Below are positions 1 through 64,000 of a stretch of DNA of 64,000 nucleotides, in pieces. The translations under genes and the position numbers were made by a program. Each line of letters starts with the position of its first letter. Within the stretch, counting starts at the first letter, position 1. Source of the stretch: Paenibacillus sp. P25. Lineage in GTDB: Bacteria > Bacillota > Bacilli > Paenibacillales > NBRC-103111. The DNA lies in contig CP085629.1 in assembly GCA_024704175.1 (NCBI GenBank), positions 2,480,001-2,544,000 of the forward strand, read 5' to 3'. The notes under the pieces were generated by a model. The model worked only from the letters and a program-made list of their open reading frames with translations. It was not told where the DNA came from and made no database searches.

Positions 1-129
1 GCAGTAGAGGATCTCAAACAGCGGGTGCTTATGATTGGGATACACCCAGCCCTTCTCCGCATTCCGGTAAAGTACGCTCCAAATATGAAAGGAAGTAAAA
101 AAGCCCGGAAAGTAAAAATGATCTCTCAT
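1..129 (-). CDS. AraC-family regulator, N-terminal fragment cut by window edge
   Basis: The reverse strand from 129 opens with ATG and reads 43 codons to the window edge without a stop. The residues end in a PNHKHPLFEILYC stretch, which matches the H-x-H...E pattern of the cupin-like sensing domain at the start of many AraC/XylS regulators of sugar genes. The DNA-binding half lies outside the window. A weak AAAGGG ribosome site precedes the ATG. Family assignment rests on this short pattern and on the abundance of such regulators nearby. Confidence 0.65.
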   Translation of the reverse strand, partial: MRDHFYFPGFFTSFHIWSVLYRNAEKGWVYPNHKHPLFEILYC

Positions 130-332
130 CCGTCAGCCCTTTTCGCAGCGCGTCCTATGCGCGGTATATCCGGTCTAATCCGGCCGTCGGCAAGATGATC
201 TGCCACGGTCCGGCGTTTAGCGTATCTCAGACTAAATAGGATCGAGTCAGTTCATTGAGCTCTTCAGTACTTATCCCTGTGCCCATTCAAGGCACACCGG
301 TATGATAAAATGGCCTTTTCTCGATTTTGTCA

Positions 333-725
333 TCAAACGTTGTTTTCGTTCTCAAGCTCGTTCATCAATAAAATTTTGGCTTCCAACATTTCATTAAGAG
401 TTCTGTGAATTTGCTCAAATTCGATCTGTTTCTGCTCGATCTCACGTATCTTTTCACGAAAGAGGTCAATGAGTTCAATTCCTTTTGAAATCGTAAGCTT
501 ATTCACAGCGTATTCTTGAAAGAGTTCCCTCATTTCGCCTAGAGAAAAGCCAACGCTCTGCAGCCTCTTTATGATCTTCAAATGTTCGATTGTCTCCTCT
601 GAATAGTCACGATAGTTATTTTTCCCCCTAAGAACATGACGACTGTCTAACAAACCTTCCTTCTCATAAAATCGAATGGTAGGGGCTGTTAAGCCTGTTT
701 TTATTGCTAACTCATGGATTTTCAT
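333..725 (-). CDS. MerR-family transcriptional regulator
   Basis: 130-residue protein. The N-terminal winged helix-turn-helix is typical of MerR (MKIHELAIKTGLT, then TIRFYEKEGLL and YRDYSEE), followed by a long coiled-coil dimerisation helix rich in Glu and Gln. No cysteine cluster is present, so metal sensing is unlikely; it resembles the AdhR/YhdM type that senses small electrophiles. I choose the ATG at 725 because AGAGGAG lies 7 bases upstream; an in-frame ATG at 755 lacks such a site. It is divergent from the oxidoreductase at 822, and their shared region carries a MerR-type promoter. Its AT-rich codon use contrasts with the GC-rich oxidoreductase. Confidence 0.88.
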   Translation of the reverse strand: MKIHELAIKTGLTAPTIRFYEKEGLLDSRHVLRGKNNYRDYSEETIEHLKIIKRLQSVGFSLGEMRELFQEYAVNKLTISKGIELIDLFREKIREIEQKQIEFEQIHRTLNEMLEAKILLMNELENENNV

Positions 726-745
726 GTCAATCTCCTCTAAATGAT

Positions 746-776
746 TTGCCTTCAAGTTAACTTTATAGTTTATGAT
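746..776 (+). promoter_or_regulatory. MerR-type promoter with 19-bp spacer
   Basis: TTGCCT (746-751) and TATGAT (771-776) are separated by 19 bp, the over-long spacer that MerR-family activators correct by DNA distortion. The spacer holds an imperfect dyad centred on GTTAAC (756-761), with arms reading CnnTnAA / TTnAnnG. It lies between the divergent MerR gene and the oxidoreductase, so the MerR protein probably controls this promoter. Confidence 0.6.
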
Positions 777-821
777 TTCATCGTATCACAAATTACCAAG
801 ACAAAATGGAGGAAAATCGAA

Positions 822-1823
822 ATGAAGAGTTTTGATTCGTCGAGTAGTTATGTGAACAATTCAGCATCAACCACTACGACAATGCGCGCGGTCCGTTTAC
901 ATCAATACGGCGCACCTGCAGAAGTCCTGCGCTTGGAACAGGCTGCGATCCCTAGCCCCGGTCCCGGGCGTATTCGTGTGAAAGTGCACGCTTGCGGGCT
1001 GAATCCAGCCGACTGGGGAATATGCAAAGGTCTGTTTCCCGGTGAACTGCCTCGCGGCATTGGTCTGGACGTGTCTGGGATTGTGGATGCGGTCGGTGAG
1101 GGTGTCAATGATGTCGCGATCGGTGACGCCGTCCTAGGCATCGCCGACTACGCCGGTGCCTTGAGCGGCGGCGCGGCTGAACAAGCAATTCTGGACCATT
1201 GGGCACGTATCCCAGAAGGTCTCGACTTCGTGCGGGTCGCGGCGCTGCCGCTCGCCGTCGCAACATCCTATCGGCACATTGAAGTACTCGGGGTGAAGTC
1301 GGATCATACCCTGCTTGTGCACGGAGCCGGAACCGTGTTAGGCATTGCCGCCGTCCAAATCGCCCTGATGCGAGGTGCCCGAGTGATCGCTACCGCCGGC
1401 GATACCTACGCCGACCAGCTCCGCGCGATGGGAGCGAAGGTGACCTCGTACGGCGACGGAATGGTCGAGCGCGTAGCCGAGTTGGCCGGACAGCCGGTGG
1501 ATATGGTTCTGGATACAGCACCACCGAGTGGAGCACTGCCTGCTCTTATCCAGATCGCCGAAGGTGATCCTCGCCGTGTCTTAACCATTAGCGACTTCAA
1601 CGCAGCCGCCGAACTCGGTGTCCGCACCACCTTCACAGAGCTCCCCATGGATCAGGCACAGAACTACGAAGTTCTCGGAGAGTTCGCCCGGTACGCCGCG
1701 GACGGCAAGTTCACTGTCCCGGTTGCCCAGACTTTCGCACTCGGCGAATGGCGTACAGCACTCGAGATCAGCCAGAGTGGGCACGCCCGTGGCAAGCTGG
1801 TCCTCCTGCCTGCCGGCAACTAA
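822..1823 (+). CDS. NADP-dependent medium-chain dehydrogenase/quinone oxidoreductase
   Basis: 333-residue medium-chain dehydrogenase/reductase. The N-terminal GroES-like domain is visible (MRAVRLHQYGAP, ACGLNPADW, GLDVSGIVDAVG), then a Rossmann fold with the nucleotide-binding stretch VHGAGTVLGIAAVQIA. The zinc ligands of alcohol dehydrogenases are absent, so a zinc-independent quinone or enone reductase is likely. GGAGG at 808-812 supports the ATG at 822; the MDR fold proper starts about 20 residues later, leaving a Ser/Thr-rich leader. It is divergent from the MerR gene and probably induced by it. Codon use is strikingly GC-rich and looks actinobacterial, which hints at transfer. Confidence 0.85.
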   Translation: MKSFDSSSSYVNNSASTTTTMRAVRLHQYGAPAEVLRLEQAAIPSPGPGRIRVKVHACGLNPADWGICKGLFPGELPRGIGLDVSGIVDAVGEGVNDVAIGDAVLGIADYAGALSGGAAEQAILDHWARIPEGLDFVRVAALPLAVATSYRHIEVLGVKSDHTLLVHGAGTVLGIAAVQIALMRGARVIATAGDTYADQLRAMGAKVTSYGDGMVERVAELAGQPVDMVLDTAPPSGALPALIQIAEGDPRRVLTISDFNAAAELGVRTTFTELPMDQAQNYEVLGEFARYAADGKFTVPVAQTFALGEWRTALEISQSGHARGKLVLLPAGN

Positions 1824-1898
1824 TGTAGAGATGTGTTACTTTTCCCCGTACATGTTCATACAGGATAGTGCCTGCACGGATCCTTCCTTCGTTATGAC

Positions 1899-2114
1899 AT
1901 GCTGAATGAAGTAGCACATCTGAAAACCATTGGTTCGTCCCACATGCTAATAGCGCGAACTACAAAGAGGTGCTTTCCCATCCTCGAACAGCTCGGATTG
2001 ACATCCTCCAAGCGGGCCAGGGATTTATGGAAGCGCGAAGAGTTCGGAACCTTCGATAAGGAATTGGCCTTCGAACTGCCGGCCCATGGGGCCATGTTGA
2101 TGAGACTGTACTAA
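1899..2114 (+). pseudogene. Remnant of GH27 alpha-galactosidase C-terminal domain
   Basis: An open stretch of 71 codons ends with the pattern ELGLTSSKRARDLWKRE...GTF...ELPAHGAMLMRL. This matches the C-terminal beta-sandwich of GH27 alpha-galactosidases (RDLW, then GTF, then PAHG and a hydrophobic end). The catalytic barrel is missing: upstream in frame there is a stop after about 10 codons, and the previous gene is unrelated. I read it as the tail of a deleted gene. A short independent protein is possible but unlikely. Confidence 0.5.
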
Positions 2115-2133
2115 AATTGCGGTCTCCCTTAGC

Positions 2134-2177
2134 AAAAAGACTCGAATCCCGTGACATGCGCGGTTCGAGTCTTTTTT
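2134..2177. terminator. Bidirectional intrinsic terminator
   Basis: Arms AAAAGACTCGAA (2135-2146) and TTCGAGTCTTTT (2164-2175) form a 12-bp stem with A-run and T-run flanks, so it works on both strands. It ends the GH27 remnant on + and the DUF6171 gene on -. Confidence 0.85.
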
Positions 2178-2196
2178 GTTTGTGAACCATCAAGCG

Positions 2197-2490
2197 TTAG
2201 CTTGTCCAGCGGGATCCGCCGGGCAAAGGACAGCTCTTCCCCTTCTGCAGCGCCCTGACCTGAACGATGCAGCCGCAATGCCTGCAGGTGTGGTTCTCAA
2301 TTAAAGAAGTACAGTTCCTGCAGGCTGCGAGTCTTTGCTCATAGACCGGCTCAATGACACAGTCTTCGGGCCGGCGCCGGATGACGGCAATCATCCGTTC
2401 CAATTGGTCTTCCGTCACGGAGAAAGCGTCCGAACAGCCCCGGCGGCGGCCTCCGCGCGTTTCCGAATCCGTATGCGCAGGTTCCGTCAT
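2197..2490 (-). CDS. DUF6171 family cysteine-rich small protein
   Basis: 97-residue protein. The C-terminal half has a conserved Cys pattern: CRNC, then CRHCGC, then CP-P-G-RW, as in the DUF6171 family of Firmicutes, probably a small zinc-binding knuckle. An acidic stretch [12 protein letters not shown] precedes the knuckle. The ATG at 2490 overlaps the stop of the GH51 gene (ATGA), so it is translationally coupled to the arabinofuranosidase. Biochemical role is unknown in the family. The start could also be the internal Val further in, but the ATGA overlap favours this one. Confidence 0.7.
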
Positions 2491-3973
2491 GATTCCAGCG
2501 TAAGCATGACTACGGACATCGGCGGCAGAACGGCCGACAGCTCTTGGCCCTCCAGTTTGGCGCCGGCAAACGATGCGGATTTCACGGTCTCCGGGGCGTC
2601 GAACGTGTTGTGCGCCTGCATGACCGGCGCCGTTACGATCCGCCCGGATACCTTCGCATCTCCCGAGCGGCCGCGGAGCTCCATGCGGACCGCCGCTTCC
2701 TCCCGGTGATCGATATTGCACAGGCTGATATTCAACCGTCCTGCCGCATCCCTGGACGCCGATACGCTTACGCGGGGCAGCGTTTCGCCGTTAAGCGAAT
2801 ACGATTCGCCTGCCTGCGGATGCACCTCAAGCGACTCCGCATTCTGATGCACCTTATACAGTTCGAATACATGGTAGGTCGGCGTCAGGATCATTTGCTC
2901 GCCATCCGTCAAGATCATCGCCTGCAGCACATTGACGGTTTGCGCGATATTGGTCATTTGAACACGGTCGCAGTGGTTATTGAAAATGTTAAGATGCACC
3001 CCGGCGACAAGCGCGTCGCGCAGCGTATTCTGCTGGTACAGGAAGCCCGGGTTCGTACCGATCTCCGGATCGAACCAGGTTCCCCATTCATCGACGATCA
3101 GCCCGACCTTCTTCTCCGGATCGTACTTGTCCATAATGGTGGAATGCTTCGTGATGAGCTCGTCCATAACGAGTGCCTTGCGCATGGTCGTAAACCATTC
3201 CTGCTCCGTGAAGTCGGTCGCCGAGCCCTTCTTCTTCCACTCGCCCGGAACCGTGTAATAATGGAGACTTAAGCCGTGCATGTGCCCGCCCGCCTGGCGC
3301 ATCAGCACCTCGGTCCAATCATAATTAAAGTCGCTTGCTCCACCGGCGATTTTATACACCCGGTTATCGCCGAAATTCCGCACATAGGTTTGGAACTGCC
3401 GGTAGAGATCGGCGTAATATTCCGGACGCATACTGCCGCCGCAGCCCCAATTCTCATTCCCGACGCCAAAATAAGGAAGCTTCCAAGGCTCCTCCCGCCC
3501 ATTCCTCCTGCGCCAATCGGCCATCGGCGATTCGCCGTCGAAGGTCATGTACTCGACCCATTCCTGCATCTCCTGTACAGTCCCGCGCCGACATTGCCGC
3601 AAATATAAGGCTCGCAGTCCAGCAGCTCGCACAGCCTCATAAATTCATGGGTGCCGAAGTGATTGTTCTCGACAAGGCCGCCCCAATGGGTGTTGACCAT
3701 CCGCTTTCGCTGCTCTCTCGGCCCGACGCCGTCCTTCCAGTGGTATTCGTCCGCGAAACAGCCTCCGGGCCAGCGCAGCACCGGAATCTGAAGATGCTTA
3801 AGCGCCTGCAGCACGTCATTGCGAATTCCGTCCGTATTCGGAATCGGGGAATCCTCGCCTACCCAGATGCCTTCGTAGATGCAGCGGCCGAGGTGCTCGG
3901 CGAAATGGCCGTAAATGTTCTTGTTGATCCTGCCACGGGAGATATCCGTATGAATAACGAGTTGGGTTGTCAA
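2487..3973 (-). CDS. Alpha-L-arabinofuranosidase GH51 (one frameshift)
   Basis: About 495 residues once a single-base shift near 3582-3592 is bridged. It removes terminal alpha-L-arabinofuranosyl residues from arabinan and arabinoxylan fragments, probably in the cytoplasm, as no signal peptide is seen. The first part (3973 to about 3590) has the GH51 barrel start [20 protein letters not shown] and [14 protein letters not shown]. The second part has the acid/base Glu in FGVGNENWG, the nucleophile Glu in IVDEWGTWF and the C-terminal beta domain. The break falls where family members read [14 protein letters not shown]; one base is missing. TTG start at 3973 with AAGGAAG about 8 bases before. It follows the GH42 gene by 40 bp, so they share an operon. 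Confidence 0.93.
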
Positions 3974-4013
3974 GACGATCTTCCTTTCTCGGGTTAATGG
4001 ATTGGAAACCGGT

Positions 4014-6051
4014 TTATGCTTTCAATATCCATACATCCTTGGCGCCGATCGATTGAGATCCCGTATAAGGCTTCTGCTTGTCCGGCGAATCGAGCAAATT
4101 CGTATAGTCGCCGCTTCCCAAATCAATGGTCGCGGGTTCGTCGTTATGGTTCAGCACAAAGATATAATCCTGCCCGTCCTTCGTCCGGCGCGTCACCTCC
4201 ACGCCATGCGGTGTCTTCAGTACCGGAGCGATCTCCCTCTCCCGGCACAGCTCTTCTAGAAAGCCGTCCATGAACCGTTCATCCGGGCTGGAAGCGACGT
4301 ACCACGCCTCGCCCTGCCCCACCCGGTTCCGGGTCAGCACCGGCATCCCCCGGTAAAAATCCGAACCGTATTCCGCCAGCACCTCGGCGCCTTCGGCATG
4401 GATCAAATCACACAGCAGGCTGCAGCTGTACGTGTCCTTAAGGGAGCCGTATGAAGCCTTCATGACCATTTGATTCGTTCCGCCGGGCGGAAGCGCGTCA
4501 ATCTCCTCGGCCCAGATGCCGAGCAAGGGGCGAAGCTCTCCGGGATAGCCGCCGAGCGTGACCAGATCGTTCTCGTTCACGATTCCGCTGAAGAAGGTGG
4601 TGACGAAACACCCGCCCCGCTCCACGAACTTCGTCAATTTCTCCGCATAGCCCGGCTTCACCATATAGAGCACCGGCGCGATGACGATTTGGTAAGACTC
4701 GAGCGGCGTATCGACGCCGATCATATCCACCTCGATGTTCAGATCAAATAAGGCCCGGTAATATTTCATAATTTCATCCAGGTACTTGAGCGCCTTGCTC
4801 GGTCCGGACGAAAGCTCCACCGCCCACCAGTTGTCCCAGTCGAACAGAATGGCCACCTTGGCGTTCACGCGGGAGTCCAACAGCGTATCGCCGAGCCGCT
4901 TCAGCTCTTCACCGAGCTGTGCGCATTCGCGGAAGACGCGGGTATGCTCATGGCCGGCGTGCTCGATGACCGCACCGTGGTATTTCTCGCAGGCGCCGAT
5001 GGAACGGCGCAGCTGGAAGAACATCACGCTGTCGGCTCCCCGCGCCACCGCCTGATAACTCCACAGGCGCATCACGCCCGGCCGCTTCAGACTATTGTAT
5101 GGTCGCCAGTTTTGCTGGCTCGGCGTCTGCTCCATAAGCAGGAAAGGCTGGCCGTCCTTCAAGCCCCGCATGAGATCATGGCGCATGGCGGTCACGCTGG
5201 TCGGCGTATCGAAGCTCGGATAGTTGTCCCACGAGATGATATCCATCGATTTCGCCCATTTGAAATAATCCAGCGGTTTATAGGTTCCCATCATATTCGT
5301 CGTTACCGGAATATCGGGGGTCAGCGCCTTCAGCTCTTCATATTCGCTCTGATAGCAAGCCAGCGACGAGTCGCTGTTGAAGCGGTCATAATCGAGGGAG
5401 ATCCCCTGGAAGCAGGACTTCCCGTCCCCTAATTGCTCGGTCAAAAGGCTCGGCAGCACAATTTCATCCCAGTCATAGAAGGTATGGCCCCAGAAGCGGG
5501 TGTTCCAAGCCGTATTGACCGCATCCAGGGTGCCGTATTTTTGCTTCACCCACACGCGGAACGCCTTCTCGCAGTTGTCGCAGTAACGAGTTCGCCGCCA
5601 TACTCGTTGTTCACATGCCAGATGGCAAGGGCGGGATGCTTCCCGTAGCGTTCGGCCAGCTTGCGCGCCATCAGCCGCGAATAATGCCGGAAGGTCGGGC
5701 TGTTCGGGCAAAAATTATGCCTCCCCCGAATTTTCGCATCATGCCGTCCGAGGTCTTCCTCAGCACATCGGGGTAGCGTTTGGCCATCCAGGCTGGAACG
5801 GCGGCCGTCGATGTGGCGAGGCAGGCTTTCATCCCGTTCTGCGCCAGCTTGTCCATCACTTCATCCAGCCACCCGAAGTCGTATGTGATTTCATCCGGCT
5901 GCAGCGGCGCCCAGGAAAATACCCCGATGGTCGCGATATCGATGCCTGCGAGCTGGAACAGCCGCATATCCTCGTCCCAAATTTCTTTAGGCCACTGCTC
6001 CGGATTGTAGTCTCCTCCATACATCATTTTAGGAAAATTCAAATTTGCCAT
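4014..6051 (-). CDS. Beta-galactosidase GH42 (two frameshifts)
   Basis: About 680 residues after bridging two single-base losses, at the C run 5723-5727 and near 5585-5592. It hydrolyses beta-galactosides, in this context probably galactan or arabinogalactan oligosaccharides in the cytoplasm. The N-terminus [13 protein letters not shown] is the GH42 signature. The acid/base Glu lies in HVNNEYGG, read in a third frame between the two breaks; the nucleophile Glu is in [13 protein letters not shown] trimerisation-like domain and a C-terminal beta domain follow (ending DVWILKA). AGAGGAG precedes the ATG at 6051. It is the first gene of the operon with GH51 and DUF6171, divergent from an AraC regulator, with a cre-like box in the leader. 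Confidence 0.93.
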
Positions 6052-6075
6052 TCGTTCTTGTACTCCTCTCCATAC

Positions 6076-6089
6076 AGTAAGCGGTTACA
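6076..6089. promoter_or_regulatory. cre-like CcpA box upstream of GH42
   Basis: AGTAAGCGGTTACA matches the catabolite-responsive consensus TGWNANCGNTNWCA at every position but the first. It lies 25 bp upstream of the beta-galactosidase start, where CcpA binding would block transcription in the presence of glucose. Inferred from consensus only. Confidence 0.55.
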
Positions 6090-6286
6090 GCACCATAATA
6101 AACAATGACAACCTTCATCACGTACCGCTCTTTCAGCGACGTACAACTGCATTTTTTGAAATATAGCTTTCTATCGGTACGAATCGTTATGGAATGGTGT
6201 TACCTTTTTTAGAGTAAGCCTTTATAATAAGCTTATCAATCCTAATATCTTGTACGAATATCAAGATTTGAAACTGCGGAGGTCCT

Positions 6287-7108
6287 ATGAAACGATGCGT
6301 GCTGCCGATGATTACGGATGAGGTGCGGCTCCCTTTCTACGTGTGCACCGTCGGCGGAATGGAGAATCAGAACCAGGTCAGCCGGCCGAACGGCTATCCT
6401 TACTATGTGTGGCTTCATACGATCCGGGGAACGGGCAAACTGACACTGGACGGTACGGCTTACGAACTTGGAGCGGCTACGGGAATGCTGCTTTATCCGG
6501 ACAGCTCTTATGAATACGAAGCAACCGGGGAACCGTGGGAGACGCATTGGGTGGCGTTTCAAGGCTATGCGGTGGAGGAATTTCTTAAGCATCGGGGGCT
6601 GCATCGTTCCGGGGTGTTTACCCTGCAAAATATTCAAAAGCTGGATCATCTGGTGGGCGATATTTTCTTAAGCGTCCTGTCTCATCACCCCGACAGTGGA
6701 TTGATGAGCTCCGGCAAGCTGTACAGCTTCCTGATCGAGCTGGTTCAAAGCATAAACCGGGAACGAACGCACTCCAACGAAAACGCCTACAGCCGTCTTC
6801 AGCCCGTGATTGCTTATATGGAAAACCATCTTGGGGGCGATCTGTCGCTGGACGGGCTGGCGTCCGTGATCGGTACGTCTCCGCAGTATTTGTGCCGCAT
6901 GTTCAAGCATGTTGTACAGATGAGTCCTATGGTGTACTTGACCCGGATTCGTCTGCAGAAGGCCAAGGAGCTTCTGCTGGAGAGCCGTGAGACGCCGATC
7001 GCCGAAATCGCCGGCCGGGTCGGCTTTCAAACCGCAAGCTACTTCTGCGCCGTATTCAAACAAAATGAAGGCATGACGCCGGTCGAGTTCAGGAAATCTT
7101 ATTCTTAA
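6287..7108 (+). CDS. AraC-family regulator of the GH42/GH51 operon
   Basis: 273-residue AraC/XylS regulator. Residues 1-150 form a cupin-type sensor (PYYVWLHTIRGTGKL, then LLYPDSSYEY and WETHWVAFQG). The last 100 residues hold two helix-turn-helix motifs: LSLDGLASVIGTSPQYLCRMFK and the second at IAEIAGRVGFQTASYFCAVFK, followed by GMTPVEFRK. It is complete and unbroken. A TATAAT (6223-6228) with a weak TTACCT 17 bp upstream is a likely promoter. Divergence from GH42 makes activation of that operon by a galactoside or arabinoside its most probable job. Its stop overlaps the converging Spo0E-like gene by 4 bp. Confidence 0.9.
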   Translation: MKRCVLPMITDEVRLPFYVCTVGGMENQNQVSRPNGYPYYVWLHTIRGTGKLTLDGTAYELGAATGMLLYPDSSYEYEATGEPWETHWVAFQGYAVEEFLKHRGLHRSGVFTLQNIQKLDHLVGDIFLSVLSHHPDSGLMSSGKLYSFLIELVQSINRERTHSNENAYSRLQPVIAYMENHLGGDLSLDGLASVIGTSPQYLCRMFKHVVQMSPMVYLTRIRLQKAKELLLESRETPIAEIAGRVGFQTASYFCAVFKQNEGMTPVEFRKSYS

Positions 7109-7296
7109 TATCCATTTGCTACCAACAGATCCCGACATTTTTTTCCAGATTGCTTGTAATATTGAATGATGTAGTCATCCAGCCGCTGGCTGACCGCCAC
7201 TACACTTTCATGCGTAAGCTGTTCATGTGCCTGGAATTGATCGCTCATCTCCAGGCGCATATCTTCGATCTTTTGCAAAAGCTTGGTATCCGTCAT
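7105..7296 (-). CDS. Spo0E-family aspartyl-phosphate phosphatase
   Basis: 63-residue protein with the Spo0E family layout: an N-terminal helix with IEDMRLEM, a linker, and a second helix containing the hallmark SQRLDDYI (consensus SQxLD). Family members dephosphorylate Spo0A-P and so delay sporulation. GGGGAAAAGCC precedes the ATG. It stands alone and converges with the AraC gene. The second helix is followed by a basic tail. The motif is clear but the protein is short, so assignment is good rather than certain. Confidence 0.75.
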   Translation of the reverse strand: MTDTKLLQKIEDMRLEMSDQFQAHEQLTHESVVAVSQRLDDYIIQYYKQSGKKCRDLLVANGY

Positions 7297-7405
7297 GGCT
7301 TTTCCCCATCCATCCTATAGCATTTTTACAAGAATTATAGTATAGACGAGGTTAAAAGATTGTAAATCCTTGTCGTCTGGATTGTGTCTAAATTGTGAAA
7401 ATGAC

Positions 7406-7603
7406 TTAGCGGTTCTTTTTCCTGGATTTGGCTTTCATTCCAGCATGCTTTAATTTTCTCGGCAAAGGGATGACATTATCGTTATGCTCTATAATTTCGA
7501 GAGACATAAGGGCGCCGCTCAAGCGGCTTAAGATCCTTTCCGCTTCCGTCTTCGTTCTGGAAAATCCGACAATCTTTCCTTTGTAGCTGATAAAATATTT
7601 CAT
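7406..7603 (-). CDS. Small basic protein, unknown function
   Basis: 65 residues, start ATG at 7603 with AGGAACC upstream. A short beta-rich start (MKYFISYKGKIVGFSRTK) is followed by a helical stretch and a strongly basic end (KHAGMKAKSRKKNR). I do not recognise the family. The basic tail could bind nucleic acid. It lies in a monocistronic position between the Spo0E-like gene and the promoter at 7.7 kb. Confidence 0.55.
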   Translation of the reverse strand: MKYFISYKGKIVGFSRTKTEAERILSRLSGALMSLEIIEHNDNVIPLPRKLKHAGMKAKSRKKNR

Positions 7604-7723
7604 AGGCAGGGTTCCTATCCTTGGGTTTTGTTTAGTTTATTGGAGGGATTATTCGGGTATTACATTCCTTACCCGCTATATCGAATCGTGAAACATCCGG
7701 CGTCCAGCCCACGGTTCCAGCTA

Positions 7724-7777
7724 TTGACAATGAGTCGGACACTTACTAGAATGAGAAATGTAAGTTATCACTTACAT
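7724..7777 (+). promoter_or_regulatory. Strong SigA promoter with perfect palindromic operator
   Basis: TTGACA (7724-7729) and TAGAAT (7747-7752) are 17 bp apart, close to the SigA consensus. Directly after lies the perfect 20-bp dyad ATGTAAGTTATCACTTACAT (7758-7777), arms of 8 with a 4-base centre, covering the expected start site. This is the geometry of a repressor site of TetR type. It drives the short gene at 7798 and probably the epoxide hydrolase. No obvious cognate repressor gene is adjacent. Confidence 0.75.
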
Positions 7778-7797
7778 ACAGAAGAGGAACATCCATC

Positions 7798-7972
7798 ATG
7801 AGCAACCAGCTGCAGCCGGGGATAAGCTTTTGCGTTTCATTACGCCGAGGGAATGACCAGGCTGTTCGTTGAATCTCATCTCCATGGCAGGCCGGATGAG
7901 AGGCCGGATGAGAGGCCGGACGAATTTATCGAGGTAAGTGTGCGGAACTTCGCTAGGGCATTAACCCCCTAG
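7798..7972 (+). CDS. Short protein with RPDE repeats, frameshifted, unknown function
   Basis: ATG at 7798 follows an AGAGGAA ribosome site and a strong promoter/operator. As written, the frame stops after 25 codons. If one T of the run 7828-7831 is surplus, the frame continues to a stop at 7970-7972 and gives about 57 residues. These contain FAFHYAEGMTRLFVES and a threefold RPDE repeat. I do not recognise the family; it may be the head of a truncated gene. The excellent expression signals argue that something here is or was translated. Confidence 0.4.
7890..7923. repeat. 12-bp tandem repeat, nearly three copies
   Basis: GGCCGGATGAGA is repeated at 7890-7901 and 7902-7913, with a diverged partial copy at 7914-7923. 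In the reconstructed frame of the short gene it encodes RPDE repeats. Confidence 0.8.
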
Positions 7973-8044
7973 CTTTAATAATCCGCAATGTGTAAGCAAG
8001 TACTTGCATTCATTTTGACCAAATCAGAGGAGGCATTGGTTCCA

Positions 8045-9168
8045 ATGGATACTTCGATTCGCCCGTTTCAAATTAAAGTCGCTCAAAGGGAACTCGATGA
8101 GCTGAAGGCACGTTTGATCCAGACCCGCTGGCCCGATGAAATGCCCGGCCTGGACGGTAACGCCGGACCGGCGCCCGGCTATATGAAGGAGCTCGCGGAA
8201 TATTGGCGGACCTCGTATGACTGGCGGAAGCAGGAGGAGCGCCTAAACGGATCCCCCAATATACCACTATGATCGACGGGGCCAATGTACATTTCCTGCA
8301 TGTCAGGTCGCCTGAGCCGAATGCCTTTCCGTTGATTCTTACGCACGGCTGGCCGGGCTCCATTGTTGAATTCCTTGAAATCATCGGACCGCTCACCGAT
8401 CCCAGGTCCTATGGGGAAGATCCGGCCCATGCGTTTCATCTGGTGATCCCTTCAATTCCCGGCTTCGCTTTTTCCGGTCCTGCTCCGGGGCCGGGCTGGA
8501 ATGTCAACCGGATCGCGCTTGCCTGGGCCGAGTTAATGAAACGTCTAGGCTACAGCCGTTATGGAGCGCAGGGCGGCGATTTCGGTTCGGCCATTTCCCG
8601 CAACCTGGCTTCCGTCGATCCGGAGCATGTCTGCGGCGTACATCTGAACTATTTGCATTTTAAACCGAACGAAGATATCAGCGATTTATCCGATGAGGAG
8701 AAGAGACGGCTCGCGAAGGGGAAGGCCTACCTGGCCGCACCTGCAGGGTATATGATTCTGCAATCGACCAAACCGCAGACGGTGGCTTATGTGCTTAACG
8801 ATTCTCCGGCCGCTCAGCTGGCATGGATCGTTGACAGATTCCTCGATTGGACGGATCCCGCATGCCCCGTTCCGGTCGATTCCATGCTCACGAACGTGAT
8901 GCTCTATTGGCTTACCGGCACCGCCGGGTCGTCGGCACGTTTATACTACGATAGCGCCAAATTCAAGGGTCAGCCCATCCCCTGCCCGGCACCGGTGGGA
9001 GTGGCGGTCTTCCCGCATGATCTTGTTCAGCCGGTGCGCCGTATGGCGGAGGCTCGGTACCAAATCGTGCACTGGACCGAATTCGACCGCGGAGGCCATT
9101 TTGCGGCGATGGAGGTTCCCGAATTGTTTATCCGCGACCTACGGGCCTTCTTCAGCCTGTTCCGGTGA
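8045..9168 (+). CDS. Epoxide hydrolase, alpha/beta fold with EHN domain (one frameshift)
   Basis: About 375 residues after restoring one C in the run 8253-8257. It hydrolyses epoxides to diols through an Asp ester intermediate. The N-terminal EHN domain (IRPFQIKVAQRELDELKARL, then TRWPDE) is followed by the hydrolase core: oxyanion motif HGWPGS, nucleophile Asp in QGGDFGS, and the general-base His in RGGHFAAMEVPE. This order is that of juvenile-hormone/microsomal-type epoxide hydrolases. GAGGAGG at 8027-8033 supports the ATG at 8045. A perfect 12-bp palindrome GCAAGTACTTGC (7996-8007) lies just upstream. Probably under the promoter/operator at 7.7 kb. Confidence 0.88.
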
Positions 9169-9238
9169 TCCCCGGAAGGGGAGCCTATTAGCCTATTTCT
9201 TCTCGATGAAGAAATGGTATGCAAAGGAGCAAACGAAG

Positions 9239-9316
9239 ATGACAGCCAGCACTAACATGGTAAAGGATGTCCAAACCTTACAGTTTTATCATTTTGGCAT
9301 GCGACTTGCCAAATAA
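9239..9316 (+). CDS. Possible 25-residue small protein
   Basis: ATG at 9239 has a near-perfect AAAGGAG 9 bases upstream and reads 25 codons to TAA, ending FYHFGMRLAK. A hairpin follows at once. Neither homology nor composition settles whether it is translated; the ribosome site is the only positive sign. Confidence 0.3.
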   Translation: MTASTNMVKDVQTLQFYHFGMRLAK

Positions 9317-9336
9317 AAATGACCCATACGGGTCAT
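9311..9336 (-). terminator. Minus-strand intrinsic terminator
   Basis: ATGACCC / GGGTCAT arms (9319-9336) around a 4-base loop. On the minus strand the stem is followed by TTTTTATTT. It could end transcription of the kinase-like gene at 9481. Confidence 0.5.
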
Positions 9337-9480
9337 GAAAGGAAGTATCTGTTCTAAATCCTATTGATCTCAAATGAAGCTATACGCATGCCTTTCGTTA
9401 AGTATGGGTAGCCGCTTTCAGTTACAAGCGTCTGTTGCCTTGAGTCAAATACCCTTCCTTGACTTGTCCGGTATTCCAGC

Positions 9481-9924
9481 TTAACGCCGCATGATATGGA
9501 AATTCCCGAAATCGATGACTTTGATTCTTCCCTTGCGGTTGAGCCGCAGATTGCTTAAATTGGGCGTTTTGTAACGGGCTGAATAAATTTCAAAAGGAAG
9601 AATCCCGTACCTTTTAAATTTGCACTTGATCCGATACAATTTTTGTCTGTACTTTTTGGAGTGGTTGGGAAATTTGCGGGTATATTTTTTCATGACAACC
9701 CAGCCTTTGCCGTATTCAAAAATGCGGCCGAGATATTTCCTGATGCTGGCCGGGCAGTGTTCATAAAGATACACCTCGGTCTTGTTGCTCCGCCTGCCGT
9801 ATGCATTCTTGGCAATTTTCATCACATGACGTTTGCCGTGATGGAACACGATCCGTCCCCTGCCTTCTCCAATGACCTTTCTGTCTTTCATCTTTAAGAC
9901 ATGTTTGTTCACGGATGAATGCAT
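9481..9924 (-). CDS. Minimal protein-kinase-like protein (YrzF type)
   Basis: 147 residues, very basic. It has a glycine-rich loop-like stretch (VIGEGRGRIVF), a candidate ATP-binding Lys in HVMKIAKNAYG, and a late IDFGNF that resembles the DFG metal-binding motif. No HRD catalytic loop is visible between them, and the protein is half the size of a normal kinase domain. It resembles the small YrzF-like kinase proteins of Bacilli. It may be a pseudokinase or bind rather than phosphorylate. The start is uncertain: the ATG at 9924 sits too close to AGGGG, and a GTG a few codons later is better spaced. Confidence 0.6.
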   Translation of the reverse strand: MHSSVNKHVLKMKDRKVIGEGRGRIVFHHGKRHVMKIAKNAYGRRSNKTEVYLYEHCPASIRKYLGRIFEYGKGWVVMKKYTRKFPNHSKKYRQKLYRIKCKFKRYGILPFEIYSARYKTPNLSNLRLNRKGRIKVIDFGNFHIMRR

Positions 9925-9991
9925 CCCCTAAAAATGATTTTAACTAATTTTATTCGGGGGTTGGTTTATTAGTGAGGGCTTGGGCATACGG

Positions 9992-11120
9992 CTATCCGCC
10001 GAAATAATCCTTCAGACCGCTGACGATCGCCTCCGCCGCCTGGAGCTGGTAATCCGCTCCCCGCACGATGGCTTCGTCCTTCGGATTCGATAAGAATCCC
10101 AGCTCGATGAGCACCGAAGGTCTCCGGTTCTCCCGAAGCACATGGTAATCGCCGAAGGAAATTCCATTGCTTTTGAGCCCGAGCGCCCGGTCAAGCCGCG
10201 CTTCGATTTTTTGGGCCAGGGGCATATCTTTGTTTTTTGAATAAAAAAGGTCAATGTCCCGGAAATCGGCTTCGGAGAGGAATTATAATGGATGCTGATA
10301 AAAGCGTCGGCCCGCTTGGACCCGCTGAGATCCGATCTTTCGGATAATTCGGGCTTGTCATCGTCTTTATTCCGGGTCATCACCACTTGAGCTCCAGCCT
10401 CGCGAAGCTTGTCCGCCAAATAACGGGCCGTTGTCAAATTAATTGATTTCTCGACCGTCCCATATTTCTTGCCGATCACCCCGGGATCGTTGCCGCCGTG
10501 TCCGGGATCGACGACGATAATCTTCCCTTTGATCCCTTTCGCTCCGGATTCCGTGGATTTCGCAGGTTCACCGGCCGGTTTCGAAGGTTCCTCCGCCGGT
10601 TCGCCGATATATTTGCCGAACACCCAGCCTTTGTCGCCCTCGGCCGTTTGAGCGTGAATCCAGTCCTGCTTGCGGTCCAGGATTTTAAGCGACGTGCCAA
10701 GCTCCAGTACGCGCAGGATCGAGCCGCCCGTTCCCGGCTCTTCCCGCATGTGAAGGGAATCCACGAGCACCGACGCCCGTTTCGTGCCCGCAGTAGAAGC
10801 CGCAGACTTGACGGTCTGCGAAGGCTTGTCCGCCTCGGCACCGGTCAGTCTTTTTAAATACTGCCCCGCCACCCAGCCGACCGTGCGGCCGGATTTGATC
10901 TTGACCCAACCGAAGGATTCTCCGGAAACGGATACGATCGCATCCTGCTTCAAGGAACCGACCACGGACGATTTCAAGTCCGGTCCGTCGCGTACGTTGA
11001 GCGAGGTGGCCAGGACTCTGGGCCGCCGCTTTCCTTGGCTTGAATGATAGCCGGATGCAGCCATACCAGGATGAACGCCATGGTGCTAATGACGGTCGCC
11101 TTGAAAGTTGCTAGTTTCAT
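9992..11120 (-). CDS. N-acetylmuramoyl-L-alanine amidase with two SH3b domains (two frameshifts)
   Basis: About 375 residues after two single-base repairs, at 11020-11022 and at the A run 10243-10248. It cleaves the amide bond between muramic acid and the stem peptide. The start at 11120 (GAGGT before it) gives a signal peptide MKLATFKATVISTMAFILVW. Two bacterial SH3 domains follow (ATSLNVRDGPD and VDSLHMREEPG, each ending near GWV), then a linker rich in Pro/Glu, then Amidase_3. The zinc ligands are visible: His in DPGHGG, Glu in GTVEKSINL, His in SIHYN; the catalytic Glu is in VLIELGFLSNPKDE, read after the second shift. Secreted cell-wall hydrolase, monocistronic. Confidence 0.92.
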
Positions 11121-11250
11121 GGGCGTACCTCATATTTTCAATCATTGTCGTTTTATGTACAAATATAGCAGGAACCCGGCGTCAGAAGTAGAGTATTTTT
11201 GCTTATTTTTCCAATCCGCTCTGTCCAGAAATGGCGAAATTTGGAGAAAA

Positions 11251-11286
11251 ATATAAGACTGCCAGGGACGGTACCCGGGCAGTCTT
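11251..11286 (-). terminator. Minus-strand intrinsic terminator
   Basis: Arms AAGACTGCC (11256-11264) and GGGCAGTCTT (11277-11286). On the minus strand the stem is followed by ATATTTTT. It ends the GHL6-type hydrolase gene. Confidence 0.7.
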
Positions 11287-11310
11287 ATGCCTTGCGATGC
11301 GATTAGGAGT

Positions 11311-13349
11311 CTATGCAAACTGAATCGAGATCATTTGATGCCCGTTCAGCTTCGGAAGCAAGAACGAGGTTCGTCCGCCGTCCTGGGTGAATGCAAGCGG
11401 AGCCTGTTCGGGGACGCAGGCGACGGCCTTCACCTCCGCCGGCGTCTTCACGCTGACTTTCACGTCATACAGCGGAATGACATCCTCGATAATGTCGATT
11501 TCCGCGCTCCGGCGTTCCGGGATGTAGTGAAGCAGATGCACGACATAGCGGTTCTCCGCGGCCTGCTCGTTGACCGCGACCAGCATCGTGCTCGGCCCGT
11601 CATGCTTCAGCACCCGTTCCGGAAGCAGAAGGTCCAGCGCATTCAGCAGCAGCTGCTTGCACCAACGGGGCGCATTCTGCTGGTACTGGGTAAAGATCGG
11701 GTGGGCAAAGTAGATGACGCGGCCGTTCTTCACAATTCCCGCATAATCCGTCTCTCCTGATGAAGGCGCTTGACGATGGGAGCAGAAGTGGCGGTAGGAC
11801 CTGTTAAAATAAGACTTGATTACCGGAGCGAGCAGCTCGCTTCCCGGCTCGGCTTCCACTTCCAAACCCTTTAAGTACATAACATGCTCCGTAGCCGGGA
11901 GGCCGGCGCCGACCCGTCCCTGCGGCAAAATATAATCGACATAGTCGCCTCTCGGATAGCTCTTCCCGCGTACCGGATGGCCGTCCAAATCCTTGGTTTG
12001 CTCCGCCTTCAGCCGGATCCCGAGCCGGTTCCAGGCGACTTCGCTCTTCTGCCCGCTGAGACCCGATTCGAAGGAGGCGATCACAGCCCCTCCCGCCGAT
12101 ACATAGGCATCCAGCTTGGCCGCCAGCTCGCTTGAGACCGGAATGTGATCAGGTAGAATCAGCACTTTAAAACGCGTGAAATCGCTCTGGCTGTCAATGA
12201 TTTCGAACTGGTGTGCGCTCTCCTGCAGCATGCGGGTCGCCCCCATGGCCGCGGGAGGCATACGCAGCTCCTTCTCGCTGAATTCCTCCGGAGTCAGGAC
12301 CCCAATGTCGGTAACCGCGCTGGCGTCTATGCACCACGGCTCCTTCTTCTCCACCTGGCTATAGACTTCGCCGATCAGGTCATATACCGGCCCCGAGAGC
12401 ATCCCGCCCGGCTCGAGCTGGTCTCCGATGCTGCATTTGGCATTGAGGGAAAGCATCTGGAAGCATTCGAATTCCAGTGCCGCCCGATTTTTAAAGGAAT
12501 GGAAGTCCCCCCAGGATGTGTGGAATTTGCCGGTCATCCCGAGGCAGTCCAGTCCCAGATTACGCGCGTAACGCATCGCCATAGGAAAGTGCATATAGCC
12601 CCAGCCGCCGCTCGGAAGCGATTCCAATTCAAAGTGGCTGAAGGCCTCCGGCCGCCTGCTTGTCCGCCACACCCACATGACCCTTATTGTAAAATATGGT
12701 GCAATCCGGGTTATATTCACGGATCAAGGCGGTCATTTCCCGCTTAAAATCGTCGATCATCTCAGCGGCGTAACGAAGGCGGTCGGAAGCCCTTCTCGGA
12801 TCAAGCCCCTTCGCTTCCATGCCGGTCCGGCAGTAGCTGCAGGAGCATTCGATCGTTTTGACGATATCGTAAAAAAGCCCGTCAACTTCGAACGTGTCCA
12901 GGATTTCTTTCGTATGCCGTTTCAGAAAATCGCGGTAAGGCGTATTGACGCACAGATGGCGGTAGAAACCGGCTTCATAGATCGGGGTGCCGACCGGGTT
13001 CCCTTTCTCGTCGAGCACGATCCATTCGGGATGCCGCTCCGCCGTATACTGATCCCACTGTACCGTAATATAAATCGGGATGCGGATATTGCGCCGGTGA
13101 CAGGCTTCAATTTGTTCCTTGAGCAAATGCTTGTTGCTGAGTCTGCGGGTGGATCCGCTCCGGATTCTCCTTGGAATCATAATAAATCATTCCGTGGTGG
13201 CACCGGGCAAAGCAGGTAATGGAATCCACTCGGGCCTTCTCGAGGACGGCCGCGAACGCTTCCGCATCGAATTCGGCGCCGATGCCCGGGATGCCCGGGC
13301 TGGTGTGGAAATCCAGATGCACCTGTCTAAAACGCAAAGGTGTTGTCAT
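11311..13349 (-). CDS. GHL6-type putative glycoside hydrolase with trimerisation-like domain (two frameshifts)
   Basis: About 680 residues in three reading frames, joined near 13145 and 12650, each fitting one surplus base. The first piece starts TTPLRFRQVHLDFHTSP and contains CFARCHHGMIYYDSK. The second has LLKEQIEACHRRNIRIPIYI, then TVQWDQ and VDGLFYDIV. The third has HFELESLPSGGWGYMHFP and a long domain like the beta-galactosidase trimerisation fold (FKVLILPDHIPVSSELAAKLDAY). This order is that of hypothetical glycosyl hydrolase 6 proteins (GHL6). Substrate is unknown; Asp in GLFYDI is a candidate nucleophile. AAGGAGG precedes the ATG at 13349. No signal peptide. It is monocistronic. Confidence 0.8.
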
Positions 13350-13454
13350 AAGCGAGAACCTCCTTTTTTGCCATACGGCTCTATTATTTCAAACCGGAGG
13401 TCTCCAAGGGAATATACAATCCTAAGGTCCTTTTGTACTGAAGTAAGATGCCTG

Positions 13455-14177
13455 TTAATGATGGGAGATCGACTGACTCCGGTTCCAGGACGGTTCCGGC
13501 GCCGAAAGCCGGGAAGGAACAAAATACAGCCGGCCGTCCGTTCCCTTCACCGCATAGCGGATATCCTCGAGCCGGTAGCCTTGCTTCGCCGCTTCTTCAC
13601 CAAGCCGGTATTCCGTCAGGCCGTGCAGATGGAGCTGCGTCTTGAGGAGCTTTCCGTCTACAATAAGCTCCGCCGCGCAGCCCTCCGCCGCTTCCCTAAA
13701 GGAGGAAACCGTTAAGGGCCGGTATTCCTTCTTTTTCAAGACGGAGATTTGACCGCCCTTCTCCAGTATCGCTTTCTCCACCTCGTTCGGATCGAAGACT
13801 TGCTCGAGCCGCAGCCGCTGCAGAAGCAAGTCCTCTGTAAATTTATGCTTCTCCATCGCTTCCTTCAGAATCTCGCCGTTCTCGATCACCGTGACGGCCT
13901 TGCCTTCAATCCATTGCCTTGCCTTCCGCGAACGCATTTCAAAGACGATAAGAACGAGTGTAATGATGCCGAGTACGATCATCGACAGAACGAAAATCCG
14001 GCTTTCGATCTTGATGTTGAAGGCCAGATTCCCGGCAAGGGTTCCCAGCATCGTCGCCGTAATCAGATCATGGAAGCGAAGCTGCGCCACCATTCTTCTT
14101 CCGGTAATCCGGGTAATCACCAGCATGAGAAAGAAAGCCGTCATCGTCCGAAAGATGATATTCATGGTTTCGCTCAT
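13455..14177 (-). CDS. DUF421 (YetF-like) membrane protein
   Basis: 240 residues. Three hydrophobic segments at the N-terminus (IFRTMTAFFLMLVITRITG, the LITATMLGTLAGNLAF stretch, and FVLSMIVLGIITLVLIVF) are followed by a cytoplasmic domain with the family pattern GKAVTVIENGEILKEAM and LRLEQVFDPNEVEKAI. B. subtilis members (YetF, YdfS) are spore or membrane proteins of unclear role. I choose ATG at 14177 because AAGGGGA lies at the right distance; an in-frame TTG at 14195 does not have one. Intact. Confidence 0.88.
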   Translation of the reverse strand: MSETMNIIFRTMTAFFLMLVITRITGRRMVAQLRFHDLITATMLGTLAGNLAFNIKIESRIFVLSMIVLGIITLVLIVFEMRSRKARQWIEGKAVTVIENGEILKEAMEKHKFTEDLLLQRLRLEQVFDPNEVEKAILEKGGQISVLKKKEYRPLTVSSFREAAEGCAAELIVDGKLLKTQLHLHGLTEYRLGEEAAKQGYRLEDIRYAVKGTDGRLYFVPSRLSAPEPSWNRSQSISHH

Positions 14178-14241
14178 ACCGCTTTTCCCCTTCAAGCTTT
14201 TTACTGTCTTTACCCTCCTCTCTCCGCTCCTAAACCTCCCG

Positions 14242-14355
14242 TTATACCCGGTTTCTCCTTTTGAATAAGGCGCCGATTTTTTGAATCAGCGACCAGGTGG
14301 CGCTGCACCGTACGGTTATCGTATCCAGAGGCTTTTCGTTTTCGTTATTCTGCAT
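14242..14355 (-). CDS. Possible 37-residue small protein
   Basis: ATG at 14355 reads 37 codons: an acidic start (QNNENEKPLDT) and a basic, aromatic end (LIQKIGALFKRRNRV) that could be an amphipathic helix. A GGAG lies about 13 bases upstream, rather far. It sits between DUF421 and the membrane-protein cluster. Weak evidence. Confidence 0.3.
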   Translation of the reverse strand: MQNNENEKPLDTITVRCSATWSLIQKIGALFKRRNRV

Positions 14356-14392
14356 CAAGGGTCGCCATCTCCTATTCTCCGGAAATTTCGTT

Positions 14393-14427
14393 AAAAAAAA
14401 CCCGCTATAACCTGAGTTGTAGCGAGC
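14393..14427 (-). terminator. Minus-strand intrinsic terminator
   Basis: On the minus strand CGCTACAAC pairs with GTTATAGCG (one mismatch), followed by GGTTTTTTTT. It ends the small membrane-protein genes at 14460 and 14874. Confidence 0.75.
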
Positions 14428-14459
14428 ACGGATGGTTTTGCCGGGGGCGTTGAAAACGG

Positions 14460-14831
14460 CTAGCGGGCTTGTGTGTCCGTGGTTTGCAATGCCTGAGGCG
14501 CCTGCATGGCCTTGTTGATCATTTGATTTAACACAGGAGTGTTCACAAGAGCGTTCCCGGCCTGTACACCGATCGTGTGGCCCAGATTATTGCCGAGCAC
14601 CCCGCCGACGATGGAACCGATGACGGTTCCGACACCCGGCAGCAGCGCCGTGCCCAGCATCGCGCCATATTCAATCCCGGCCATCACACCGATCGCTCCC
14701 GTTACATTCCCCGTCGTGTTGACCGCATACTGCTTTTTGTCCATCTGGCCGGTCGTTAAATTCCTGGTATCCGCAATCTGCGAAATACCGCCGGAAATCA
14801 GACCCGTCCATAAAGAACCGCCTTGAAACAT
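14460..14831 (-). CDS. Small glycine-rich membrane protein beside P-type ATPase
   Basis: 123 residues. The middle has two hydrophobic, glycine-rich segments with small-residue spacing (GAIGVMAGIEYGAMLGTALL and VGTVIGSIVGGVLGNNLG), the glycine-zipper look of tightly packed membrane helices. The N-terminus contains NLTTGQMDKKQYAVNTTGN. GAGGAG precedes the ATG at 14831. It is co-oriented with the small gene at 14874, and both are divergent from the giant ATPase. I do not recognise a named family. It may be a membrane organiser or partner of the ATPase; this is inferred from position only. Confidence 0.65.
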   Translation of the reverse strand: MFQGGSLWTGLISGGISQIADTRNLTTGQMDKKQYAVNTTGNVTGAIGVMAGIEYGAMLGTALLPGVGTVIGSIVGGVLGNNLGHTIGVQAGNALVNTPVLNQMINKAMQAPQALQTTDTQAR

Positions 14832-14873
14832 AGGGATCGCTCCTCGCTATAGAATGGAATCAAGCTGTCTCTA

Positions 14874-15119
14874 TCATTGTTCCCTGTTCGTGAGCGAAAA
14901 ATCGTCCCTTTTCCCGTTGACTGCATTTCCCTGCAGGAGGTCCTTATTCGGCAGAAAAGCCTGCAGATCCCTGGTTGCATTCTTTAATTGATCGGTCTTG
15001 TCCAGTACGGCGCCCGTCCCTTTAACGGCCAGGCGGCGAACCCCTTTTCTTGCTTCCGGCGAAACGGCCAGAAGAACGGCGGCGACCGCTAACGCAATGC
15101 CGATAGGCGATTTGATCAT
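14874..15119 (-). CDS. DUF5132-like small membrane protein
   Basis: 81 residues. A single N-terminal hydrophobic helix (IGIALAVAAVLLAVSP) is followed by a basic stretch EARKGVRRLAVKGTG and a polar tail. The layout resembles the gene at 20011 on the other side of the ATPase, and both resemble DUF5132-type proteins that accompany HMA2-containing ATPases. GGAGG lies 9 bases before the ATG. Function unknown; probably a single-pass membrane protein with a cytoplasmic tail. The family call is by layout, not by a search. Confidence 0.6.
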   Translation of the reverse strand: MIKSPIGIALAVAAVLLAVSPEARKGVRRLAVKGTGAVLDKTDQLKNATRDLQAFLPNKDLLQGNAVNGKRDDFSLTNREQ

Positions 15120-15256
15120 CGTAGAAAACCTCCATCCATTTTTTTAAAATTCATCATTCCATTTCTACAAATTTCTATGCATCGGACCCAGCCATCCGCA
15201 GATTGAATAAACCTTCCCGCAGGTAGAAATACTATCCAGACATTAATCTGCAGCAA

Positions 15257-18200
15257 GTGCATTTCATGGGCGAGGTGAGAGGTTCATTGTCTTCTATACA
15301 GAGCAAAACCAGATTTTTGCATGCTTTACCAGGAAGACTCCGCATTGAAGTCGGTGGACTCCGGAACAACCGGGAGACGGCGGACCTTCTGATCCGAACC
15401 TTCTCCGGTTTGAAGGGGATTCTCAAGGTGGAGCCTTGTATCCATACAGGCCGAATGCTGCTGCGGTACGCGGAAAGCCATATTTCCGCTGAGGAGATTT
15501 TCAGGCATATCCGGGAACTGGAGCAGCTTCAGGCTGCACACAGCGGTCCGGAGCCGGCGGCCGAGCCCGCCCCGTCCGAACCGGACGAAGCCAAACGGGA
15601 AGCGGCGGCGGCCGTTGAAACGGAAACGAGACTTCCCGGCGATATGAGGTCGCTTCCGCCGGTCCCGGCGGTTGCCGGAAACCAAAGCAGGGAAAAAATT
15701 CCTCTTCCCCTTGCATTATCGATGGGCGGCTTAGCCGTCTTGGGGGTGAAGCAGCTCTTTATGGGGTCATCGGCCCAGGCACGGAGCCCGGCGCCATTCT
15801 ATTTATCAGCCCTGGTTTCCGTCGTGACGGGGTTTCCCTTCCTTCAGCGCGGTATTCAATCCTATTCGGCAGAGCGCAGGATCAATGCGGATTTGATTCT
15901 GGGAACAAGCGCGCTCGCCTTGGCACTGATACGTGAGAATTTGGTCGTACTGGCGGGCTTGAGTATTCTGCAATATGTGAATTGGAAGCGAAGTTCGTCG
16001 GTCACTAACGGACGGCAGGAACCTGTACTTTCGCCTGAAATCCGTCAATACGGTGAAATCTCGGGCAAATGGGGACTGGTCGCCGCCGGAGCAACCTGGG
16101 CTCTAACCCGCAATCCGCTGCGCGCGATCGCCGTTCTGCTTGCGGCCAATCCGCGTCCGGCCCTAATTCCCGCCCGGTGTGCGTGGAATCAGGCGGAGCT
16201 GGTTTCCGATGAACGAAAGTATACCGTCCCGGACCATGGCTCCCTGTCCCGGCTGGCCCGAACGAAGACCCTTTTATTCGAGGATACTTCACTTCTGTTC
16301 ACGCCGCCGGATCGGGATCCTATCGAATGTATCGCCGTTCCAGACGAAGACACCGATCCTATCCTTTGCTCCGCGGCCTCCTTAATGGAGAAAAGCGGAC
16401 ATCCCTGGAAAGAAGCCGTATGGGCGAAAGCGAAAGCGACATGCCGGACGATTCGCACAGCCTTCCATGTGGAGGAAGAGGAAGACGGCATCCAGGGAAA
16501 AATAAAAGACAGCCTGATTCTGATCGGTAGTCTCAAATATCTCGGGGCGCACGGAATCGACTGCACCGCCTATGAACTGAAAGCCAAGCGTTTGGAGAAG
16601 AAGGGCAGCAAGGTGCTGTTTGCAGGCATCCGGGAGCCGGCCCGTACGGAATGCCTCGGTCTGCTTGTGAAGCATGAGGCCCCGGCCCTGAATGCGCAGG
16701 GCCCGCTGGCCGAATCTTTTCTTAAGCAGGGCTGGCGCGTAGGTTTCCTGCAGAACAGCCTGCATTTGAACCCCGCCCTCTTGGCTCAATACCAAATGGA
16801 TGCAAGCTGGCAGTCAAGGGAACCGGGCGAGGTGATTGAACAGATCGCCGCTCTCCGTCACTGCGGAGAAGAAGTGCTGCTGGTTACGGGTCCCGCACCG
16901 GATCCCGTCGGTCATTTTTACAAAGAAGCGGGGCTTCCGTCCCTCCCGGTGGAGGAGCTGAACGGCCTTCAAGAAAGCTTACGCTATGCGGAAAGCATTG
17001 ACCGGACCGTGAATCGTCATTTTCAAATTACGAAGGGCTGGAATTTGCTTGGAACCGTCATGGCAACGTTCGGAATAATCAGCGCACCGGTTGTCAATTT
17101 GGCGGCGGATGCGCTGTCGCTTGTCTTCATGTCCCGCACGCAAAGAGTCAGCGAAGCTTCGTTATCCGGTCCGGCTCACCGCGAGCTTCCGGAAATTGCA
17201 GCCGCTTCGGAAGAGGCGCTCTGGCATTCGCTTCCCAGCGAACGGGTGCTTGCCCATTTCCAAATCCAAACGGAGCAAGGGCTGACTCCGGAGCAGGCCT
17301 CCGCTCTCAGAGAGCGGTTTGGCCCGAATCGCCTGAACAGCAGGCAGCAGGTGCCCTGGCTGGCAACCTATCTCGGCCAATTCAAGGAATTTACCACCTT
17401 GATCCTGCTGGGTACCACGGCTTTGGCTCTGTTTACCGGCGGGTTGTTCGACGGCCTCGCCATGGGGGCTATTCTGCTGGCCAATGCCGCGATCGGTACG
17501 GTTCAAGAACGGAAGGCCGAGAAAGTCGTCGAGTCGTTGAACGAATTTCAGCCCCCTGCCTGCAGAGCCATCCGGTCCGGACAGCAAACGGAGATGTCCG
17601 CCGCGGATCTCGTTCCGGGCGATATCGTAACGCTTGAAGCCGGTGACCGCGTTCCCGCCGACCTGCGTCTTATCCGGTCCTGGAACCTGCGTGTCAATGA
17701 AGCGGCCTTAACCGGAGAATCCCTGCCGGTCGACAAGCAGGATACCGCGCTCGATGCGGACTGTTCTCTATCCGAACGAAGCAATATGCTGTACATGGGA
17801 ACGGATGTATGCGGCGGCAAAGGGATCGGCGTGGTGGTGCAGACAGGCATGCGGACGGAGATGGGCCGGCTTATGTCCCTGCTGAAGCCCCACGACAAAG
17901 AGGTCACCCCGCTCCAGGAAAAGGTTACGTCCATCAGCAAGAAATTTATGAAGGGCGCTCTTCTCGCTGGAGGGGTTGTATTCATTACCGGCCTCTTGCG
18001 CGGCAATCCCGTTACGCAAATGGTCTCCACCTCGATTACACTGGCGGCTTCCGCCATCCCGGAGGGGCTTCCCGTAACGATAACCATTGCCTTAAGCGCC
18101 GGGATCTACCGTATGGCGAAGAAGAACGCTCTGATCCGAAAGCTGTCTTCCCTGGAAACGCTCGGCAGGACCACCGTCATTTGTACGGATAAAACCGGAA

Positions 18201-19962
18201 CGCTGACCCAAAATGAAATGACCGTCAAGGCGGTTTCTACGCTGAACCGGTCATGGACCGTAACCGGCAATGGATACGACCCTTCCGGCTCCCTGCTGGA
18301 GACGGGTCCGGAAGTGGCGGCTTCGTCCGCCCTTGCGGAGCCTAAGGAACTTCAAGGAACTGTGGGGATCCCGATCTGCAGCGCCTCCTTCAAATCTGCG
18401 TGCTCTGCAACAACAGTAAACTGGAGCAGCAGGAAGGCCGGTGGATCACCAAGGGAGATCCGACGGAGGGTGCCCTTCTCGCGCTTGCGGCCAAGACGGG
18501 ATTATGGGACAAAGATCTGTCCCATTGGCACCGCGGATTTGAAATCCCGTTCGATTCGGGCACGGCCAAGATGAGTGTCGTTTGCAAGGATACGAAGGCC
18601 GAACAGGAATGCTATGTATTTTCCAAAGGCGCCGTCGAATCGATTCTCCGGCACTGCAGCCGTTACCAGAAAAACGGGGAGCTGTTTCCTTTAACGGATG
18701 AGCTGAAAGAGCTGATTCTTCAGCAGAACGGGAAGTATTCCGAGGAGGCTCTGCGGGTGCTGGCCTTCGCCTACAAGCCGGTCGATGAAACAGCCGGCGA
18801 AAGCGGCATGGACGAAACGGATCTGATCTACGTAGGAATGGCCGGGATGATCGACCCGCCCAAGCCCGACGTGGAATCCAGCATCCGCGAAGCGTTCGCG
18901 CTCGGGGTTAAACCTGTGATGATCACCGGAGATCATCCGATTACCGCGATCGCCATTGCGAGACAGCTTGGAATCTATGACGGCACGCAGAAGGTTTTGT
19001 CGGGACATGAACTTGAACGGATGACGGACGACGAACTGAACCGCGTCGTCGAGGAGGTCTCGGTCTTTGCAAGGGTGACGCCGGAGCATAAGCTCCGCAT
19101 CGTAACGGCGCTGCAGCATCGCGGGCATATCGTGGCGATGACGGGAGACGGCGTGAACGATACGCCTGCGATCAAGCAGGCCAACGTCGGGATTGCCATG
19201 GGGCGGACCGGAACGGAAGTAACCAAGGAAACGGCAGATATGGTGCTGAAGGAGGACCATTTCGGCACGATCGTGGATGGGGTTAAAGAAGGACGGACGA
19301 TCATGGGCAATATCCGCAAGGCGCTCGGCTGTCTGTTAACCGGCAACTTGGCCGAGATTATCGTCACCAGCGCCGCCGTCATGCTGGGCATGCCGATTCC
19401 GCTTGTACCCATTCAGATTCTGCTCATGAATCTGCTGACGGACGCGCTCCCCGCCATGGTTCTCGCTGTGAATCCGGGAAGCAAGACCAAACAGACGAAG
19501 CGGATGGATATCGTGGATAAGGAGCTTTACCGGAAGGTGATCACCAAAGGCGTGCTGCTCGGACTCGGCTCCCTCGGGTTATTCGCGGCAAGCCTGGCGG
19601 CCGGAGCGCCCTTGCCGGTGGCGCAAAGCACGGCCTTCGCGACCTTGGTGGCGGGCCAATTGATCCAAACCTTCTCCTGGCGTCAGGAGGGCTCGAAGGA
19701 AACGGTCCGGGATTGGGCTAAAGACCGGTATTTGGTCGGTGCGCTGGGCATCTCGTGGCTGGCTCTGCTTGCCGCACTGTATGTCCCGCCGCTCGCCGGT
19801 TTCTTTCATACCGCACCTCTACCGTTAAGGCAGTGGATACCGATCTTCGGGGTAGCGGGCTCCGTCTCGCTCTTGTCCCGTCCGATTCTGTCCCTTATGG
19901 CAAATACGGAGCAGCACGGCTCCTTACCGGAGCAGCGGCACACGGCCTATGCCGCGGTCTGA
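15257..19962 (+). CDS. Double-length P-type ATPase with N-terminal HMA2-like domain (one frameshift)
   Basis: About 1,570 residues after restoring one G in the run 18364-18367. The start may be the TTG at 15287, which has GAGGTGAG before it. Residues 15-70 form an HMA2-like domain (LHALPGRLRIEV, ending HTGRMLLRY) without CxxC. An N-terminal half with membrane segments follows; its would-be phosphorylation site reads LLFEDTSLLF, so the Asp is lost. The C-terminal half is complete: AALTGESLPV, AIPEGLPVT, CTDKTGTLTQNEMTV, KGDPTEGAL, MITGDHPIT and MTGDGVNDTPAIKQA. The PEGLP motif points to Ca/Mg/Mn-type (P2-like) rather than copper transport. The layout is like mycobacterial CtpI/CtpH. Flanked by four small genes. 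Confidence 0.9.
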
Positions 19963-20010
19963 CCGCGGCGCGAGGCCGATTCTATTCAAAAACCCAAGGA
20001 GAAGAACAAG

Positions 20011-20295
20011 ATGATTCAGAAAAATTTGGACAAATGGATTGTCGGCGCGGCCTTGGCCGTTGCCGCATCCGCTCTTCTTCCCATTGCCAAATCCACGCTT
20101 CGGCCCCTGACTTCCAGCGGTGTGCAGGGAGGGTTCGGACTCCTCTCCCGCGTCCGGTCCGTTATTCAAACCGCCCGGGAAGAAGTAGAGGACATTATAG
20201 CGGAAGCCCAGTTTGAACGGATGAAGAAGCAGCTCGATCTGGACATTGCCCAGCTTGACGAGGAAGACGACAAGACGCCTTCCGTATCCCATTAA
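20011..20295 (+). CDS. DUF5132-like membrane-anchored protein
   Basis: 94 residues. The N-terminal hydrophobic helix (WIVGAALAVAASALLPIAKS) leads into TLRPLTSSG, then a charged coiled-coil tail (AREEVEDIIAEAQFERMKK). This is the DUF5132 look. AAGGAGAAG supports the ATG. It follows the ATPase by 48 bp, so the two are very likely cotranscribed. It has the same layout as the gene at 14874. Role unknown; perhaps it recruits or organises the ATPase in the membrane. Confidence 0.65.
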   Translation: MIQKNLDKWIVGAALAVAASALLPIAKSTLRPLTSSGVQGGFGLLSRVRSVIQTAREEVEDIIAEAQFERMKKQLDLDIAQLDEEDDKTPSVSH

Positions 20296-20329
20296 ATCTC
20301 TGTTTGAGCATGTGAGAGGAGTTTCGTAA

Positions 20330-20554
20330 ATGGCGGAGCAGAATATCGATTATCATTTGCGCGAAGCGATATCTCATCTGGAAACCGCATTAAATCAAAG
20401 CGTAAGAACCGTACTTGAAAATGAAGGCGCCAAGAAAGAGATCGGCGGCAAATGGGAGACTTTTCTTGGAGAATTTATCAGCATGGTCCGGGAAAAAGGA
20501 AAAAAATCACGAATCAATATTCTCGGATGGATTACCTTCCCGCGTATCCGGTGA
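20330..20554 (+). CDS. Small coiled-coil protein of the ATPase operon
   Basis: 74 residues, largely helical and charged (HLREAISHLETALNQSVRTV, then KKEIGGKWETFLGEFI), with a basic end. GAGAGGAG precedes the ATG. It lies 34 bp after the DUF5132-like gene, so it closes the ATPase operon. No family recognised; no membrane segment. Probably a soluble cytoplasmic partner of the membrane proteins before it. Confidence 0.6.
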   Translation: MAEQNIDYHLREAISHLETALNQSVRTVLENEGAKKEIGGKWETFLGEFISMVREKGKKSRINILGWITFPRIR

Positions 20555-20570
20555 CCGGCCCAATGCAGCA

Positions 20571-20618
20571 AAAACGGATGCCCCGGGTTTATGGACCCGA
20601 AGAGCATCCGTCTTGATT
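20571..20618. terminator. Terminator between convergent genes
   Basis: ACGGATGC (20574-20581) pairs with GCATCCGT (20604-20611), with an inner CCCGGG/CCCG pairing. The minus side has TTTTT, so it best serves the gene at 20624, and weakly the ATPase operon. Confidence 0.65.
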
Positions 20619-20623
20619 TGACA

Positions 20624-21514
20624 TTATTTAAGCGACCTTTGCGTAAGCGCCGCAGCGTATTTTAACCCTTCCGGGTTCGCCTTCGTATCGGTCATCGAGG
20701 ACAGAATCTGGGCTCTTGTGCCGGCATCCATCGCCGCAACGACACCTGCAGCCTTATTCGCATCCGTCTTCATCAGTTCAATTACGAGGATGGCCGCGCT
20801 GCTCGCAGGCATCTGGCTGTAGGTCTTTACCAGATCGTCCATGGCCGACGGCGCACTGGGAAGCGAATCCAGCTTCTTCTCCGCTGACGCGCTGTCATTG
20901 TAGTCGCCGGGCGGGAAGTCCGCGAGCGCCTTGGCGATTTCGGCCGCCTTCTTCGGATCCGTCTTGGCGAGGATGTCCGAGCGTCGCTGCACCTTCATGC
21001 CGATCATGGAGAACACGGCGTCCCTCAGCGACATGTTGCTGATAATCCCGCTCGCCTGCGCCGGCGGCATCTTGGCAAATTGGGTCGCCATTTCGTCTGT
21101 TTTCAGCTTAAACTCGGAAGGTCCGGCGGGTTGATCCTGCTGCGCCGCACTGGAAGCTGTTCCCGCCGTATCGCCTGCAGACGCGCTTCCGCCGCCCGCC
21201 GCCGAGCCGCTCTTTGCGGCTTGTGATGGCCCGGCGGCCGGCGCGGATGAAGACGAAGAAGCCGGGGCCTGCGGCTCGGCCGGTTTGGACGCAAGCTGGG
21301 CAGCATGGCTGACGGCGGACGCCGCTCCTGAAGCCGCCGCCTTCCCGGCTCCCAGAATCGCATCCGAGAAGCTCTTTCCTTTCCCCTGCTGCAGAAGCAG
21401 AGTGAACAGCATGAGCAGCAGCAGCGTAAACAGCACGGGGATGATAACAAAATAGATCATTCTTTGCTTCGTGCTTATTCCTGCATGGTCTTGAAGTACC
21501 TCATTGTTCTCCAT
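20624..21514 (-). CDS. MotE/MgtE_N-like membrane-anchored protein
   Basis: 296 residues. A membrane helix at about 18-42 (MIYFVIIPVLFTLLLLMLF) is followed by a long low-complexity linker rich in Ala, Ser, Pro and Gln (about 60-130). The C-terminal half carries two helical units of the MgtE N-terminal type: FAKMPPAQASGIISNM and YSQMPASSAAILVIELM, each followed by DPKKAAEIAKAL or DANKAAGVVAAM. In Firmicutes this domain plus one helix marks FliK-neighbour or MotE-type proteins (YlxF). No flagellar genes adjoin here. GAAGGAG precedes the ATG. Probably an envelope scaffold; intact. Confidence 0.7.
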   Translation of the reverse strand: MENNEVLQDHAGISTKQRMIYFVIIPVLFTLLLLMLFTLLLQQGKGKSFSDAILGAGKAAASGAASAVSHAAQLASKPAEPQAPASSSSSAPAAGPSQAAKSGSAAGGGSASAGDTAGTASSAAQQDQPAGPSEFKLKTDEMATQFAKMPPAQASGIISNMSLRDAVFSMIGMKVQRRSDILAKTDPKKAAEIAKALADFPPGDYNDSASAEKKLDSLPSAPSAMDDLVKTYSQMPASSAAILVIELMKTDANKAAGVVAAMDAGTRAQILSSMTDTKANPEGLKYAAALTQRSLK

Positions 21515-21672
21515 GATTTGAGTTCTCCTTCATACTATGTATGGCGTTCGTTCCAGCGAACATGATTTCAAATGAACACTTGCGACATGGTTCGACTTTA
21601 TGAATATTATACTACTCTATGAAACGGTAGATTTCAATACAATTCATAGTCTTATTGATTCATTCGGACCAT

Positions 21673-21703
21673 GAAAAAAGCCCTCCCCGCAAAGGAGAGA
21701 GCG
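21673..21703 (-). terminator. Minus-strand intrinsic terminator
   Basis: On the minus strand GCTCTCTCC pairs with GGGGAGGGC, followed by six T. It ends the DapA-like gene. Confidence 0.7.
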
Positions 21704-21712
21704 CATCTGTAT

Positions 21713-22654
21713 TCAATACCCTGCAGGCTTCCCTGCAGTCGGCAAACTCTGTTTCACCATACGGCCAAGCGCTTCCAGCTGCTCCACCTCGAGACGATGG
21801 TTTCCCTTCAGTCCGGACCCATCCTTCACCCGGCTGACCGTCGTAACCGGTAAGCCGAGACGGCTTAAATGATATTTGGCGTTCACCGGGTAATATTGAA
21901 GCTCCACCAGCGAAGCCGCTCCCAAAAAAGCCTGCGGCCGTGCTGCGGCTTCTTCGTCTTGATTCCATTCCTCAACCAGCCGAACATACAGTTCCGGATG
22001 AAAGTTGGCCATGACTCCGCTGAACCCGGCCGCACCCAGCTTAAGTGAAGCAAGCAGCGTCGCCGAGTTGGCATTGAAGAGCTTCAAATGGCTTCCGGCG
22101 GCCGCCTCCAGCTTGTCTTGCATTTGCTGCAGGTCGCAGCTCGTATCCTTGAGGAACCCGAATCGGCCCGTTTCCGCACACCATTTCAGCGTTTCCGGAG
22201 ACAGCGGCCTTTTATAAGGAAAAGGGCACTCGTAGATGCCGAAGACCCCATCCGGGATCGCAGCAAGAATCGTTTCCGCGTTGCGGATCCATACCGCATC
22301 GTATTCCCCTTCTTCGGCGAGGCGGTTGCTGACGAGAACCACCGCATCCACCCCCGTTCCCGCGATCCGCTTCAGCTCCTCCACTTGATCCTCGAGCCGG
22401 CCGGATATATGTCCGGAGGCAATCACCTGGACCCGTCCCGCCGCCTTTTCTTTCACAAAGCGGGCGATCCCCACCCGTTCCTCCAGCGAGAGAAAGAACA
22501 TCTCGCTCGACTGGCAGACCGCAAATAATCCGTGTACTCCCTGCCCGATGTACCATTCGATCAGCTGCTCCAAAGCGTCATAGTCGACCTCTCCGGCTTC
22601 GGTGAACGGGGTGATCATCGTCGGCCATACGCCGCTTGCAATCGTAAGCTTCAT
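21713..22654 (-). CDS. DapA-superfamily aldolase/lyase
   Basis: 313 residues, a single (beta/alpha)8 barrel of the dihydrodipicolinate synthase/N-acetylneuraminate lyase superfamily. The start GVWPTMITPFTEAGEVDY and GVHGLFAVCQSSEMF fit the pyruvate-binding region. The Schiff-base Lys is in GFLKDTSCD and the partner Tyr in IYECPFPYKRPL. The usual GTTGE is replaced by CQSSE, so it is probably not DapA itself but a sugar-acid or keto-acid lyase. The IclR gene lies just upstream in the same direction and IclR-like operators precede this gene, as with KdgR-type control of sugar-acid use. Confidence 0.88.
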   Translation of the reverse strand: MKLTIASGVWPTMITPFTEAGEVDYDALEQLIEWYIGQGVHGLFAVCQSSEMFFLSLEERVGIARFVKEKAAGRVQVIASGHISGRLEDQVEELKRIAGTGVDAVVLVSNRLAEEGEYDAVWIRNAETILAAIPDGVFGIYECPFPYKRPLSPETLKWCAETGRFGFLKDTSCDLQQMQDKLEAAAGSHLKLFNANSATLLASLKLGAAGFSGVMANFHPELYVRLVEEWNQDEEAAARPQAFLGAASLVELQYYPVNAKYHLSRLGLPVTTVSRVKDGSGLKGNHRLEVEQLEALGRMVKQSLPTAGKPAGY

Positions 22655-22699
22655 TCTTTGCGCCTCGCTTTCGTAGATTATGCTTTTGTTCCCTATTAC

Positions 22700-22778
22700 A
22701 GAACATCGTTCTAAAATTTGGACAAAAAAATATGGAAGTTCAAACTAAGAATCGTTCTTCATTAAAGAACAATGTTCC
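22700..22778. promoter_or_regulatory. Paired IclR-like operators upstream of DapA-like gene
   Basis: AGAACATCGTTCT (22700-22712) is a perfect 5-3-5 dyad. AGAACAATGTTCC (22766-22778) is nearly identical, and AGAATCGTTCT (22748-22758) is a partial copy between them. Similar GGAAC/GAACGTT half-sites lie upstream of the IclR gene (about 23630-23665), suggesting autoregulation. Confidence 0.6.
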
Positions 22779-22826
22779 GAGTCTTCCATTCCATTGTAAT
22801 GCAGGTTCGCGATGTTGACAATCGGT

Positions 22827-23582
22827 TCATGACAATTGATCCTCGATCAAACCGATTTTTTCCCTTAATTGTATGGCGTACGACTTGATTTTGGCTTCAT
22901 CAAAGCGCAAGGAAGGGCCGGAAATGCTGATCCCTGCCGTGACCTGCTTCTTTTTATTAAGAACGGGCATGCCGATGCATTTGATTCCGTACTCATGCTC
23001 CATATTATCGATCGAATACCCGCGGGAACGGATGATCTTGAGTTCCTCAAGCGGCTTCTCCCGATCCGTGATCGTATTCTCCGTATAAGGAGCCAGACCC
23101 TTGTCCAGAACCGAATCCACCCATTCTTCCGGCAAGTAGGCAAGCATCGCTTTCCCGATTCCCGTACAATACAGCGGCGCTTTCACTCCCAGCATGGATC
23201 GGGGGTTGAGCTGGGTTTTGGGCGAGGCGGAATCCAGATAAATGACTTCCCCTTCACTCGGAATTCCGAGGTATACGGTTTCTCCTGTAAGATCGGCCAG
23301 CTCCTGCATGTAAGGCAGAATCATCCTCCGGAAATTGATGCTGCTCGAAATGACATGGCCGAGTTCCAGAATTTTAAGGCCGAGCCTGTATTTTTCATTC
23401 TCCGGATTCCGCTCCAGGTACCCGGCTTTGACGAAGGTATCGACGATGTTATGCACATTACTCTTATACAGCCCGAGCAGGTCGCTGATTTCGGTAATGC
23501 CAAGCTCCGGGCGGTCCACGGTGAAGCAATCGAGCACCCGCAAAGCTTTGTAAAGCGATTTGACTTTAATCTCCTCCGGCAT
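22827..23582 (-). CDS. IclR-family transcriptional regulator
   Basis: 251 residues. The N-terminal winged helix (KSLYKALRVLDCF, then LGITEISDLLGLYKSNVHNIVDTFVKAGYL) is followed by the IclR effector domain with LGLKILELGH, GETVYLGIPSEGEVIYLD, TGIGKAMLAYLP and CIGMPVLNKKKQVTAGISISG. I take the ATG at 23582, which has GAGG before it, rather than the ATG 20 codons upstream. It lies 172 bp upstream of the DapA-like gene in the same direction and most likely represses it until a sugar acid binds. Confidence 0.9.
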   Translation of the reverse strand: MPEEIKVKSLYKALRVLDCFTVDRPELGITEISDLLGLYKSNVHNIVDTFVKAGYLERNPENEKYRLGLKILELGHVISSSINFRRMILPYMQELADLTGETVYLGIPSEGEVIYLDSASPKTQLNPRSMLGVKAPLYCTGIGKAMLAYLPEEWVDSVLDKGLAPYTENTITDREKPLEELKIIRSRGYSIDNMEHEYGIKCIGMPVLNKKKQVTAGISISGPSLRFDEAKIKSYAIQLREKIGLIEDQLS

Positions 23583-23805
23583 CTTAACCAACCTCTGCAC
23601 GATGATGTGGATAAGGCCGCCTTGTTCCGCATGCGATAACAACGTTCCGCCTTGTTCCTATGCTTATCTTAAACGACGCCCTCTGATTTATCAACGTGAA
23701 CCGGGCGTTTGGCCCTGCTGCGTTCCTCCTTCCCTGAATACATTGAAAGCATAGTGCGTTCGTGCTTCAACATTGGTATTACGCTGACAAAGGGGAACTG
23801 CCAAC

Positions 23806-24586
23806 ATGAGCGGTAAAATAGCGTTACGCGGCTTAAAAAGCAAGTGGGCGAAAACCAAAGTTCTATTGCGAAGCAGGGAGCTGAAGAGTCATGTTCCCGA
23901 AACGCGGCCCTTCTCCCGCTCTTCGCTCCGCGCCATGCTGAACAAGTATGAAATGGTATATGTGAAACCGGACGGGGATCCGGCGGTAAAGGCGTCATCC
24001 GGGCCGAAATTCTGAAGCCCAACAGGAACCGAATCTACCGCTATCAATTGGGTGAAAAGCCGAGAAGCTTCCTCTCCTTCCCGGAATTCTATGACTCGAT
24101 GAACCGCCGCAAACAGAAAAGAAGCTATCTTGTGCAGCAGGGTATCCATCTATTAAAAAAGAAGGGCAGACCCTTCGACGTAAGAGTCATGGTGCAGCGG
24201 ACGGAGGCGCATCCCTGGACTGTGACCGGCATGCTCGGAAGACTTGCGCATCCGAAAAGAATCGTGACGAATTATCACAGCGGAGGCAGGCCGGCGCCCT
24301 TGAACCGGCTGCTTCAGCCCCAATTGCGCGGGCCGGCGGCCCGAAGCTATATGACCAAACTGGAGAAACTCAGCATCAAGATCGCGAACCATCTTCAACA
24401 GAGCTATAGGGGTTTCGCGAAATCGGGGTGGATTTCGGAATCGACTCGCGCATGCGGCCTTGGGTGCTGGAGGTGAATACGGCTCCGGACGCCTTCGTTT
24501 TCAATCAATTGAAGGATAAACGGATGTTCCGGAAGGTACTGCGGTATGCCAGGGCGAACGGAAGATACCGGAAGGCAAAAAGATAG
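23806..24586 (+). CDS. YheC/YheD-family spore-coat-associated ATP-grasp protein (two frameshifts)
   Basis: About 260 residues after restoring a G in the run 23974-23977 and a C at about 24416. The joined protein reads MVYVKPDGGSGGKGV, then RSYLVQQGIHLL, GRPFDVRVMVQR, WTVTGMLGR, IVTNYHSGG, and finally DFGID...PWVLEVNTAPD. This is the YheC/YheD family, distant ATP-grasp enzymes found in the endospore. The final Glu and Asn of LEVN are the metal ligands of ATP-grasp folds. Substrate unknown. AAAGGGGA precedes the ATG. Tail to tail with a GT4 gene. Confidence 0.85.
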
Positions 24587-24590
24587 GCAC

Positions 24591-24634
24591 AAAAAGGAGC
24601 TTCCGCCGTACGATATACGGCAGAGGCTCCTTTT
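24591..24634. terminator. Bidirectional intrinsic terminator
   Basis: AAAAAGGAGC...GCCGTA and TACGGC...GGCTCCTTTT form a long stem with A and T flanks, serving the YheC-like gene (+) and the glycosyltransferase (-). Confidence 0.85.
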
Positions 24635-24658
24635 ATCGCCGGGCGAAGTTCCTTTGAA

Positions 24659-25732
24659 TCAATGCTTTCTAGTCTTATAGATCGCTATCAGTCTGTCGGC
24701 CGTCTTCTTCCAAGTGAACCGCGAAACCGCGTCTTTTCTTGCCTGCCTGCCTAATCTGGAGGCCAGCTCCCGGTCTCCCGCCAGCATCCCGATCCATTCG
24801 GCGTGCGCCTCCGGACTGTTATACCGTGCAACAAGAAACCCGTTGGTGCCATGCTTTACGATTTCCTTGATTCCTCCGATATCGGAAGCGACAACGGGAA
24901 GGCCGGAAGCCATCGCTTCCACATTCACCAGCCCGAAAGCTTCATGCCGTTGGGAGGGACATACGAAGACGTCCGCTTTCCGGTATAAGTGGTGGATCCT
25001 TCGATGGGATATTCTCCCGGCGAACCGAACCGGAACGCCCTGTTCCCGGGCCAGCGACTTTAGTTTCCGGACATACTCCTCTTTCCCGCCGCCGACAATC
25101 GTCAGTCTTGCCCCTGGATGCGTTCTGCGTACGACGCCCATCGCTTTGATCAGGATTCCCGCTCCTTTCCGGGGAACCAGCCGCCCCGCAAACAGAACCC
25201 GGAAGGCTCCGGAGCTCCGCGAGCCGCCTGCAGGCTTGAAGCGGGAGGCATCGACACCAAGATAGACCCGTCTTATTTTGGAAGCCTGCTTCGGGAACAT
25301 CCGCGATAGGTTGCTTTTCAGCGAATCGCTGTTGGCAATGATCAGATCGGCTTTGGCTAAGCTCGCGGACACGGCGCTCGTACGGGGAACAAAGGTCAAG
25401 GAATGAAGAAACAGCGCGACCGGCGTATGCGGAAACAGCCTCTTCACTTTGGCCATGTAATGGGGACGATTGTCCACTTGAATGATATCGTAACGTTTAC
25501 CCTTCGCGTATTGAAGGACGGAGGATATATATTGAAGCGAGCTTCCCGCCGGCACTCGTACGATTGTTAAATTCCCCTTACGGCTGGTCCTCGGTAAACC
25601 GGAGCCGCGGCGGCTGACGATCGTAACCTGATGGCTTACCGCAAGCCGTTTCGCGATGGCCAGCATGCAGATTTCCACCGAGCCGCTGCCTGGAACCGGT
25701 ATTTGTTCGGGCGCAACCATGAGGATCTTCAT
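24659..25732 (-). CDS. Glycosyltransferase family 4
   Basis: 357 residues, GT-B fold. The start MKILMVAPEQIPVPGSGSVE has the donor-side loop; the C-terminal half has the nucleotide-sugar site: FAGRLVPRKGAGILI, then RKADVFVCPSQRHEAFGLVNVEAMASGLPV with the EAFGLVNVEAMA motif (E-x7-E) and SDIGGIKE. AGGGGGA supports ATG at 25732. It resembles the spore-coat transferases CotSA/YtcC, and the YheC neighbour fits a role in spore or envelope polysaccharide, though this is inferred. Intact. Confidence 0.87.
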   Translation of the reverse strand: MKILMVAPEQIPVPGSGSVEICMLAIAKRLAVSHQVTIVSRRGSGLPRTSRKGNLTIVRVPAGSSLQYISSVLQYAKGKRYDIIQVDNRPHYMAKVKRLFPHTPVALFLHSLTFVPRTSAVSASLAKADLIIANSDSLKSNLSRMFPKQASKIRRVYLGVDASRFKPAGGSRSSGAFRVLFAGRLVPRKGAGILIKAMGVVRRTHPGARLTIVGGGKEEYVRKLKSLAREQGVPVRFAGRISHRRIHHLYRKADVFVCPSQRHEAFGLVNVEAMASGLPVVASDIGGIKEIVKHGTNGFLVARYNSPEAHAEWIGMLAGDRELASRLGRQARKDAVSRFTWKKTADRLIAIYKTRKH

Positions 25733-25866
25733 AGGATGTCCCCCTGATTTGGTTTCTCTCTTTACCATATGCACCCGGAACAAAATTGTCCTCCGCATGA
25801 CCGGTCACTCGTCCATGCCGCATTTTCTTCCGCCGCCCCGGTTCATAAGAGGAATCATCAGCTGAA

Positions 25867-26622
25867 CTAGCCGGATTGGGCGGCGAACGATTCCGCCGCG
25901 GAGCAGAGATAATAAGCGAGTCCCGTCTGCTGCGCTTCCAGCATGCCGCGGTGGAAATCGTCATTCAGGAAAAAACGGGCCGTAGCGGCGAAGCTCGCAG
26001 GCGTTGTGTCGTGACCGTGCGCGGTGAGGAACTCGATATGCTTTTGCCGGATCAGCGAGCCTACCTCCTCACCGCTGTGCTTGACTCCCTTCTTCAAGGC
26101 GCCGGCCATCCCCTTCAGGAATCGGACGGCTTCCCTTGCCTCTTCATTCAGCGCTTCGGGCTCGATCGGGTTGTTCTCCAGCATGTCGTAATCATACTTT
26201 TCTTTCAGATACCGGTTCTGTTCGCTCAGCGCCTGTCCCCACTCCTCTGCATCCGCAAATCCCCGGAACAGCTCCTTCGTTTCCATCCTCTCCCCTTTGA
26301 CTGCATGCACCAGCGAACGCTCAATCGTCCGAATCAGCTGCTCCAGCCTCTCCTTACGGGCCAGGAGAAGCTCCTTCTGCCGGGTGAGGATTAATGACCG
26401 CTCCGGCTCTTCGCCGAGCAGACGCTTAATGTTCTCGAGCGGAATGTCCAGCTCCCTGTAAAACAAGATCTGCTGCAGCCGTTCCAGCTCCTTCTCCCCG
26501 TAAAGACGGTACCCCGCCTCGCTGATCCTCGAAGGCAGCAGCAGGCCGATTTTATGATAATGATGCAGCGTCTTGACCGTCACCTTCGATAACTCCGAAA
26601 CCTCTTTCACAGTGTAAAGCAT
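25867..26622 (-). CDS. MerR-family regulator with TipAS-like drug-binding domain
   Basis: 251 residues. The N-terminal MerR domain (MLYTVKEVSELSKVTVKTLHHYHKIGLLLPS, then YRLYGEKELERL) and a coiled coil are followed by a C-terminal TipAS-like domain (AEEWGQALSEQNRYLKEKYDYD...FLTAHGHDTTP...FAATARFFLNDDF) that in TipA binds thiopeptide antibiotics. The ATG at 26622 has AAGGAAGGG at good distance. It is divergent from the MFS transporter, whose promoter has the 19-bp MerR spacer. A drug-induced efflux pair is likely. Confidence 0.88.
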   Translation of the reverse strand: MLYTVKEVSELSKVTVKTLHHYHKIGLLLPSRISEAGYRLYGEKELERLQQILFYRELDIPLENIKRLLGEEPERSLILTRQKELLLARKERLEQLIRTIERSLVHAVKGERMETKELFRGFADAEEWGQALSEQNRYLKEKYDYDMLENNPIEPEALNEEAREAVRFLKGMAGALKKGVKHSGEEVGSLIRQKHIEFLTAHGHDTTPASFAATARFFLNDDFHRGMLEAQQTGLAYYLCSAAESFAAQSG

Positions 26623-26670
26623 ATGCATTCCCTTCCTTTCTGCTACCAGCATAAACCCTCCTCTAAGGTC

Positions 26671-26716
26671 AGAGTCAAGACCTAGTTGACTCTCCCCTTG
26701 GAGCAGGCTTTATGCT
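26671..26716 (+). promoter_or_regulatory. MerR-type promoter and operator of the MFS transporter
   Basis: TTGACT (26686-26691) and TATGCT (26711-26716) are 19 bp apart. The spacer holds the dyad CTCC-CCTT-GGAG (26692-26703). A second dyad, AGAGTCAA and TTGACTCT (26671-26678, 26686-26693), overlaps the -35 box. The first fits activation by the MerR protein; the second may serve the divergent gene. Confidence 0.65.
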
Positions 26717-26760
26717 GATTCAGCATGCGATGCAAACATGATACAAAGGAGTGAATGCTT

Positions 26761-27999
26761 ATGTCCGTTTCATCAATCCAAATGCTGATGCGGCATCCTT
26801 TCATCGGGAGAGTGTTCCTCTCCAACCTCTGTTCACAGGCGGGGATTTGGATCCGCAATATGGCCGTTCTCCTGTATGTGATGGACCAAACGGGAGGCGA
26901 CGCCTTGGCCGTTTCGGCGATTTCGGTAGCCGAATATGCGCCGATCTTTCTATTCTCCTTCATCGGCGGCGTCTTCGCTGACCGCTGGCGCCCCAAAAGG
27001 ACGGTGATCCTGTGCGACCTCCTTGCCGCCGTCTCGGTGGGGCTCGTCCTGATAGCCATCGCTTCGGGATTGTGGCAGGCTGTATTTTTCACCACTCTGA
27101 TCTCTGCGATTCTGTCCCAGTTCGCACAGCCTGCCGGGATGAAATTATTTAAGGCGCACGTACCCGAAGATCTGGCGCAGCCGGCCATGTCGGCCGCTGC
27201 AAGCCGTCTTCGCCGTCTTCACCGTATTGGGACCGGTGGCGGGTACCTGGATCTATCCCATCCTGGGCGTCCAATGGGCCGTCGGCTTAACGAGTGCCGC
27301 TTTTGTGCTGTCGGCGACCGCCATGATGCAGATTCCCCGGATCCTTCGCCTGCTTCGAATCAAGCTTCCTTCTTACCGGCTTCATTATGGGAGGAAATGA
27401 AAGACGGCATTCGTTATACCGTTTCCCGCCCCGTCCTGCTGCGGCTCAGCTTCAGTTTCATGGCTGTGGGACTCGGAGTCGGAGCCATTTCGCCTCTTTC
27501 CATTTTTATAGTAACGGAACGGCTCGGCCTGCCTGCGGAGGATTTGAAATGGATCACGGTTCCCTATGGACTGGGAGAACTGCTAGGCGGGATAGCGGCG
27601 TTCCGGCTGGCTTCCAGAATGGCACCGCAGAAGCTGCTCCTGCTCGGCCTCGCCGTGAATGCCTTCGGCATTATGGCCGCGGGGCTCTCCAACGTCTTAT
27701 GGCTGACAATGCTCGCCCAATTTGGAATCGCCCTCCTGCAGCCGGCGATTTTTATCGGAAATAACTCGCTATTCATGCTGCATACGGAAGCCGGCTATAT
27801 CGGACGGGTGACCGGCCTCCGCACGCCGCTGATGACCGGGGCAATGGTCCTCATGATGAGCGGATCCGGGTTCCTCAAGGAATGCATCTCGCTCCCGGCC
27901 GTCTATTTGTTTGCCGGAGCTTGTTTTCTCGCCGGTATGGCGATCGTTAGGGGAACACCTTTCTCAGCAAAGGAATCCGCTGGATGTCATGACGCTTAA
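26761..27999 (+). CDS. MFS efflux transporter (two compensating frameshifts)
   Basis: About 412 residues, 12 hydrophobic segments. The start of the MFS fold is clear (RHPFIGRVFLSNLCSQAGIW, then GGVFADRWRPKRTVILCDL with the loop 2-3 motif). Between about 27195 and 27365 the coding signal jumps one frame (AVFAVFTVLGPVAGTW, then SAAFVLSATAMMQI) and jumps back, so one surplus and one missing base are likely. AAAGGAG supports the ATG at 26761. Its MerR partner with a TipAS-like domain points to drug efflux. The 3' end overlaps the converging SpoVB-like gene by 53 bp. Confidence 0.85.
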   Translation: MSVSSIQMLMRHPFIGRVFLSNLCSQAGIWIRNMAVLLYVMDQTGGDALAVSAISVAEYAPIFLFSFIGGVFADRWRPKRTVILCDLLAAVSVGLVLIAIASGLWQAVFFTTLISAILSQFAQPAGMKLFKAHVPEDLAQPAMSAAASRLRRLHRIGTGGGYLDLSHPGRPMGRRLNECRFCAVGDRHDADSPDPSPASNQASFLPASLWEEMKDGIRYTVSRPVLLRLSFSFMAVGLGVGAISPLSIFIVTERLGLPAEDLKWITVPYGLGELLGGIAAFRLASRMAPQKLLLLGLAVNAFGIMAAGLSNVLWLTMLAQFGIALLQPAIFIGNNSLFMLHTEAGYIGRVTGLRTPLMTGAMVLMMSGSGFLKECISLPAVYLFAGACFLAGMAIVRGTPFSAKESAGCHDA

Positions 28000-29507
28000 C
28001 GGCATTCGTCGAGATCAGCGATACCACGTAAGTGAACCATGCCGCGGCGATGGAGCCTGCAACGGTCCACAAGAGCGGAAAGCCGGCATGACTCATGAAG
28101 ACAAAGGTGCTTTGCCCGAAAATCATCATCGCCGCGCAGCAAAAGCCTACCTTGATCCAGCTCCGGATGTCCAGCGAGAACCCGATGACACGGGAGACGG
28201 ATAAAAAATTCAGCAGGGCGATGAGAACGATCCCGAAGCTCATTCCCCAGATCACGCCATGAATCCCGAGCTGTGACCCGAAGACGAAGATGGCGGAAGC
28301 CTCGATCAAGGTAGAGGCGATAAAATTCCTCATCACGGTATTGACCCGGCCAAGGCCGAGAAGCACGGCATGCAGCGGCGGTTCGAAATAATGGAGGAGG
28401 AAGATCGGCGCAAGCAGCCTTCAGAAAGCCGCCGGCCTCCGGCGAATGATACACCGCCGTAGCCAGAGGCACGGCCCAGGTATACAGGATGACCGTACAG
28501 GGCGCGCCGATGATGAGCGCGAACCGGATGGCCTGATCCAGCCGCTGGTGAACCAAATGGCGGTTGTGGTGAGCGCCGGCTTCGCTGATGGCCGGAACAA
28601 GCGCGGTCGAGAGCGAGTGCATGATGAAGGTTGGAAAAGCGAGCAGCGGGAACGTATATCCTGCAAGCAAGCCGAACTGCTTGGTTGCCACCGCCGTACT
28701 GATCCCGGCGATGGCCAGGCTTTTCAAGATCAGCATCGGCTGGGCGGCCCGGTAAATCGAATGAATGAAGCCGTTGCCCGTCGTCGCGCGACCCGATCTT
28801 CAGCGGCTCGCCGAGCGTTCGCTTTTCCTGCTGCAGCCGGGGAGATAACGCCGGTCCGATGCGGCTTCGCCTCTTATGAAGCTGCAGCGTCAGCAGAAGA
28901 TAGAGCAGTCCGGCTCCTTCACCGGCCACCGCGCTGATCATGGCTCCCGCCGCCGCATACTCTACGCCCAGCGGCAGCAGGTATTGAACCAGAGCCGTAA
29001 TCAAGAGGATCTGCACCACCTGCTCGATCACATCGGAGAAGGCCAGCGGCTTCATGTTCTGCCTTCCCCGGTAATAGCCTTTGATAACGGAAGAAACGGC
29101 GACAAGCGGCGCAATCGGAGTAATGGCCAGCATGGAATAATAAGCCCGCGAGTCCGTGAGCGACCAGGCGGAGATGGTTCTCGCTCCGAACAGCGTAACC
29201 AGTGTCAGCAGGATGCTGATTGTACCCGTGAGGATCAGCGACACCGTAAGAATGGTTTTGACCTGCTTTGCCGGTCCCCTTTGGCCTCGGCTTCCGCAAC
29301 CAATTTGGATATCGCAAGCGGCGGCCCCAGGCTGGTCAGCGTCACAAGGATCGGGACGAGCGGATGAGCCATCATGAGCGGCCCCATCCCTTCGGGACCG
29401 AGATACCGGGCCAGCACGACGCTTGAAGCAAATCCGATCATTCTCGTGATAAAGGCCGATAGGCTTAGAATGAACGTCCCCCGGATAAAAGAACGGTTGG
29501 GCTGCAT
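27947..29507 (-). CDS. SpoVB/MurJ-like polysaccharide flippase (three frameshifts)
   Basis: About 520 residues, 12-14 membrane segments, MOP/MATE-superfamily lipid-linked sugar flippase. The start FIRGTFILSLSAFITRMIGF and YLGPEGMGPLMMAHP are typical of SpoVB. Three shifts (T run 29267-29269; about 28785; about 28418) separate stretches with good matches: IKGYYRGRQNMKPLAFSDVIEQ, LLAFPTFIMHSLSTALVPAISEA and FLLHYFEPPLHAVLLGLGR. SpoVB is needed for spore cortex synthesis. AGGAGG precedes the ATG at 29507. The neighbours (YheC-like, GT4, sigma factor) fit an envelope or spore role. It could also be a general MurJ. Confidence 0.85.
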
Positions 29508-29657
29508 GAAGGCCCCTCCTCTACGCTGAATACTGGCGGGGCAAGTTGTCCCGTCTTGATTAGTTTATGAGGGAAGGACAAGGGAAATAACAAAAGCTTC
29601 CGAATGGAATCTCTATCGATGAAGGATCGAACAAAAAACAGACTGCCGCAGCCTGTT

Positions 29658-30304
29658 TTAGGAGGGGTAAACAAAGGAAAATTCATCATAGCGGGCGGCG
29701 GTGCATTCCCGGCGTACCGCCTTGGTCTTAATCCGGCGAAGCGCGTTATCGACGGCTTTCGGATTCAGCCCGATGGATTCGGAGGCTTCCTTATAGGTCT
29801 TTCCCTGAACAATCTCCTTGAACACCTGCTGCTCCGTCCGGGTCATGTTCTTCCAAATCGAAGCGAGCTCGCGCTGTCTTTCGATCAGTTCTTCCTTGTA
29901 CAAATAGAGCTTCTCCGGCGTCAGTATATCGGAAGCCAGGCGATCAAGCAGCGTCTCCCCTGCAGATTGAGCTCGGCGCTGAAGGAGAGGCAGTTGCTGA
30001 GCATTTGTTGTCTTTTCCGGGTCGCCTTCTTCACCGCATTGATGATCGAGCTTTTGATATGGATTTGGGCGAAGGAATGGAACCTTCCCTTATAAGACTG
30101 GAATTTCATCATGGCGGTATAAAGCCCTAGGCGACCCTCTTGAAATAAATCATTGCGGTCCAGCCCTTTGGCAAAGTATTTCCGGCAATAGTGATGGATC
30201 ATGGGGGTGTAGTTTGCCATCAGCTTCGTAAAAGCGTCTTCATCCCCTTGTTTATACAATAGGATCAACTTTTCGTCCGGCGAGGTTTCCATCGGGTCTG
30301 TCAT
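29658..30304 (-). CDS. Sigma-70 family RNA polymerase sigma factor, SigH-like (one frameshift)
   Basis: About 215 residues after restoring one C in the run 29957-29960. Region 2 is clear (EDAFTKLMANYTPMIHHYC, LDRNDLFQEGRLGLYTAM, then FHSFAQIHIKSSIINAVKK), and region 4 follows (MTRTEQQVFKEIVQGKTYKEASESIGLNPKAVDNALRRIK). No region 1 or 3, so it is a group 3-like factor resembling SigH (early sporulation/competence) but not certainly it. ATG at 30304 with AGAGGTG. No anti-sigma gene adjoins. Confidence 0.82.
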
Positions 30305-30529
30305 AAGCTGCACCTCTGCTGTGTATGAAGTCTATGTAGTATGAAACTTACATCTGCCGTCCCCTCTATCATAAAGCAAAAGCCGGGCCAAGAGTAACCC
30401 AAAATGATTTGCGCAAAAGCGAAAATATTATCAGTATTTGACGAATTATGTCGAATTTAGTCTTACATAAGTTTCCACGTAATAAACCATCATAAATCCG
30501 TAGTGACTTCTTACGGACGGGTGGATGGT

Positions 30530-31922
30530 ATGAACAAGTCTGGAAAGCTAAAATGGTGGCGGCTTTCGCTGCTGGGGTTGCATGCACGATCGGCACCGGT
30601 TTTTTCTCGGGTCGGGCCTCGCCATCCGCATCGGCGGTCCGTCGGCCTTAATTTCATTCATCCTGGCGGCGCTTGTCACGCTGATCGTGTTTGACGTCCT
30701 GGCAAAAATGACGTCCGAAGATCCGCTGGAAGGCTCCTTTCGTTCATACGCAAAGAAAGCGTTCGGCCGGTGGGCCGGCTTCAGCAGCGGCTACGTCTAC
30801 TGGTCTGCCGAGCTCCTGATTATGGGAAGCCAGCTTACCGCCTTGTCGCTGTTCTCGCGGCACTGGTTTCCGCAAATGCCGATGTGGATATTCGCCTCAG
30901 GGTATGCGGTGCTGGGACTGACCGTGATTGTGATCGGGACCCGGGCCTTTGAGCGTGTGGAAAATCTGTTCGCGGTCATCAAAATCGCCGCCATCCTCAT
31001 GTTTATTGCCATTGCGGCGCTGGCCTTGGCCGGGATCATTCCTGGCCATGCGGGCCGCCTCCGGCTGCAGGATGCGTTCTCGCCCTTCGTCCCGGACGGT
31101 TTCCGGGGCTGGTGGTCGTCGCTTTTATTCGCTTTCTATGCTTTCGGCGGAATTGAAATTATGGGTCTTATGGCCCTGCGGCTGTCCAAGCCGGAGGAAG
31201 CCCCGAAGGCCGGACGGATGATGCTGCTTCTGATTGCGGTCATCTACGTCGTTTCGCTGTTTCTGGCCATGCTGCTGGTTCCCTGGGAGACGTTTCACTC
31301 CAAGAAAAGTCCGTTCATGATGGCCCTGGGCCCTTACCGCCTGCCTTGGGTTCCGGATTTGTTCAATGCCGTATTGATCATCGCCGGCTTCTCCACCATG
31401 GTGGCTTCCTTGTTTGCCGTTACCCAAATCCTTGTCACCCTGTCAAACGACGGAGACGCGCCCGCTTTCTTCTCAAGAAAATGGAAAAACCGGCCCCTTG
31501 CCGCCATCGGGCTGACGACGGCAGGGCTTGCGGCTTCGATCGTTCTGGCTCTGCTCATGCCGGGGCAGGTCTATGAGTACTTCACAACGGCGGCCGGGCT
31601 GATGCTAATCTATAACTGGTGCTTTATTCTTGTCACCGCCGGGAAGCTGCTGAAGCTGTCCGCTTGGGGCACGTGGAAGCGTTACGCCGGGATCGCCGTT
31701 CTGCTCGCCGCCGTCAGCGGGGCGCTCTTTCACGGCACGAGCCGCCCGGGTTTTTATATCAGCCTGCTCTTTGCTCTGGTGATCGGTCTGGTAACGCTCC
31801 TCGTGCATTACCGTCGGAAGGGGCGGGAAGTCGGGCAGGGCCAGCCGGGAGCCGTTCACCGTTATTCACCCGAAGAGGAGCCGGAACGCTTCAAGTCCAA
31901 AATAGGCGCCAAAACCGATTAG
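30530..31922 (+). CDS. APC-superfamily amino acid permease (two frameshifts)
   Basis: About 465 residues, 12 membrane helices. The first helix has the APC pattern GTGFFLGSGLAIRIGGPSALI once two homopolymer losses are restored (G run 30574-30577 and T run 30600-30605). Later motifs: DPLEGSFRSYAKKAFGRWAGFSSGY, ERVENLFAVIKI and YAFGGIEIMGLMALRL, typical of CycA/GabP-like permeases. Substrate is an amino acid or amine, not resolvable here. The ATG at 30530 lies behind only a weak G-rich site. It overlaps the converging LysE gene by 57 bp. Confidence 0.82.
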
Positions 31923-32492
31923 CGACAACCCGGAGAGGATGGAAATGATCCTCAGCACCCGGTTCGTCAGCCACATGCGGAAGAAGCTGGCGACGCCGGC
32001 CATAAGGAAATCCCATATGGCAAGGCCCGCGATCATCGCAAGACTGACGGCGGCGAGCTCATGGAGATCATAGCGGGCCGCCGTCTCCGCCAGCACCGAT
32101 CCGTAGATGCCGAGCCAGAACAGGATCGTCATCGGATTGGACAAGGACATGAGGAAGCCGGACAGGAACGTCTTCCAAAGCGTATCCCCGCTGTCCGACC
32201 TCGTCTTATTCAAATGGCGGGCGGAGATCAGGCTCTCGATGCCCGTGTAGACCAGAACGAAGAAGCCGAAGAGCCACAGAAACGTCCGCATGAACGGTGT
32301 GGAAATAAAATGGACAAGTCCCATGTACACGAGCAGCATATACAGAATATCGGCGATCATCGCTCCGATGCCGACGAACCAAGCATGCATAAACCCTTTC
32401 TTTATGCCCGTATCCAGCTGTGCCGCATTGATCGGACCGATCGGAGCCGACAAGGACAGTCCCAGGATCAAATAACTGATTAAGACGTTCAA
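31866..32492 (-). CDS. LysE-family amino acid exporter
   Basis: 208 residues, six hydrophobic segments, full length for the LysE/RhtB family. The N-terminus ILGLSLSAPIGPINAAQLDTGIKKGF is the family signature (P-x-G-P), followed by FVGIGAMIADILYMLLVY and LSGFLMSLSNPMTILFWLG. TTG start at 32492 with AGGGGAG 9 bases upstream. Exports basic amino acids, homoserine or similar. Its converging neighbour is an amino acid permease, so import and export genes lie tail to tail. Intact. Confidence 0.9.
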   Translation of the reverse strand: MNVLISYLILGLSLSAPIGPINAAQLDTGIKKGFMHAWFVGIGAMIADILYMLLVYMGLVHFISTPFMRTFLWLFGFFVLVYTGIESLISARHLNKTRSDSGDTLWKTFLSGFLMSLSNPMTILFWLGIYGSVLAETAARYDLHELAAVSLAMIAGLAIWDFLMAGVASFFRMWLTNRVLRIISILSGLSLIGFGAYFGLEAFRLLFG

Positions 32493-32791
32493 GTACCCGT
32501 TCTCCCCTTTCGGATCGGTGTATAAGGATTACTTGTACAATCTATTCAGGGTCCGCCGCTTGTACGACTAAAAAATGGGAGTCTCCTGCTGATCGATCCG
32601 GCAGAGCCGTCTGCACGGCGAAAAAGCCGGCATCGGTTCGATTCCCGATGCCGGCATGCCGCCGGTTTTTTTAACATCAAAGAAATTATAAGTTCGTTAA
32701 AGCAATAAAGTGACTGCAAAATTCTTTACCAGAAAAACTTCCGCTTAGAACGGTCCGGCATCTATGAAAGGACTCTGATACGAAATTTTTC
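32493..32791. other. Intergenic stretch with a strong hairpin
   Basis: About 300 bases without a gene. It holds an 11-bp perfect stem (GCCGGCATCGG at 32626-32636 with CCGATGCCGGC at 32645-32655). The minus side is followed by TTTTT and the plus side by GCCGCCGG and seven T, so it acts as a terminator for the phosphotransferase at 32792, probably in both directions. The rest shows nothing I recognise. Confidence 0.7.
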
Positions 32792-33583
32792 TTACGAAAA
32801 TAAAGCTTGCCGTAATACGGACCGGTGTCTCAGTATCCAGCTTGCCGCCCGGGCCCTCCAGGCCAGGCCCCATAACGGCCCCACGCTCTCCGGCGTCACA
32901 TCCGCCTCGATCGCCTCTTCGGCCGTTTCGCGCACGGCCGCTTCCAGGATGAGATCCGGCGGCCCAAGCCGCTGTTCGGCGCTCACGCCGTAAGCGTCGA
33001 CGAGCAGACGCAGCCGCCGGGCACGGACCTCAAGCGGCGGGAGGCCAACCCGCACAGCAACATCGTCATCATGCAGCTGGGGGAACAGCCAGCAGACCCG
33101 GGCCAGCTCCACCATCGGATCGACAGGGCCCGCAAATTCCCAATCGATCAGGGCGACGGGCATGCCGCCGCGGGTAACCACGTTCCACGGGGCCACATCC
33201 CCGTGGCTGTATACGGTGGCGGTACCGCCGAGACCGCGAAGAAACCACGGCTTCCATTCGGCGTCCGGGGCCGGCCGGAATGTTGACGAAGCATCGTGAA
33301 GGCGCCGGAGCATCCGCCCGACCTCCTGCAGCGCTTGATCGCTCCATGGACCGGGATGGACAAACTCCCCTTCAATATAGCTCAGCATTTCGCGTCCGTC
33401 GGGAGCCGTTCCCGTGCCTGCAATCCGGGGCATGGCCGCAAATCCGGCTTGCTCCAGGTGCCGGAGGAGATCATGGACATGCGCCGTCCACGGACCAGAC
33501 GGCCGAAGCACAATATTCCCCTGACGGCTGACCGACTTGGCGGAGGACAATACCGTTTCGCTTTCTTGTGACTTGTCTTCCAA
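32792..33583 (-). CDS. APH-family phosphotransferase
   Basis: 263 residues with the aminoglycoside phosphotransferase fold. The catalytic loop YSHGDVAPWNVV (H-G-D...N) and the metal Asp in ALIDWEFAGPVDPMVELA are both present. The N-terminal lobe is short, with VLRPSGPWTAHVHDLL and EGEFVHPGPW in the lid region, as in the group acting on small molecules rather than classic resistance enzymes. TTG start with AAAGGGG upstream. Substrate unknown; true antibiotic resistance is not shown. Confidence 0.85.
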   Translation of the reverse strand: MEDKSQESETVLSSAKSVSRQGNIVLRPSGPWTAHVHDLLRHLEQAGFAAMPRIAGTGTAPDGREMLSYIEGEFVHPGPWSDQALQEVGRMLRRLHDASSTFRPAPDAEWKPWFLRGLGGTATVYSHGDVAPWNVVTRGGMPVALIDWEFAGPVDPMVELARVCWLFPQLHDDDVAVRVGLPPLEVRARRLRLLVDAYGVSAEQRLGPPDLILEAAVRETAEEAIEADVTPESVGPLWGLAWRARAASWILRHRSVLRQALFS

Positions 33584-33769
33584 TTGAATACCCCTTTCGT
33601 CATGAAAAGGGAACCCGACACTTTATAGGGCTATGATGCGCTGTTCCCCGTTGCAATAAGCCCGAGCAAAGAATCGCGTGTTTCCATAAAACGCCCCCTT
33701 GCCTTAGTGATCCCATTCATTCCCATAGGCCTGCAGCTTAACAGATCGGCTGGGAGCCCACCGGCTTCT

Positions 33770-34342
33770 TTACACCCGCTCAAGCGGCCGGTGAGGCTCC
33801 GGCGGCAGCTCGACCCGGACGGCGTCGCCCGGGCGGACTTCGCCCCCGACCAGCACGATTCCCATGATTCCCGCCTTGCGGATCAGGTTGCCCTGCTCGT
33901 CGCGACCGAGTACGGCGGCCATGAGACCCGGTTGGAACCGGTCTAGCTGAGAGCACGGATTACGGAGGCCGGTCACCTCCACTACGGCGGCATCACCCAA
34001 ATATAGCCGCGCTCCAAGCGGAAGCCCCAGCAGATCGACCCCGCGGGTCGTGATATTCTCGCCCATTTGCCCGGCCGATACGGTGAAGCCGGCTGCATTC
34101 AGCTCGTCGTGAAGCTCGGCATGAATCAGATGCACCTGGCGCAGGTTGGGCTGAGTCGGATCAGCCGCCACTCTCGAACGGTGCTTGACGGTAGTTCCCA
34201 TGTGGGCGTCGCCTTCGACACCGAGCCCGGCCAGAAGCACAATACGCTCCTCATTCGGCTTGCTGAATCTATGTAAGGAGCTTCGGCTGACAGCCGTTAC
34301 CGTTCCCGTCCCTTCATGCGACGGTATCATGGCGTTCCCCAT
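33770..34342 (-). CDS. MOSC-domain protein
   Basis: 190 residues. MOSC (molybdenum cofactor sulfurase C-terminal) pattern: LAGLGVEGDAHMGTTVKHRSR, then RQVHLIHAEL, GQMGENITTRGVDLLGLPLG and TGLRNPCSQLDRF with the conserved Cys. Stand-alone MOSC proteins of this size (YiiM-like) bind the molybdenum cofactor and reduce N-hydroxylated compounds. The start may be the ATG at 34330, which has better spacing to GGGGAA. Intact, monocistronic. Confidence 0.87.
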   Translation of the reverse strand: MGNAMIPSHEGTGTVTAVSRSSLHRFSKPNEERIVLLAGLGVEGDAHMGTTVKHRSRVAADPTQPNLRQVHLIHAELHDELNAAGFTVSAGQMGENITTRGVDLLGLPLGARLYLGDAAVVEVTGLRNPCSQLDRFQPGLMAAVLGRDEQGNLIRKAGIMGIVLVGGEVRPGDAVRVELPPEPHRPLERV

Positions 34343-34403
34343 TTCCTATGTAGATGCAGGCCTAAGGCGAGCAGACAGGACGGCAATGCGGCTGTCGGCG
34401 GCG

Positions 34404-34874
34404 TCAGCCCTTCCGGTCCGAGGCGGTTCCTTTTTTGGCCTCCCGGTAGACTTTGGACAGCCCCTTCTCAATCGCCCTTCTTTCCTCTTCGCTGAGAACG
34501 CTGGCAAAATAGGAATAGATCCCTTCCGCATACGCCGGCCAGGTTTCCAGAAAAGCCCGCTTCCCTTCCCGGGTCAGCACAGCGAAGGCGCCCCTGCGGT
34601 CCTCATCCGTTCGCTCCCTTCGGACATAGCCCTCGCGTTCCAAACGTTCGATCACCCGCGTAAGCCCGCTTCGCGTAATGACGACTTTGCCGGCTAATTC
34701 GCTCATTCGAAGCTTCTTCTCCGGCGATTGGTATAAAGCGACCAGAACATCATAGGTGGTTAGAGGTACTTTCCGGTTCGACGACAAGTCCTGCTCGATG
34801 CGTTCGATCACTGCCGCGTAGGCGTTCACAAAGGCTCGCCAAGCGGCAAGCTGGTCCTCTTGAAGTCGCTGCAT
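34404..34874 (-). CDS. MarR-family transcriptional regulator
   Basis: 156 residues, winged-helix MarR fold: VPLTTYDVLVALYQSPEKKLRMSELAGKVVITRSGLTRVIERLEREGYVRRERTDEDRRGAFAVLT, with the DxR wing (DEDRR). ATG at 34874 with GGGGAGACGTC. It faces an EamA-type transporter across 130 bp that hold a promoter and a dyad, so it is probably the repressor of that exporter. Confidence 0.92.
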   Translation of the reverse strand: MQRLQEDQLAAWRAFVNAYAAVIERIEQDLSSNRKVPLTTYDVLVALYQSPEKKLRMSELAGKVVITRSGLTRVIERLEREGYVRRERTDEDRRGAFAVLTREGKRAFLETWPAYAEGIYSYFASVLSEEERRAIEKGLSKVYREAKKGTASDRKG

Positions 34875-34921
34875 GACGTCTCCCCTTCCCTTCATTTACC
34901 ATCCATGATAATGGATTGTCG

Positions 34922-34973
34922 TTGACTTTACAATGCATTTGCGTTAATTTAATTGCACGAGAAACTATTTCTC
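34922..34973 (+). promoter_or_regulatory. Promoter with MarR-type operator
   Basis: TTGACT (34922-34927) and TAATTT (34945-34950), 17 bp apart. The dyad GAGAAACTATTTCTC (34959-34973) lies over the predicted start site, arms GAGAAA/TTTCTC. The position suits repression by the divergent MarR gene. Confidence 0.6.
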
Positions 34974-35006
34974 AAGAAATTATAATTGCGAAAGGGATGG
35001 TCACTG

Positions 35007-35872
35007 ATGGGCATCTGGTTAGGTCTTCTCTCCGCTTTTTCGTTCGGCACCGCCGATTACTGGGCGGGAAAATCCAGCAGGCGTGTCGGAGTCTATCAGA
35101 CGCTGTTTTATATGCAGCTGTTTGGGCCGCTCCTGCTCACCGCAGCGATGAGCTTCCTGGGCGAATGGCATAAGCTGACTTCCCCTTGCAGCGGCTCGCC
35201 GGCGCCAGCCTGTGGATGGGTGTGGATTTGATCGGCATTCTGATGCTTTATAGGGGACTTCAGGTTGGCAAAGCTTCCGTAGTTGCACCGATTGCGTCCA
35301 GTTTCTCGGTCGTAACGGTGCTGCTGGCCGTAGGGTCCGGAGAACGGTTTCCAGCGCCGGTGTTCCTTGGAATCGGCTTCACGCTGGCAGGCGTCATCCT
35401 CACGACCATCGAATGGACCGGCCGCACCGCGGCGGATCAGCCCCGGGGAAAGATCGCGCAAGGCGCCGCCTGGGCGGTTCTCGCTTCCTTGACGCTGGGA
35501 ACCGCCTTCTTCGGGCTCCGTTATCCGTCCGAAGCGATCGGCGGAATCGCCACCGCATGGATCGGCCGGGTCCAGGCGAGCGTCGTTCTGCCGCCGCTCA
35601 TGCTGCTCCTCCGGAGACCTCCTTCCTGGCCGGGCCGGCGAGAGGCAGCAAGGCTTCTTGCCGTTGGCCTTTTTGATGCCATAGCCCTCGTCAGCTACAA
35701 CATCGGACTCGGCATGGAGCATACGTCGGTGGTCATTACCGCCGTCTCCCTGTTCGCCGTTGTCACGATGGGTTGGGGAGTGATTGCCGGCAGGGAAACC
35801 GCCAATTGGAATCAATGGCTCGGCATCGGCTGCACGTTTGTCGGCATCGCGCTGATCGTCCTTAACGAATAA
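35007..35872 (+). CDS. EamA/DMT-family transporter (one frameshift)
   Basis: About 288 residues after restoring one C in the run 35182-35185. Ten hydrophobic segments in two EamA repeats: MGIWLGLLSAFSFGTADYWAGK, then LYRGLQVGKASVVAPIASSF closing repeat one, and VSYNIGLGMEHTSVVITAVS in repeat two. ATG at 35007 with AAAGGGATGG. Exporters of this group carry metabolites or amino acids. Likely controlled by the divergent MarR gene. Confidence 0.88.
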
Positions 35873-35945
35873 CATGAAACCTGCTTCCGCCGTCATAACC
35901 TGTAAAGTAATGATCCGGGCTCACCCCCGGTAAGGAAGTGATGCG

Positions 35946-37757
35946 ATGAGCAGAGAGACCGCTTCATCCCGGCGGCTTCAGAGGCCCAATTTCTTGATCT
36001 ACCTCGTCGACGAAGAGCGGTATCCTCCCGCCTATGAAGGGGCGGAGCTTCGGGGCTGGCGTGAGCGGAATCTCGTTACGCAAGAGCTATTGCGGGCGGG
36101 CGGCACCGAGTTTCACCGCCATTATATCGGGGCCGCCGCCTGCTGCCCAAGCCGCGCGACGCTGTTGACCGGGCACTATCCCTCCCTGCATGGCGTATCC
36201 CAGACGGACGGCGCCACCAAGAGCGCGTTCGACAGCGATATGTACTGGCTCGATCCGAACACCGTGCCCACCATGGGACATTATTTTCAAGCGGCTGGGT
36301 ACCGCACCTTTTATAAAGGGAAGTGGCATATCTCCGATGCGGATATCCTTACGCCGGGAACGCACCGGGCTGTGCCGAGCTATGATGCTCTCACAGGAAT
36401 CCCGGACCCGGACAAAGCGTCGCTGTACCTGCAGGCAGACCGCCTGAAGCCATACGGCTTCGAGAGCTGGATCGGACCGGAGCCGCACGGGAGGAACCCG
36501 CATAATTCCGCATCCTCTTCCGGCCTGGGAGCAAGCGGCCGGGATGAAGCTTACGCCGATCAGCTGGTCGCGCTGATTCGCGCTCTCAATCGGGAACGGG
36601 AGACGCCAACCGCCTCCCGGCAGACGCGCCCTTGGCTTATGGTGGCGTCTTTCGTCAATCCCCACGATATCGTGTTGTACGGCGCTTTGACGGCGCGTCT
36701 TCCCATGTTCCGCTTCGAAGTGGATGAAACCGTGCCCCCGGTCCCACCTTCGCCGACCGACCGGGAGCCGCTTCATACCAAGCCGCGCCGCCAGGCAAGC
36801 TACCGGGCGATTTATCCTCAGGCGATGCAGCCGATCGGGGACGAAGCCTATTACCGCAGGCTCTATTACCAGCTGCAAAAGAACGCCGACCGGCAAATGC
36901 TCAAAGTGTTTGAAGCGCTGCGGCAGTCGTCATTCTATGAAAATACGATCGTCCTCTTCACGTCCGATCACGGGGAGCTGCTCGGTTCGCACGGGGGTCT
37001 GCATCAAAAATGGTACTGCGCCTACGAAGAAGTGGTACATGTGCCCTTGATCTTCCATAACCCCGTTCTTTATAAAGAACCGCGCCGGGTGGAGATGCTG
37101 ACGAGCCATCTGGATCTTCTTCCCACCCTGCTCGGGCTTGCCGGTATCGATGCGAACGCCGTGCAGGAACGACTTCGCGCCGGCTTCAGCGAAGTTCGTC
37201 CGTTCGTCGGCCGGGATCTCTCCCCGCTTCTGCTCGGCCGGGGCAGCCCGGAACGGGCCGGCGAACCCGTGTATTTCATGGTACAGGACGATATTTTCCG
37301 GGGACAGCATCCGTACGGGCCGCTCGGCAATCCTTATCCATCCGTACAGCGACCCAATCATATCGAAACGGTGATCGCCGTGCTGCAGCAGGACGGCACG
37401 GAGCAGCTCTGGAAATTGTCCCGCTATTACGAGGATCCTGCGTTTGGAATCGTTGACGGAGAAAGGGATATTCCCCGCCCCGCCGCTTATTTCCAAGGCT
37501 CTCCCTTAACCTACGATCCCGCTGTTACGAGCTCGGGTAAAGACTTTCCGGTTCAGGAGGAGTACGAAATGTACAATCTGACCGAGGACCCGCTGGAGGC
37601 GAGAAACCTCATGTATTCGCCCTGGGCCACCCCGCAAACCATGGCGGCGGCCCGGCTGCTCTACGGGCTTCTGCAGGAGCAGCGCCGCCGGAAGAGATTA
37701 ACCCCTGCCGGCGGAACGCCGCCGAGTTCAACAAGAACCCCCGGCGGGCCGTCTTGA
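35946..37757 (+). CDS. Type I (formylglycine) sulfatase
   Basis: 603 residues, unbroken. The N-terminus RPNFLIYLVDEERYPP is the metal-binding start, and the signature AAACCPSRATLLTGHYPS contains C-x-P-S-R, whose first Cys would become formylglycine. Further family residues: TFYKGKWHIS (Lys/His of the active site) and LFTSDHGELLGSHGG, with a second metal site in the His. No signal peptide, so it is probably cytoplasmic. Its substrate could be a sulfated sugar released by the glycosidases downstream (sulfated fucose or rhamnose), but other sulfate or phosphonate esters are possible. AAGGAAGTG precedes the ATG. Confidence 0.93.
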   Translation: MSRETASSRRLQRPNFLIYLVDEERYPPAYEGAELRGWRERNLVTQELLRAGGTEFHRHYIGAAACCPSRATLLTGHYPSLHGVSQTDGATKSAFDSDMYWLDPNTVPTMGHYFQAAGYRTFYKGKWHISDADILTPGTHRAVPSYDALTGIPDPDKASLYLQADRLKPYGFESWIGPEPHGRNPHNSASSSGLGASGRDEAYADQLVALIRALNRERETPTASRQTRPWLMVASFVNPHDIVLYGALTARLPMFRFEVDETVPPVPPSPTDREPLHTKPRRQASYRAIYPQAMQPIGDEAYYRRLYYQLQKNADRQMLKVFEALRQSSFYENTIVLFTSDHGELLGSHGGLHQKWYCAYEEVVHVPLIFHNPVLYKEPRRVEMLTSHLDLLPTLLGLAGIDANAVQERLRAGFSEVRPFVGRDLSPLLLGRGSPERAGEPVYFMVQDDIFRGQHPYGPLGNPYPSVQRPNHIETVIAVLQQDGTEQLWKLSRYYEDPAFGIVDGERDIPRPAAYFQGSPLTYDPAVTSSGKDFPVQEEYEMYNLTEDPLEARNLMYSPWATPQTMAAARLLYGLLQEQRRRKRLTPAGGTPPSSTRTPGGPS

Positions 37758-37780
37758 CAACGGACGTTCCCCGGGGGGTT
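37736..37780. terminator. Possible terminator between convergent genes
   Basis: AACCCCCGG (37736-37744) pairs with CCGGGGGGTT (37771-37780). The stem overlaps the sulfatase stop and has no long T run, so it is uncertain. Confidence 0.35.
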
Positions 37781-37797
37781 CCTGTTCAGGAAGCCGG

Positions 37798-39125
37798 TCA
37801 GCTTCCTTTGGCTTGCTCTATCTTCTTGTTCGTCTCCTCCTCCGCCGCGCGGAACAAGGTATTGTAGTCCCCGTTCAGGATGACCTTGGGCACGGTCTTG
37901 GCATAAGGCGTCAGCAGCAGGCTGTCATACCGCGATTTATTCGGAATCGGGGCGAACTGATTATAGAACGAGGCCGCCAGGTTTTTGTCTTTAAAGACGC
38001 TTTCCTGACCGTACATTTTCTTCACCGCGTCGTCCTTCAGGACCGGCATGACGCCGATCTTGGACAGCCTTGACTGCACCTCGTTCGACAGCAAATAACC
38101 GATGACATTCATCGCTTGATCTTTCTGCTTGGACATCGAGGTGACCGCGAAATAAGTCGGATAGGCTTGGGAGCCGACTTTCGGCTGGCTTTCGAAGGTA
38201 GGCAGGGAAACCATATCCCAGTTCATGGCTTTGAACTCATCCGGGAAGACGAAGACGATGGAGGAGAGCCAGGCAAACATGGCGAGCTCCCGGTCCTTCA
38301 GGAACTCGTTCCGGTAAGGGAGCTTCTCCTGATGCGCTCTCATGTAATCGGTGTAACCCTGCGCTTTGCTCGGCCCGACGAAGACCGTATCGAACAGCGT
38401 TTTCCACTTCTCATTGGTGAAGATCGTGGCTTTCTCCGTCGCACTGTCCACGAACGGAATGGACAGCTGGTTCATGGCGAGCATATGGGTCTCCGACGAG
38501 GACAGGCCGACATACTGCTTCTGGTCGAAGCGGGTCAGCTGGGCCGCCAGTGCGTTCGCCTCGTTCCAGATCATGCCGTCTTTCGGGTAAGGCACTCCGA
38601 ATTTATCGAAGATATCCTTGTTGTAATACAGAACCATATTGTTGTTGAACACGGGAATCCCGTACATTTTATCGGGGAAATGATTTTGACGGAATCCGCT
38701 ACGGTCGGCTCGATCTTCGAGAAGTCGATATTATGCTTCTTGACGAGCTCCGTCATGTCGAACTCAAGGCCGTTATCCAGCAGCCCGGAAGCGAAGCCCC
38801 CGATGGAATCCCAGTAAATGTCGATCGTCTCGCCGGCCGTCAGCATTTCCTTGATGCCGTAATCCTTCTGCTTCTGCACGTACTTGATCGTATAGTTCGG
38901 GAATTTCTGCTTAAGCGCATTGCCGAACCGTTCGTTCCAGCTGTCTACGGAGTCTCCGCTGTTCGAGTAGACGGTGAGCGTCGCGGGCCCGTCCTCCTGA
39001 CTTTTCCCCGGATCGACCCCCGCCTCCGGCTTCGCGCCCCCTCCGCCTCCGCTGCATGAGCTGAGCAGAACGGAGCAGATGACCGGCATGGCGACCGCCT
39101 TTTTTTTCCAGGACCTGCGATTCAT
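37798..39125 (-). CDS. ABC transporter sugar-binding lipoprotein (one frameshift)
   Basis: About 440 residues after restoring one A in the T run 38684-38687 (plus-strand T). Family 1 extracellular solute-binding protein. Signal peptide with lipobox VLLSSC at 19-24, followed by GGGGGAKPEAG; then ATLTVYSNSGDSVDSWNERFG, and after the shift MYGIPVFNNNMVLYYNKDIFDKFGV and WNEANALAAQL. Captures an oligosaccharide for uptake. No ABC permease genes lie in this window, so it is an orphan here. It follows the GH106-like gene by 21 bp and ends the operon from 47.6 kb. Confidence 0.9.
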
Positions 39126-39146
39126 CTTGATTCCCCCTGTATATAA

Positions 39147-41610
39147 TTAGGATTTCCTGAAGCTCACGGTTACCGGACCGAGCAGGCCGGACGGAAGGCT
39201 GACGCGGTCATAACGGTTCGCCAGGCTGTTCGTCACATCGATCCGCGGCTCGTTCTCCCCTTCCTTCAGAAGAGAAGAGATTTCAAACGAATACGGCTTC
39301 CACATGCGGACCCCTGCCGGATGTCCGTTCACCCATACCTCCGCAATTTCATGAGCTTCCCCGAGATCCAGTGTGACCGGGCCATCGGCGCCGCCGCCCG
39401 ACTCAAACGACTGCTTGTAAGTGAGCGTGCCGGAAAAATGCTCCCTGCCTTCCCATTTCGTCCACGAATCGAGCTGCGCGTTCAGCGGCGGGGTGTCCTG
39501 CTCGAAGACCTGCCATGGCCCCGTCAGCGTAACGGTCTCGCCCGTCTCCGTTCCGCCTTCATCCTCTTGAGGCGATCGTTCCCATGGCACCCCCGGATCG
39601 ATCCGGAAGATCAGACTCTGCCTCCGCTCCAGCCGGATCTTGGCCTGCATTCCTTCCCCGCGGCTGCAAACGGTCGCGGAACGATCGTACCTTCCCACGG
39701 ATCCCATCGTTCGGCCCCACCCGTCACCCGGACCGTAAGCGTTCCCGAATAGGCCTCCTCACCTTCATTGACCAGCAGATAAAAGTGATTCCCGTCCTTG
39801 ACGACGTGACTGACCCGGATATTCGGTCCGGTGGGCGACAGCATAGCATCCCGGCTCACATAACGGTCCAGCACCGGAATAATCTGCTCCGGCGACTCGA
39901 TGCTGTCAGCGGACGGCGACTGATCCTCCGGCCCGTCTTTCAGGTAAACCACGACCCCGCCCTGTTCCATGAAGCGGCTCAATGAAGTGCGGGTCCCTTC
40001 CTCGAGACGGCCGGCTTCTTCCACCAGCACGACCAGATACGACTGCTCTGCGATCCGGATTTGCCCTTCCTCGAGCAAACACGAGGAGGTTAAGAGGCGC
40101 TCCTCCAAATAATTGAACTCCCTCTGTCCTTGATACAGCTGCTTCGCGAGCCGCCAGGGCAGCTCATCCTCACGGCACAGCACCGCGATCGGCGTCGGGT
40201 TTACGCCGCCCGTCATCAGCCAGCTCATTCTTTTCATGTACTGGGCGAAACGACGGTAGTGCGGCCACCAAATATTGTTCGGCCCGACATCGGGCGGGCG
40301 TTCGTTTCTCCGGCGCGGATCATCGATGGAATAATAGAAAGCATGCGGGCAGAACAAATTCACTCCCCGGACGGCAAGCCAATCGATGTACCATTTCATG
40401 TCCCCGGCGCTCAGCGCCCAGCCGCCGCCGGGGCTGCACACGCCGAGAAATTCGTTCAGATTGCGCTGTCTTCCGCGGTGTCTCGCGGCATCGGAGGAGC
40501 ACTTGGCCGCCGTGCTGTGACGCCCTTCGAGCCCTTTGCCGTCCTCCGGCGCGACCCAGCGCCATACGACATCCTGGCCGGGAATCTGGAAGTGCTCCAG
40601 CGCAGCCCGATATCGTCGCTCGCGGCCGGATGGCCCGTCAAGGCGATCCCATGGGCGGCACACCATTCGCTGAGTGGCCGGTAATAAGCGGCGGAGAGCC
40701 GTTCGTTCACTGCTCTGCGGTACATGCGGCGAACGTGAGAGGCTTCCGGCGCGTCGAGCCAGAGGAGCGGAAGGTCAGTTTCGCGGCCGCCGGACTTCCG
40801 GAAATCCTCCATAAAGCCGGACGACCAGGCACGGAGCCCCTTGGTGTGGCGCCGCCCTAGGATGTCGGGTTCATCGGTGAACATGGCCCGGACCGTCGTA
40901 CCGAAGTAAGCTCCGATCCGCTCAAAATACCGTTCATGCGTCAGGCGGATAAATTTTTGCACGGCCGCTGGATTCAACAGGTCCGCGGATGCTGGGGCGT
41001 TCGGCTCCCCGTCATCCTCGCCGAAATGGATTCCCCGGATCGTTCCGCCGGAGTACGTCTCCACAAAGAGCAGGACGGACACGTCGCCGCTCCCTGAAGC
41101 CGTGTAATCGATGAACCCGTCCTTCGGCTGCAGCAGGACGGCGGTATCCTTCTGCAGTATCCGTTGTTCATCCAGCCGGACCGCTTGCGCCGATACGAGG
41201 CGGTCCCCGTCCGGCAAAACATCGGAGAGCCTTACCGGCTCTTCACTTGAAAACTCGAGCATTCGGATCCCTCTGCTCGCGTACTCGGGATTGCCCTGAA
41301 CGACGCGTCCCTGCGCCGAGCCGGAAGGATACATCGCTTCGTCGTACAGGATGACCTGCATGCCAAGCGTCGCCGCCTCCTTCACCGCGGCCTCGACCAG
41401 GTCCATATACGTATCCGACAAGTAAGGAATCGTCTCCGGAATCCCCATGCGCGGATGGATGACGAAGCCCATGACCCCCTTCTCGGCAAAATCGCGGATT
41501 TGACGGATGATTTCGCTCTCCTTCAAATCGTCGTTCCAAAACCAAAAAGGAATTGGGGTAAATTCATTGTCCGGATTGATGAATTGGTTATGAAGTGCTG
41601 TCTGTGCCAC
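39147..41610 (-). CDS. GH106-like putative alpha-L-rhamnosidase (two frameshifts)
   Basis: About 820 residues, joined at about 40600 and at the C run 39656-39659. The N-terminus FTPIPFWFWNDDLKESEIIRQI, then FVIHPRMGIPETIPYLSD and VILYDEAMYPSG, is typical of the GH106-type barrel. Middle: RAMFTDEPDILGRRHTKG (candidate acid pair), EHFQIPGQDVVWRWVAPEDG and AGDMKWYIDWLAVRGVN. The C-terminal beta-sandwich (LDLGEAHEIAEVWVNGHPAG) resembles the GH2 sugar-binding domain. GH106 enzymes release alpha-L-rhamnose; the substrate here is inferred. GTG start with AGGAAGGTGAG. Operon member. Confidence 0.78.
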
Positions 41611-41632
41611 CCGCTCACCTTCCTGTTATTGT

Positions 41633-44102
41633 TTAAAGGCCGATGCCCGGCCTGCCGGCCGCGACCTTCTGCGCGAATTCCGCCCCCGCCGAGAGGGTGA
41701 GCCTGCTGCCCGGCGCCATCGTTACAGCTAAGGTATGTTTCTCCTTTGCCGCTACCGCCGCCCCGCCCTCCGTGTCCCAAGTATAGCTTGTGAGCCAGCT
41801 CGGCGACCGGAGCATCATCCTCGTGACCCGATCCGCCCGGAGCTCGGCCTTAAGCGAACCCTTCGGCTTGTTCCAGGCGAAGCTCAGGTTCGCCCGTACA
41901 AAAACGCAGCCCGTTTGCTTCCCCTGTCCCCCATGCATCTGGAAGAGAAGGCAGCAGCTTAACGACCTTGGGCGAAACGTAGAGCAGCATCTCCTGCACC
42001 GCCGAAATCCAGCCCATATTCGCGTCCATCTGAACCGGCGCCCTGCGGTAAGTTAAGGAGACCCCCATGTTCCGCCAGTCGTTGTGGACGGTATAGAAAT
42101 TGTTCAGCAGGCAGGACCTGGCGAGAAGCGACAGGCACTCCAGCGCGCGCTCCCCTTCCTCCATCCGGGCATATATATTCGCCAGATGAGCGAAGGACCA
42201 GGCCGTCTGGTCGCCGATCCCGATCACGAGCCGCCGCTCGACCGCTTCGGCGAAGGCGCCAAACAGCGTTTCGTTCTTCTCCCTGGTGACCTCGTGCGCC
42301 GGAAATACCGGGTAAATATGCGAGATGTGACGATGCCGGTAGCGGTCCTCGAAATCCGGGTGCATCCATTCCTTGACCGCGCCGTCCTCATTGATTTGGT
42401 AATCCGGAATCCGGGCGAGCAGGTCCTCCCATCGTGCGATTTCATCCGGGTACATGCCCGCCGCCCGGGCTGCCCTCGATCAACCCTCCGAACAGCTCTT
42501 TGGCAATGGCAAAATCGAGCGTCGCATTCATCGCCGTCGGCATCGGATGCGCTACGCCGAACACATGCCCCTCCGGCATGAAATTGACCGGCGTATTCTC
42601 CGGCGAAACGGACGGATAAGCCATCAGCTTGCCGTCCTCGCCGGTTACAAAGAAATCTTCGTAGAACAAAGCCGCTTCCCGCATGAAAGGCAGCGCCCGC
42701 TCACGGAGAAACGCCAGATCGCCCGTGAATAAATAATGGTCGTAGAAATGCCGGGCGAGCCAGCCGGCCGCCCCAGTCCAGTTCATGATGACCGGCACGA
42801 CCTGGAAAGGAGTGGCGTTCCCCGGTGTCGTGCCGGACGGGATGAAGATGCCCCGGCGACCGAACAGCTTTCCGGCGTTGTCGCGGAATGTATCCATTCG
42901 TTCTTCATAATAGCGGAATAAAGCGGAAGTAAGGCCGGACAAGCCTCCGACATCCGCATGCCAGTACATCATCTGAACGTTCTCGTTCGCCATCAGGTGG
43001 CTCCAGACCGCTTTATAGTCTCCACCCCATAGGCCGTACAGCAGGGCGGGCAGCCCGTCCTGGCGCGTCCCCGAGATGAACAGGTATCTGCCGTAGGCCC
43101 ACAGCTTCTCCGCCATGCCTGCCGGAAGCTCGCCTTCGTAAGCCTTCAGCAGCGGCTCCTCATTGGAGAGGGCCGCCTCTTCTTCGTGCAGCCGGATATC
43201 CGCCGAGCGAAACAGCGGGCCATGAATCGCCTCGTGACGCTTCAGCGGCTCGTCGTAAGACAAGGTTACGTCCGCCAGCTCCCGCTGGAGCCGGGCGAAG
43301 TCCCGATTTCGCTCGCCTTTAACGAATACTTTGATCAGCAGCAGGACGGAATGCGCGCCGCTGACCGTGATCTTCCCCTGCCCGTCCGCGAGCTCACCGC
43401 CGTTCGGAAGAACGCGGAGCACCGCTCCGAAATCCAGTCCGTCGTCGTTCGTCGCCGCATAATAGAGATAACCGCCCTCCGCCGACGCCGAAGCAGACTC
43501 TTCCACCGCCTTCGGAATGCCCGAGGAGGATGCATCCCCTTTCTCATGCGGCTTCAGCTCGAGCTCGGCGTCCACCGAGCCGCCTTCGCTGCACCTCAGC
43601 TCGCAAACGACGAGATCGTCCTTTCTCGAGACGAACAACACTCTCTCGTAATGGGTCTCGTCTTCCTGCCAGCGGACGGAGATCTCGCCCGTCTCCATAT
43701 CGAGCGTCCGGCGGTAATGCCGGAAGCCGCCTGCGGACCGGCCGCTGAATCCGGAGGTCGGCGAGCGGAAGCGGTGTTTCCCGGACGGACTCGTAACCAA
43801 GCTCCGTCAAGGTCTTGACCAAATGATCGCTCGCCTCGCGGTAATTCCGCTCCTCCATCATCCGCCGCACTTCGGGAAGCGTATGGCGGACATCGGGCAG
43901 GTCGCCGACCTTCCCGCCGTGCCACAGCTCCGCATGGTTGATCAGCACCGTCTCGGCCGCCGACCGCCCCGTAGACGGCCGCGCCGACCAGGCCATTGCC
44001 GGCGGGAAGCGCTTCCCTCCAAGCATTGCCCCACCAAGAGGCGGGCGTTCTTAGTTCAAGCCGGTTCCTCAGTCTGGAACCGGCCGATCTTTCCGTGGAC
44101 AT
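41633..44102 (-). CDS. GH95 alpha-L-fucosidase/galactosidase (four frameshifts)
   Basis: About 820 residues across four single-base surpluses (about 43955, 43740, 42470 and the A run 41900-41904). Start LRTPASWWGNAWREALPAGNGLVGAAVYG and HAELWHGG are the GH95 N-domain; the (alpha/alpha)6 barrel has AVWSHLMANENVQMMYWHADVGG, NWTGAAGWLARHFYDHYLFTGD, YPSVSPENTPVNFMPEG and HRHISHIYPVFPAHE. The Asp/Asn catalytic pair of GH95 falls in the NENVQ-MMYW and PSVSPEN regions. Hydrolyses alpha-1,2-L-fucosides or alpha-L-galactosides. GGGAGG precedes the ATG. Second most heavily frameshifted gene. Confidence 0.88.
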
Positions 44103-44120
44103 GAGCCGTTACCTCCCGAT

Positions 44121-45249
44121 TTATTGTTGCGCCAGCGTCACGAACGGCGGATGGATGTAATCCTGGTATTTTCCAGCCACATCGGTCGCCCCCGTATCTC
44201 CCTCGTGAAAATAGAGTCGGTGCCGGTAGCGGATCGTTTGCCCTTTTTGGAACAGCTTGCCGCCGAGGAAGTACAGATTATTGGTCGCCAGCGACCCGTA
44301 ATCCCGCACATGCCAATACGTCGGATAATCTTCGTTGTCCGGGTGATCGAAAGCGGCGATGCCGAGCGTATGTCCGTCGACCTCTCCATAATAATCGCAC
44401 CACGGCGCGCGCTGCCCCCAGCACTCTGCTTCGCCTACAGAGCCGAAAGCGTTGACGATCGTCCCGCCGTTCTCCGCCTTCATCGATTCCGCCACCCGAA
44501 CCCCCAGGGGCCGGCTTCCTTCGTTGCGCCAAACTCCACACGCCCGAGCGCCGTAAGCTCCGAATCGAGATCGATGATCCGCCTGCCGGACGGTGTGCGG
44601 TAGAACGTCATGGTCCGTTTCTCCGCCAGCTGGGCCTTCCCGCCGAAGCTGCACCAATCTTGACTTGAGGTCAGCCGGGCCAGGACCGGTCCACCGGCCG
44701 TTTCACTTATGGATGTGACGATTTGCCTGCCGTACCGGTCCTTGGGCTCGTTCCACAGATCGATTCCGTTCACATCGCCGACGGCCAGCCAGACGGACCG
44801 GTGGTGGGGGTGCTCCTTCGTTTCGAAGTCGAGACGCGTGAAGCTCTCGCCGTACGGACCCATCACCGGACCGAGATACGGCTTCGCCAGTTCGGGCTCG
44901 CAGACATAGGACGTAAACAAGCTCCCGTCGATGTGGACGTCGGTCCGGTGTCCTTTCCGGGCCAGCCGCACCCCTTCGGTATCCGGAAAGCCGGCGTCAT
45001 TACCTGGTTCCACGATATACTCTGCCGTTTCCCCTTTTGTAAACGCTCCACGATCCAATGGAGCACCCACTCGCCGTCCTGCTCTTCCACCTGCAGCGGA
45101 ACCGGCTGTCCGCCAGGCGCGGTTAACCGCAGTTGATCGGGGCTCGCTCCCTGACAGAGCGGATCCCCCGCCGGCAAACGGAAGGCGACCGGGCAATCCT
45201 CCCGGTCATGCCGGCCCGCTTGAACGAGAAGCCGGAATAGTATGGACAT
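44121..45249 (-). CDS. PmoA/DUF6807 family protein (two frameshifts)
   Basis: About 375 residues after restoring a G (plus-strand C run 45031-45034) and one base in the run 44507-44510. The family hallmark is ETKEHPHHRSVWLAVGDVNG followed by DLWNEP; also GPYGESFTRLDF and the second half with LGIAAFDHPDN and TYWHVRDYGSLATNN. Members were first seen next to methane mono-oxygenase-like annotations but cluster widely with glycosidases; activity is not established to my knowledge. AAAGGTGG precedes the ATG at 45249. It sits between hydrolase genes of one operon. Confidence 0.8.
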
Positions 45250-45316
45250 GCTGATTCCACCTTTGCTGTAATATGTTCAAAGCCGCATCGTTCGTTTGCA
45301 ATAACCGGATCAGAGC

Positions 45317-45440
45317 TTACTTGGAAGCCGCCTCGATGGCCTTGTTCACTTCCTCCTTCACTCCCGCGAGCGCGGTATTGAGGTCCATCTTGCCGCAGGC
45401 CAAATCGGGCAGCTTGTTGTTCTCTTCTCAAATGGGTCGT
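45317..45440 (-). pseudogene. C-terminal remnant of an ABC sugar-binding protein
   Basis: The minus strand reads about 33 codons ending NKLPDLACGKMD and VKEEVNKAIEAASK before TAA. This is the usual last helix of family 1 solute-binding proteins, comparable to the end of the gene at 37798. Upstream the frame loses all similarity. It lies between two hydrolase genes of the operon, so it is a deletion scar: an SBP and perhaps its permeases were lost here. Confidence 0.6.
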
Positions 45441-45539
45441 CGTTAGTTTCCGGCGAGCAGCAGAATTCACATCGAGCAAGAGAAAATGATCTGATCTATT
45501 TTCATGACCAACGACTTCCCGTTGATCTGCTGCTTCAAG

Positions 45540-47608
45540 CTACATCCAGGCGTTCAAGCCTTCCCAGCGCACCGTCCAGTCGCCGTCTGCCGGGAATCCA
45601 GGCGCGTGCCGCTCCGGTCCGCCCTGCCAGCCTGCAGCCATCATCGCCACCGCCGTCAGCAGTCCGCCATTGCCCGGCAAATAAGCGGTGAGGCCCGGAC
45701 GCTGGTAGTTGTGCCCGTTCGGGAGGTAGGTGTTCTTCGTCACTTCCATGAGCAGCATCTCGACGGCAAGCGCCCCTTCGCCCAAACGCGCCGCCGTCAT
45801 GGCCGCCATCGGGTAATCCCATCCCCAGGTCGTCTCCCAATTCCACGTTTCCTTCACCCGCAGCAGCGTACGCCGCATCGTCTCAGGATCCGCCTTCTTG
45901 CCCGGAAGCATGCCGAGTGCGCCCAGCATGGAAGGATGGTCCCGGTTATTTCGATCCGAATACGAGTTCGGGCAGTTCTCATGGGCCAGATAAACCCCGT
46001 CCGCCTCGGGAAGCTCGGACAAACGGTCGCATACGTGCCGCCAATAAGCGTTAGGCTCCCTGCCAAGGCGCCTCTCCCAGGCCATCGCCGTTTCCAAACC
46101 ATGCCGCCAATACTCGAGCTCGTAGGTCGGATTCCAGGTTTCCGCAGCCTTGTGCAGTTCTTGCGCCGGAATGACCGGAGGTCCCAGCACATACCTCTGC
46201 CCGGCTTCATCCCATTCGGCGAAGGAAGCCATAAATTCGGCCGATTCGAGCACGATCCCGGCGTAGCGCTGCAGCGTCTCCTGCGTCGGCTCCGCCAAAT
46301 AGCAAAGCTCCGCCATGACGATGGGATGCGGTCGCTGCCAGATGAGCAGCGGAGCGATCGGCGAAGGACTCTGCTCCCCTTCCGGGCCGATCATCTTCGG
46401 CCAGCGTGCACCGGTGTAGCCCTGCGAAGCGGCAAGCTCCCTTGCCTTCGGCAGAATCGCGCCGTACCAGCCCATACTGCGCCGCAGCAGATGGGCTCTC
46501 CCCCACAGCGGAAAATGAAACGCATGCCACCAGTGCATCTCCAAGTGCGGTTTGCCGAACCAGCTGTTGTAAAGAAGCCCCGTCTCTTGCGGCGGAAGGG
46601 AGCCGGCCGAGTGAATCGCCGTCAGAAATTGCGACAGCACAATGCGCCGCTCCAGCTCGGCGGCTCGGGGGTCCCGGCTGTCCGCAAGCTCCACAGCGCC
46701 CCCCTCTAACCAAAAACGTTCCCAGTGCATACGGCTGGCCTCCAGCAGTTCATCCGCGGACGACACCTCCGGTCGCCGCTCCGGCGGAGAGAACGAGAAG
46801 ACGCACTCCAGCCGCTCGGCCGGCCCAAAATCCCGCAGCACAACCGAATGCGGGTCCTCCTGCATCAACTCTCCGGCGGAGTGACGCATCGCCAAGCGGT
46901 ACCCGTCCTCATCCATCGTGCGCTCGAACAGCACGATCCCATCAGGAGAGCGCTTCCATTCCGTGCGGTGCGAGTCCGCAGAATCCTGCCAGTTTAAAGA
47001 CACCGACTGATCCCACTTGCGGGAGGTCACCCCGGGCGCCGGAAAGCGCAGCTCCACGGCCAGCCGCCCCTGAGCGATCAGCGGGCTCTCCACCGTAACG
47101 CCCAGCTGGTCCGATTCGGGATGGCAAACCGTATGTACGAGAACGGGCACACCCTCCACCGTGTACCGGCTGATCAGGATACCGCCCCATAAGTCGAGGG
47201 TCTGCTCGGCCTCCGTGAACGCAGCGGGAAGTAAGCGTTCACCGCTTTCGGAAATAAAGCGGAATCCGATCTGACCAAGCTGCAGCCGGTGCGGGTTCTG
47301 CCGAAGCCAGTGATAAGGCTCCTCACGGTCCTCCGCATAGACGGGGTAGCCGCCCTTCTGTTTCTTCTCATCCTTGAACTGCATACGGACATCGCTAAGA
47401 CTCCAGCGGTTACGCCCCCGCTGGAATGCCATGCCCACTGCGACTGCGTGCCCAGCGGAACCTCGTAATGCTCCGGAAACGTTTGCAAACCTGTAAAATC
47501 GGCGGTAAAGGCGAACTCTCCGTTACCGACGGAAAGCGGAGACAAGGGCTCGATCCCGTGGATCACCGGATGGTGCCGGCCGACGAGCGCCTTACGATCA
47601 ATAGACAA
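45540..47608 (-). CDS. Six-hairpin glycosidase-like protein (one frameshift)
   Basis: About 690 residues after restoring one G (plus C run 47415-47419). Start ALVGRHHPVIHGIEPLSPLS and VGNGEFAFTADFTGLQTF form the N-terminal sandwich; the middle and end have (alpha/alpha)6 features: WFGKPHLEMHWWHAFHFPLWG (Glu in HLEMHWWH), WPKMIGPEGEQSPSPIAPLL, and ETTWGWDYPMAAMTAARLG. The layout is that of GH65/GH95/GH78-like six-hairpin enzymes, but I cannot name the family or its substrate. TTG start at 47608 with AAGGGGG. First gene of the operon running to 37798, divergent from an AraC gene. Confidence 0.78.
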
Positions 47609-47828
47609 CTTGCATCCCCCTTTTTCTTCGTTAGATGCGCCGCCGCTTTCCGGCCAATACACAAAATTATACCAGCTTTAGGGGAGACATATGGGGGGAT
47701 GACTTTAAGAATGTAGGGGAAATACCTTTTTTCACTTTTTAAATGGGGGATTATGGTATATAATGTGAATTGTAAGCCCTTTCATTTTTATGCGCCAAGA
47801 AACGAAACTTGAATCGGAGGTGGCCTGT

Positions 47829-48704
47829 TTGAAGCCGGTATTTTTGTCCCATCAAAGGTTTCGTCCGGGGATGAACGTATTCGTCAATCGGGCATTCGAA
47901 GCGTTCAACATTCCGCAGCATACGCATGACGCCATAGAAATCAGCTTTGTCACCGAAGGGACGGGCTATCAGTTCATTAACGATACCGTTGTTCGCGTGA
48001 AGCGCGGCGACATTTATCTGCCGCCGGTGGGCACCTCCCATGTGTATCGCCCGTCTTCCCCGATAAAGTGCGCTCGCTCGGCATCATCAACTGCGTCTTC
48101 CGCATCGAAGCGCTGTCGGGCTACGGCGACTTCCCGCCGGAGGGCACCGAGCTGCACCGGGCGCTGTTTCACCCCGAGACCCTGGCACAGCCCTGGTTCC
48201 ACCATTACGACAAAGACAGTGCGTTTACCGATTTGTTTCACACCATGCTGGCGGAATACCGCCAAAGGCGCCCGGCTACGAAGCCGTCGTCCAAGCCCTC
48301 TTCATTCAGCTCATCGCCCAGCTGCACCGCCGCCTGCTTCCCCGGCTTCCGTCGATCACTGCCGCAGCAAGGTGCAGGAAGCGATCCGGTTCATCAAGCG
48401 CAACTACCAGAATGCAATCACGCTGAAGCAGGTCGCGGAGCATTCTTTTCTAAGCGAGAGTCATCTGCAAAAGCTGTTCAAGCAGGCCACCGGCGAATCG
48501 TTTATCGCGTATGTGCAGAATTTGCGGGTTCACCGGTGCTGCGAGTCGCTGAAGACGACGGGTATGACAGTACAGCAAATCGCCGGATTGGTAGGCTACC
48601 AGGATATGAAATATTTTCATGCGCTGTTCCGACAGCGGACCGGGATGACGCCCCGGGAGTATCGCAAGCACGGCGAGCCGTTATCCGAATGGGAGGCGCA
48701 GTAA
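47829..48704 (+). CDS. AraC-family regulator of the hydrolase operon (three frameshifts)
   Basis: About 293 residues after three single-base losses (C run 48058-48061, A run 48264-48266, about 48355). The cupin part has QHTHDAIEISFVTEGTGYQF and GDIYLPPVGTSHVYRP; the middle (RSLGIINCVFRIEALSGYG, then DLFHTMLAEY) is read in other frames; the last 100 residues have LKQVAEHSFLSESHLQKLFK and VQQIAGLVGYQDMKYFHALF, then GMTPREYRK. TTG start at 47829 with GGAGGTG. A TGGTATATA extended -10 lies at 47754-47762. Probable activator of the divergent operon at 47608-37798. Confidence 0.88.
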   Translation: MKPVFLSHQRFRPGMNVFVNRAFEAFNIPQHTHDAIEISFVTEGTGYQFINDTVVRVKRGDIYLPPVGTSHVYRPSSPIKCARSASSTASSASKRCRATATSRRRAPSCTGRCFTPRPWHSPGSTITTKTVRLPICFTPCWRNTAKGARLRSRRPSPLHSAHRPAAPPPASPASVDHCRSKVQEAIRFIKRNYQNAITLKQVAEHSFLSESHLQKLFKQATGESFIAYVQNLRVHRCCESLKTTGMTVQQIAGLVGYQDMKYFHALFRQRTGMTPREYRKHGEPLSEWEAQ

Positions 48705-48729
48705 CGGGCTTTCCGGGGAGGCTATTCCT

Positions 48730-49962
48730 TTAGAAAGCCCAGTTGCCGCCCCGGAAGATCGGCTCCCGTGTCCCGTCCTGCCGCACCCCGTCGATGTTCA
48801 TCTCCGGCGAGCCGATCATGAAATCGACATGAACCAGACTTTTGTTCACACCGTGGGCAGCCAGCTCCTCTTCCTTCATCTCGGTGCCGCCGCTCAGGTT
48901 CACCTGATAAGCCTGGCCGAGCGCCAAGTGGCTGGAAGCATTCTCATCGAACAGCGTATTGTAAAAGATAATATTCGCATTGGAAATCGGAGAATCGTGC
49001 GGCACCAGCGCCACTTCGCCGAGGGATCTCGCCCCGTCGTCCGTATTCAGCGACCGCTCGAGCGCCTCCCTGCCTTGATCCGCCGAGAAGTCGACGACCT
49101 TCCCGTCCTTGAACGTCAGGGAGAAGCCGTCAATGATTTGCCCGCTGTAGTTTAGCGGCTTCGTGCTGCGGACCGTCCCGTTCACGCCGTCCTTATGCGG
49201 CATGGTGAATACTTCCTCCGTCGGCATGTTCGGGTTGAACAGGATGCCCTTGGCGTTCTCCTTCGCTCCGCCGAGCCAAAGATGCTGCTCCGGCAGCTCC
49301 ACCGTCAGACTCGTGCCCGGAGCTTCATATTGAAGCTGCTTGTAACGCTTGCCGTTCAGCGGCTCCACGGTCTCCAGCAGCCGTGCGTTATGCTCCTTCC
49401 ACGCCGCAATCGGGTCCGGCGTATCGATGCGGGTCGCGTCGAAGATGTGCTCCCACAGCTTCTGCACGGCCGACTCCGGCGACAGGTCGGGAAACACCTT
49501 GGCCGCCCACTCTGGCGTCGCGTAAGAGATCAGGGACCAGGAATTCGTATGGGCCATCAAATAGCTGCGGTATTTGTTCAAAGCGGTGGCGCTGGTCTTG
49601 TTCGCCGTAGCGATTCGATCCGGTTCCACGCCCTTCAAGAGGTCGGGATTCGGCGAATAGATCGACAGGAACGCCGCACCGTTCTCCGCAAATTCCTCCC
49701 AGCCCTTGGCCCGCCACATCGGGTATTCGCTGAAGGCTTCCTTCGGCGCCAGCAAATATTTGATGCGCGTGACCTCTTCATCGGCCCAGTCGACGTGCAC
49801 GTTCTTGGCTCCGGCCTTATACGCGTGCTCCGCCACCTTCCTGACCAGATCGGCGGCGGCGATCGGCGCCGTCACAACCAGCGTCTGCCCCTGCTGCACG
49901 TTCACGCCCGTCTTCACGGCCAGCGCCGCGTATTTCTCCAATTGCTCCTGAGTAGGAACCAT
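48730..49962 (-). CDS. ampS: M29-family aminopeptidase (AmpS-like)
   Basis: 410 residues, M29 thermophilic aminopeptidase family. Typical stretches: EQLEKYAALAVKTGVNVQQGQ, LVRKVAEHAYKAGAKNVHVDW, FNPNMPTEEVFTMPHKDGVNG with the metal-ligand Glu pair, and LGEVALVPHDSPISNANIIF, then FYNTLFDENASSHLALGQAY (Glu and His ligands) and LVHVDFMIGS (His, Asp). Cytosolic exo-peptidase that uses Co/Zn. GGAGGG precedes ATG at 49962. Complete and intact, unlike many neighbours; monocistronic. Confidence 0.95.
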   Translation of the reverse strand: MVPTQEQLEKYAALAVKTGVNVQQGQTLVVTAPIAAADLVRKVAEHAYKAGAKNVHVDWADEEVTRIKYLLAPKEAFSEYPMWRAKGWEEFAENGAAFLSIYSPNPDLLKGVEPDRIATANKTSATALNKYRSYLMAHTNSWSLISYATPEWAAKVFPDLSPESAVQKLWEHIFDATRIDTPDPIAAWKEHNARLLETVEPLNGKRYKQLQYEAPGTSLTVELPEQHLWLGGAKENAKGILFNPNMPTEEVFTMPHKDGVNGTVRSTKPLNYSGQIIDGFSLTFKDGKVVDFSADQGREALERSLNTDDGARSLGEVALVPHDSPISNANIIFYNTLFDENASSHLALGQAYQVNLSGGTEMKEEELAAHGVNKSLVHVDFMIGSPEMNIDGVRQDGTREPIFRGGNWAF

Positions 49963-50047
49963 GGGCCATCCCTCCAATGAGTTTGATTTAACCCCCATTA
50001 TATTCCACCTGAAGCCAAAATCCAAAATTAGATTCTCAGTCGCTAAA

Positions 50048-50084
50048 TGGAAAAGGCCGCCCGCCCTATTCAAGCAAGCGGCCT
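50048..50084 (-). terminator. Minus-strand intrinsic terminator
   Basis: AGGCCGC and GCGGCCT arms around the loop, followed on the minus strand by TTTTCC. It ends the aldo/keto reductase gene. Confidence 0.55.
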
Positions 50085-50096
50085 AACCCTTGTATT

Positions 50097-51116
50097 TCAG
50101 TAGTCCCTTCCGGCGCGTCGCTGCTGCTCCGCACGGAGGTCGTACGGGTAACTCACGGGCATGAGGCTCGCCGCGTTAAGACGCTCGACCTGCTCTTCCG
50201 TTAAAGACCATCCGGCGGCACCGAGATTGGCGGCCAGCTGCTCCGGTGTTCGTACCCCGATGATGGGCGAAGTCACTCCCGGGCGCTGCAGCGACCAATT
50301 GATGGCGGTTTGCGCAGGAGTCTTGCCTGCTTCCTCCGCCACCGCAAGCAGGACATCGACTACGTTCCAGGTATGCTCGTTATTGTAATTCGTCCAGGAT
50401 TCGCTCCACCCCTTGGCTTCGGCGCTCGCGACGCGGGAGTCTTCCGGAGGCTGTGCCATCCCCCTGTAGAACTTGCCGCTAAGCCAGCCGCCCCGAAGCG
50501 GGCTCCATGGAATCACGCCCAAGCCTTCGTTCAGGCAAACCGGGATCACTTCGTACTCGGTGGCCCGGCAGAGCAGATTATACTGCGGCTGCAGACAGAC
50601 GAACGGCTCCCAGCCGCGCTGCCTGGAAAGATCGATCGCCTTCTGAAGTCGCCACCCGCGGAAATTGCTCGCCCCCAAGTAACGCACCCACCCGCGGCGC
50701 ACCAGCTCATTCAAGGTGCCGAGCGTCTCTTCCAGCGGCGTCTTCGGATCCCAGGCATGTACCTGGAATAAATCGATATAGTCCGTCCCCAGTCTGCGCA
50801 AGCTGGCCTCCACGCCGGCGAGGATATGCTTGCGGCTTAGTCCTACGTCGTTCGGTCCGGATCCCATGGCAAAACGCACTTTGGTAGCGATTACAAGATC
50901 GTCGCGGTTTTTCCCCTTCAGCCAGCGGCCGACTATTTCTTCGGAAGCGCCGCCGGTATACACATCCGCGGTATCGATAAAATTGCCTCCGGCCTCCACA
51001 AACCGATCCATAATCATCCGGCTGTCCTGCTCACCCGTCTCGCGGCCGAACGTCATCGCGCCCAGGCACAGCTCGCTGACCCGGACTCCGGTATTCCCCA
51101 AATGCTTGTAATTCAT
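50097..51116 (-). CDS. Aldo/keto reductase
   Basis: 339 residues, (beta/alpha)8 AKR. Motifs: [21 protein letters not shown], then [21 protein letters not shown] with the catalytic Asp and Tyr, Lys in [12 protein letters not shown], and the His in [11 protein letters not shown]-terminal NADPH site [16 protein letters not shown]. Closest to the AKR11/YcsN-PdxI-like group of soluble oxidoreductases; acts on aldehydes or sugars. GGGGAGG precedes ATG at 51116. Intact. Confidence 0.92.
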
Positions 51117-51388
51117 ATGAACTTCCTCCCCTGTCCCGTTGGTTTGGTTCATGCAAGATCACCGTTCCTTAACCATCATAATACAATCCAAGCCAATGCA
51201 TAAGAACTGAAATCATCGTGCTTTACTTACCTTCAAGTAACGATCCGCTTCATCCGGAGGTTCCCCGCGCACCTTTTGGTTCCTATCGAACCGTTTGGTT
51301 CTGCAGCCCACTTAAAAGTGCCGTCTTCCCACCGGACCCAGCCTCCGGCATAATGCAGGTATCCCTTATTTTCAGGAGGAGAAGCCAA

Positions 51389-52183
51389 ATGGAATCATTC
51401 GTTAAAGTACATGTCATGCATACGGGATATTTAAAATACGACCGGGCCCTGTCCTTCAAGGAGCTCGATGTCATTCCGCCGGTAAATCAACGGGGCGAGG
51501 CATACCAGGAGCAGGTTCCCCTCTCCAGTTATTTGATTGAACATCCGAACGGACGGATCGTCGTGGATGCGGGCTGGCATGAAGATATACGCACCAAGCC
51601 GAGGGAGCATTTGGGCGAGGATTTATACCAGTTTATCGAGTATCGTCTTCCTGAAGGCAGCTCGGTGCGGGAACAGCTTGCGGCCCGGCGACTGGCGCCC
51701 GAAGACCTGGATGCCGTAATCGTCAGTCATTTGGATGTGGATCATATCAGCGGGCTTGAGCTTCTCAAGGGCGCGAAGAAGTTTCTCGTCAGCGAACCCG
51801 AATGGCGGAGCGCGGACCCCTCCAAGCAGGTTTGGTATCCGGGAATCGAGTTCGAGTCCTTCGCCCTGGAGCCCATTCCTTACGGTCCTTACAAGCTGGG
51901 AAAAGACGTATTCGGCGACGGCCTTGTGTATCTGGTGTATACCCCCGGGCATACGAACGGGCATGTTTCGGTGCTTGCCCGCGTGGAATCGGGATGGTCG
52001 CTGCTGGCCTCCGATACGGGCTACGCCGAGAAATCGTGGAAGGAGCTTCTCCTGCCGGGATTTACGACCGATGACAAAAAGGCGCTGGAATCGCTGCAGT
52101 GGGTAAAGGAATTCGCCGAGAGGGACGATTGCATCGCGGCCCTAGCGAACCATGACCCGCTGATTCAACCACGGACGTATTAA
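51389..52183 (+). CDS. Metallo-beta-lactamase-fold hydrolase, AHL-lactonase-like
   Basis: 264 residues. The zinc motif VIVSHLDVDHISG (H-x-D-x-D-H), a third His in VYTPGHTNGHVSV, Asp in LASDTGYAEK and a final His in ALANHDP give the dinuclear site. The start KVHVMHTGYL and SSYLIEHPNGRIVVDAGWHED match AiiA/AttM-type lactonases, which open homoserine lactones; other lactone or thioester substrates are equally possible. AGGAGG at 51374 supports the ATG at 51389. Intact, monocistronic. Confidence 0.88.
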   Translation: MESFVKVHVMHTGYLKYDRALSFKELDVIPPVNQRGEAYQEQVPLSSYLIEHPNGRIVVDAGWHEDIRTKPREHLGEDLYQFIEYRLPEGSSVREQLAARRLAPEDLDAVIVSHLDVDHISGLELLKGAKKFLVSEPEWRSADPSKQVWYPGIEFESFALEPIPYGPYKLGKDVFGDGLVYLVYTPGHTNGHVSVLARVESGWSLLASDTGYAEKSWKELLLPGFTTDDKKALESLQWVKEFAERDDCIAALANHDPLIQPRTY

Positions 52184-52197
52184 ACCGGTCGGGAAGA

Positions 52198-52235
52198 AAA
52201 ATACCCATCATGCCCGGGCATGATGGGTATTTTTA
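52198..52235. terminator. Strong bidirectional terminator
   Basis: A perfect 30-bp palindrome (52201-52230, arms ATACCCATCATGCCC and its complement) with AAAA before and TTTT after. Ends the lactonase-like gene (+) and the quinone reductase gene (-). Confidence 0.92.
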
Positions 52236-52238
52236 CGG

Positions 52239-53226
52239 CTAGTTCACTTTCAAGAGCAATTTTCCCCGGGTTACGCCTTGTGCCAACAGCCTGAAGGCTT
52301 CCTCCGCCCCGTCAAGCGTGTAGATCCCGTGAACTTCGGAACGAAGCTCCTTCCGGGCAAGCAGATTCAACGCTTCCAAGGCTCTCGTGCCCACAAGCTC
52401 CGGATTGAAGAGGCTGTAGGAGCCGATTTGAAACCCCGATAGAATGCGGTTGTTAAACCATAGATCGCTATAAGAGTGCATCGCATCCGGTCGCCCCCGG
52501 CATTGCCCAATACAACAAGCCGGCCTAGCGGCTGCAGAACCTCGAAGCTCTTGGTTCTGACCTCTCCTCCCACGGGATCGAGAACCGCGTGCACCCCTTG
52601 CTGCACGGTCAGACGAAGCGTATCCTCTGCAAAACGGGAACGGACGAACAGCTCGTCATATCCGAGAGAAGCGGCCAACGCCGTTTTATCGGCCCGGCCG
52701 ACCGTTCCCAGCACCAGGCCCGCACCGAAGTGCCTTGCCACTTGCCCGAGAAAACTGCCTAATCCGCCCGCGGCTGCATGGACCAGAACGCTTTCCCCTT
52801 TTCTCATCTTAACCACATCAAGGATCGTCATATAAGCGGTTGTCAAATTCACGATGGAAGCGGCCGCTTCCTCTAAGGCAAGTTCCGCATCCAGCCTTCG
52901 CAAAGGCACGGTAAGCTCGGGTCGGACCGAAACCACGGAAGCAAAGGCTCCAAGCTCCGTTAGCGTCATGGCGGCTACAGGCTCTCCGACCTGGAACCCT
53001 TCCACGCCTTCGCCGATTTCCCTGATATAACCGGAAACCTCCAGGCCGGGAACAAACGGCGGCCGGACGTGCGCAAATTCCCCCGGTTCAGCATCACGTC
53101 CACAAATCCTACCCCGGCATATTCGACATCGATCGTAATCCTGCCCGGCGCCGCTGCAGGGTCCGGCATTTCTTTCACCCGCAGCATGCTCTCCTTACCG
53201 GGTTGTTCCACAACAAGTGCCTTCAT
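52239..53226 (-). CDS. Zinc-independent quinone oxidoreductase, MDR family (two frameshifts)
   Basis: About 330 residues after restoring bases at about 53065 and 52489. N-terminal GroES fold (MKALVVEQPGKESMLRVKE, then GVGFVDVMLNRGNLRT and PFVPGLEVSGYIREIGEGVEGF), Rossmann part VLVHAAAGGLGSFLGQVARHFG, and the end (FNNRILSGFQIGSY, LRSEVHGIYTLDGAEEAFRLL). No zinc ligands. GAGGAGAG precedes the ATG at 53226, which overlaps the MFS stop (ATGA), so it is cotranscribed with that transporter. Reduces quinones or enones. Confidence 0.88.
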
Positions 53227-54446
53227 ATTTTTTCTCTCTCCTCTAATTCATTTGGGCGGTCTGCCCTCTTATTCCGTCTGATCTCAAGATTCAGGCTTAA
53301 CCCGATCAGCGCCAAGCCGGCAAACGTAATACACGCAGCGAACACCGGAACCGCCGGAAGACCGAAGCGGCTGTCAATCACCGTGCCGCCTAACCAGGCG
53401 CCGGCCGCATTGCTGACATGCAGCGCCGATACATTGATCGTTGTGACCAAATTCGGAGCTTCTTTCGCCTTATTCATCACATTCACCGTCAGGCAAGGCA
53501 GAATGCCGAAGCTGAAGACACCAAGCATAAATACATCGGTCGCTGCGGCTATCTTGCTGTGGGAAGCCGCCGTAAGCAGAAGCAGGAACAACGCGAGTCC
53601 GCCGGTGATTCCGGCCAAGGCGCGGTTCAAATGCCAGTCCGCCAGACGTCCTCCCAACGCATTGCCGAGCGTGACGCCGATACCGAACAGGACAAGAATC
53701 CACGATACCGATGGCGCATCATAGCCCGTAATATCCTCCAGGAACGGCGCAATATAGGTAAATGTCATAAATACGCCGCCGAAGCAAACCGCCGTGACGG
53801 CGAGTGCGAGCAGTACCGGAGGCCTGCCGAGTACAGCGAGCTCCTTGCGGAAATTGGCGCCTGGAGCGGAAGATTCCCTTGGAAGGAGCAGGGCGATGCC
53901 GATCAGGGCCAGCGTGCCGATGACGGTAATAACCGCAAAGGTCGAACGCCAGCCGAAGCCCTGTCCCAGGAAGGTGCCGAAAGGAACGCCGACGATGTTG
54001 GCCACCGATGCGCCTCCTACCAGGACGGAAACCGCCCAAGCCCGTTTATTCTCCGGCACCATGCCGGCGGCAACGACTGCGGCGGCCCCGAAGAATGAGC
54101 CGTGAGCGAAGGAAGCCACAATCCTGGCGAAGAGCAGCATCTTAAACCCGGCTGCGGCGGCCGCCAGCGCATTGCCTAGGGCGAATAGCAGCATCAGCAT
54201 GACCAGCGACCGTTTGCGGGAGAGCCGGTTGGTCAGTGCAATCATCACCGGTCCGGACAATGCGACTCCCAGCGAATAGCCGCTAATGAGCATTCCGGTA
54301 TCCGGGATCGATACCTGGAGGTCTTTCGCGATATCCGTCAGAATGCCCATAATCACGAATTCGCTCATGCCTATTGCAAATGCGCATACCGCCATAGCCA
54401 GCGGCGGCAGTCTTGCGGACCGCGTCCGATTCTCTATTGTTTTCAC
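53223..54446 (-). CDS. MFS transporter, DHA1-type (AraJ/YdhP-like)
   Basis: 407 residues, 12 helices, intact. Signatures: PLAMAVCAFAIGMSEFVIMGILTDIA, then SGYSLGVALSGPVMIALTNRLSRKRSL (motif A), FAHGSFFGAAAVVAAGMVP and GVPFGTFLGQGFGWRSTF, all as in arabinose/inner-membrane efflux proteins. GTG start at 54446 with AAGGAG. Coupled to the quinone reductase through ATGA. With the XRE gene nearby it may form an efflux/detoxification unit. Confidence 0.93.
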   Translation of the reverse strand: MKTIENRTRSARLPPLAMAVCAFAIGMSEFVIMGILTDIAKDLQVSIPDTGMLISGYSLGVALSGPVMIALTNRLSRKRSLVMLMLLFALGNALAAAAAGFKMLLFARIVASFAHGSFFGAAAVVAAGMVPENKRAWAVSVLVGGASVANIVGVPFGTFLGQGFGWRSTFAVITVIGTLALIGIALLLPRESSAPGANFRKELAVLGRPPVLLALAVTAVCFGGVFMTFTYIAPFLEDITGYDAPSVSWILVLFGIGVTLGNALGGRLADWHLNRALAGITGGLALFLLLLTAASHSKIAAATDVFMLGVFSFGILPCLTVNVMNKAKEAPNLVTTINVSALHVSNAAGAWLGGTVIDSRFGLPAVPVFAACITFAGLALIGLSLNLEIRRNKRADRPNELEEREKI

Positions 54447-54563
54447 AGTGCATGCATCTCCTTTCCCGTGGTGTCCCTTATCACGTTACAACGCAAGCCC
54501 ATCGTGAACCAGACCATTTTCTAACTAGTATAAAAGCTACCAGCCTAACTCGGCCCAAAAGAA

Positions 54564-54597
54564 AAACCCGCCCGAGCGTCATGCTCATAGGCGGGTT
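54564..54597 (-). terminator. Minus-strand terminator overlapping a stop codon
   Basis: AACCCGCC and GGCGGGTT arms, followed on the minus strand by TTTTTCTTTT. The stop of the XRE gene (54585-54587) lies inside the hairpin. Confidence 0.8.
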
Positions 54598-55438
54598 GTC
54601 ATCGCGAGTCCGTTATGCCAGGCGGCCAGCTTCTCGGCGGTCTGCGTCCCCGGGATCGGAGAATAGATGCAGCACATCAGGTGATCGAGGTCGTTGATTT
54701 GATTAAACGTAATGATTTCAAAGTGCAGGTCGCCCATTCCGGGGTGCCTGATCTCCACCGTCATCCCGTTCTTATCCGCTACCTCATGCAGGGTCCACCA
54801 TTCGCAAAATTCTTTGCTTTGTTTCTTCAGCTCTTTCACAAGATCCGTATACCATGCCTCGGAGGCGGACAAATCATAGCTTTTACGAAAGAACGACAGC
54901 GCAATCTTGGTCGACTGCTCCCAGTTGACGACCTTGGCCCGGTACGCCGGATGCAGAAAGGAGAGCTTCAGCATGATCCTCTCCTCCGCCGGAATGGCGG
55001 CAAAGTCGGTCAATATCTCGCCGGCTATGGCGTTCCAGGCGATCAGCCGGTTGCGGGGTCCGATGACGAAGAAGGGATAAGGCGTCGTATCGACCAAATA
55101 CCGGAAAGCCGGTGTCAGCCGGTATTCGGATACATCCCGGGGACGGGAAGCATACCGGCCGGTCAGCAGCAGCAAATACTCGCGTTCCGCAGGGGTTAAC
55201 CGCAGGGCATCCGAAATCCGCTCCAGCACATCGGCCGACGCCGAGACCTCCCTTCCCTGCTCCAGCCAGGTATACCAGGTCAGGCTGACGTCGGCGAGCA
55301 GCGCCACTTCCTCGCGGCGCAGGCCCGGCGTCCTCCGGCGCGTGTGCCCTTCCGGCGCCCGAGCTGCTTCGGTGATAAGACAGACCTTCGTTTCTTTAAA
55401 AAGTCCCCGATGGCCTTTCTCTGTTGTTGTAATTCCAT
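54585..55438 (-). CDS. XRE-family regulator with MmyB-like ligand domain (one frameshift)
   Basis: About 284 residues after restoring one G (plus C run 55358-55360). N-terminal helix-turn-helix: AIGDFLKKRRSVLSPKQLG, EEVALLADVSLTWYTWLEQGR, DVLERISDALRLTPAERE. The C-terminal MmyB-like domain (YPFFVIGPRNRLIAWNAIAGEI, then CCIYSPIPGT) probably binds a fatty acid or hydrophobic ligand, as in the MmyB/YtxR group. ATG at 55438 with AGGAG. It lies upstream of the MFS operon in the same direction, so it may control that operon. Confidence 0.88.
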
Positions 55439-55569
55439 GCTATGAACTCCTATCCGGGTAGTTTTTATGCTAGTTTTCTCTCCTACTGTTTCAAGTATAG
55501 AGGGCGTGCTAACCTCGAATCAAGCCCGCTGCTGCGGTTTCATTCATTTCAAGAAAGAAGGTCCAATCT

Positions 55570-56497
55570 ATGCCGCTTCACGAACAAGCCAAACAATTTC
55601 TGCAAGACATCTCCACACTTCCGGCCTCCCATACGATAGAGCCTGCCGAACTGCGCGCGATGGTCGCCGGTACGATCATGTCCGAAACGTATGCCCTTGA
55701 ATCCACCGAGGATGTGGAGCTCCCAGGCCCGCACGGCCCCTTGACCCTGCGGATTTACCGGCCATTAAAGGACCAGTTGCTCCCCGTCATCGTATTCTAC
55801 CATGGAGGAGGCTTCGTCCTCTGCGATATCGATAAATACGATCCGCTATGCAGGAAGCTCGCCGCCATGACCGGTCTGCGCCGTCGTCTCCGTCGGGTAC
55901 CGCTTGGCGCCGGAGTACAAATTCCCCGTCGCCGTGGAAGAAGCCGTCTTCGCGGCGGAATGGGTCTATGCGAACTGCGCCGCCCTCGGCTTCGATCCCG
56001 CCAGGCTGATCGCAGCCGGCGACAGTGCCGGAGGCAATCTGGCGGCCGTCGTCGCACAGTCGGCACGTCAAAGCGGCAGGCTGAACATCGCCGCCCAGCT
56101 CTTAATTTGTCCTTTGACCGATTGGAACGGGGACTATGAATCCCGCCGGCAGTTTGCATCGGGATACTTTTTGGATGCGGAAATCATGGACTATTTTGCC
56201 CGGCATTACCTGCGCGGCGACGCGGATCGATTGAACCCGCTGGCCTCGCCCGCCCTGGGCGATGTCACCGGTTTGCCGCCCGCTTTGATCATCACGGCCG
56301 AATGCGACCTGCTGCGGGACGAGGGCGAGGCATACGGCCATCGGTTGGTTCAGGCCGGTGTCAGAACGACTATTAAACGCTATCCCGGGATGATTCACGG
56401 GTTTTATGCCATGACCGATTTGTTCACGGACGCCCATGGGGTTTACGAAGAGATTAGAAGGGAGCTTGAAAGCCTAGTCTGCGTTGACAAAAGCTGA
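55570..56497 (+). CDS. HSL-type alpha/beta hydrolase (esterase) (one frameshift)
   Basis: About 308 residues after removing one surplus base at about 55875. HSL-family esterase: oxyanion motif FYHGGGFVL, nucleophile Ser in GDSAGGNLAA, acid Asp in ECDLLRDEG, His in MIHGFYAM. The order and spacing fit carboxylesterases that act on short-chain esters. ATG at 55570 with GAAGG. The TetR gene follows 22 bp later and its -35 box lies inside this 3' end. Likely an ester/drug-modifying enzyme under TetR control. Confidence 0.9.
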
Positions 56498-56519
56498 TTA
56501 GTACTATAAAGTTCTACTT

Positions 56520-57127
56520 ATGAAGAACATATCCAATCGCGAGCATGTTGTCCAAGTGGTTTCCGAAATGTTCCTGAAGCATGGCTTTAACACGACCAGC
56601 ATGGATGATGTCGTCAAGCAAAGCGGCGTTTCGAAATCGAATATTTATTATCATTTCAAAAGCAAGGATGAGCTGGCTTTGGCCGTTCTGGAAGCCAATA
56701 TTGCGATGCTGGATGGCTTTTATGAACAGGCGTCCGGAGAAACCGGTGCAGCGGGAAAGCTGAGGCGGTATACGGATCTTCTGATCGGGGAGCTGACCGG
56801 GCGGGACTGCGCCGGAGGCTGTCCGCTGATGTCGCTGATGGTGGAGGCGGGCAAAACGAACGAGGCCGTTCGCGTGCGCCTAGAGCGGTTTTTTGAGGAG
56901 CAGTCCGTCCTGGCGGCACCCTGCTTGAGGAAGGAGCACGGCAGGGAGAAATCCGCAGAGATCTCCCCGCCCGTACGCTCGCTTCTTTGTTCCTGTCTTG
57001 GCTGGAAGGTGCGCTGATGATGGCCGGCATACGGAAGGACGCCTCCGCCCTTCTGGAAGAGCGCAATGCGCTCCTCGGCATGCTGAAGGCTTCGCCGCAA
57101 TCTACCCATTCGGCGTTGCCCGGGTAA
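56520..57127 (+). CDS. TetR-family transcriptional regulator (one frameshift)
   Basis: About 202 residues after restoring one G near 56915. N-terminal helix-turn-helix: EHVVQVVSEMFLKHGFNTTSMDDVVKQSGVSKSNIYYHFKSKDELALAVL. The ligand-binding domain has CAGGCPLMSLMVEAG and, in the other frame, LASLFLSWLEGALMMAGIRKD. This pattern belongs to the YcfQ/YxaF-like group of efflux and hydrolase repressors. TTGACA (56484-56489) and TATAAA (56505-56510) give a possible promoter with a 15-bp spacer. It follows the esterase in the same direction and probably represses both. Confidence 0.88.
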
Positions 57128-57150
57128 GTTCCGGTGCACCCGTACCGGAG

Positions 57151-57693
57151 CTACTCAAACAACAGATACCAATAAACGGCCGACTCTTCCCGGTCCTTAT
57201 GCAAGCCTTTGTACAAATACCGGTCGAATCCGCCGATGACAAAGCCGCGACTCTCGTAAAACCGGCATGCTTTGACATTCGTGTTCTGCGTCTCCAGCAT
57301 GATTCCGGACAGGCCGCGGGATTTCGCCCATAGCGCGGCCTGTTCGATCAGCCGGCGACCGATACCGAACCTTCGATAAGCTTGATCCACCCGGATGTCT
57401 TCTACATAAGCATAATGATTCCAGCTTCGCTTCAAATCGATTTGGCCCACCACTTTTTCGCCGGTCCGTGCCAGATAGGTGATTTGATCGGCTGGAGCAT
57501 CAACCGGAGAATTCCCTGCCGCTTCCGCCTCATCCTCCTCCTCGTAGCTCTTCCTGTAAGCCGGTACCTCTTTAACCTGATACCCGATCTTCCCGTCGGC
57601 CATTGTCAGCATCAGAACCGAATCTACGATGAAGTCGCCGTCCACCTCCACCGTCTCGTCTTTGCCCACGCATTCCTCTATTGAAATATTCAT
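57151..57693 (-). CDS. satA: Streptothricin N-acetyltransferase-like GNAT protein
   Basis: 180 residues. N-terminal part as in SatA (FIVDSVLMLTMADGKIGYQVKEVPAYRKSY), then the GNAT core: YAYVEDIRVDQAYRRFGIGRRLIEQAALWAKSRG with the acetyl-CoA loop Q/R-x-x-G-x-G/A (RRFGIGR) and ACRFYESRGFVIGG. In B. subtilis this family (SatA/YyaR) inactivates streptothricin by acetylating its beta-lysine. AGGAGG precedes the ATG. Intact. Resistance is inferred from family only. Confidence 0.82.
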   Translation of the reverse strand: MNISIEECVGKDETVEVDGDFIVDSVLMLTMADGKIGYQVKEVPAYRKSYEEEDEAEAAGNSPVDAPADQITYLARTGEKVVGQIDLKRSWNHYAYVEDIRVDQAYRRFGIGRRLIEQAALWAKSRGLSGIMLETQNTNVKACRFYESRGFVIGGFDRYLYKGLHKDREESAVYWYLLFE

Positions 57694-57836
57694 TCGTCTA
57701 CGTCCTCCTATCTTCTCTGCCTGCTTAAGAAAAAATAGGAAGTCACGGCGGACCCCGGACTTAACGAAATACGAAGGATTCGCTCATGCTGAAATTCCTC
57801 CCCCATCCCTTGTTTATCCGGCCTGTTCAGCCCCGG

Positions 57837-58667
57837 CTATCTGCGGCGTCTTGTTCTCGGCGGCGGAGACGCAGCTGGAGCGCTGTCCGGAACCATAGCG
57901 AAAGGCGCAGGCTCACGAACCGTCTTCAGGCTTCGCGTTAAAGCCTCCATCAGGTCAATCACTTGCGGAGCTTCCGGCTGCACGGGCTCCATATGATGAA
58001 GCTTGGCGTCGATCAGCCGCCTCAATGCAGCTTCATAATCACTACGGTAATCACTTCGGAAAGCCCCGCTGATCTGCTCGATCAATTGGGTGGCCATCTG
58101 CAGCTCCACCTCGCCAAGGCGCACCGCCTCTTCAACGCCGGGTACCTCCCGGATCGGCCGCACTTCCGCCGGATAATAAATCATGTTCAGGACCAGTCCG
58201 TTGCCGTGCAGGCGGATGACGCTTAAATGCTCGCTCGTTCGAAAAGCAATCTTCGCCACGGCCACCTTGCCCGTTTGAGCCATCGCCGCATGCAGCGACC
58301 GGTAAGGCTTACCGCCGTACTCGGCCGGTCCCAAATAATAAGCGCTCTCGTAAAATATCGGATCGATGCTGCTGTGATCCGTAAAGTGAAGAATTTCAAT
58401 CGTCCGCAGCGTAGGAAGCGGCAACTTGTCCATGTCCTCTTCGGTCAGCGTGACAAACTGCATCGGCGCATATTCATAGCCCCGGATGATCTCCTGCTGA
58501 ACCACCTCGCGGCGGCATGCAGGACACCATTTCTTATACTGAATCGGTCGCCGGCAATCCTGATGCAGACTGCGGAAGCTGGTCTTATGCTCCTCCGTCG
58601 CTTTGTACAGGCTGACCGGAATATTCACCAGCCCAAACGTGATACTGCCCTTCCACATCGATCGCAT
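57837..58667 (-). CDS. ku: Ku DNA-end-binding protein (NHEJ)
   Basis: 276 residues. Single Ku core: MWKGSITFGLVNIPVSLYKATEE, LHQDCRRPIQYKKWCPACRREV (CxxC-containing loop), GYEYAPMQFVTLTEEDMD, IDPIFYESAYYLGP and the C-terminal basic tail PPRTRRRR. Bacterial Ku homodimer threads onto DNA ends and recruits LigD. In spore formers it repairs breaks at germination. No ligD is in this window. GGAGGG precedes the ATG at 58667. Intact. Confidence 0.97.
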   Translation of the reverse strand: MRSMWKGSITFGLVNIPVSLYKATEEHKTSFRSLHQDCRRPIQYKKWCPACRREVVQQEIIRGYEYAPMQFVTLTEEDMDKLPLPTLRTIEILHFTDHSSIDPIFYESAYYLGPAEYGGKPYRSLHAAMAQTGKVAVAKIAFRTSEHLSVIRLHGNGLVLNMIYYPAEVRPIREVPGVEEAVRLGEVELQMATQLIEQISGAFRSDYRSDYEAALRRLIDAKLHHMEPVQPEAPQVIDLMEALTRSLKTVREPAPFAMVPDSAPAASPPPRTRRRR

Positions 58668-58871
58668 GCGAACGCCCTCCTGCCATTTTTTCTTACAATT
58701 CCCAAAACGGCGGTTCGCTACTCTTCATCTCAGGACAGCGGGGCAACCGGACCCCTGCGGCTTTCGGGTCTGCTGCTTCCTACTTTATCATAGATCAAAA
58801 ATAGATGGTATCGTTTTCCAATGAGCTGCATATATATCTTTCGTTTGGAATTTAAGTCGCCGAGGTGGTAT

Positions 58872-59054
58872 ATGGTGACTGCAGTGAAGGAAATCAGCGG
58901 CAAGGAATATGCGATGAGCAAGCTTCAAGACATGGATTTGGATCAAATCGCCAATTGGGTCCGAAGCCTGCCCGAAGACAGGTGGAAGGAGATTTTCATA
59001 TTTTACTGGCCTGCTCTGGCGAAAAAATGCGGGATCACGGAGGACACGGCATAA
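58872..59054 (+). CDS. Small protein, unknown function
   Basis: 60 residues from ATG at 58872 (GAGGTGG close upstream) or 46 from the ATG at 58914 (AAGGAA upstream). The conserved-looking part is MSKLQDMDLDQIANWVRSLPEDRWKEI followed by FYWPALAKKCG: helical, with two Trp and an acidic face. No family recognised. It faces the Ku gene across a divergent 200-bp region. Confidence 0.5.
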   Translation: MVTAVKEISGKEYAMSKLQDMDLDQIANWVRSLPEDRWKEIFIFYWPALAKKCGITEDTA

Positions 59055-59167
59055 AAAACTAAAAATACTACGCTGACGATTCAAAAATGCTTCTCCCAAA
59101 AGCAAGCTACGGCAGCAATCTTCTGCATGAACCCGCAGGAACCTTCTCTCGTTTCTGCGGACGGTTG

Positions 59168-59533
59168 CTACCGATCCGCTAACGAAACCCCGTCCGCCTG
59201 CCGGGCCGCGCCTCCGACCCACGCCAAGCCTTGTTCCACGATGCCGATCAGATATTCCGCCGCTTGCGGTTCCCTGTCATAAAGCTCCATTAAAGCCTCC
59301 GTCAGCCGGTTCAACCTCCGGGTTAACCGGTTCCTAGCGTCCTCCTCCGCTTGAACATCGATATACAGCTCCTGCTGAAGCCGACTCAGCACCTCAAGCT
59401 GAAGGGTCCGGGTTTTTCCGGTTTCCAGTTGGTTTAAGTAACCCGGTGATACGCCGAGCTCCGCCGCGAATTCCGCCACCCCCAGCCCCCGCTTCTCCCG
59501 GATATGCTTAACCTGCCGACCTATTTCGTTCAT
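59168..59533 (-). CDS. XRE-family DNA-binding protein
   Basis: 121 residues. Helix-turn-helix at 1-60 (IGRQVKHIREKRGLGVAEFAAELGVSPGYLNQLETGKTRTLQLEVL), followed by a helical region with LTRRLNRLTEALMELYDREP, perhaps for dimerisation. RBS GGGTG upstream. Target unknown; no local operator seen. Intact. Confidence 0.85.
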   Translation of the reverse strand: MNEIGRQVKHIREKRGLGVAEFAAELGVSPGYLNQLETGKTRTLQLEVLSRLQQELYIDVQAEEDARNRLTRRLNRLTEALMELYDREPQAAEYLIGIVEQGLAWVGGAARQADGVSLADR

Positions 59534-59624
59534 CCGTTTTCACCCGCTCCTCATCACATGCTTCTCCTTCCATTATGGACGGGTTGCCCGAAGGCTAACC
59601 CTTCCTGCGGCTAGCGGCAAAAGA

Positions 59625-59669
59625 GAAAAAACCGCGAATTGGTTTTATCCCAAATATCGCAGTTTTTTT
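59625..59669 (-). terminator. Minus-strand intrinsic terminator
   Basis: Imperfect stem between the AACCGCGAATTGG and CCAAATATCGCAGTT stretches, with seven T on the plus side and TTTTTTCTC on the minus side. It ends the NlpC/P60 gene. Confidence 0.55.
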
Positions 59670-59715
59670 CTCCAGCGGCTCTCTCATCCTCCAAACGGAT
59701 GGATCTATGTATAAA

Positions 59716-60195
59716 TTAATAATGGCGTCCGGTAATAAAGCGGGTGCTCCAATAGCCTGTATTCATGCTGTAAACGGCGACGCCTTTGGACGGGCTGTTG
59801 CCGATAAATTGTCCGTTGCCGATATAGATGCCGACGTGGTCGATCCGGCCCGGCGTGCCTACGCTGAACATCACGAGATCCCCTACGCTGAGCTTGGACT
59901 TGCTCGTTACAGGTGTGCCGAAGCCGGTCTGCGCCCTCGCCCCCCATGGAATGTTCATCCCGTTCTTCTGAAAGACGAACTGCGTAAAAGAGGAGCAGTC
60001 GAAGATAAGATGCTGGGGATCTCTTGTGCCGTAACGATATTTCACTTGGCCGATATAGGATTTGGCCGTATTCACAATTTGCTGCCCGTGACTGGCATAG
60101 GCCTCCTGCGCGGAAGCGGTTTCAACAATGGCGAAACCTATGGTGGAGAATAGCGACGACAAAGCGACGGCAGGAACCAGGAACATCTTTCTCAT
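59716..60195 (-). CDS. Secreted NlpC/P60 peptidoglycan endopeptidase
   Basis: 159 residues. Signal peptide (MRKMFLVPAVALSSLFSTIGFAIV with cleavage near ETASA) and a single NlpC/P60 domain: YIGQVKYRYG, catalytic Cys in FDCSSFTQFVF, SVGDLVMFSVG, and the catalytic His in IDHVGIYIGNGQFI. The third polar residue is likely Asn in IGNSPSKG rather than the usual His. Cleaves D-Glu/diamino-acid bonds in peptidoglycan. AAGGATGG precedes the ATG. Intact, exported. Confidence 0.93.
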   Translation of the reverse strand: MRKMFLVPAVALSSLFSTIGFAIVETASAQEAYASHGQQIVNTAKSYIGQVKYRYGTRDPQHLIFDCSSFTQFVFQKNGMNIPWGARAQTGFGTPVTSKSKLSVGDLVMFSVGTPGRIDHVGIYIGNGQFIGNSPSKGVAVYSMNTGYWSTRFITGRHY

Positions 60196-60338
60196 GAAGT
60201 CGTTACCATCCTTTTCGTAGAATTGGTTAAATTCTGGTTGCTAGGATGATTATACCACCCCTGGCAGGCGGTATCCTTAGTAGAAGGATGGTAACGCTGT
60301 CGAAATATGTCACATATAAACTTGAAACCAAGGTTCCG

Positions 60339-61462
60339 TCAGGTGATTTCTCCGGACGGTAAGACGCCGGCTCCTTCCGGTGGTGCCGGTTCGGCAGGAA
60401 GCTCCGCGGCCTCCATAACGGGGGCGGCCGGAGGAGTCGGGGCTATGAATGGCGGCTGTTCCACTGCCCATTGATCCATCCAACGGACAGCGTTCAAACG
60501 CGCTTCCCACCCCGTATCAAGCTGCCTGAGCTTGCGTCTTCCTCTGCCTTTAGTAACCTGGAAAGCCGTTGACCACGCCTCCCGGGGCGCGCCGGAACAA
60601 TCCGCTGACGAGCCGCCGTTCCCCGGCATTTAAAGGTCTGACCTCCTCATAGCCCCGCAAAAAAGCCGAGATCAGATCCGGATTAAAATAAGCGGTATTG
60701 GAAGCAGTCCTTGCGATTTCCACATACATCGAACCGGGCGCGAGCCCGTCCCAATCAATGAAGGTGAGCCTGCTGTCCGTGAGCATAACATTGGGAATGG
60801 TGATATCGCCGTGAACAAGAACAGGATGACGTTTTTCCTCATCGAGAATATGCTTTACCTCGGGCGAGGCAAGCAGCTGCCAGGCTTCCCTGGCCAAAGC
60901 CATACATTCGTCGCCATGGCCCCGGAACCACACTCCGGCGCTGCCGCTCCTTCGCCGCACCTCTTTGAACCGCTTCCGGAAAAGCCGTTCCTGCGTGCGG
61001 TATTCCTCGATTCGCATGGAGGTATAGGACTTTGAAGCGGGAAGGCTATCTTGGCATGCGGTATGCAGCGAGGCTACCGCTTGCCCCAGCCGGACGTAGT
61101 CCTGTTCGCTTGGCTGAAGCAGGCGGCCTTCGATCCATTCGGTCCCGTAATAAAGTCTGCCTTGGGACCGGACCCAAGCACGGCCGGACCGTGTGGTCAG
61201 CCATGCCGGCAAATGAGGGAATCCGCTTGCCTGGAGCAGACCGGACATACGAGGCGAGACGGACGATTTGCCGCTTGGGGGTTAATTTCGTTCCGATCAC
61301 CCGATGGTGGAACGGTTTGATCAGAAATTCGCCGCTGTCGGTAAATACGCGGGTTGCGGCATTCTTTTTGTAAAGGGAATCGTACGACTTCGATCCGCGC
61401 AGATGAAGCCTGTACTTGGCCAGAATGGCTCTTAGCTCTGATCTATGGATTCGGCTCGGCAA
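60339..61462 (-). CDS. CotS-family spore coat kinase-like protein (two frameshifts)
   Basis: About 374 residues, frameshifted near 61246 and 60594. Kinase-like fold of the CotS/CotI family: ATRVFTDSGEFLIKPFHH (Lys), GTEWIEGRLLQPSEQDYVRLGQAVASLH, catalytic loop PVLVHGDITIPNVML and metal Asp in LTFIDWDGLAPGSM. After the second shift the frame shows RQLDTGWEARLNAVRWMDQWA, then a Pro/Ala-rich tail. TTG start with GGAGGG. Spore-coat location is known for CotS; whether this member is a spore protein is inferred. Confidence 0.8.
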
Positions 61463-61557
61463 GGATCAGCCCTCCATTTCCATCGCTATATGATGTTTCC
61501 TTCAGCTTATTCCGTTTATCCTTCCTTTGCTTGGACGCCGCCCCGCCTGCCGAAGGA

Positions 61558-61586
61558 AAGCAAAATGAGGAGCCGTTAGCTCCTCA
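61558..61586 (-). terminator. Minus-strand intrinsic terminator
   Basis: GAGGAGC (61567-61573) pairs with GCTCCTC (61579-61585) around a 5-base loop, followed on the minus strand by ATTTTGCTTT. It ends the alpha-galactosidase gene. Confidence 0.65.
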
Positions 61587-61597
61587 AGCTGGATTCA

Positions 61598-63370
61598 TTA
61601 GGGCCGGTAATAGAGGACTCTTCCCTCATGCGGAGCGAGCGGCTCGAGCCGGATCTTGCCGTGTGATACACCGACTTCCCGATCGGTCCAGAGATCGAAG
61701 ACCCGGTGGTTGCCGTAAGTATCCACCTCCGCTTCAGCCGGCTCTTCGCCCCAGTTGAACAGGCAGATCAGCCTGCGGTCTCCCAGATCGATCCGGCCGG
61801 TGGTGAAGGTGGTATCGTCGAAACGCGCCGCCTTTCCGCTTGGGGGAAGCAGCTTTTTCAGCACCTCGATATTCTCATCGGAGAGGTCGGTAAGCAGATC
61901 TCCGCTCAGGATCATTCCGCCGGACGCCGCGGCAAACGCCTTATGGAACTCGAATTCAACATCAGTGAGCGTTGATTTTTTCTCAACGATCTCGCCGCTG
62001 GCATTCTTGCTCTTGAAATCCAGACTCTCCAGAACGATGACATCCGGATCGTTGTACCAGAGCCTGTCGTTCTGCCAGTTCCGCCAAAAGAGCTCCCGCG
62101 CATTCCCTTTCACATGCTTCCAGTCGCGGTAAGCGTCGTTGGTCACCCGGTTGCCGTGCACGAGCCCGAGAATCGGCCAGAACGGCGCGTTGCAGCCCAG
62201 AATGAAGCTGTCGTGCCCGACCTCGTCCACGATCGCCTGGATGCCGCGGCGGAATGCCTCCACCCTGGTGGCGTTTTTGTCGTACCTGATGCTGCCGGGA
62301 AGCGCCCCGTAGGCAAGGAAATCGAGTTTGAAGTACCGCCAGCCCCATTCGTCGTGCATAACCCTGACCGCATTTCTTAAATACTCCTGGGCCCCGGGAT
62401 GGGTGCCGTCCAGCATATACCATTCTCTTTTCCTACCGATTTCGTTAAACGGCCGGCCTTCTTCATCATGGACCAGCCATTCCGGATGATCCCGGTATAG
62501 ATTGGAGTCCTTATCGATGATAAAAGGAGACAGGTACCCCGCCGCTTCCACACCGGCTGCACGGATGCCGTCGCTGATCGTCTTCAGATCGGCACCGAGC
62601 GAAGGTCTCGGGGACAAGAAATCGCCGTTCTTTGTCGCATAGCCTCCGTCAATTTGAATCCGCTGCAGCTCCGGGATTCTCTCTTTCATGGCTTTCGCAT
62701 TGGCGTAGAAGCCTTCAGCGGTCATCGGACGCAAGCAGTAGTACGAGCACCAGCCGGCCGGAATCTCATGCCAGGTCTTCCGCGGATGGTTCCTGTTCAT
62801 GGCTTCGGCCAAGTCCTCATACAGCACATTCCGGTCCGGGCCGGAGAAGATCATGAACTCTTCGAGCTCCCAGGACTGGCCCGGTTCAAGCGTAAGATCC
62901 TCCGTATCCATGACGATTTCCAAATATTGAGCCTTGAAGCGGAATTCGCCGGAGAAGCGGTGACAGGAAGTAAAGGCCATCAGCACAGGATCCTGCTGCT
63001 CCGGGAAGAGCTCCAGCAAATTGTATACCGTCCACAAATGCTCGTTAAACTTCGTCTTCGGAATCCGGAAGAAGTCCCAGTCCGTTCCGTAGGCACCGAT
63101 GACGTAAGGAGCGTCCAGTGTCCCGGCATATTGGGCCAGCATCTGAAACCCTTCTCCGTAGAAGGGCGTGTCCGCGGCATAAGGCAGTTCCCCGAGAAGA
63201 GCACGACTTCTTTAATGCGCAGCGGACGGTCCGATTGATTGACTACACTGGCTTGCAACCGGTCTGCCCGCCCATTCTTTCCGGATGGCTATTGCATGCT
63301 TCGGGGCTATTGTGCAGTCCGAAAGTCTGACGCTAGTGTCCATGGCTTCCAAATGTTGCGGATTGAGCAT
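61598..63370 (-). CDS. Alpha-galactosidase GH36 (two frameshifts)
   Basis: About 590 residues after repairs near 63260 and the C run 63190-63193. The N-terminal beta-sandwich (VVNQSDRPLRIKEVVLFSG, then LPYAADTPFYGEGFQMLAQYAG) is read in different frames. Barrel motifs: PAGWCSYYCLRPM, IQIDGGYATKNGDF, the nucleophile Asp in FKLDFLAYG and the acid/base candidate in RVTNDAYRDWK. Releases alpha-1,6-galactose from raffinose-type sugars or galactomannan; cytoplasmic, no signal peptide. ATG at 63370 with GGGAGG. Confidence 0.9.
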
Positions 63371-63619
63371 GAGAAACCTCCCACTGATCGATTCTGGCGT
63401 TCGTCTAAAACGCTTACAGAGGTTTATTATAGACCTGCCCGCCCGACATACAATAGCCGATGTTCATTTGTTTTTGCCCATAACATAGGTCGTGCGGCGG
63501 CCTGTACCGGACGCTGGAGGCGCAGGGTCCCGAATGTTTCCGGTTTGGATTCTCTTGAACCTCAATCTGTGTTTTAATGGAAGAATGACACTATAGATAA
63601 TGGATGGGAGTTAACACCT

Positions 63620-64000
63620 GTGAGAAACGCAGACAAATGGATTTACCTGATCTTGGCCGGAGTCGTCGTCTCCTGGGGGCTGAACGTGGTCATGGTCAAA
63701 TATTTGACGGAATCGGCTCCGCCCTTCCTTGTCGCCGCCGTGCGGATGCCGCTTGCGGGCATCGCTCTGCTGCCTTTCGCCCTGCGCAAATACGGCTGGT
63801 ACCGCCCGAACGCCAAGCAGTGGTCGCTCTTAACGCTGATCGGCGTCACCTCGATCTTCCTTCACCAGTTGTTTCTGGCCACAGGGGTTGTGACGACGAC
63901 GGCGACCAATGCGGCGCTCATTCTGGGGCTTAACCCGCTGACAACCGCGCTGCTCGCCGCCCTCTTCGTCGGGGAAAAGATGAACCTCCGGTCGCTGCTC
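63620..64000 (+). CDS. EamA/DMT-family transporter, cut by window edge
   Basis: GTG at 63620 with GGGAG 9 bases upstream opens a frame that runs to the end without a stop (127 codons). Hydrophobic segments: WIYLILAGVVVSWGLNVVMV, PFLVAAVRMPLAGIALLPFA, WSLLTLIGVTSIFLHQLFLATG and TTTATNAALILGLNPLTTALLAALF, as in the first EamA repeat. The frame is intact. Exporter of metabolites; substrate unknown. Divergent from the alpha-galactosidase gene. Confidence 0.85.
   Translation, partial: MRNADKWIYLILAGVVVSWGLNVVMVKYLTESAPPFLVAAVRMPLAGIALLPFALRKYGWYRPNAKQWSLLTLIGVTSIFLHQLFLATGVVTTTATNAALILGLNPLTTALLAALFVGEKMNLRSLL

Follow-up and report, generated by a model that had tools for sequence, protein, structure and literature searches.

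Organisation of the locus

The window analysed here, the whole 64,000-nucleotide stretch of the Paenibacillus sp. P25 genome, contains a block of five genes at positions 14460-20554, two on the reverse strand and three on the forward strand. All five open reading frames called in the initial annotation were recovered in the ORF list, with unchanged coordinates and strands. The reverse-strand genes encode a glycine-zipper protein (14460..14831; 123 aa), with a sub-threshold Gly-zipper_Omp match, and sm2 (14874..15119; 81 aa), which hhalign relates to DUF5132. The forward-strand genes encode a giant P-type ATPase (15287..19962), a DUF5132 protein (20011..20295; 94 aa; PF17195), and sm4, a small soluble protein (20330..20554; 74 aa).

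The ATPase consists of an HMA_2 domain at its head (15317..15538; PF19991), a pseudo-P1B module with a P1B-like fold (15539..17221), and a P2A, or Ca2+-ATPase-like, module (17222..19962), all on the forward strand. Its sequence shows two P-type pumps joined in one protein. The proposal of an HMA2-like head was confirmed, with PF19991 scoring 40.0 bits, against a cut-off of 30, over residues 21-94 of the frame opening at 15257, and 42.6 bits in a second scan. The start codon is more likely to be the TTG at 15287, behind a candidate GAGGTGAGAGG ribosome site, than the GTG at 15257. The gene had been described as a double-length P-type ATPase, which holds for the type of enzyme and its head, but it is not a single open frame in the window: ORF analysis found one frame from 15257 to 18574, followed by another from 18400-19962, so that in this assembly the break falls within the P2A module, somewhere from about 18300 to 18400. 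This is likely to be an assembly indel, since the P25 genome, a single contig, has an estimated completeness of 84.5%, and further ORFs within it, encoding a SASP (L212) and a PG_binding_1 protein (L223), also look frame-broken. Intact copies of the ATPase exist, most relatives being single frames of about 1516-1686 aa; one is also in two frames (L093), and three are cut off by contig ends (L047, L055, L058).

The two halves of the ATPase

The first half matched the profile of LpCopA (3rfu) with an E value of 4.6e-19, and Foldseek matched it to 4umw with an E value of 1.3e-14, although with a TM-score of only 0.35 over the query. The phosphorylation motif D[KR]TG was found in this half in 0/35 relatives, and a TGE-like string in only 2/35. 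In the AF2 model, no strands separate the helices at residues 229-250 and 260-284, such that the model contains no A domain. The helix-4 motif is NPRP, with the N and R present in 35/35 relatives, rather than a metal-binding motif of the CPC/SPC type; in P1B relatives that are separate pumps, the motif is CPKP or CPC. By these motifs, the first half represents a P1B pump, headed by HMA_2, from which the phosphorylation motif has disappeared; as modelled, it has also lost the A domain. The initial annotation assigned the ATPase to a P2-like PEGLP type, distinct from P1B-6; this is correct for the second half, but overlooks that the first is a whole degenerate P1B module with an HMA_2 head.

The second half comprises the Pfam domains Cation_ATPase_N, E1-E2_ATPase, Cation_ATPase, Hydrolase and Cation_ATPase_C, and carries the motifs TGES, DKTGT, PEGLP, TGNLAE, MNLLTD and TGDGVND. 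The catalytic motifs TGES, DKTGT and TGDGxND are each present in 35/35 relatives, as is each of six residues aligned with the Ca2+ sites of SERCA, the numbering of which is taken to be E309, N768, E771, N796, T799 and D800; the window's ATPase is identical at all six. Hence, in sequence terms, this half has retained both the catalytic motifs and six cation-site residues of the kind seen in Ca2+ pumps. The E908-aligned position is not acidic, being Gln in 34/35 relatives and Lys in 1/35, and LMCA1 has Arg there in its alignment with the window's ATPase. The last part of the ATPase matched LMCA1 (6zhf) with an E value of 5.7e-89. The best NCBIfam model was of the PMR1 type, at 337.1 bits for a protein scanned in two pieces, which is below the equivalog cut-off of 798.3. 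In a phylogeny, 24 P2 modules, both fused and split, fell on one side of a branch separating them from 48 ordinary P2A pumps (SH-aLRT 97, by a quick method), and two giant ATPases from Actinomycetota (L166, L167) grouped next to those of the Paenibacillaceae.

The four small proteins

The glycine-zipper protein scored 22.2 bits against Pfam's Gly-zipper_Omp, under the cut-off of 25. Its alignment of 21 sequences (A3) has 21 invariant columns, 14 of which are Gly, and its AF2 model has four helices (pLDDT 70.9), for which a structure search returned no significant match (best E 1.4). The protein encoded at 20011-20295 exceeded the DUF5132 cut-off of 25, at 26.1 bits, and comprises a single N-terminal hydrophobic helix followed by a EEVEDIIAEAQFERMKKQLD helix. 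Similarly, sm2 opens with a single hydrophobic helix and continues as a polar tail with an SPEARK...LAVKGT motif; it has no direct Pfam match, and its relationship to DUF5132 is by profile only (hhalign probability 95.3, E 2e-8 against the family alignments), in agreement with the earlier proposal that these two proteins share a DUF5132-like layout. The open-access library searched yielded no paper on DUF5132.

The fourth protein, sm4, ends in INILGWITFPRIR, and lacks a hydrophobic segment, its maximum Kyte-Doolittle score being -0.02 over 19 residues; it is therefore predicted to be soluble, not a membrane protein. Hence the description of four small membrane or coiled-coil partners stands as regards four conserved partners, but not as regards the nature of sm4.

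Distribution and co-inheritance

No other component marks the system as specifically as sm4, which was found in 24/198 Paenibacillales genomes: the giant ATPase is present in 23 of these, and has been deleted from the other (G438), leaving fragments. Full-length glycine-zipper matches, of at least 161 bits, were found in 23/198 of these genomes, all sm4-positive; weak matches in 58 other genomes, of 44.1 bits or less, were set aside as partial and mostly within long frames. After excluding one locus with an ordinary P2A pump (L061) and seven duplicates, 39 loci contained sm2 in 39 cases, the glycine-zipper gene in 36, the DUF5132 gene in 36, and sm4 in 35. All four small genes were present at 33 of these loci, and the canonical order at 31; three of the six incomplete loci sit on contigs of 4-11 kb. 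The small genes and the ATPase stay linked despite rearrangement at three loci (L046, L133, L137).

Beyond the Paenibacillales, 15/20 credible sm4 loci adjoin HMA_2-headed P-type ATPases, and five have no pump alongside; two further sm4 matches (L205, L206) were left out as doubtful. The two pumps are separate neighbouring genes in Geosporobacter (L067) and at three other loci (L170, L171, L200). At 3/15 outside clusters (L196, L203, L204), only P1B pumps were seen within the stretch fetched, and Ca2+ would therefore not be a universal substrate. Across 299 Bacillota genomes, the only DUF5132 above the Pfam cut-off was the window's own; weak matches in seven other genomes included five with an HMA_2-pump cluster and two loci at which none was seen (L175, L176). 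The first-half profile matched 53/198 Actinomycetota genomes, most probably through ordinary P1B pumps, as judged by frame length and matched region rather than case by case. Three of these genomes were fetched (G631, G690, G561); the giant relative at L166 has weakly DUF5132- and sm2-like neighbours, and that at L167 does not.

By this comparison of genomes, the ATPase and the four small genes are inherited together and lie together. The neighbourhood is thus clearly conserved, contrary to the outcome that would have refuted the initial proposal, and the co-occurrence bears out the suggestion of a system of its own, apparently undescribed, in spore-forming bacteria.

As a separate observation, HMA_2-rich P1B clusters in the same order (L139, L140) have different small proteins. 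These include single-helix proteins of 76-84 aa, which share an EDIIAE / EDLIAE tail with DUF5132, although hhalign comparison gave probabilities of only 16 and 13, so that a link is no more than a lead.

The promoter-like site upstream of the ATPase

Upstream of the ATPase is a promoter-like site, GAATA-N18-AATACTA (15205..15234, forward strand), with a -35 box of the forespore (sigma-G/sigma-F) type, which is the sole match to the pattern on either strand of the 64-kb window. Such a pattern precedes the ATPase at 27/40 loci, compared with a mean of 0.12 (maximum 2) in shuffled sequences and 1 on the reverse strand, although it was defined after inspection of the same loci, and the shuffle test therefore flatters it; it is absent from 13/40. 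Spacing is 17-18 at 26/27 sites, a T precedes the G at 21/27, and in 26/27 the housekeeping box TTGACA is matched, where the distance is right, at no more than 3 of 6 positions. The sigma-G consensus is presumed to resemble GHATA-N17/18-CATANTA, with C first in the -10 box. Relative to this, 27/40 loci agree in the G[ACT]ATA box, in spacing and in the core of the -10 box, but the -10 C occurs at only 4/27 sites, that of the window not among them: the first base is A at 15, including the window's, T at 7, C at 4 and G at 1, and a C-first -10 box is combined with a spacing of 17-18 at 3/40 loci. Since 16/27 of the -10 hexamers match TATAAT at 5 or 6 positions, a housekeeping factor could also act at the ATPase promoter. 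No sigma-70-type site was called at that of the window. Outside the order, the strict pattern lies upstream of only 3 of the 58 gene starts tested across 23 loci.

In the same genome, the C-first pattern precedes genes for a SASP (L225), a Spore_permease (L215; 3.5e-22) and a PG_binding_1 protein (L223), although its genome-wide count of 18 barely exceeds the 14 of a reversed-pattern control. An ORF lies behind 13/18 of these sites, and the ten scanned comprised three spore-type, two metabolic and five without a family. When six SASP ORFs were scored with a motif matrix, three surpassed 10.3, the level set by 95% of controls, and one surpassed the 99% level. The sm2 side has a weaker promoter candidate, at 8/40 loci; a sigma-F-type promoter there was considered and rejected as weak, being found at 5/40 loci, against 0.9 by shuffling. 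A Spore_YtfJ-type gene lies within 6 kb at 10/39 loci. SASP genes occur in 21/21 credible sm4-positive genomes of the phylum sample, but in 256/299 overall.

Discussion

The reading tentatively favoured here, which falls short of being probable, is that the block encodes a complex pumping Ca2+ (or Mn2+) across the forespore or spore membrane of endospore formers. The P2A half would export Ca2+, and possibly Mn2+, from the cytoplasm, while the pseudo-P1B half may serve as a metal-sensing or anchoring platform, with an HMA_2 head that could dock or sense. The DUF5132, sm2 and glycine-zipper proteins would be membrane subunits assembling or clustering the pump, and sm4 a cytoplasmic adaptor. The conserved forespore-like promoter pattern suggests that the ATPase operon may be transcribed in the forespore, which would place the pump in the inner forespore, and later the spore, membrane. 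There it would keep cytosolic Ca2+/Mn2+ low during Ca-DPA loading, or restore a low level when Ca-DPA is released at germination. Such a use could not be the system's sole role, since giant relatives occur in Actinomycetota that are not known to form endospores.

It is also possible, and only slightly less likely, that this is a general Ca2+/Mn2+ or heavy-metal efflux pump of vegetative cells, with small regulatory subunits and HMA_2-based sensing, and that the resemblance of the promoter is incidental. P-type pumps commonly have small subunits, such as KdpF and phospholamban, and the HMA_2 head and the actinomycetotal relatives both suit such a function. The rarity of C in the -10 boxes, many of which fit TATAAT, strengthens this explanation and weakens the forespore reading. 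However, it is a G[AC]ATA box, rather than TTGACA, that is conserved at a near-constant position, the window's promoter yielded no sigma-70-type call, and sporulation genes are neighbours at a subset of loci.

A ferrosome- or acidocalcisome-like organelle, in which the small membrane proteins shape an intracellular vesicle and the pump fills it with Ca2+ or another metal, perhaps with polyphosphate as counter-ion, is unlikely. Several of the small proteins do combine one hydrophobic helix with a helical tail, alongside the glycine zipper, and they persist while the pump type varies between P2 only, P1B only, fused and split, as expected of compartment makers; HMA_2-rich P1B clusters also exist in the same order. 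A Ppk1-type gene lies within 6 kb at 14/39 loci, its side and orientation varying, and acidocalcisomes are described as polyphosphate-rich, with a Ca2+-ATPase (PMC4263762). Yet no Ppk1 match was found in the window, nor in the stretches of the distant clusters, the glycine-zipper protein lacks a significant structural match, and the active half is P2A, not P1B-6. Quite improbable, though broader, is a widespread machine by which sporulating cells build up a store of Ca2+ (or Mn2+): the DUF5132, sm2 and glycine-zipper proteins would form a membrane domain or vesicle, sm4 would link it to HMA_2 heads, and P1B or P2A pumps, used interchangeably, would fill it, polyphosphate serving as counter-ion at loci with a linked Ppk1. 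The result would be an acidocalcisome of the spore, or something like a sarcoplasmic reticulum in bacteria. A chance neighbourhood or vertical synteny, with no functional link, is scarcely credible: related genomes often keep neighbours, and some outside sm4 loci lack an adjoining pump, but the genes co-occur tightly despite their patchy spread, remain linked through rearrangement, and are met again in further families of Bacillota, where the pumps are rearranged and split.

These results give a definite gene set, the parts of which are predicted to cooperate, to both DUF5132, a family without known function, and the giant P-type ATPase class, with sm4 as a specific marker for locating the system in other genomes. 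The split and fused versions constitute a natural experiment on how an inactive pump can be turned into part of a working one. Were the forespore reading true, Ca2+/Mn2+ handling in the Ca-DPA loading and germination of some spore formers would be directly testable.

Comparison with known systems

FezB, the ferrosome ATPase, belongs to the P1B-6 subclass. The block resembles the ferrosome (Fez) cluster in combining a P-type ATPase with small membrane proteins. FezB is described as a putative ferrous iron transporter, and FezC as a DUF4405-like haem cytochrome (PMC10979944). The parallel drawn in the initial annotation does not extend to membership: the active half is P2A and the other a degenerate P1B, leaving no active P1B pump, no P1B-6 FezB was found in the block, and DUF4405 had no match up to an E value of 1 among the eight window proteins scanned. 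With acidocalcisomes, the likeness is a Ca2+-ATPase accompanied by polyphosphate enzymes, whereas here the Ppk1 neighbour is confined to a minority of loci and no organelle is known. KdpFABC and phospholamban-type subunits similarly pair a P-type pump with small membrane partners; no relation to them appeared in the Pfam and NCBIfam scans, and here the partners accompany several HMA_2-headed pump types.

The best-known members of the giant class are the mycobacterial CtpH and CtpI (TCDB FUPA24), likened here by description only, which are also giant, their C-terminal half being a pump of the PEGL/PEGM type. They are described as uncharacterised (PMC3573892, PMC10654040), and, according to a 2023 review, perhaps form a family of their own. 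The closest likeness in sequence is to the P2A Ca2+-ATPases LMCA1, SPCA/PMR1 and SERCA, in the catalytic motifs, the six Ca-site residues and the alignment with LMCA1. B. subtilis YloB is also a P2A Ca2+-ATPase. Unlike these pumps, the P2A module here has an HMA_2-headed P1B module as its fusion partner or as a paired pump, lies on its own side of the branch from ordinary P2A pumps, has Gln at the E908-aligned position, and is accompanied by four conserved accessory genes.

Conservation and layout of the gene block

The block at 14460-20554 consists of five genes, two leftward and three rightward. The leftward pair encodes a glycine-zipper protein of 123 aa (22.2 bits for Gly-zipper_Omp, under the cut-off) and sm2, an 81-aa single-helix protein (14874-15119, minus strand); the rightward genes encode a giant P-type ATPase (15287-19962), a 94-aa DUF5132 protein (26.1 bits against a cut-off of 25) and the 74-aa sm4 (20330-20554). 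A YetF/DUF421 gene adjoins the block at 13455-14195; some members of this family are located in the spore inner membrane.

The small genes closely accompany the ATPase. Among 39 giant-ATPase loci, a set that excludes the window, seven duplicates and one ordinary pump, sm2 was found in all 39, the glycine-zipper and DUF5132 genes in 36 each, and sm4 in 35; all four occurred together in 33, and the exact window arrangement in 31. Six loci are incomplete, and for three of them (L047, L055 and L058) the contig is just 4-11 kb long. Elsewhere the genes are rearranged, with the glycine-zipper gene moved downstream (L046), sm4 moved upstream (L133), or sm2 co-directional (L137). Five loci (L128 and L130-L133) carry a second, partial sm4-like gene adjoining sm4. 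The named loci matching the block best come from Paenibacillus, and its relatives also include Cohnella, Brevibacillus, Gordonibacillus, Marinithermofilum and Melghirimyces. P. brasilensis (L053) is among the species with the block.

Across 198 Paenibacillales genomes, sm4 was detected in 24: the window genome, 22 others with an HMA_2-headed frame of at least 1528 aa, and G438, in which ATPase fragments persist between the small genes. Full-length glycine-zipper matches (at least 161 bits) occurred in 23 genomes, every one among these 24, with G370 the only sm4-positive genome lacking one. That the genes are patchily distributed, tightly co-inherited and re-linked speaks for the block being functional.

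The window ATPase frame is interrupted between about 18300 and 18400; most relatives have a single frame of about 1516-1686 aa, and that of L093 is likewise in two frames. The window genome is a single contig of 8.48 Mb with a completeness of 84.5%, in which the frames of a SASP ORF (L212) and a PG_binding_1 ORF (L223) look broken too, pointing to indel errors in the assembly. Hence the interrupted frame more likely reflects an assembly error than a nonfunctional gene.

The giant ATPase as two fused pumps

The second half of the ATPase matches P2A pumps, its last part aligning to LMCA1 with an E-value of 5.7e-89; in an NCBIfam scan the PMR1-type model scored highest, yet under its cut-off. This half retains TGES, DKTGT and TGDGxND unaltered in each of 35 different full-length sequences. 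In SERCA numbering, the positions aligned with E309, N768, E771, N796, T799 and D800 are kept in 35/35, and that aligned with E908 is Gln in 34/35.

The first half is of P1B type: its profile matches copper ATPases (LpCopA, E 4.6e-19). P1B pumps were also the best structural matches to its AlphaFold model (pLDDT 74.9, pTM 0.51), although for 4umw (E 1.3e-14) the TM-score was only 0.35 over the query. The fourth-helix motif is NPRP in all 35 sequences, the D[KR]TG motif is absent from the first half of every one, and the model contains no A domain between its membrane helices. Hence, judged by motifs and model, the giant ATPase is a dead HMA_2-headed P1B pump joined to a live-looking Ca2+-type pump.

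The small proteins

sm2 is related to DUF5132 (hhalign 95.3%, E 2e-8), and no hydrophobic stretch occurs in sm4. For the glycine-zipper protein, four helices are predicted with modest confidence, and no significant structural match to it was found. In genome G430 the glycine-zipper gene (L178, 7428-7928) lies on a different contig from the ATPase, and its product bears an sm2-like tail (3e-9); in L133 the tail of this protein resembles, by eye, the sm2 of the same locus. Together these tails hint at a physical association.

Split pumps and distant relatives

Neighbouring genes encode the two pumps in Geosporobacter ferrireducens (L067): one is a 626-aa P1B pump with DKTGT, NGES and a helix-4 CPKP, the other a 1037-aa HMA_2-headed P2 pump, and DUF5132, sm2-like and sm4-like genes accompany them. 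This P1B pump (7592-9472) retains DKTGT and the NGES-bearing A domain, but by eye most of its nucleotide-binding domain is missing; it appears degenerate in a manner complementary to the fused first half. The pumps are also split in L170, L171 and L200.

Among 299 sampled Bacillota genomes, sm4 occurred in 23, comprising the window genome, two doubtful cases and 20 credible ones. Among the matches listed, an HMA_2-headed P-type ATPase lay within one retrieved stretch of sm4 at 15 of the 20 credible loci, all 15 with a DUF5132- or sm2-like gene, and no pump lay near sm4 in the other five (L189, L191, L192, L199 and L202); the L191 genome has a pump cluster at another place, L174. Within the stretches seen, these outside clusters contain fused pumps, split pumps, P2 only or P1B only. 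The Pfam DUF5132 model at E 0.01 matched eight of the 299 genomes, with only the window genome's protein over the cut-off; five of the other seven have a pump cluster and two do not (L175 and L176). In a tree built by a quick method, 24 cluster P2 modules fell on one side of a branch from 48 ordinary P2A pumps (SH-aLRT 97), with long branches making the details unsure.

Three loci come from Actinomycetota: the 1652-aa giant of L166 has DUF5132- and sm2-like neighbours that match weakly (8e-4 and 9e-5), L167 encodes a 1500-aa giant with neither as neighbour, and in L168 two DUF5132 proteins accompany an HMA_2-headed P2 pump. Separately, HMA_2-rich P1B clusters with the helix-4 motif SCG in L139 (6457-11212) and L140 (7635-11123) contain single-helix proteins of 84 and 76 aa, ending ELIEDIIAE and RLEDLIAE; the tail resembles DUF5132, with a weak profile match. 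These are possibly ferrosome-type clusters in Paenibacillales.

Promoter and sporulation context

The pattern G[ACT]ATA-N16-19-NATA[ACT]TA precedes the ATPase in 27/40 loci, window included, against a mean of 0.12 loci in dinucleotide shuffles (maximum 2) and 1 on the other strand, the pattern having been defined after viewing these same, mutually related loci. The spacing is 17-18 in 26 of the 27 sites, 26 lie 72-99 nt from the PGR codon, and the window site is the single match in 64 kb on both strands. In its -35 half the pattern follows the forespore (sigma-G/sigma-F) type rather than TTGACA, which matched at no more than 3/6 positions at the proper distance in 26/27 sites. The sigma-G -10 box begins with C, a base found there in only 4/27 sites; the -10 fits TATAAT at five or six positions in 16/27, and a sigma-70 scan called no site at the window ATPase promoter.

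Genome-wide, the version with C as first -10 base matched 18 times and the reversed pattern 14 times, so chance accounts for most matches. An ORF follows 13 of the 18; scanning ten of these gave a SASP, a Spore_permease, a SleB-like PG_binding_1 protein, two metabolic proteins and five without a family. Motif-matrix scores for six SASP ORFs placed three over the 95% control level and one over 99%. Outside the order, strict matches occurred at 3/58 gene starts in 23 loci (the L067 P2 pump, and DUF5132 in L194 and L196). A weaker candidate promoter for the sm2/glycine-zipper operon, GCATA-N16-GAATGAT, lies at 15153-15180 on the minus strand; its pattern, drawn from the same loci, occurs in 8/40 against 0.15 in shuffles.

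Within 6 kb of the block, a Spore_YtfJ-type (GerW-like) gene occurs in 10/39 loci (e.g. L062, 8730-9227) and a polyphosphate-kinase-type gene in 14/39 (e.g. L093, 6837-9077), one of each being Pfam-confirmed and the others identified by BLAST. The latter lies on either side of the block, and the neighbours take several orientations; neither type was found in the window or in the distant-cluster stretches. SASP genes occur in 21/21 credible sm4-positive genomes, but also in 256/299 overall.

Proposed function and comparison with known systems

We propose that the block proteins form a membrane pump complex that would be expressed in the forespore and may export Ca2+ or Mn2+. The pseudo-P1B/HMA_2 half could be a platform for sensing or docking, membrane subunits would be supplied by the small hydrophobic proteins, and sm4 would be a putative adaptor. 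A less likely reading is an organelle, which the constancy of the small proteins alongside changing pump types would allow. Passages of PMC10979944 and PMC12574912 provide background on ferrosomes, and of PMC4263762 on acidocalcisomes; no paper on DUF5132 was found among the open-licence literature. The nearest described giants to the ATPase of the proposed pump complex are CtpH and CtpI, termed uncharacterised in a passage of PMC10654040 and tied to FUPA24 in part of PMC3573892.
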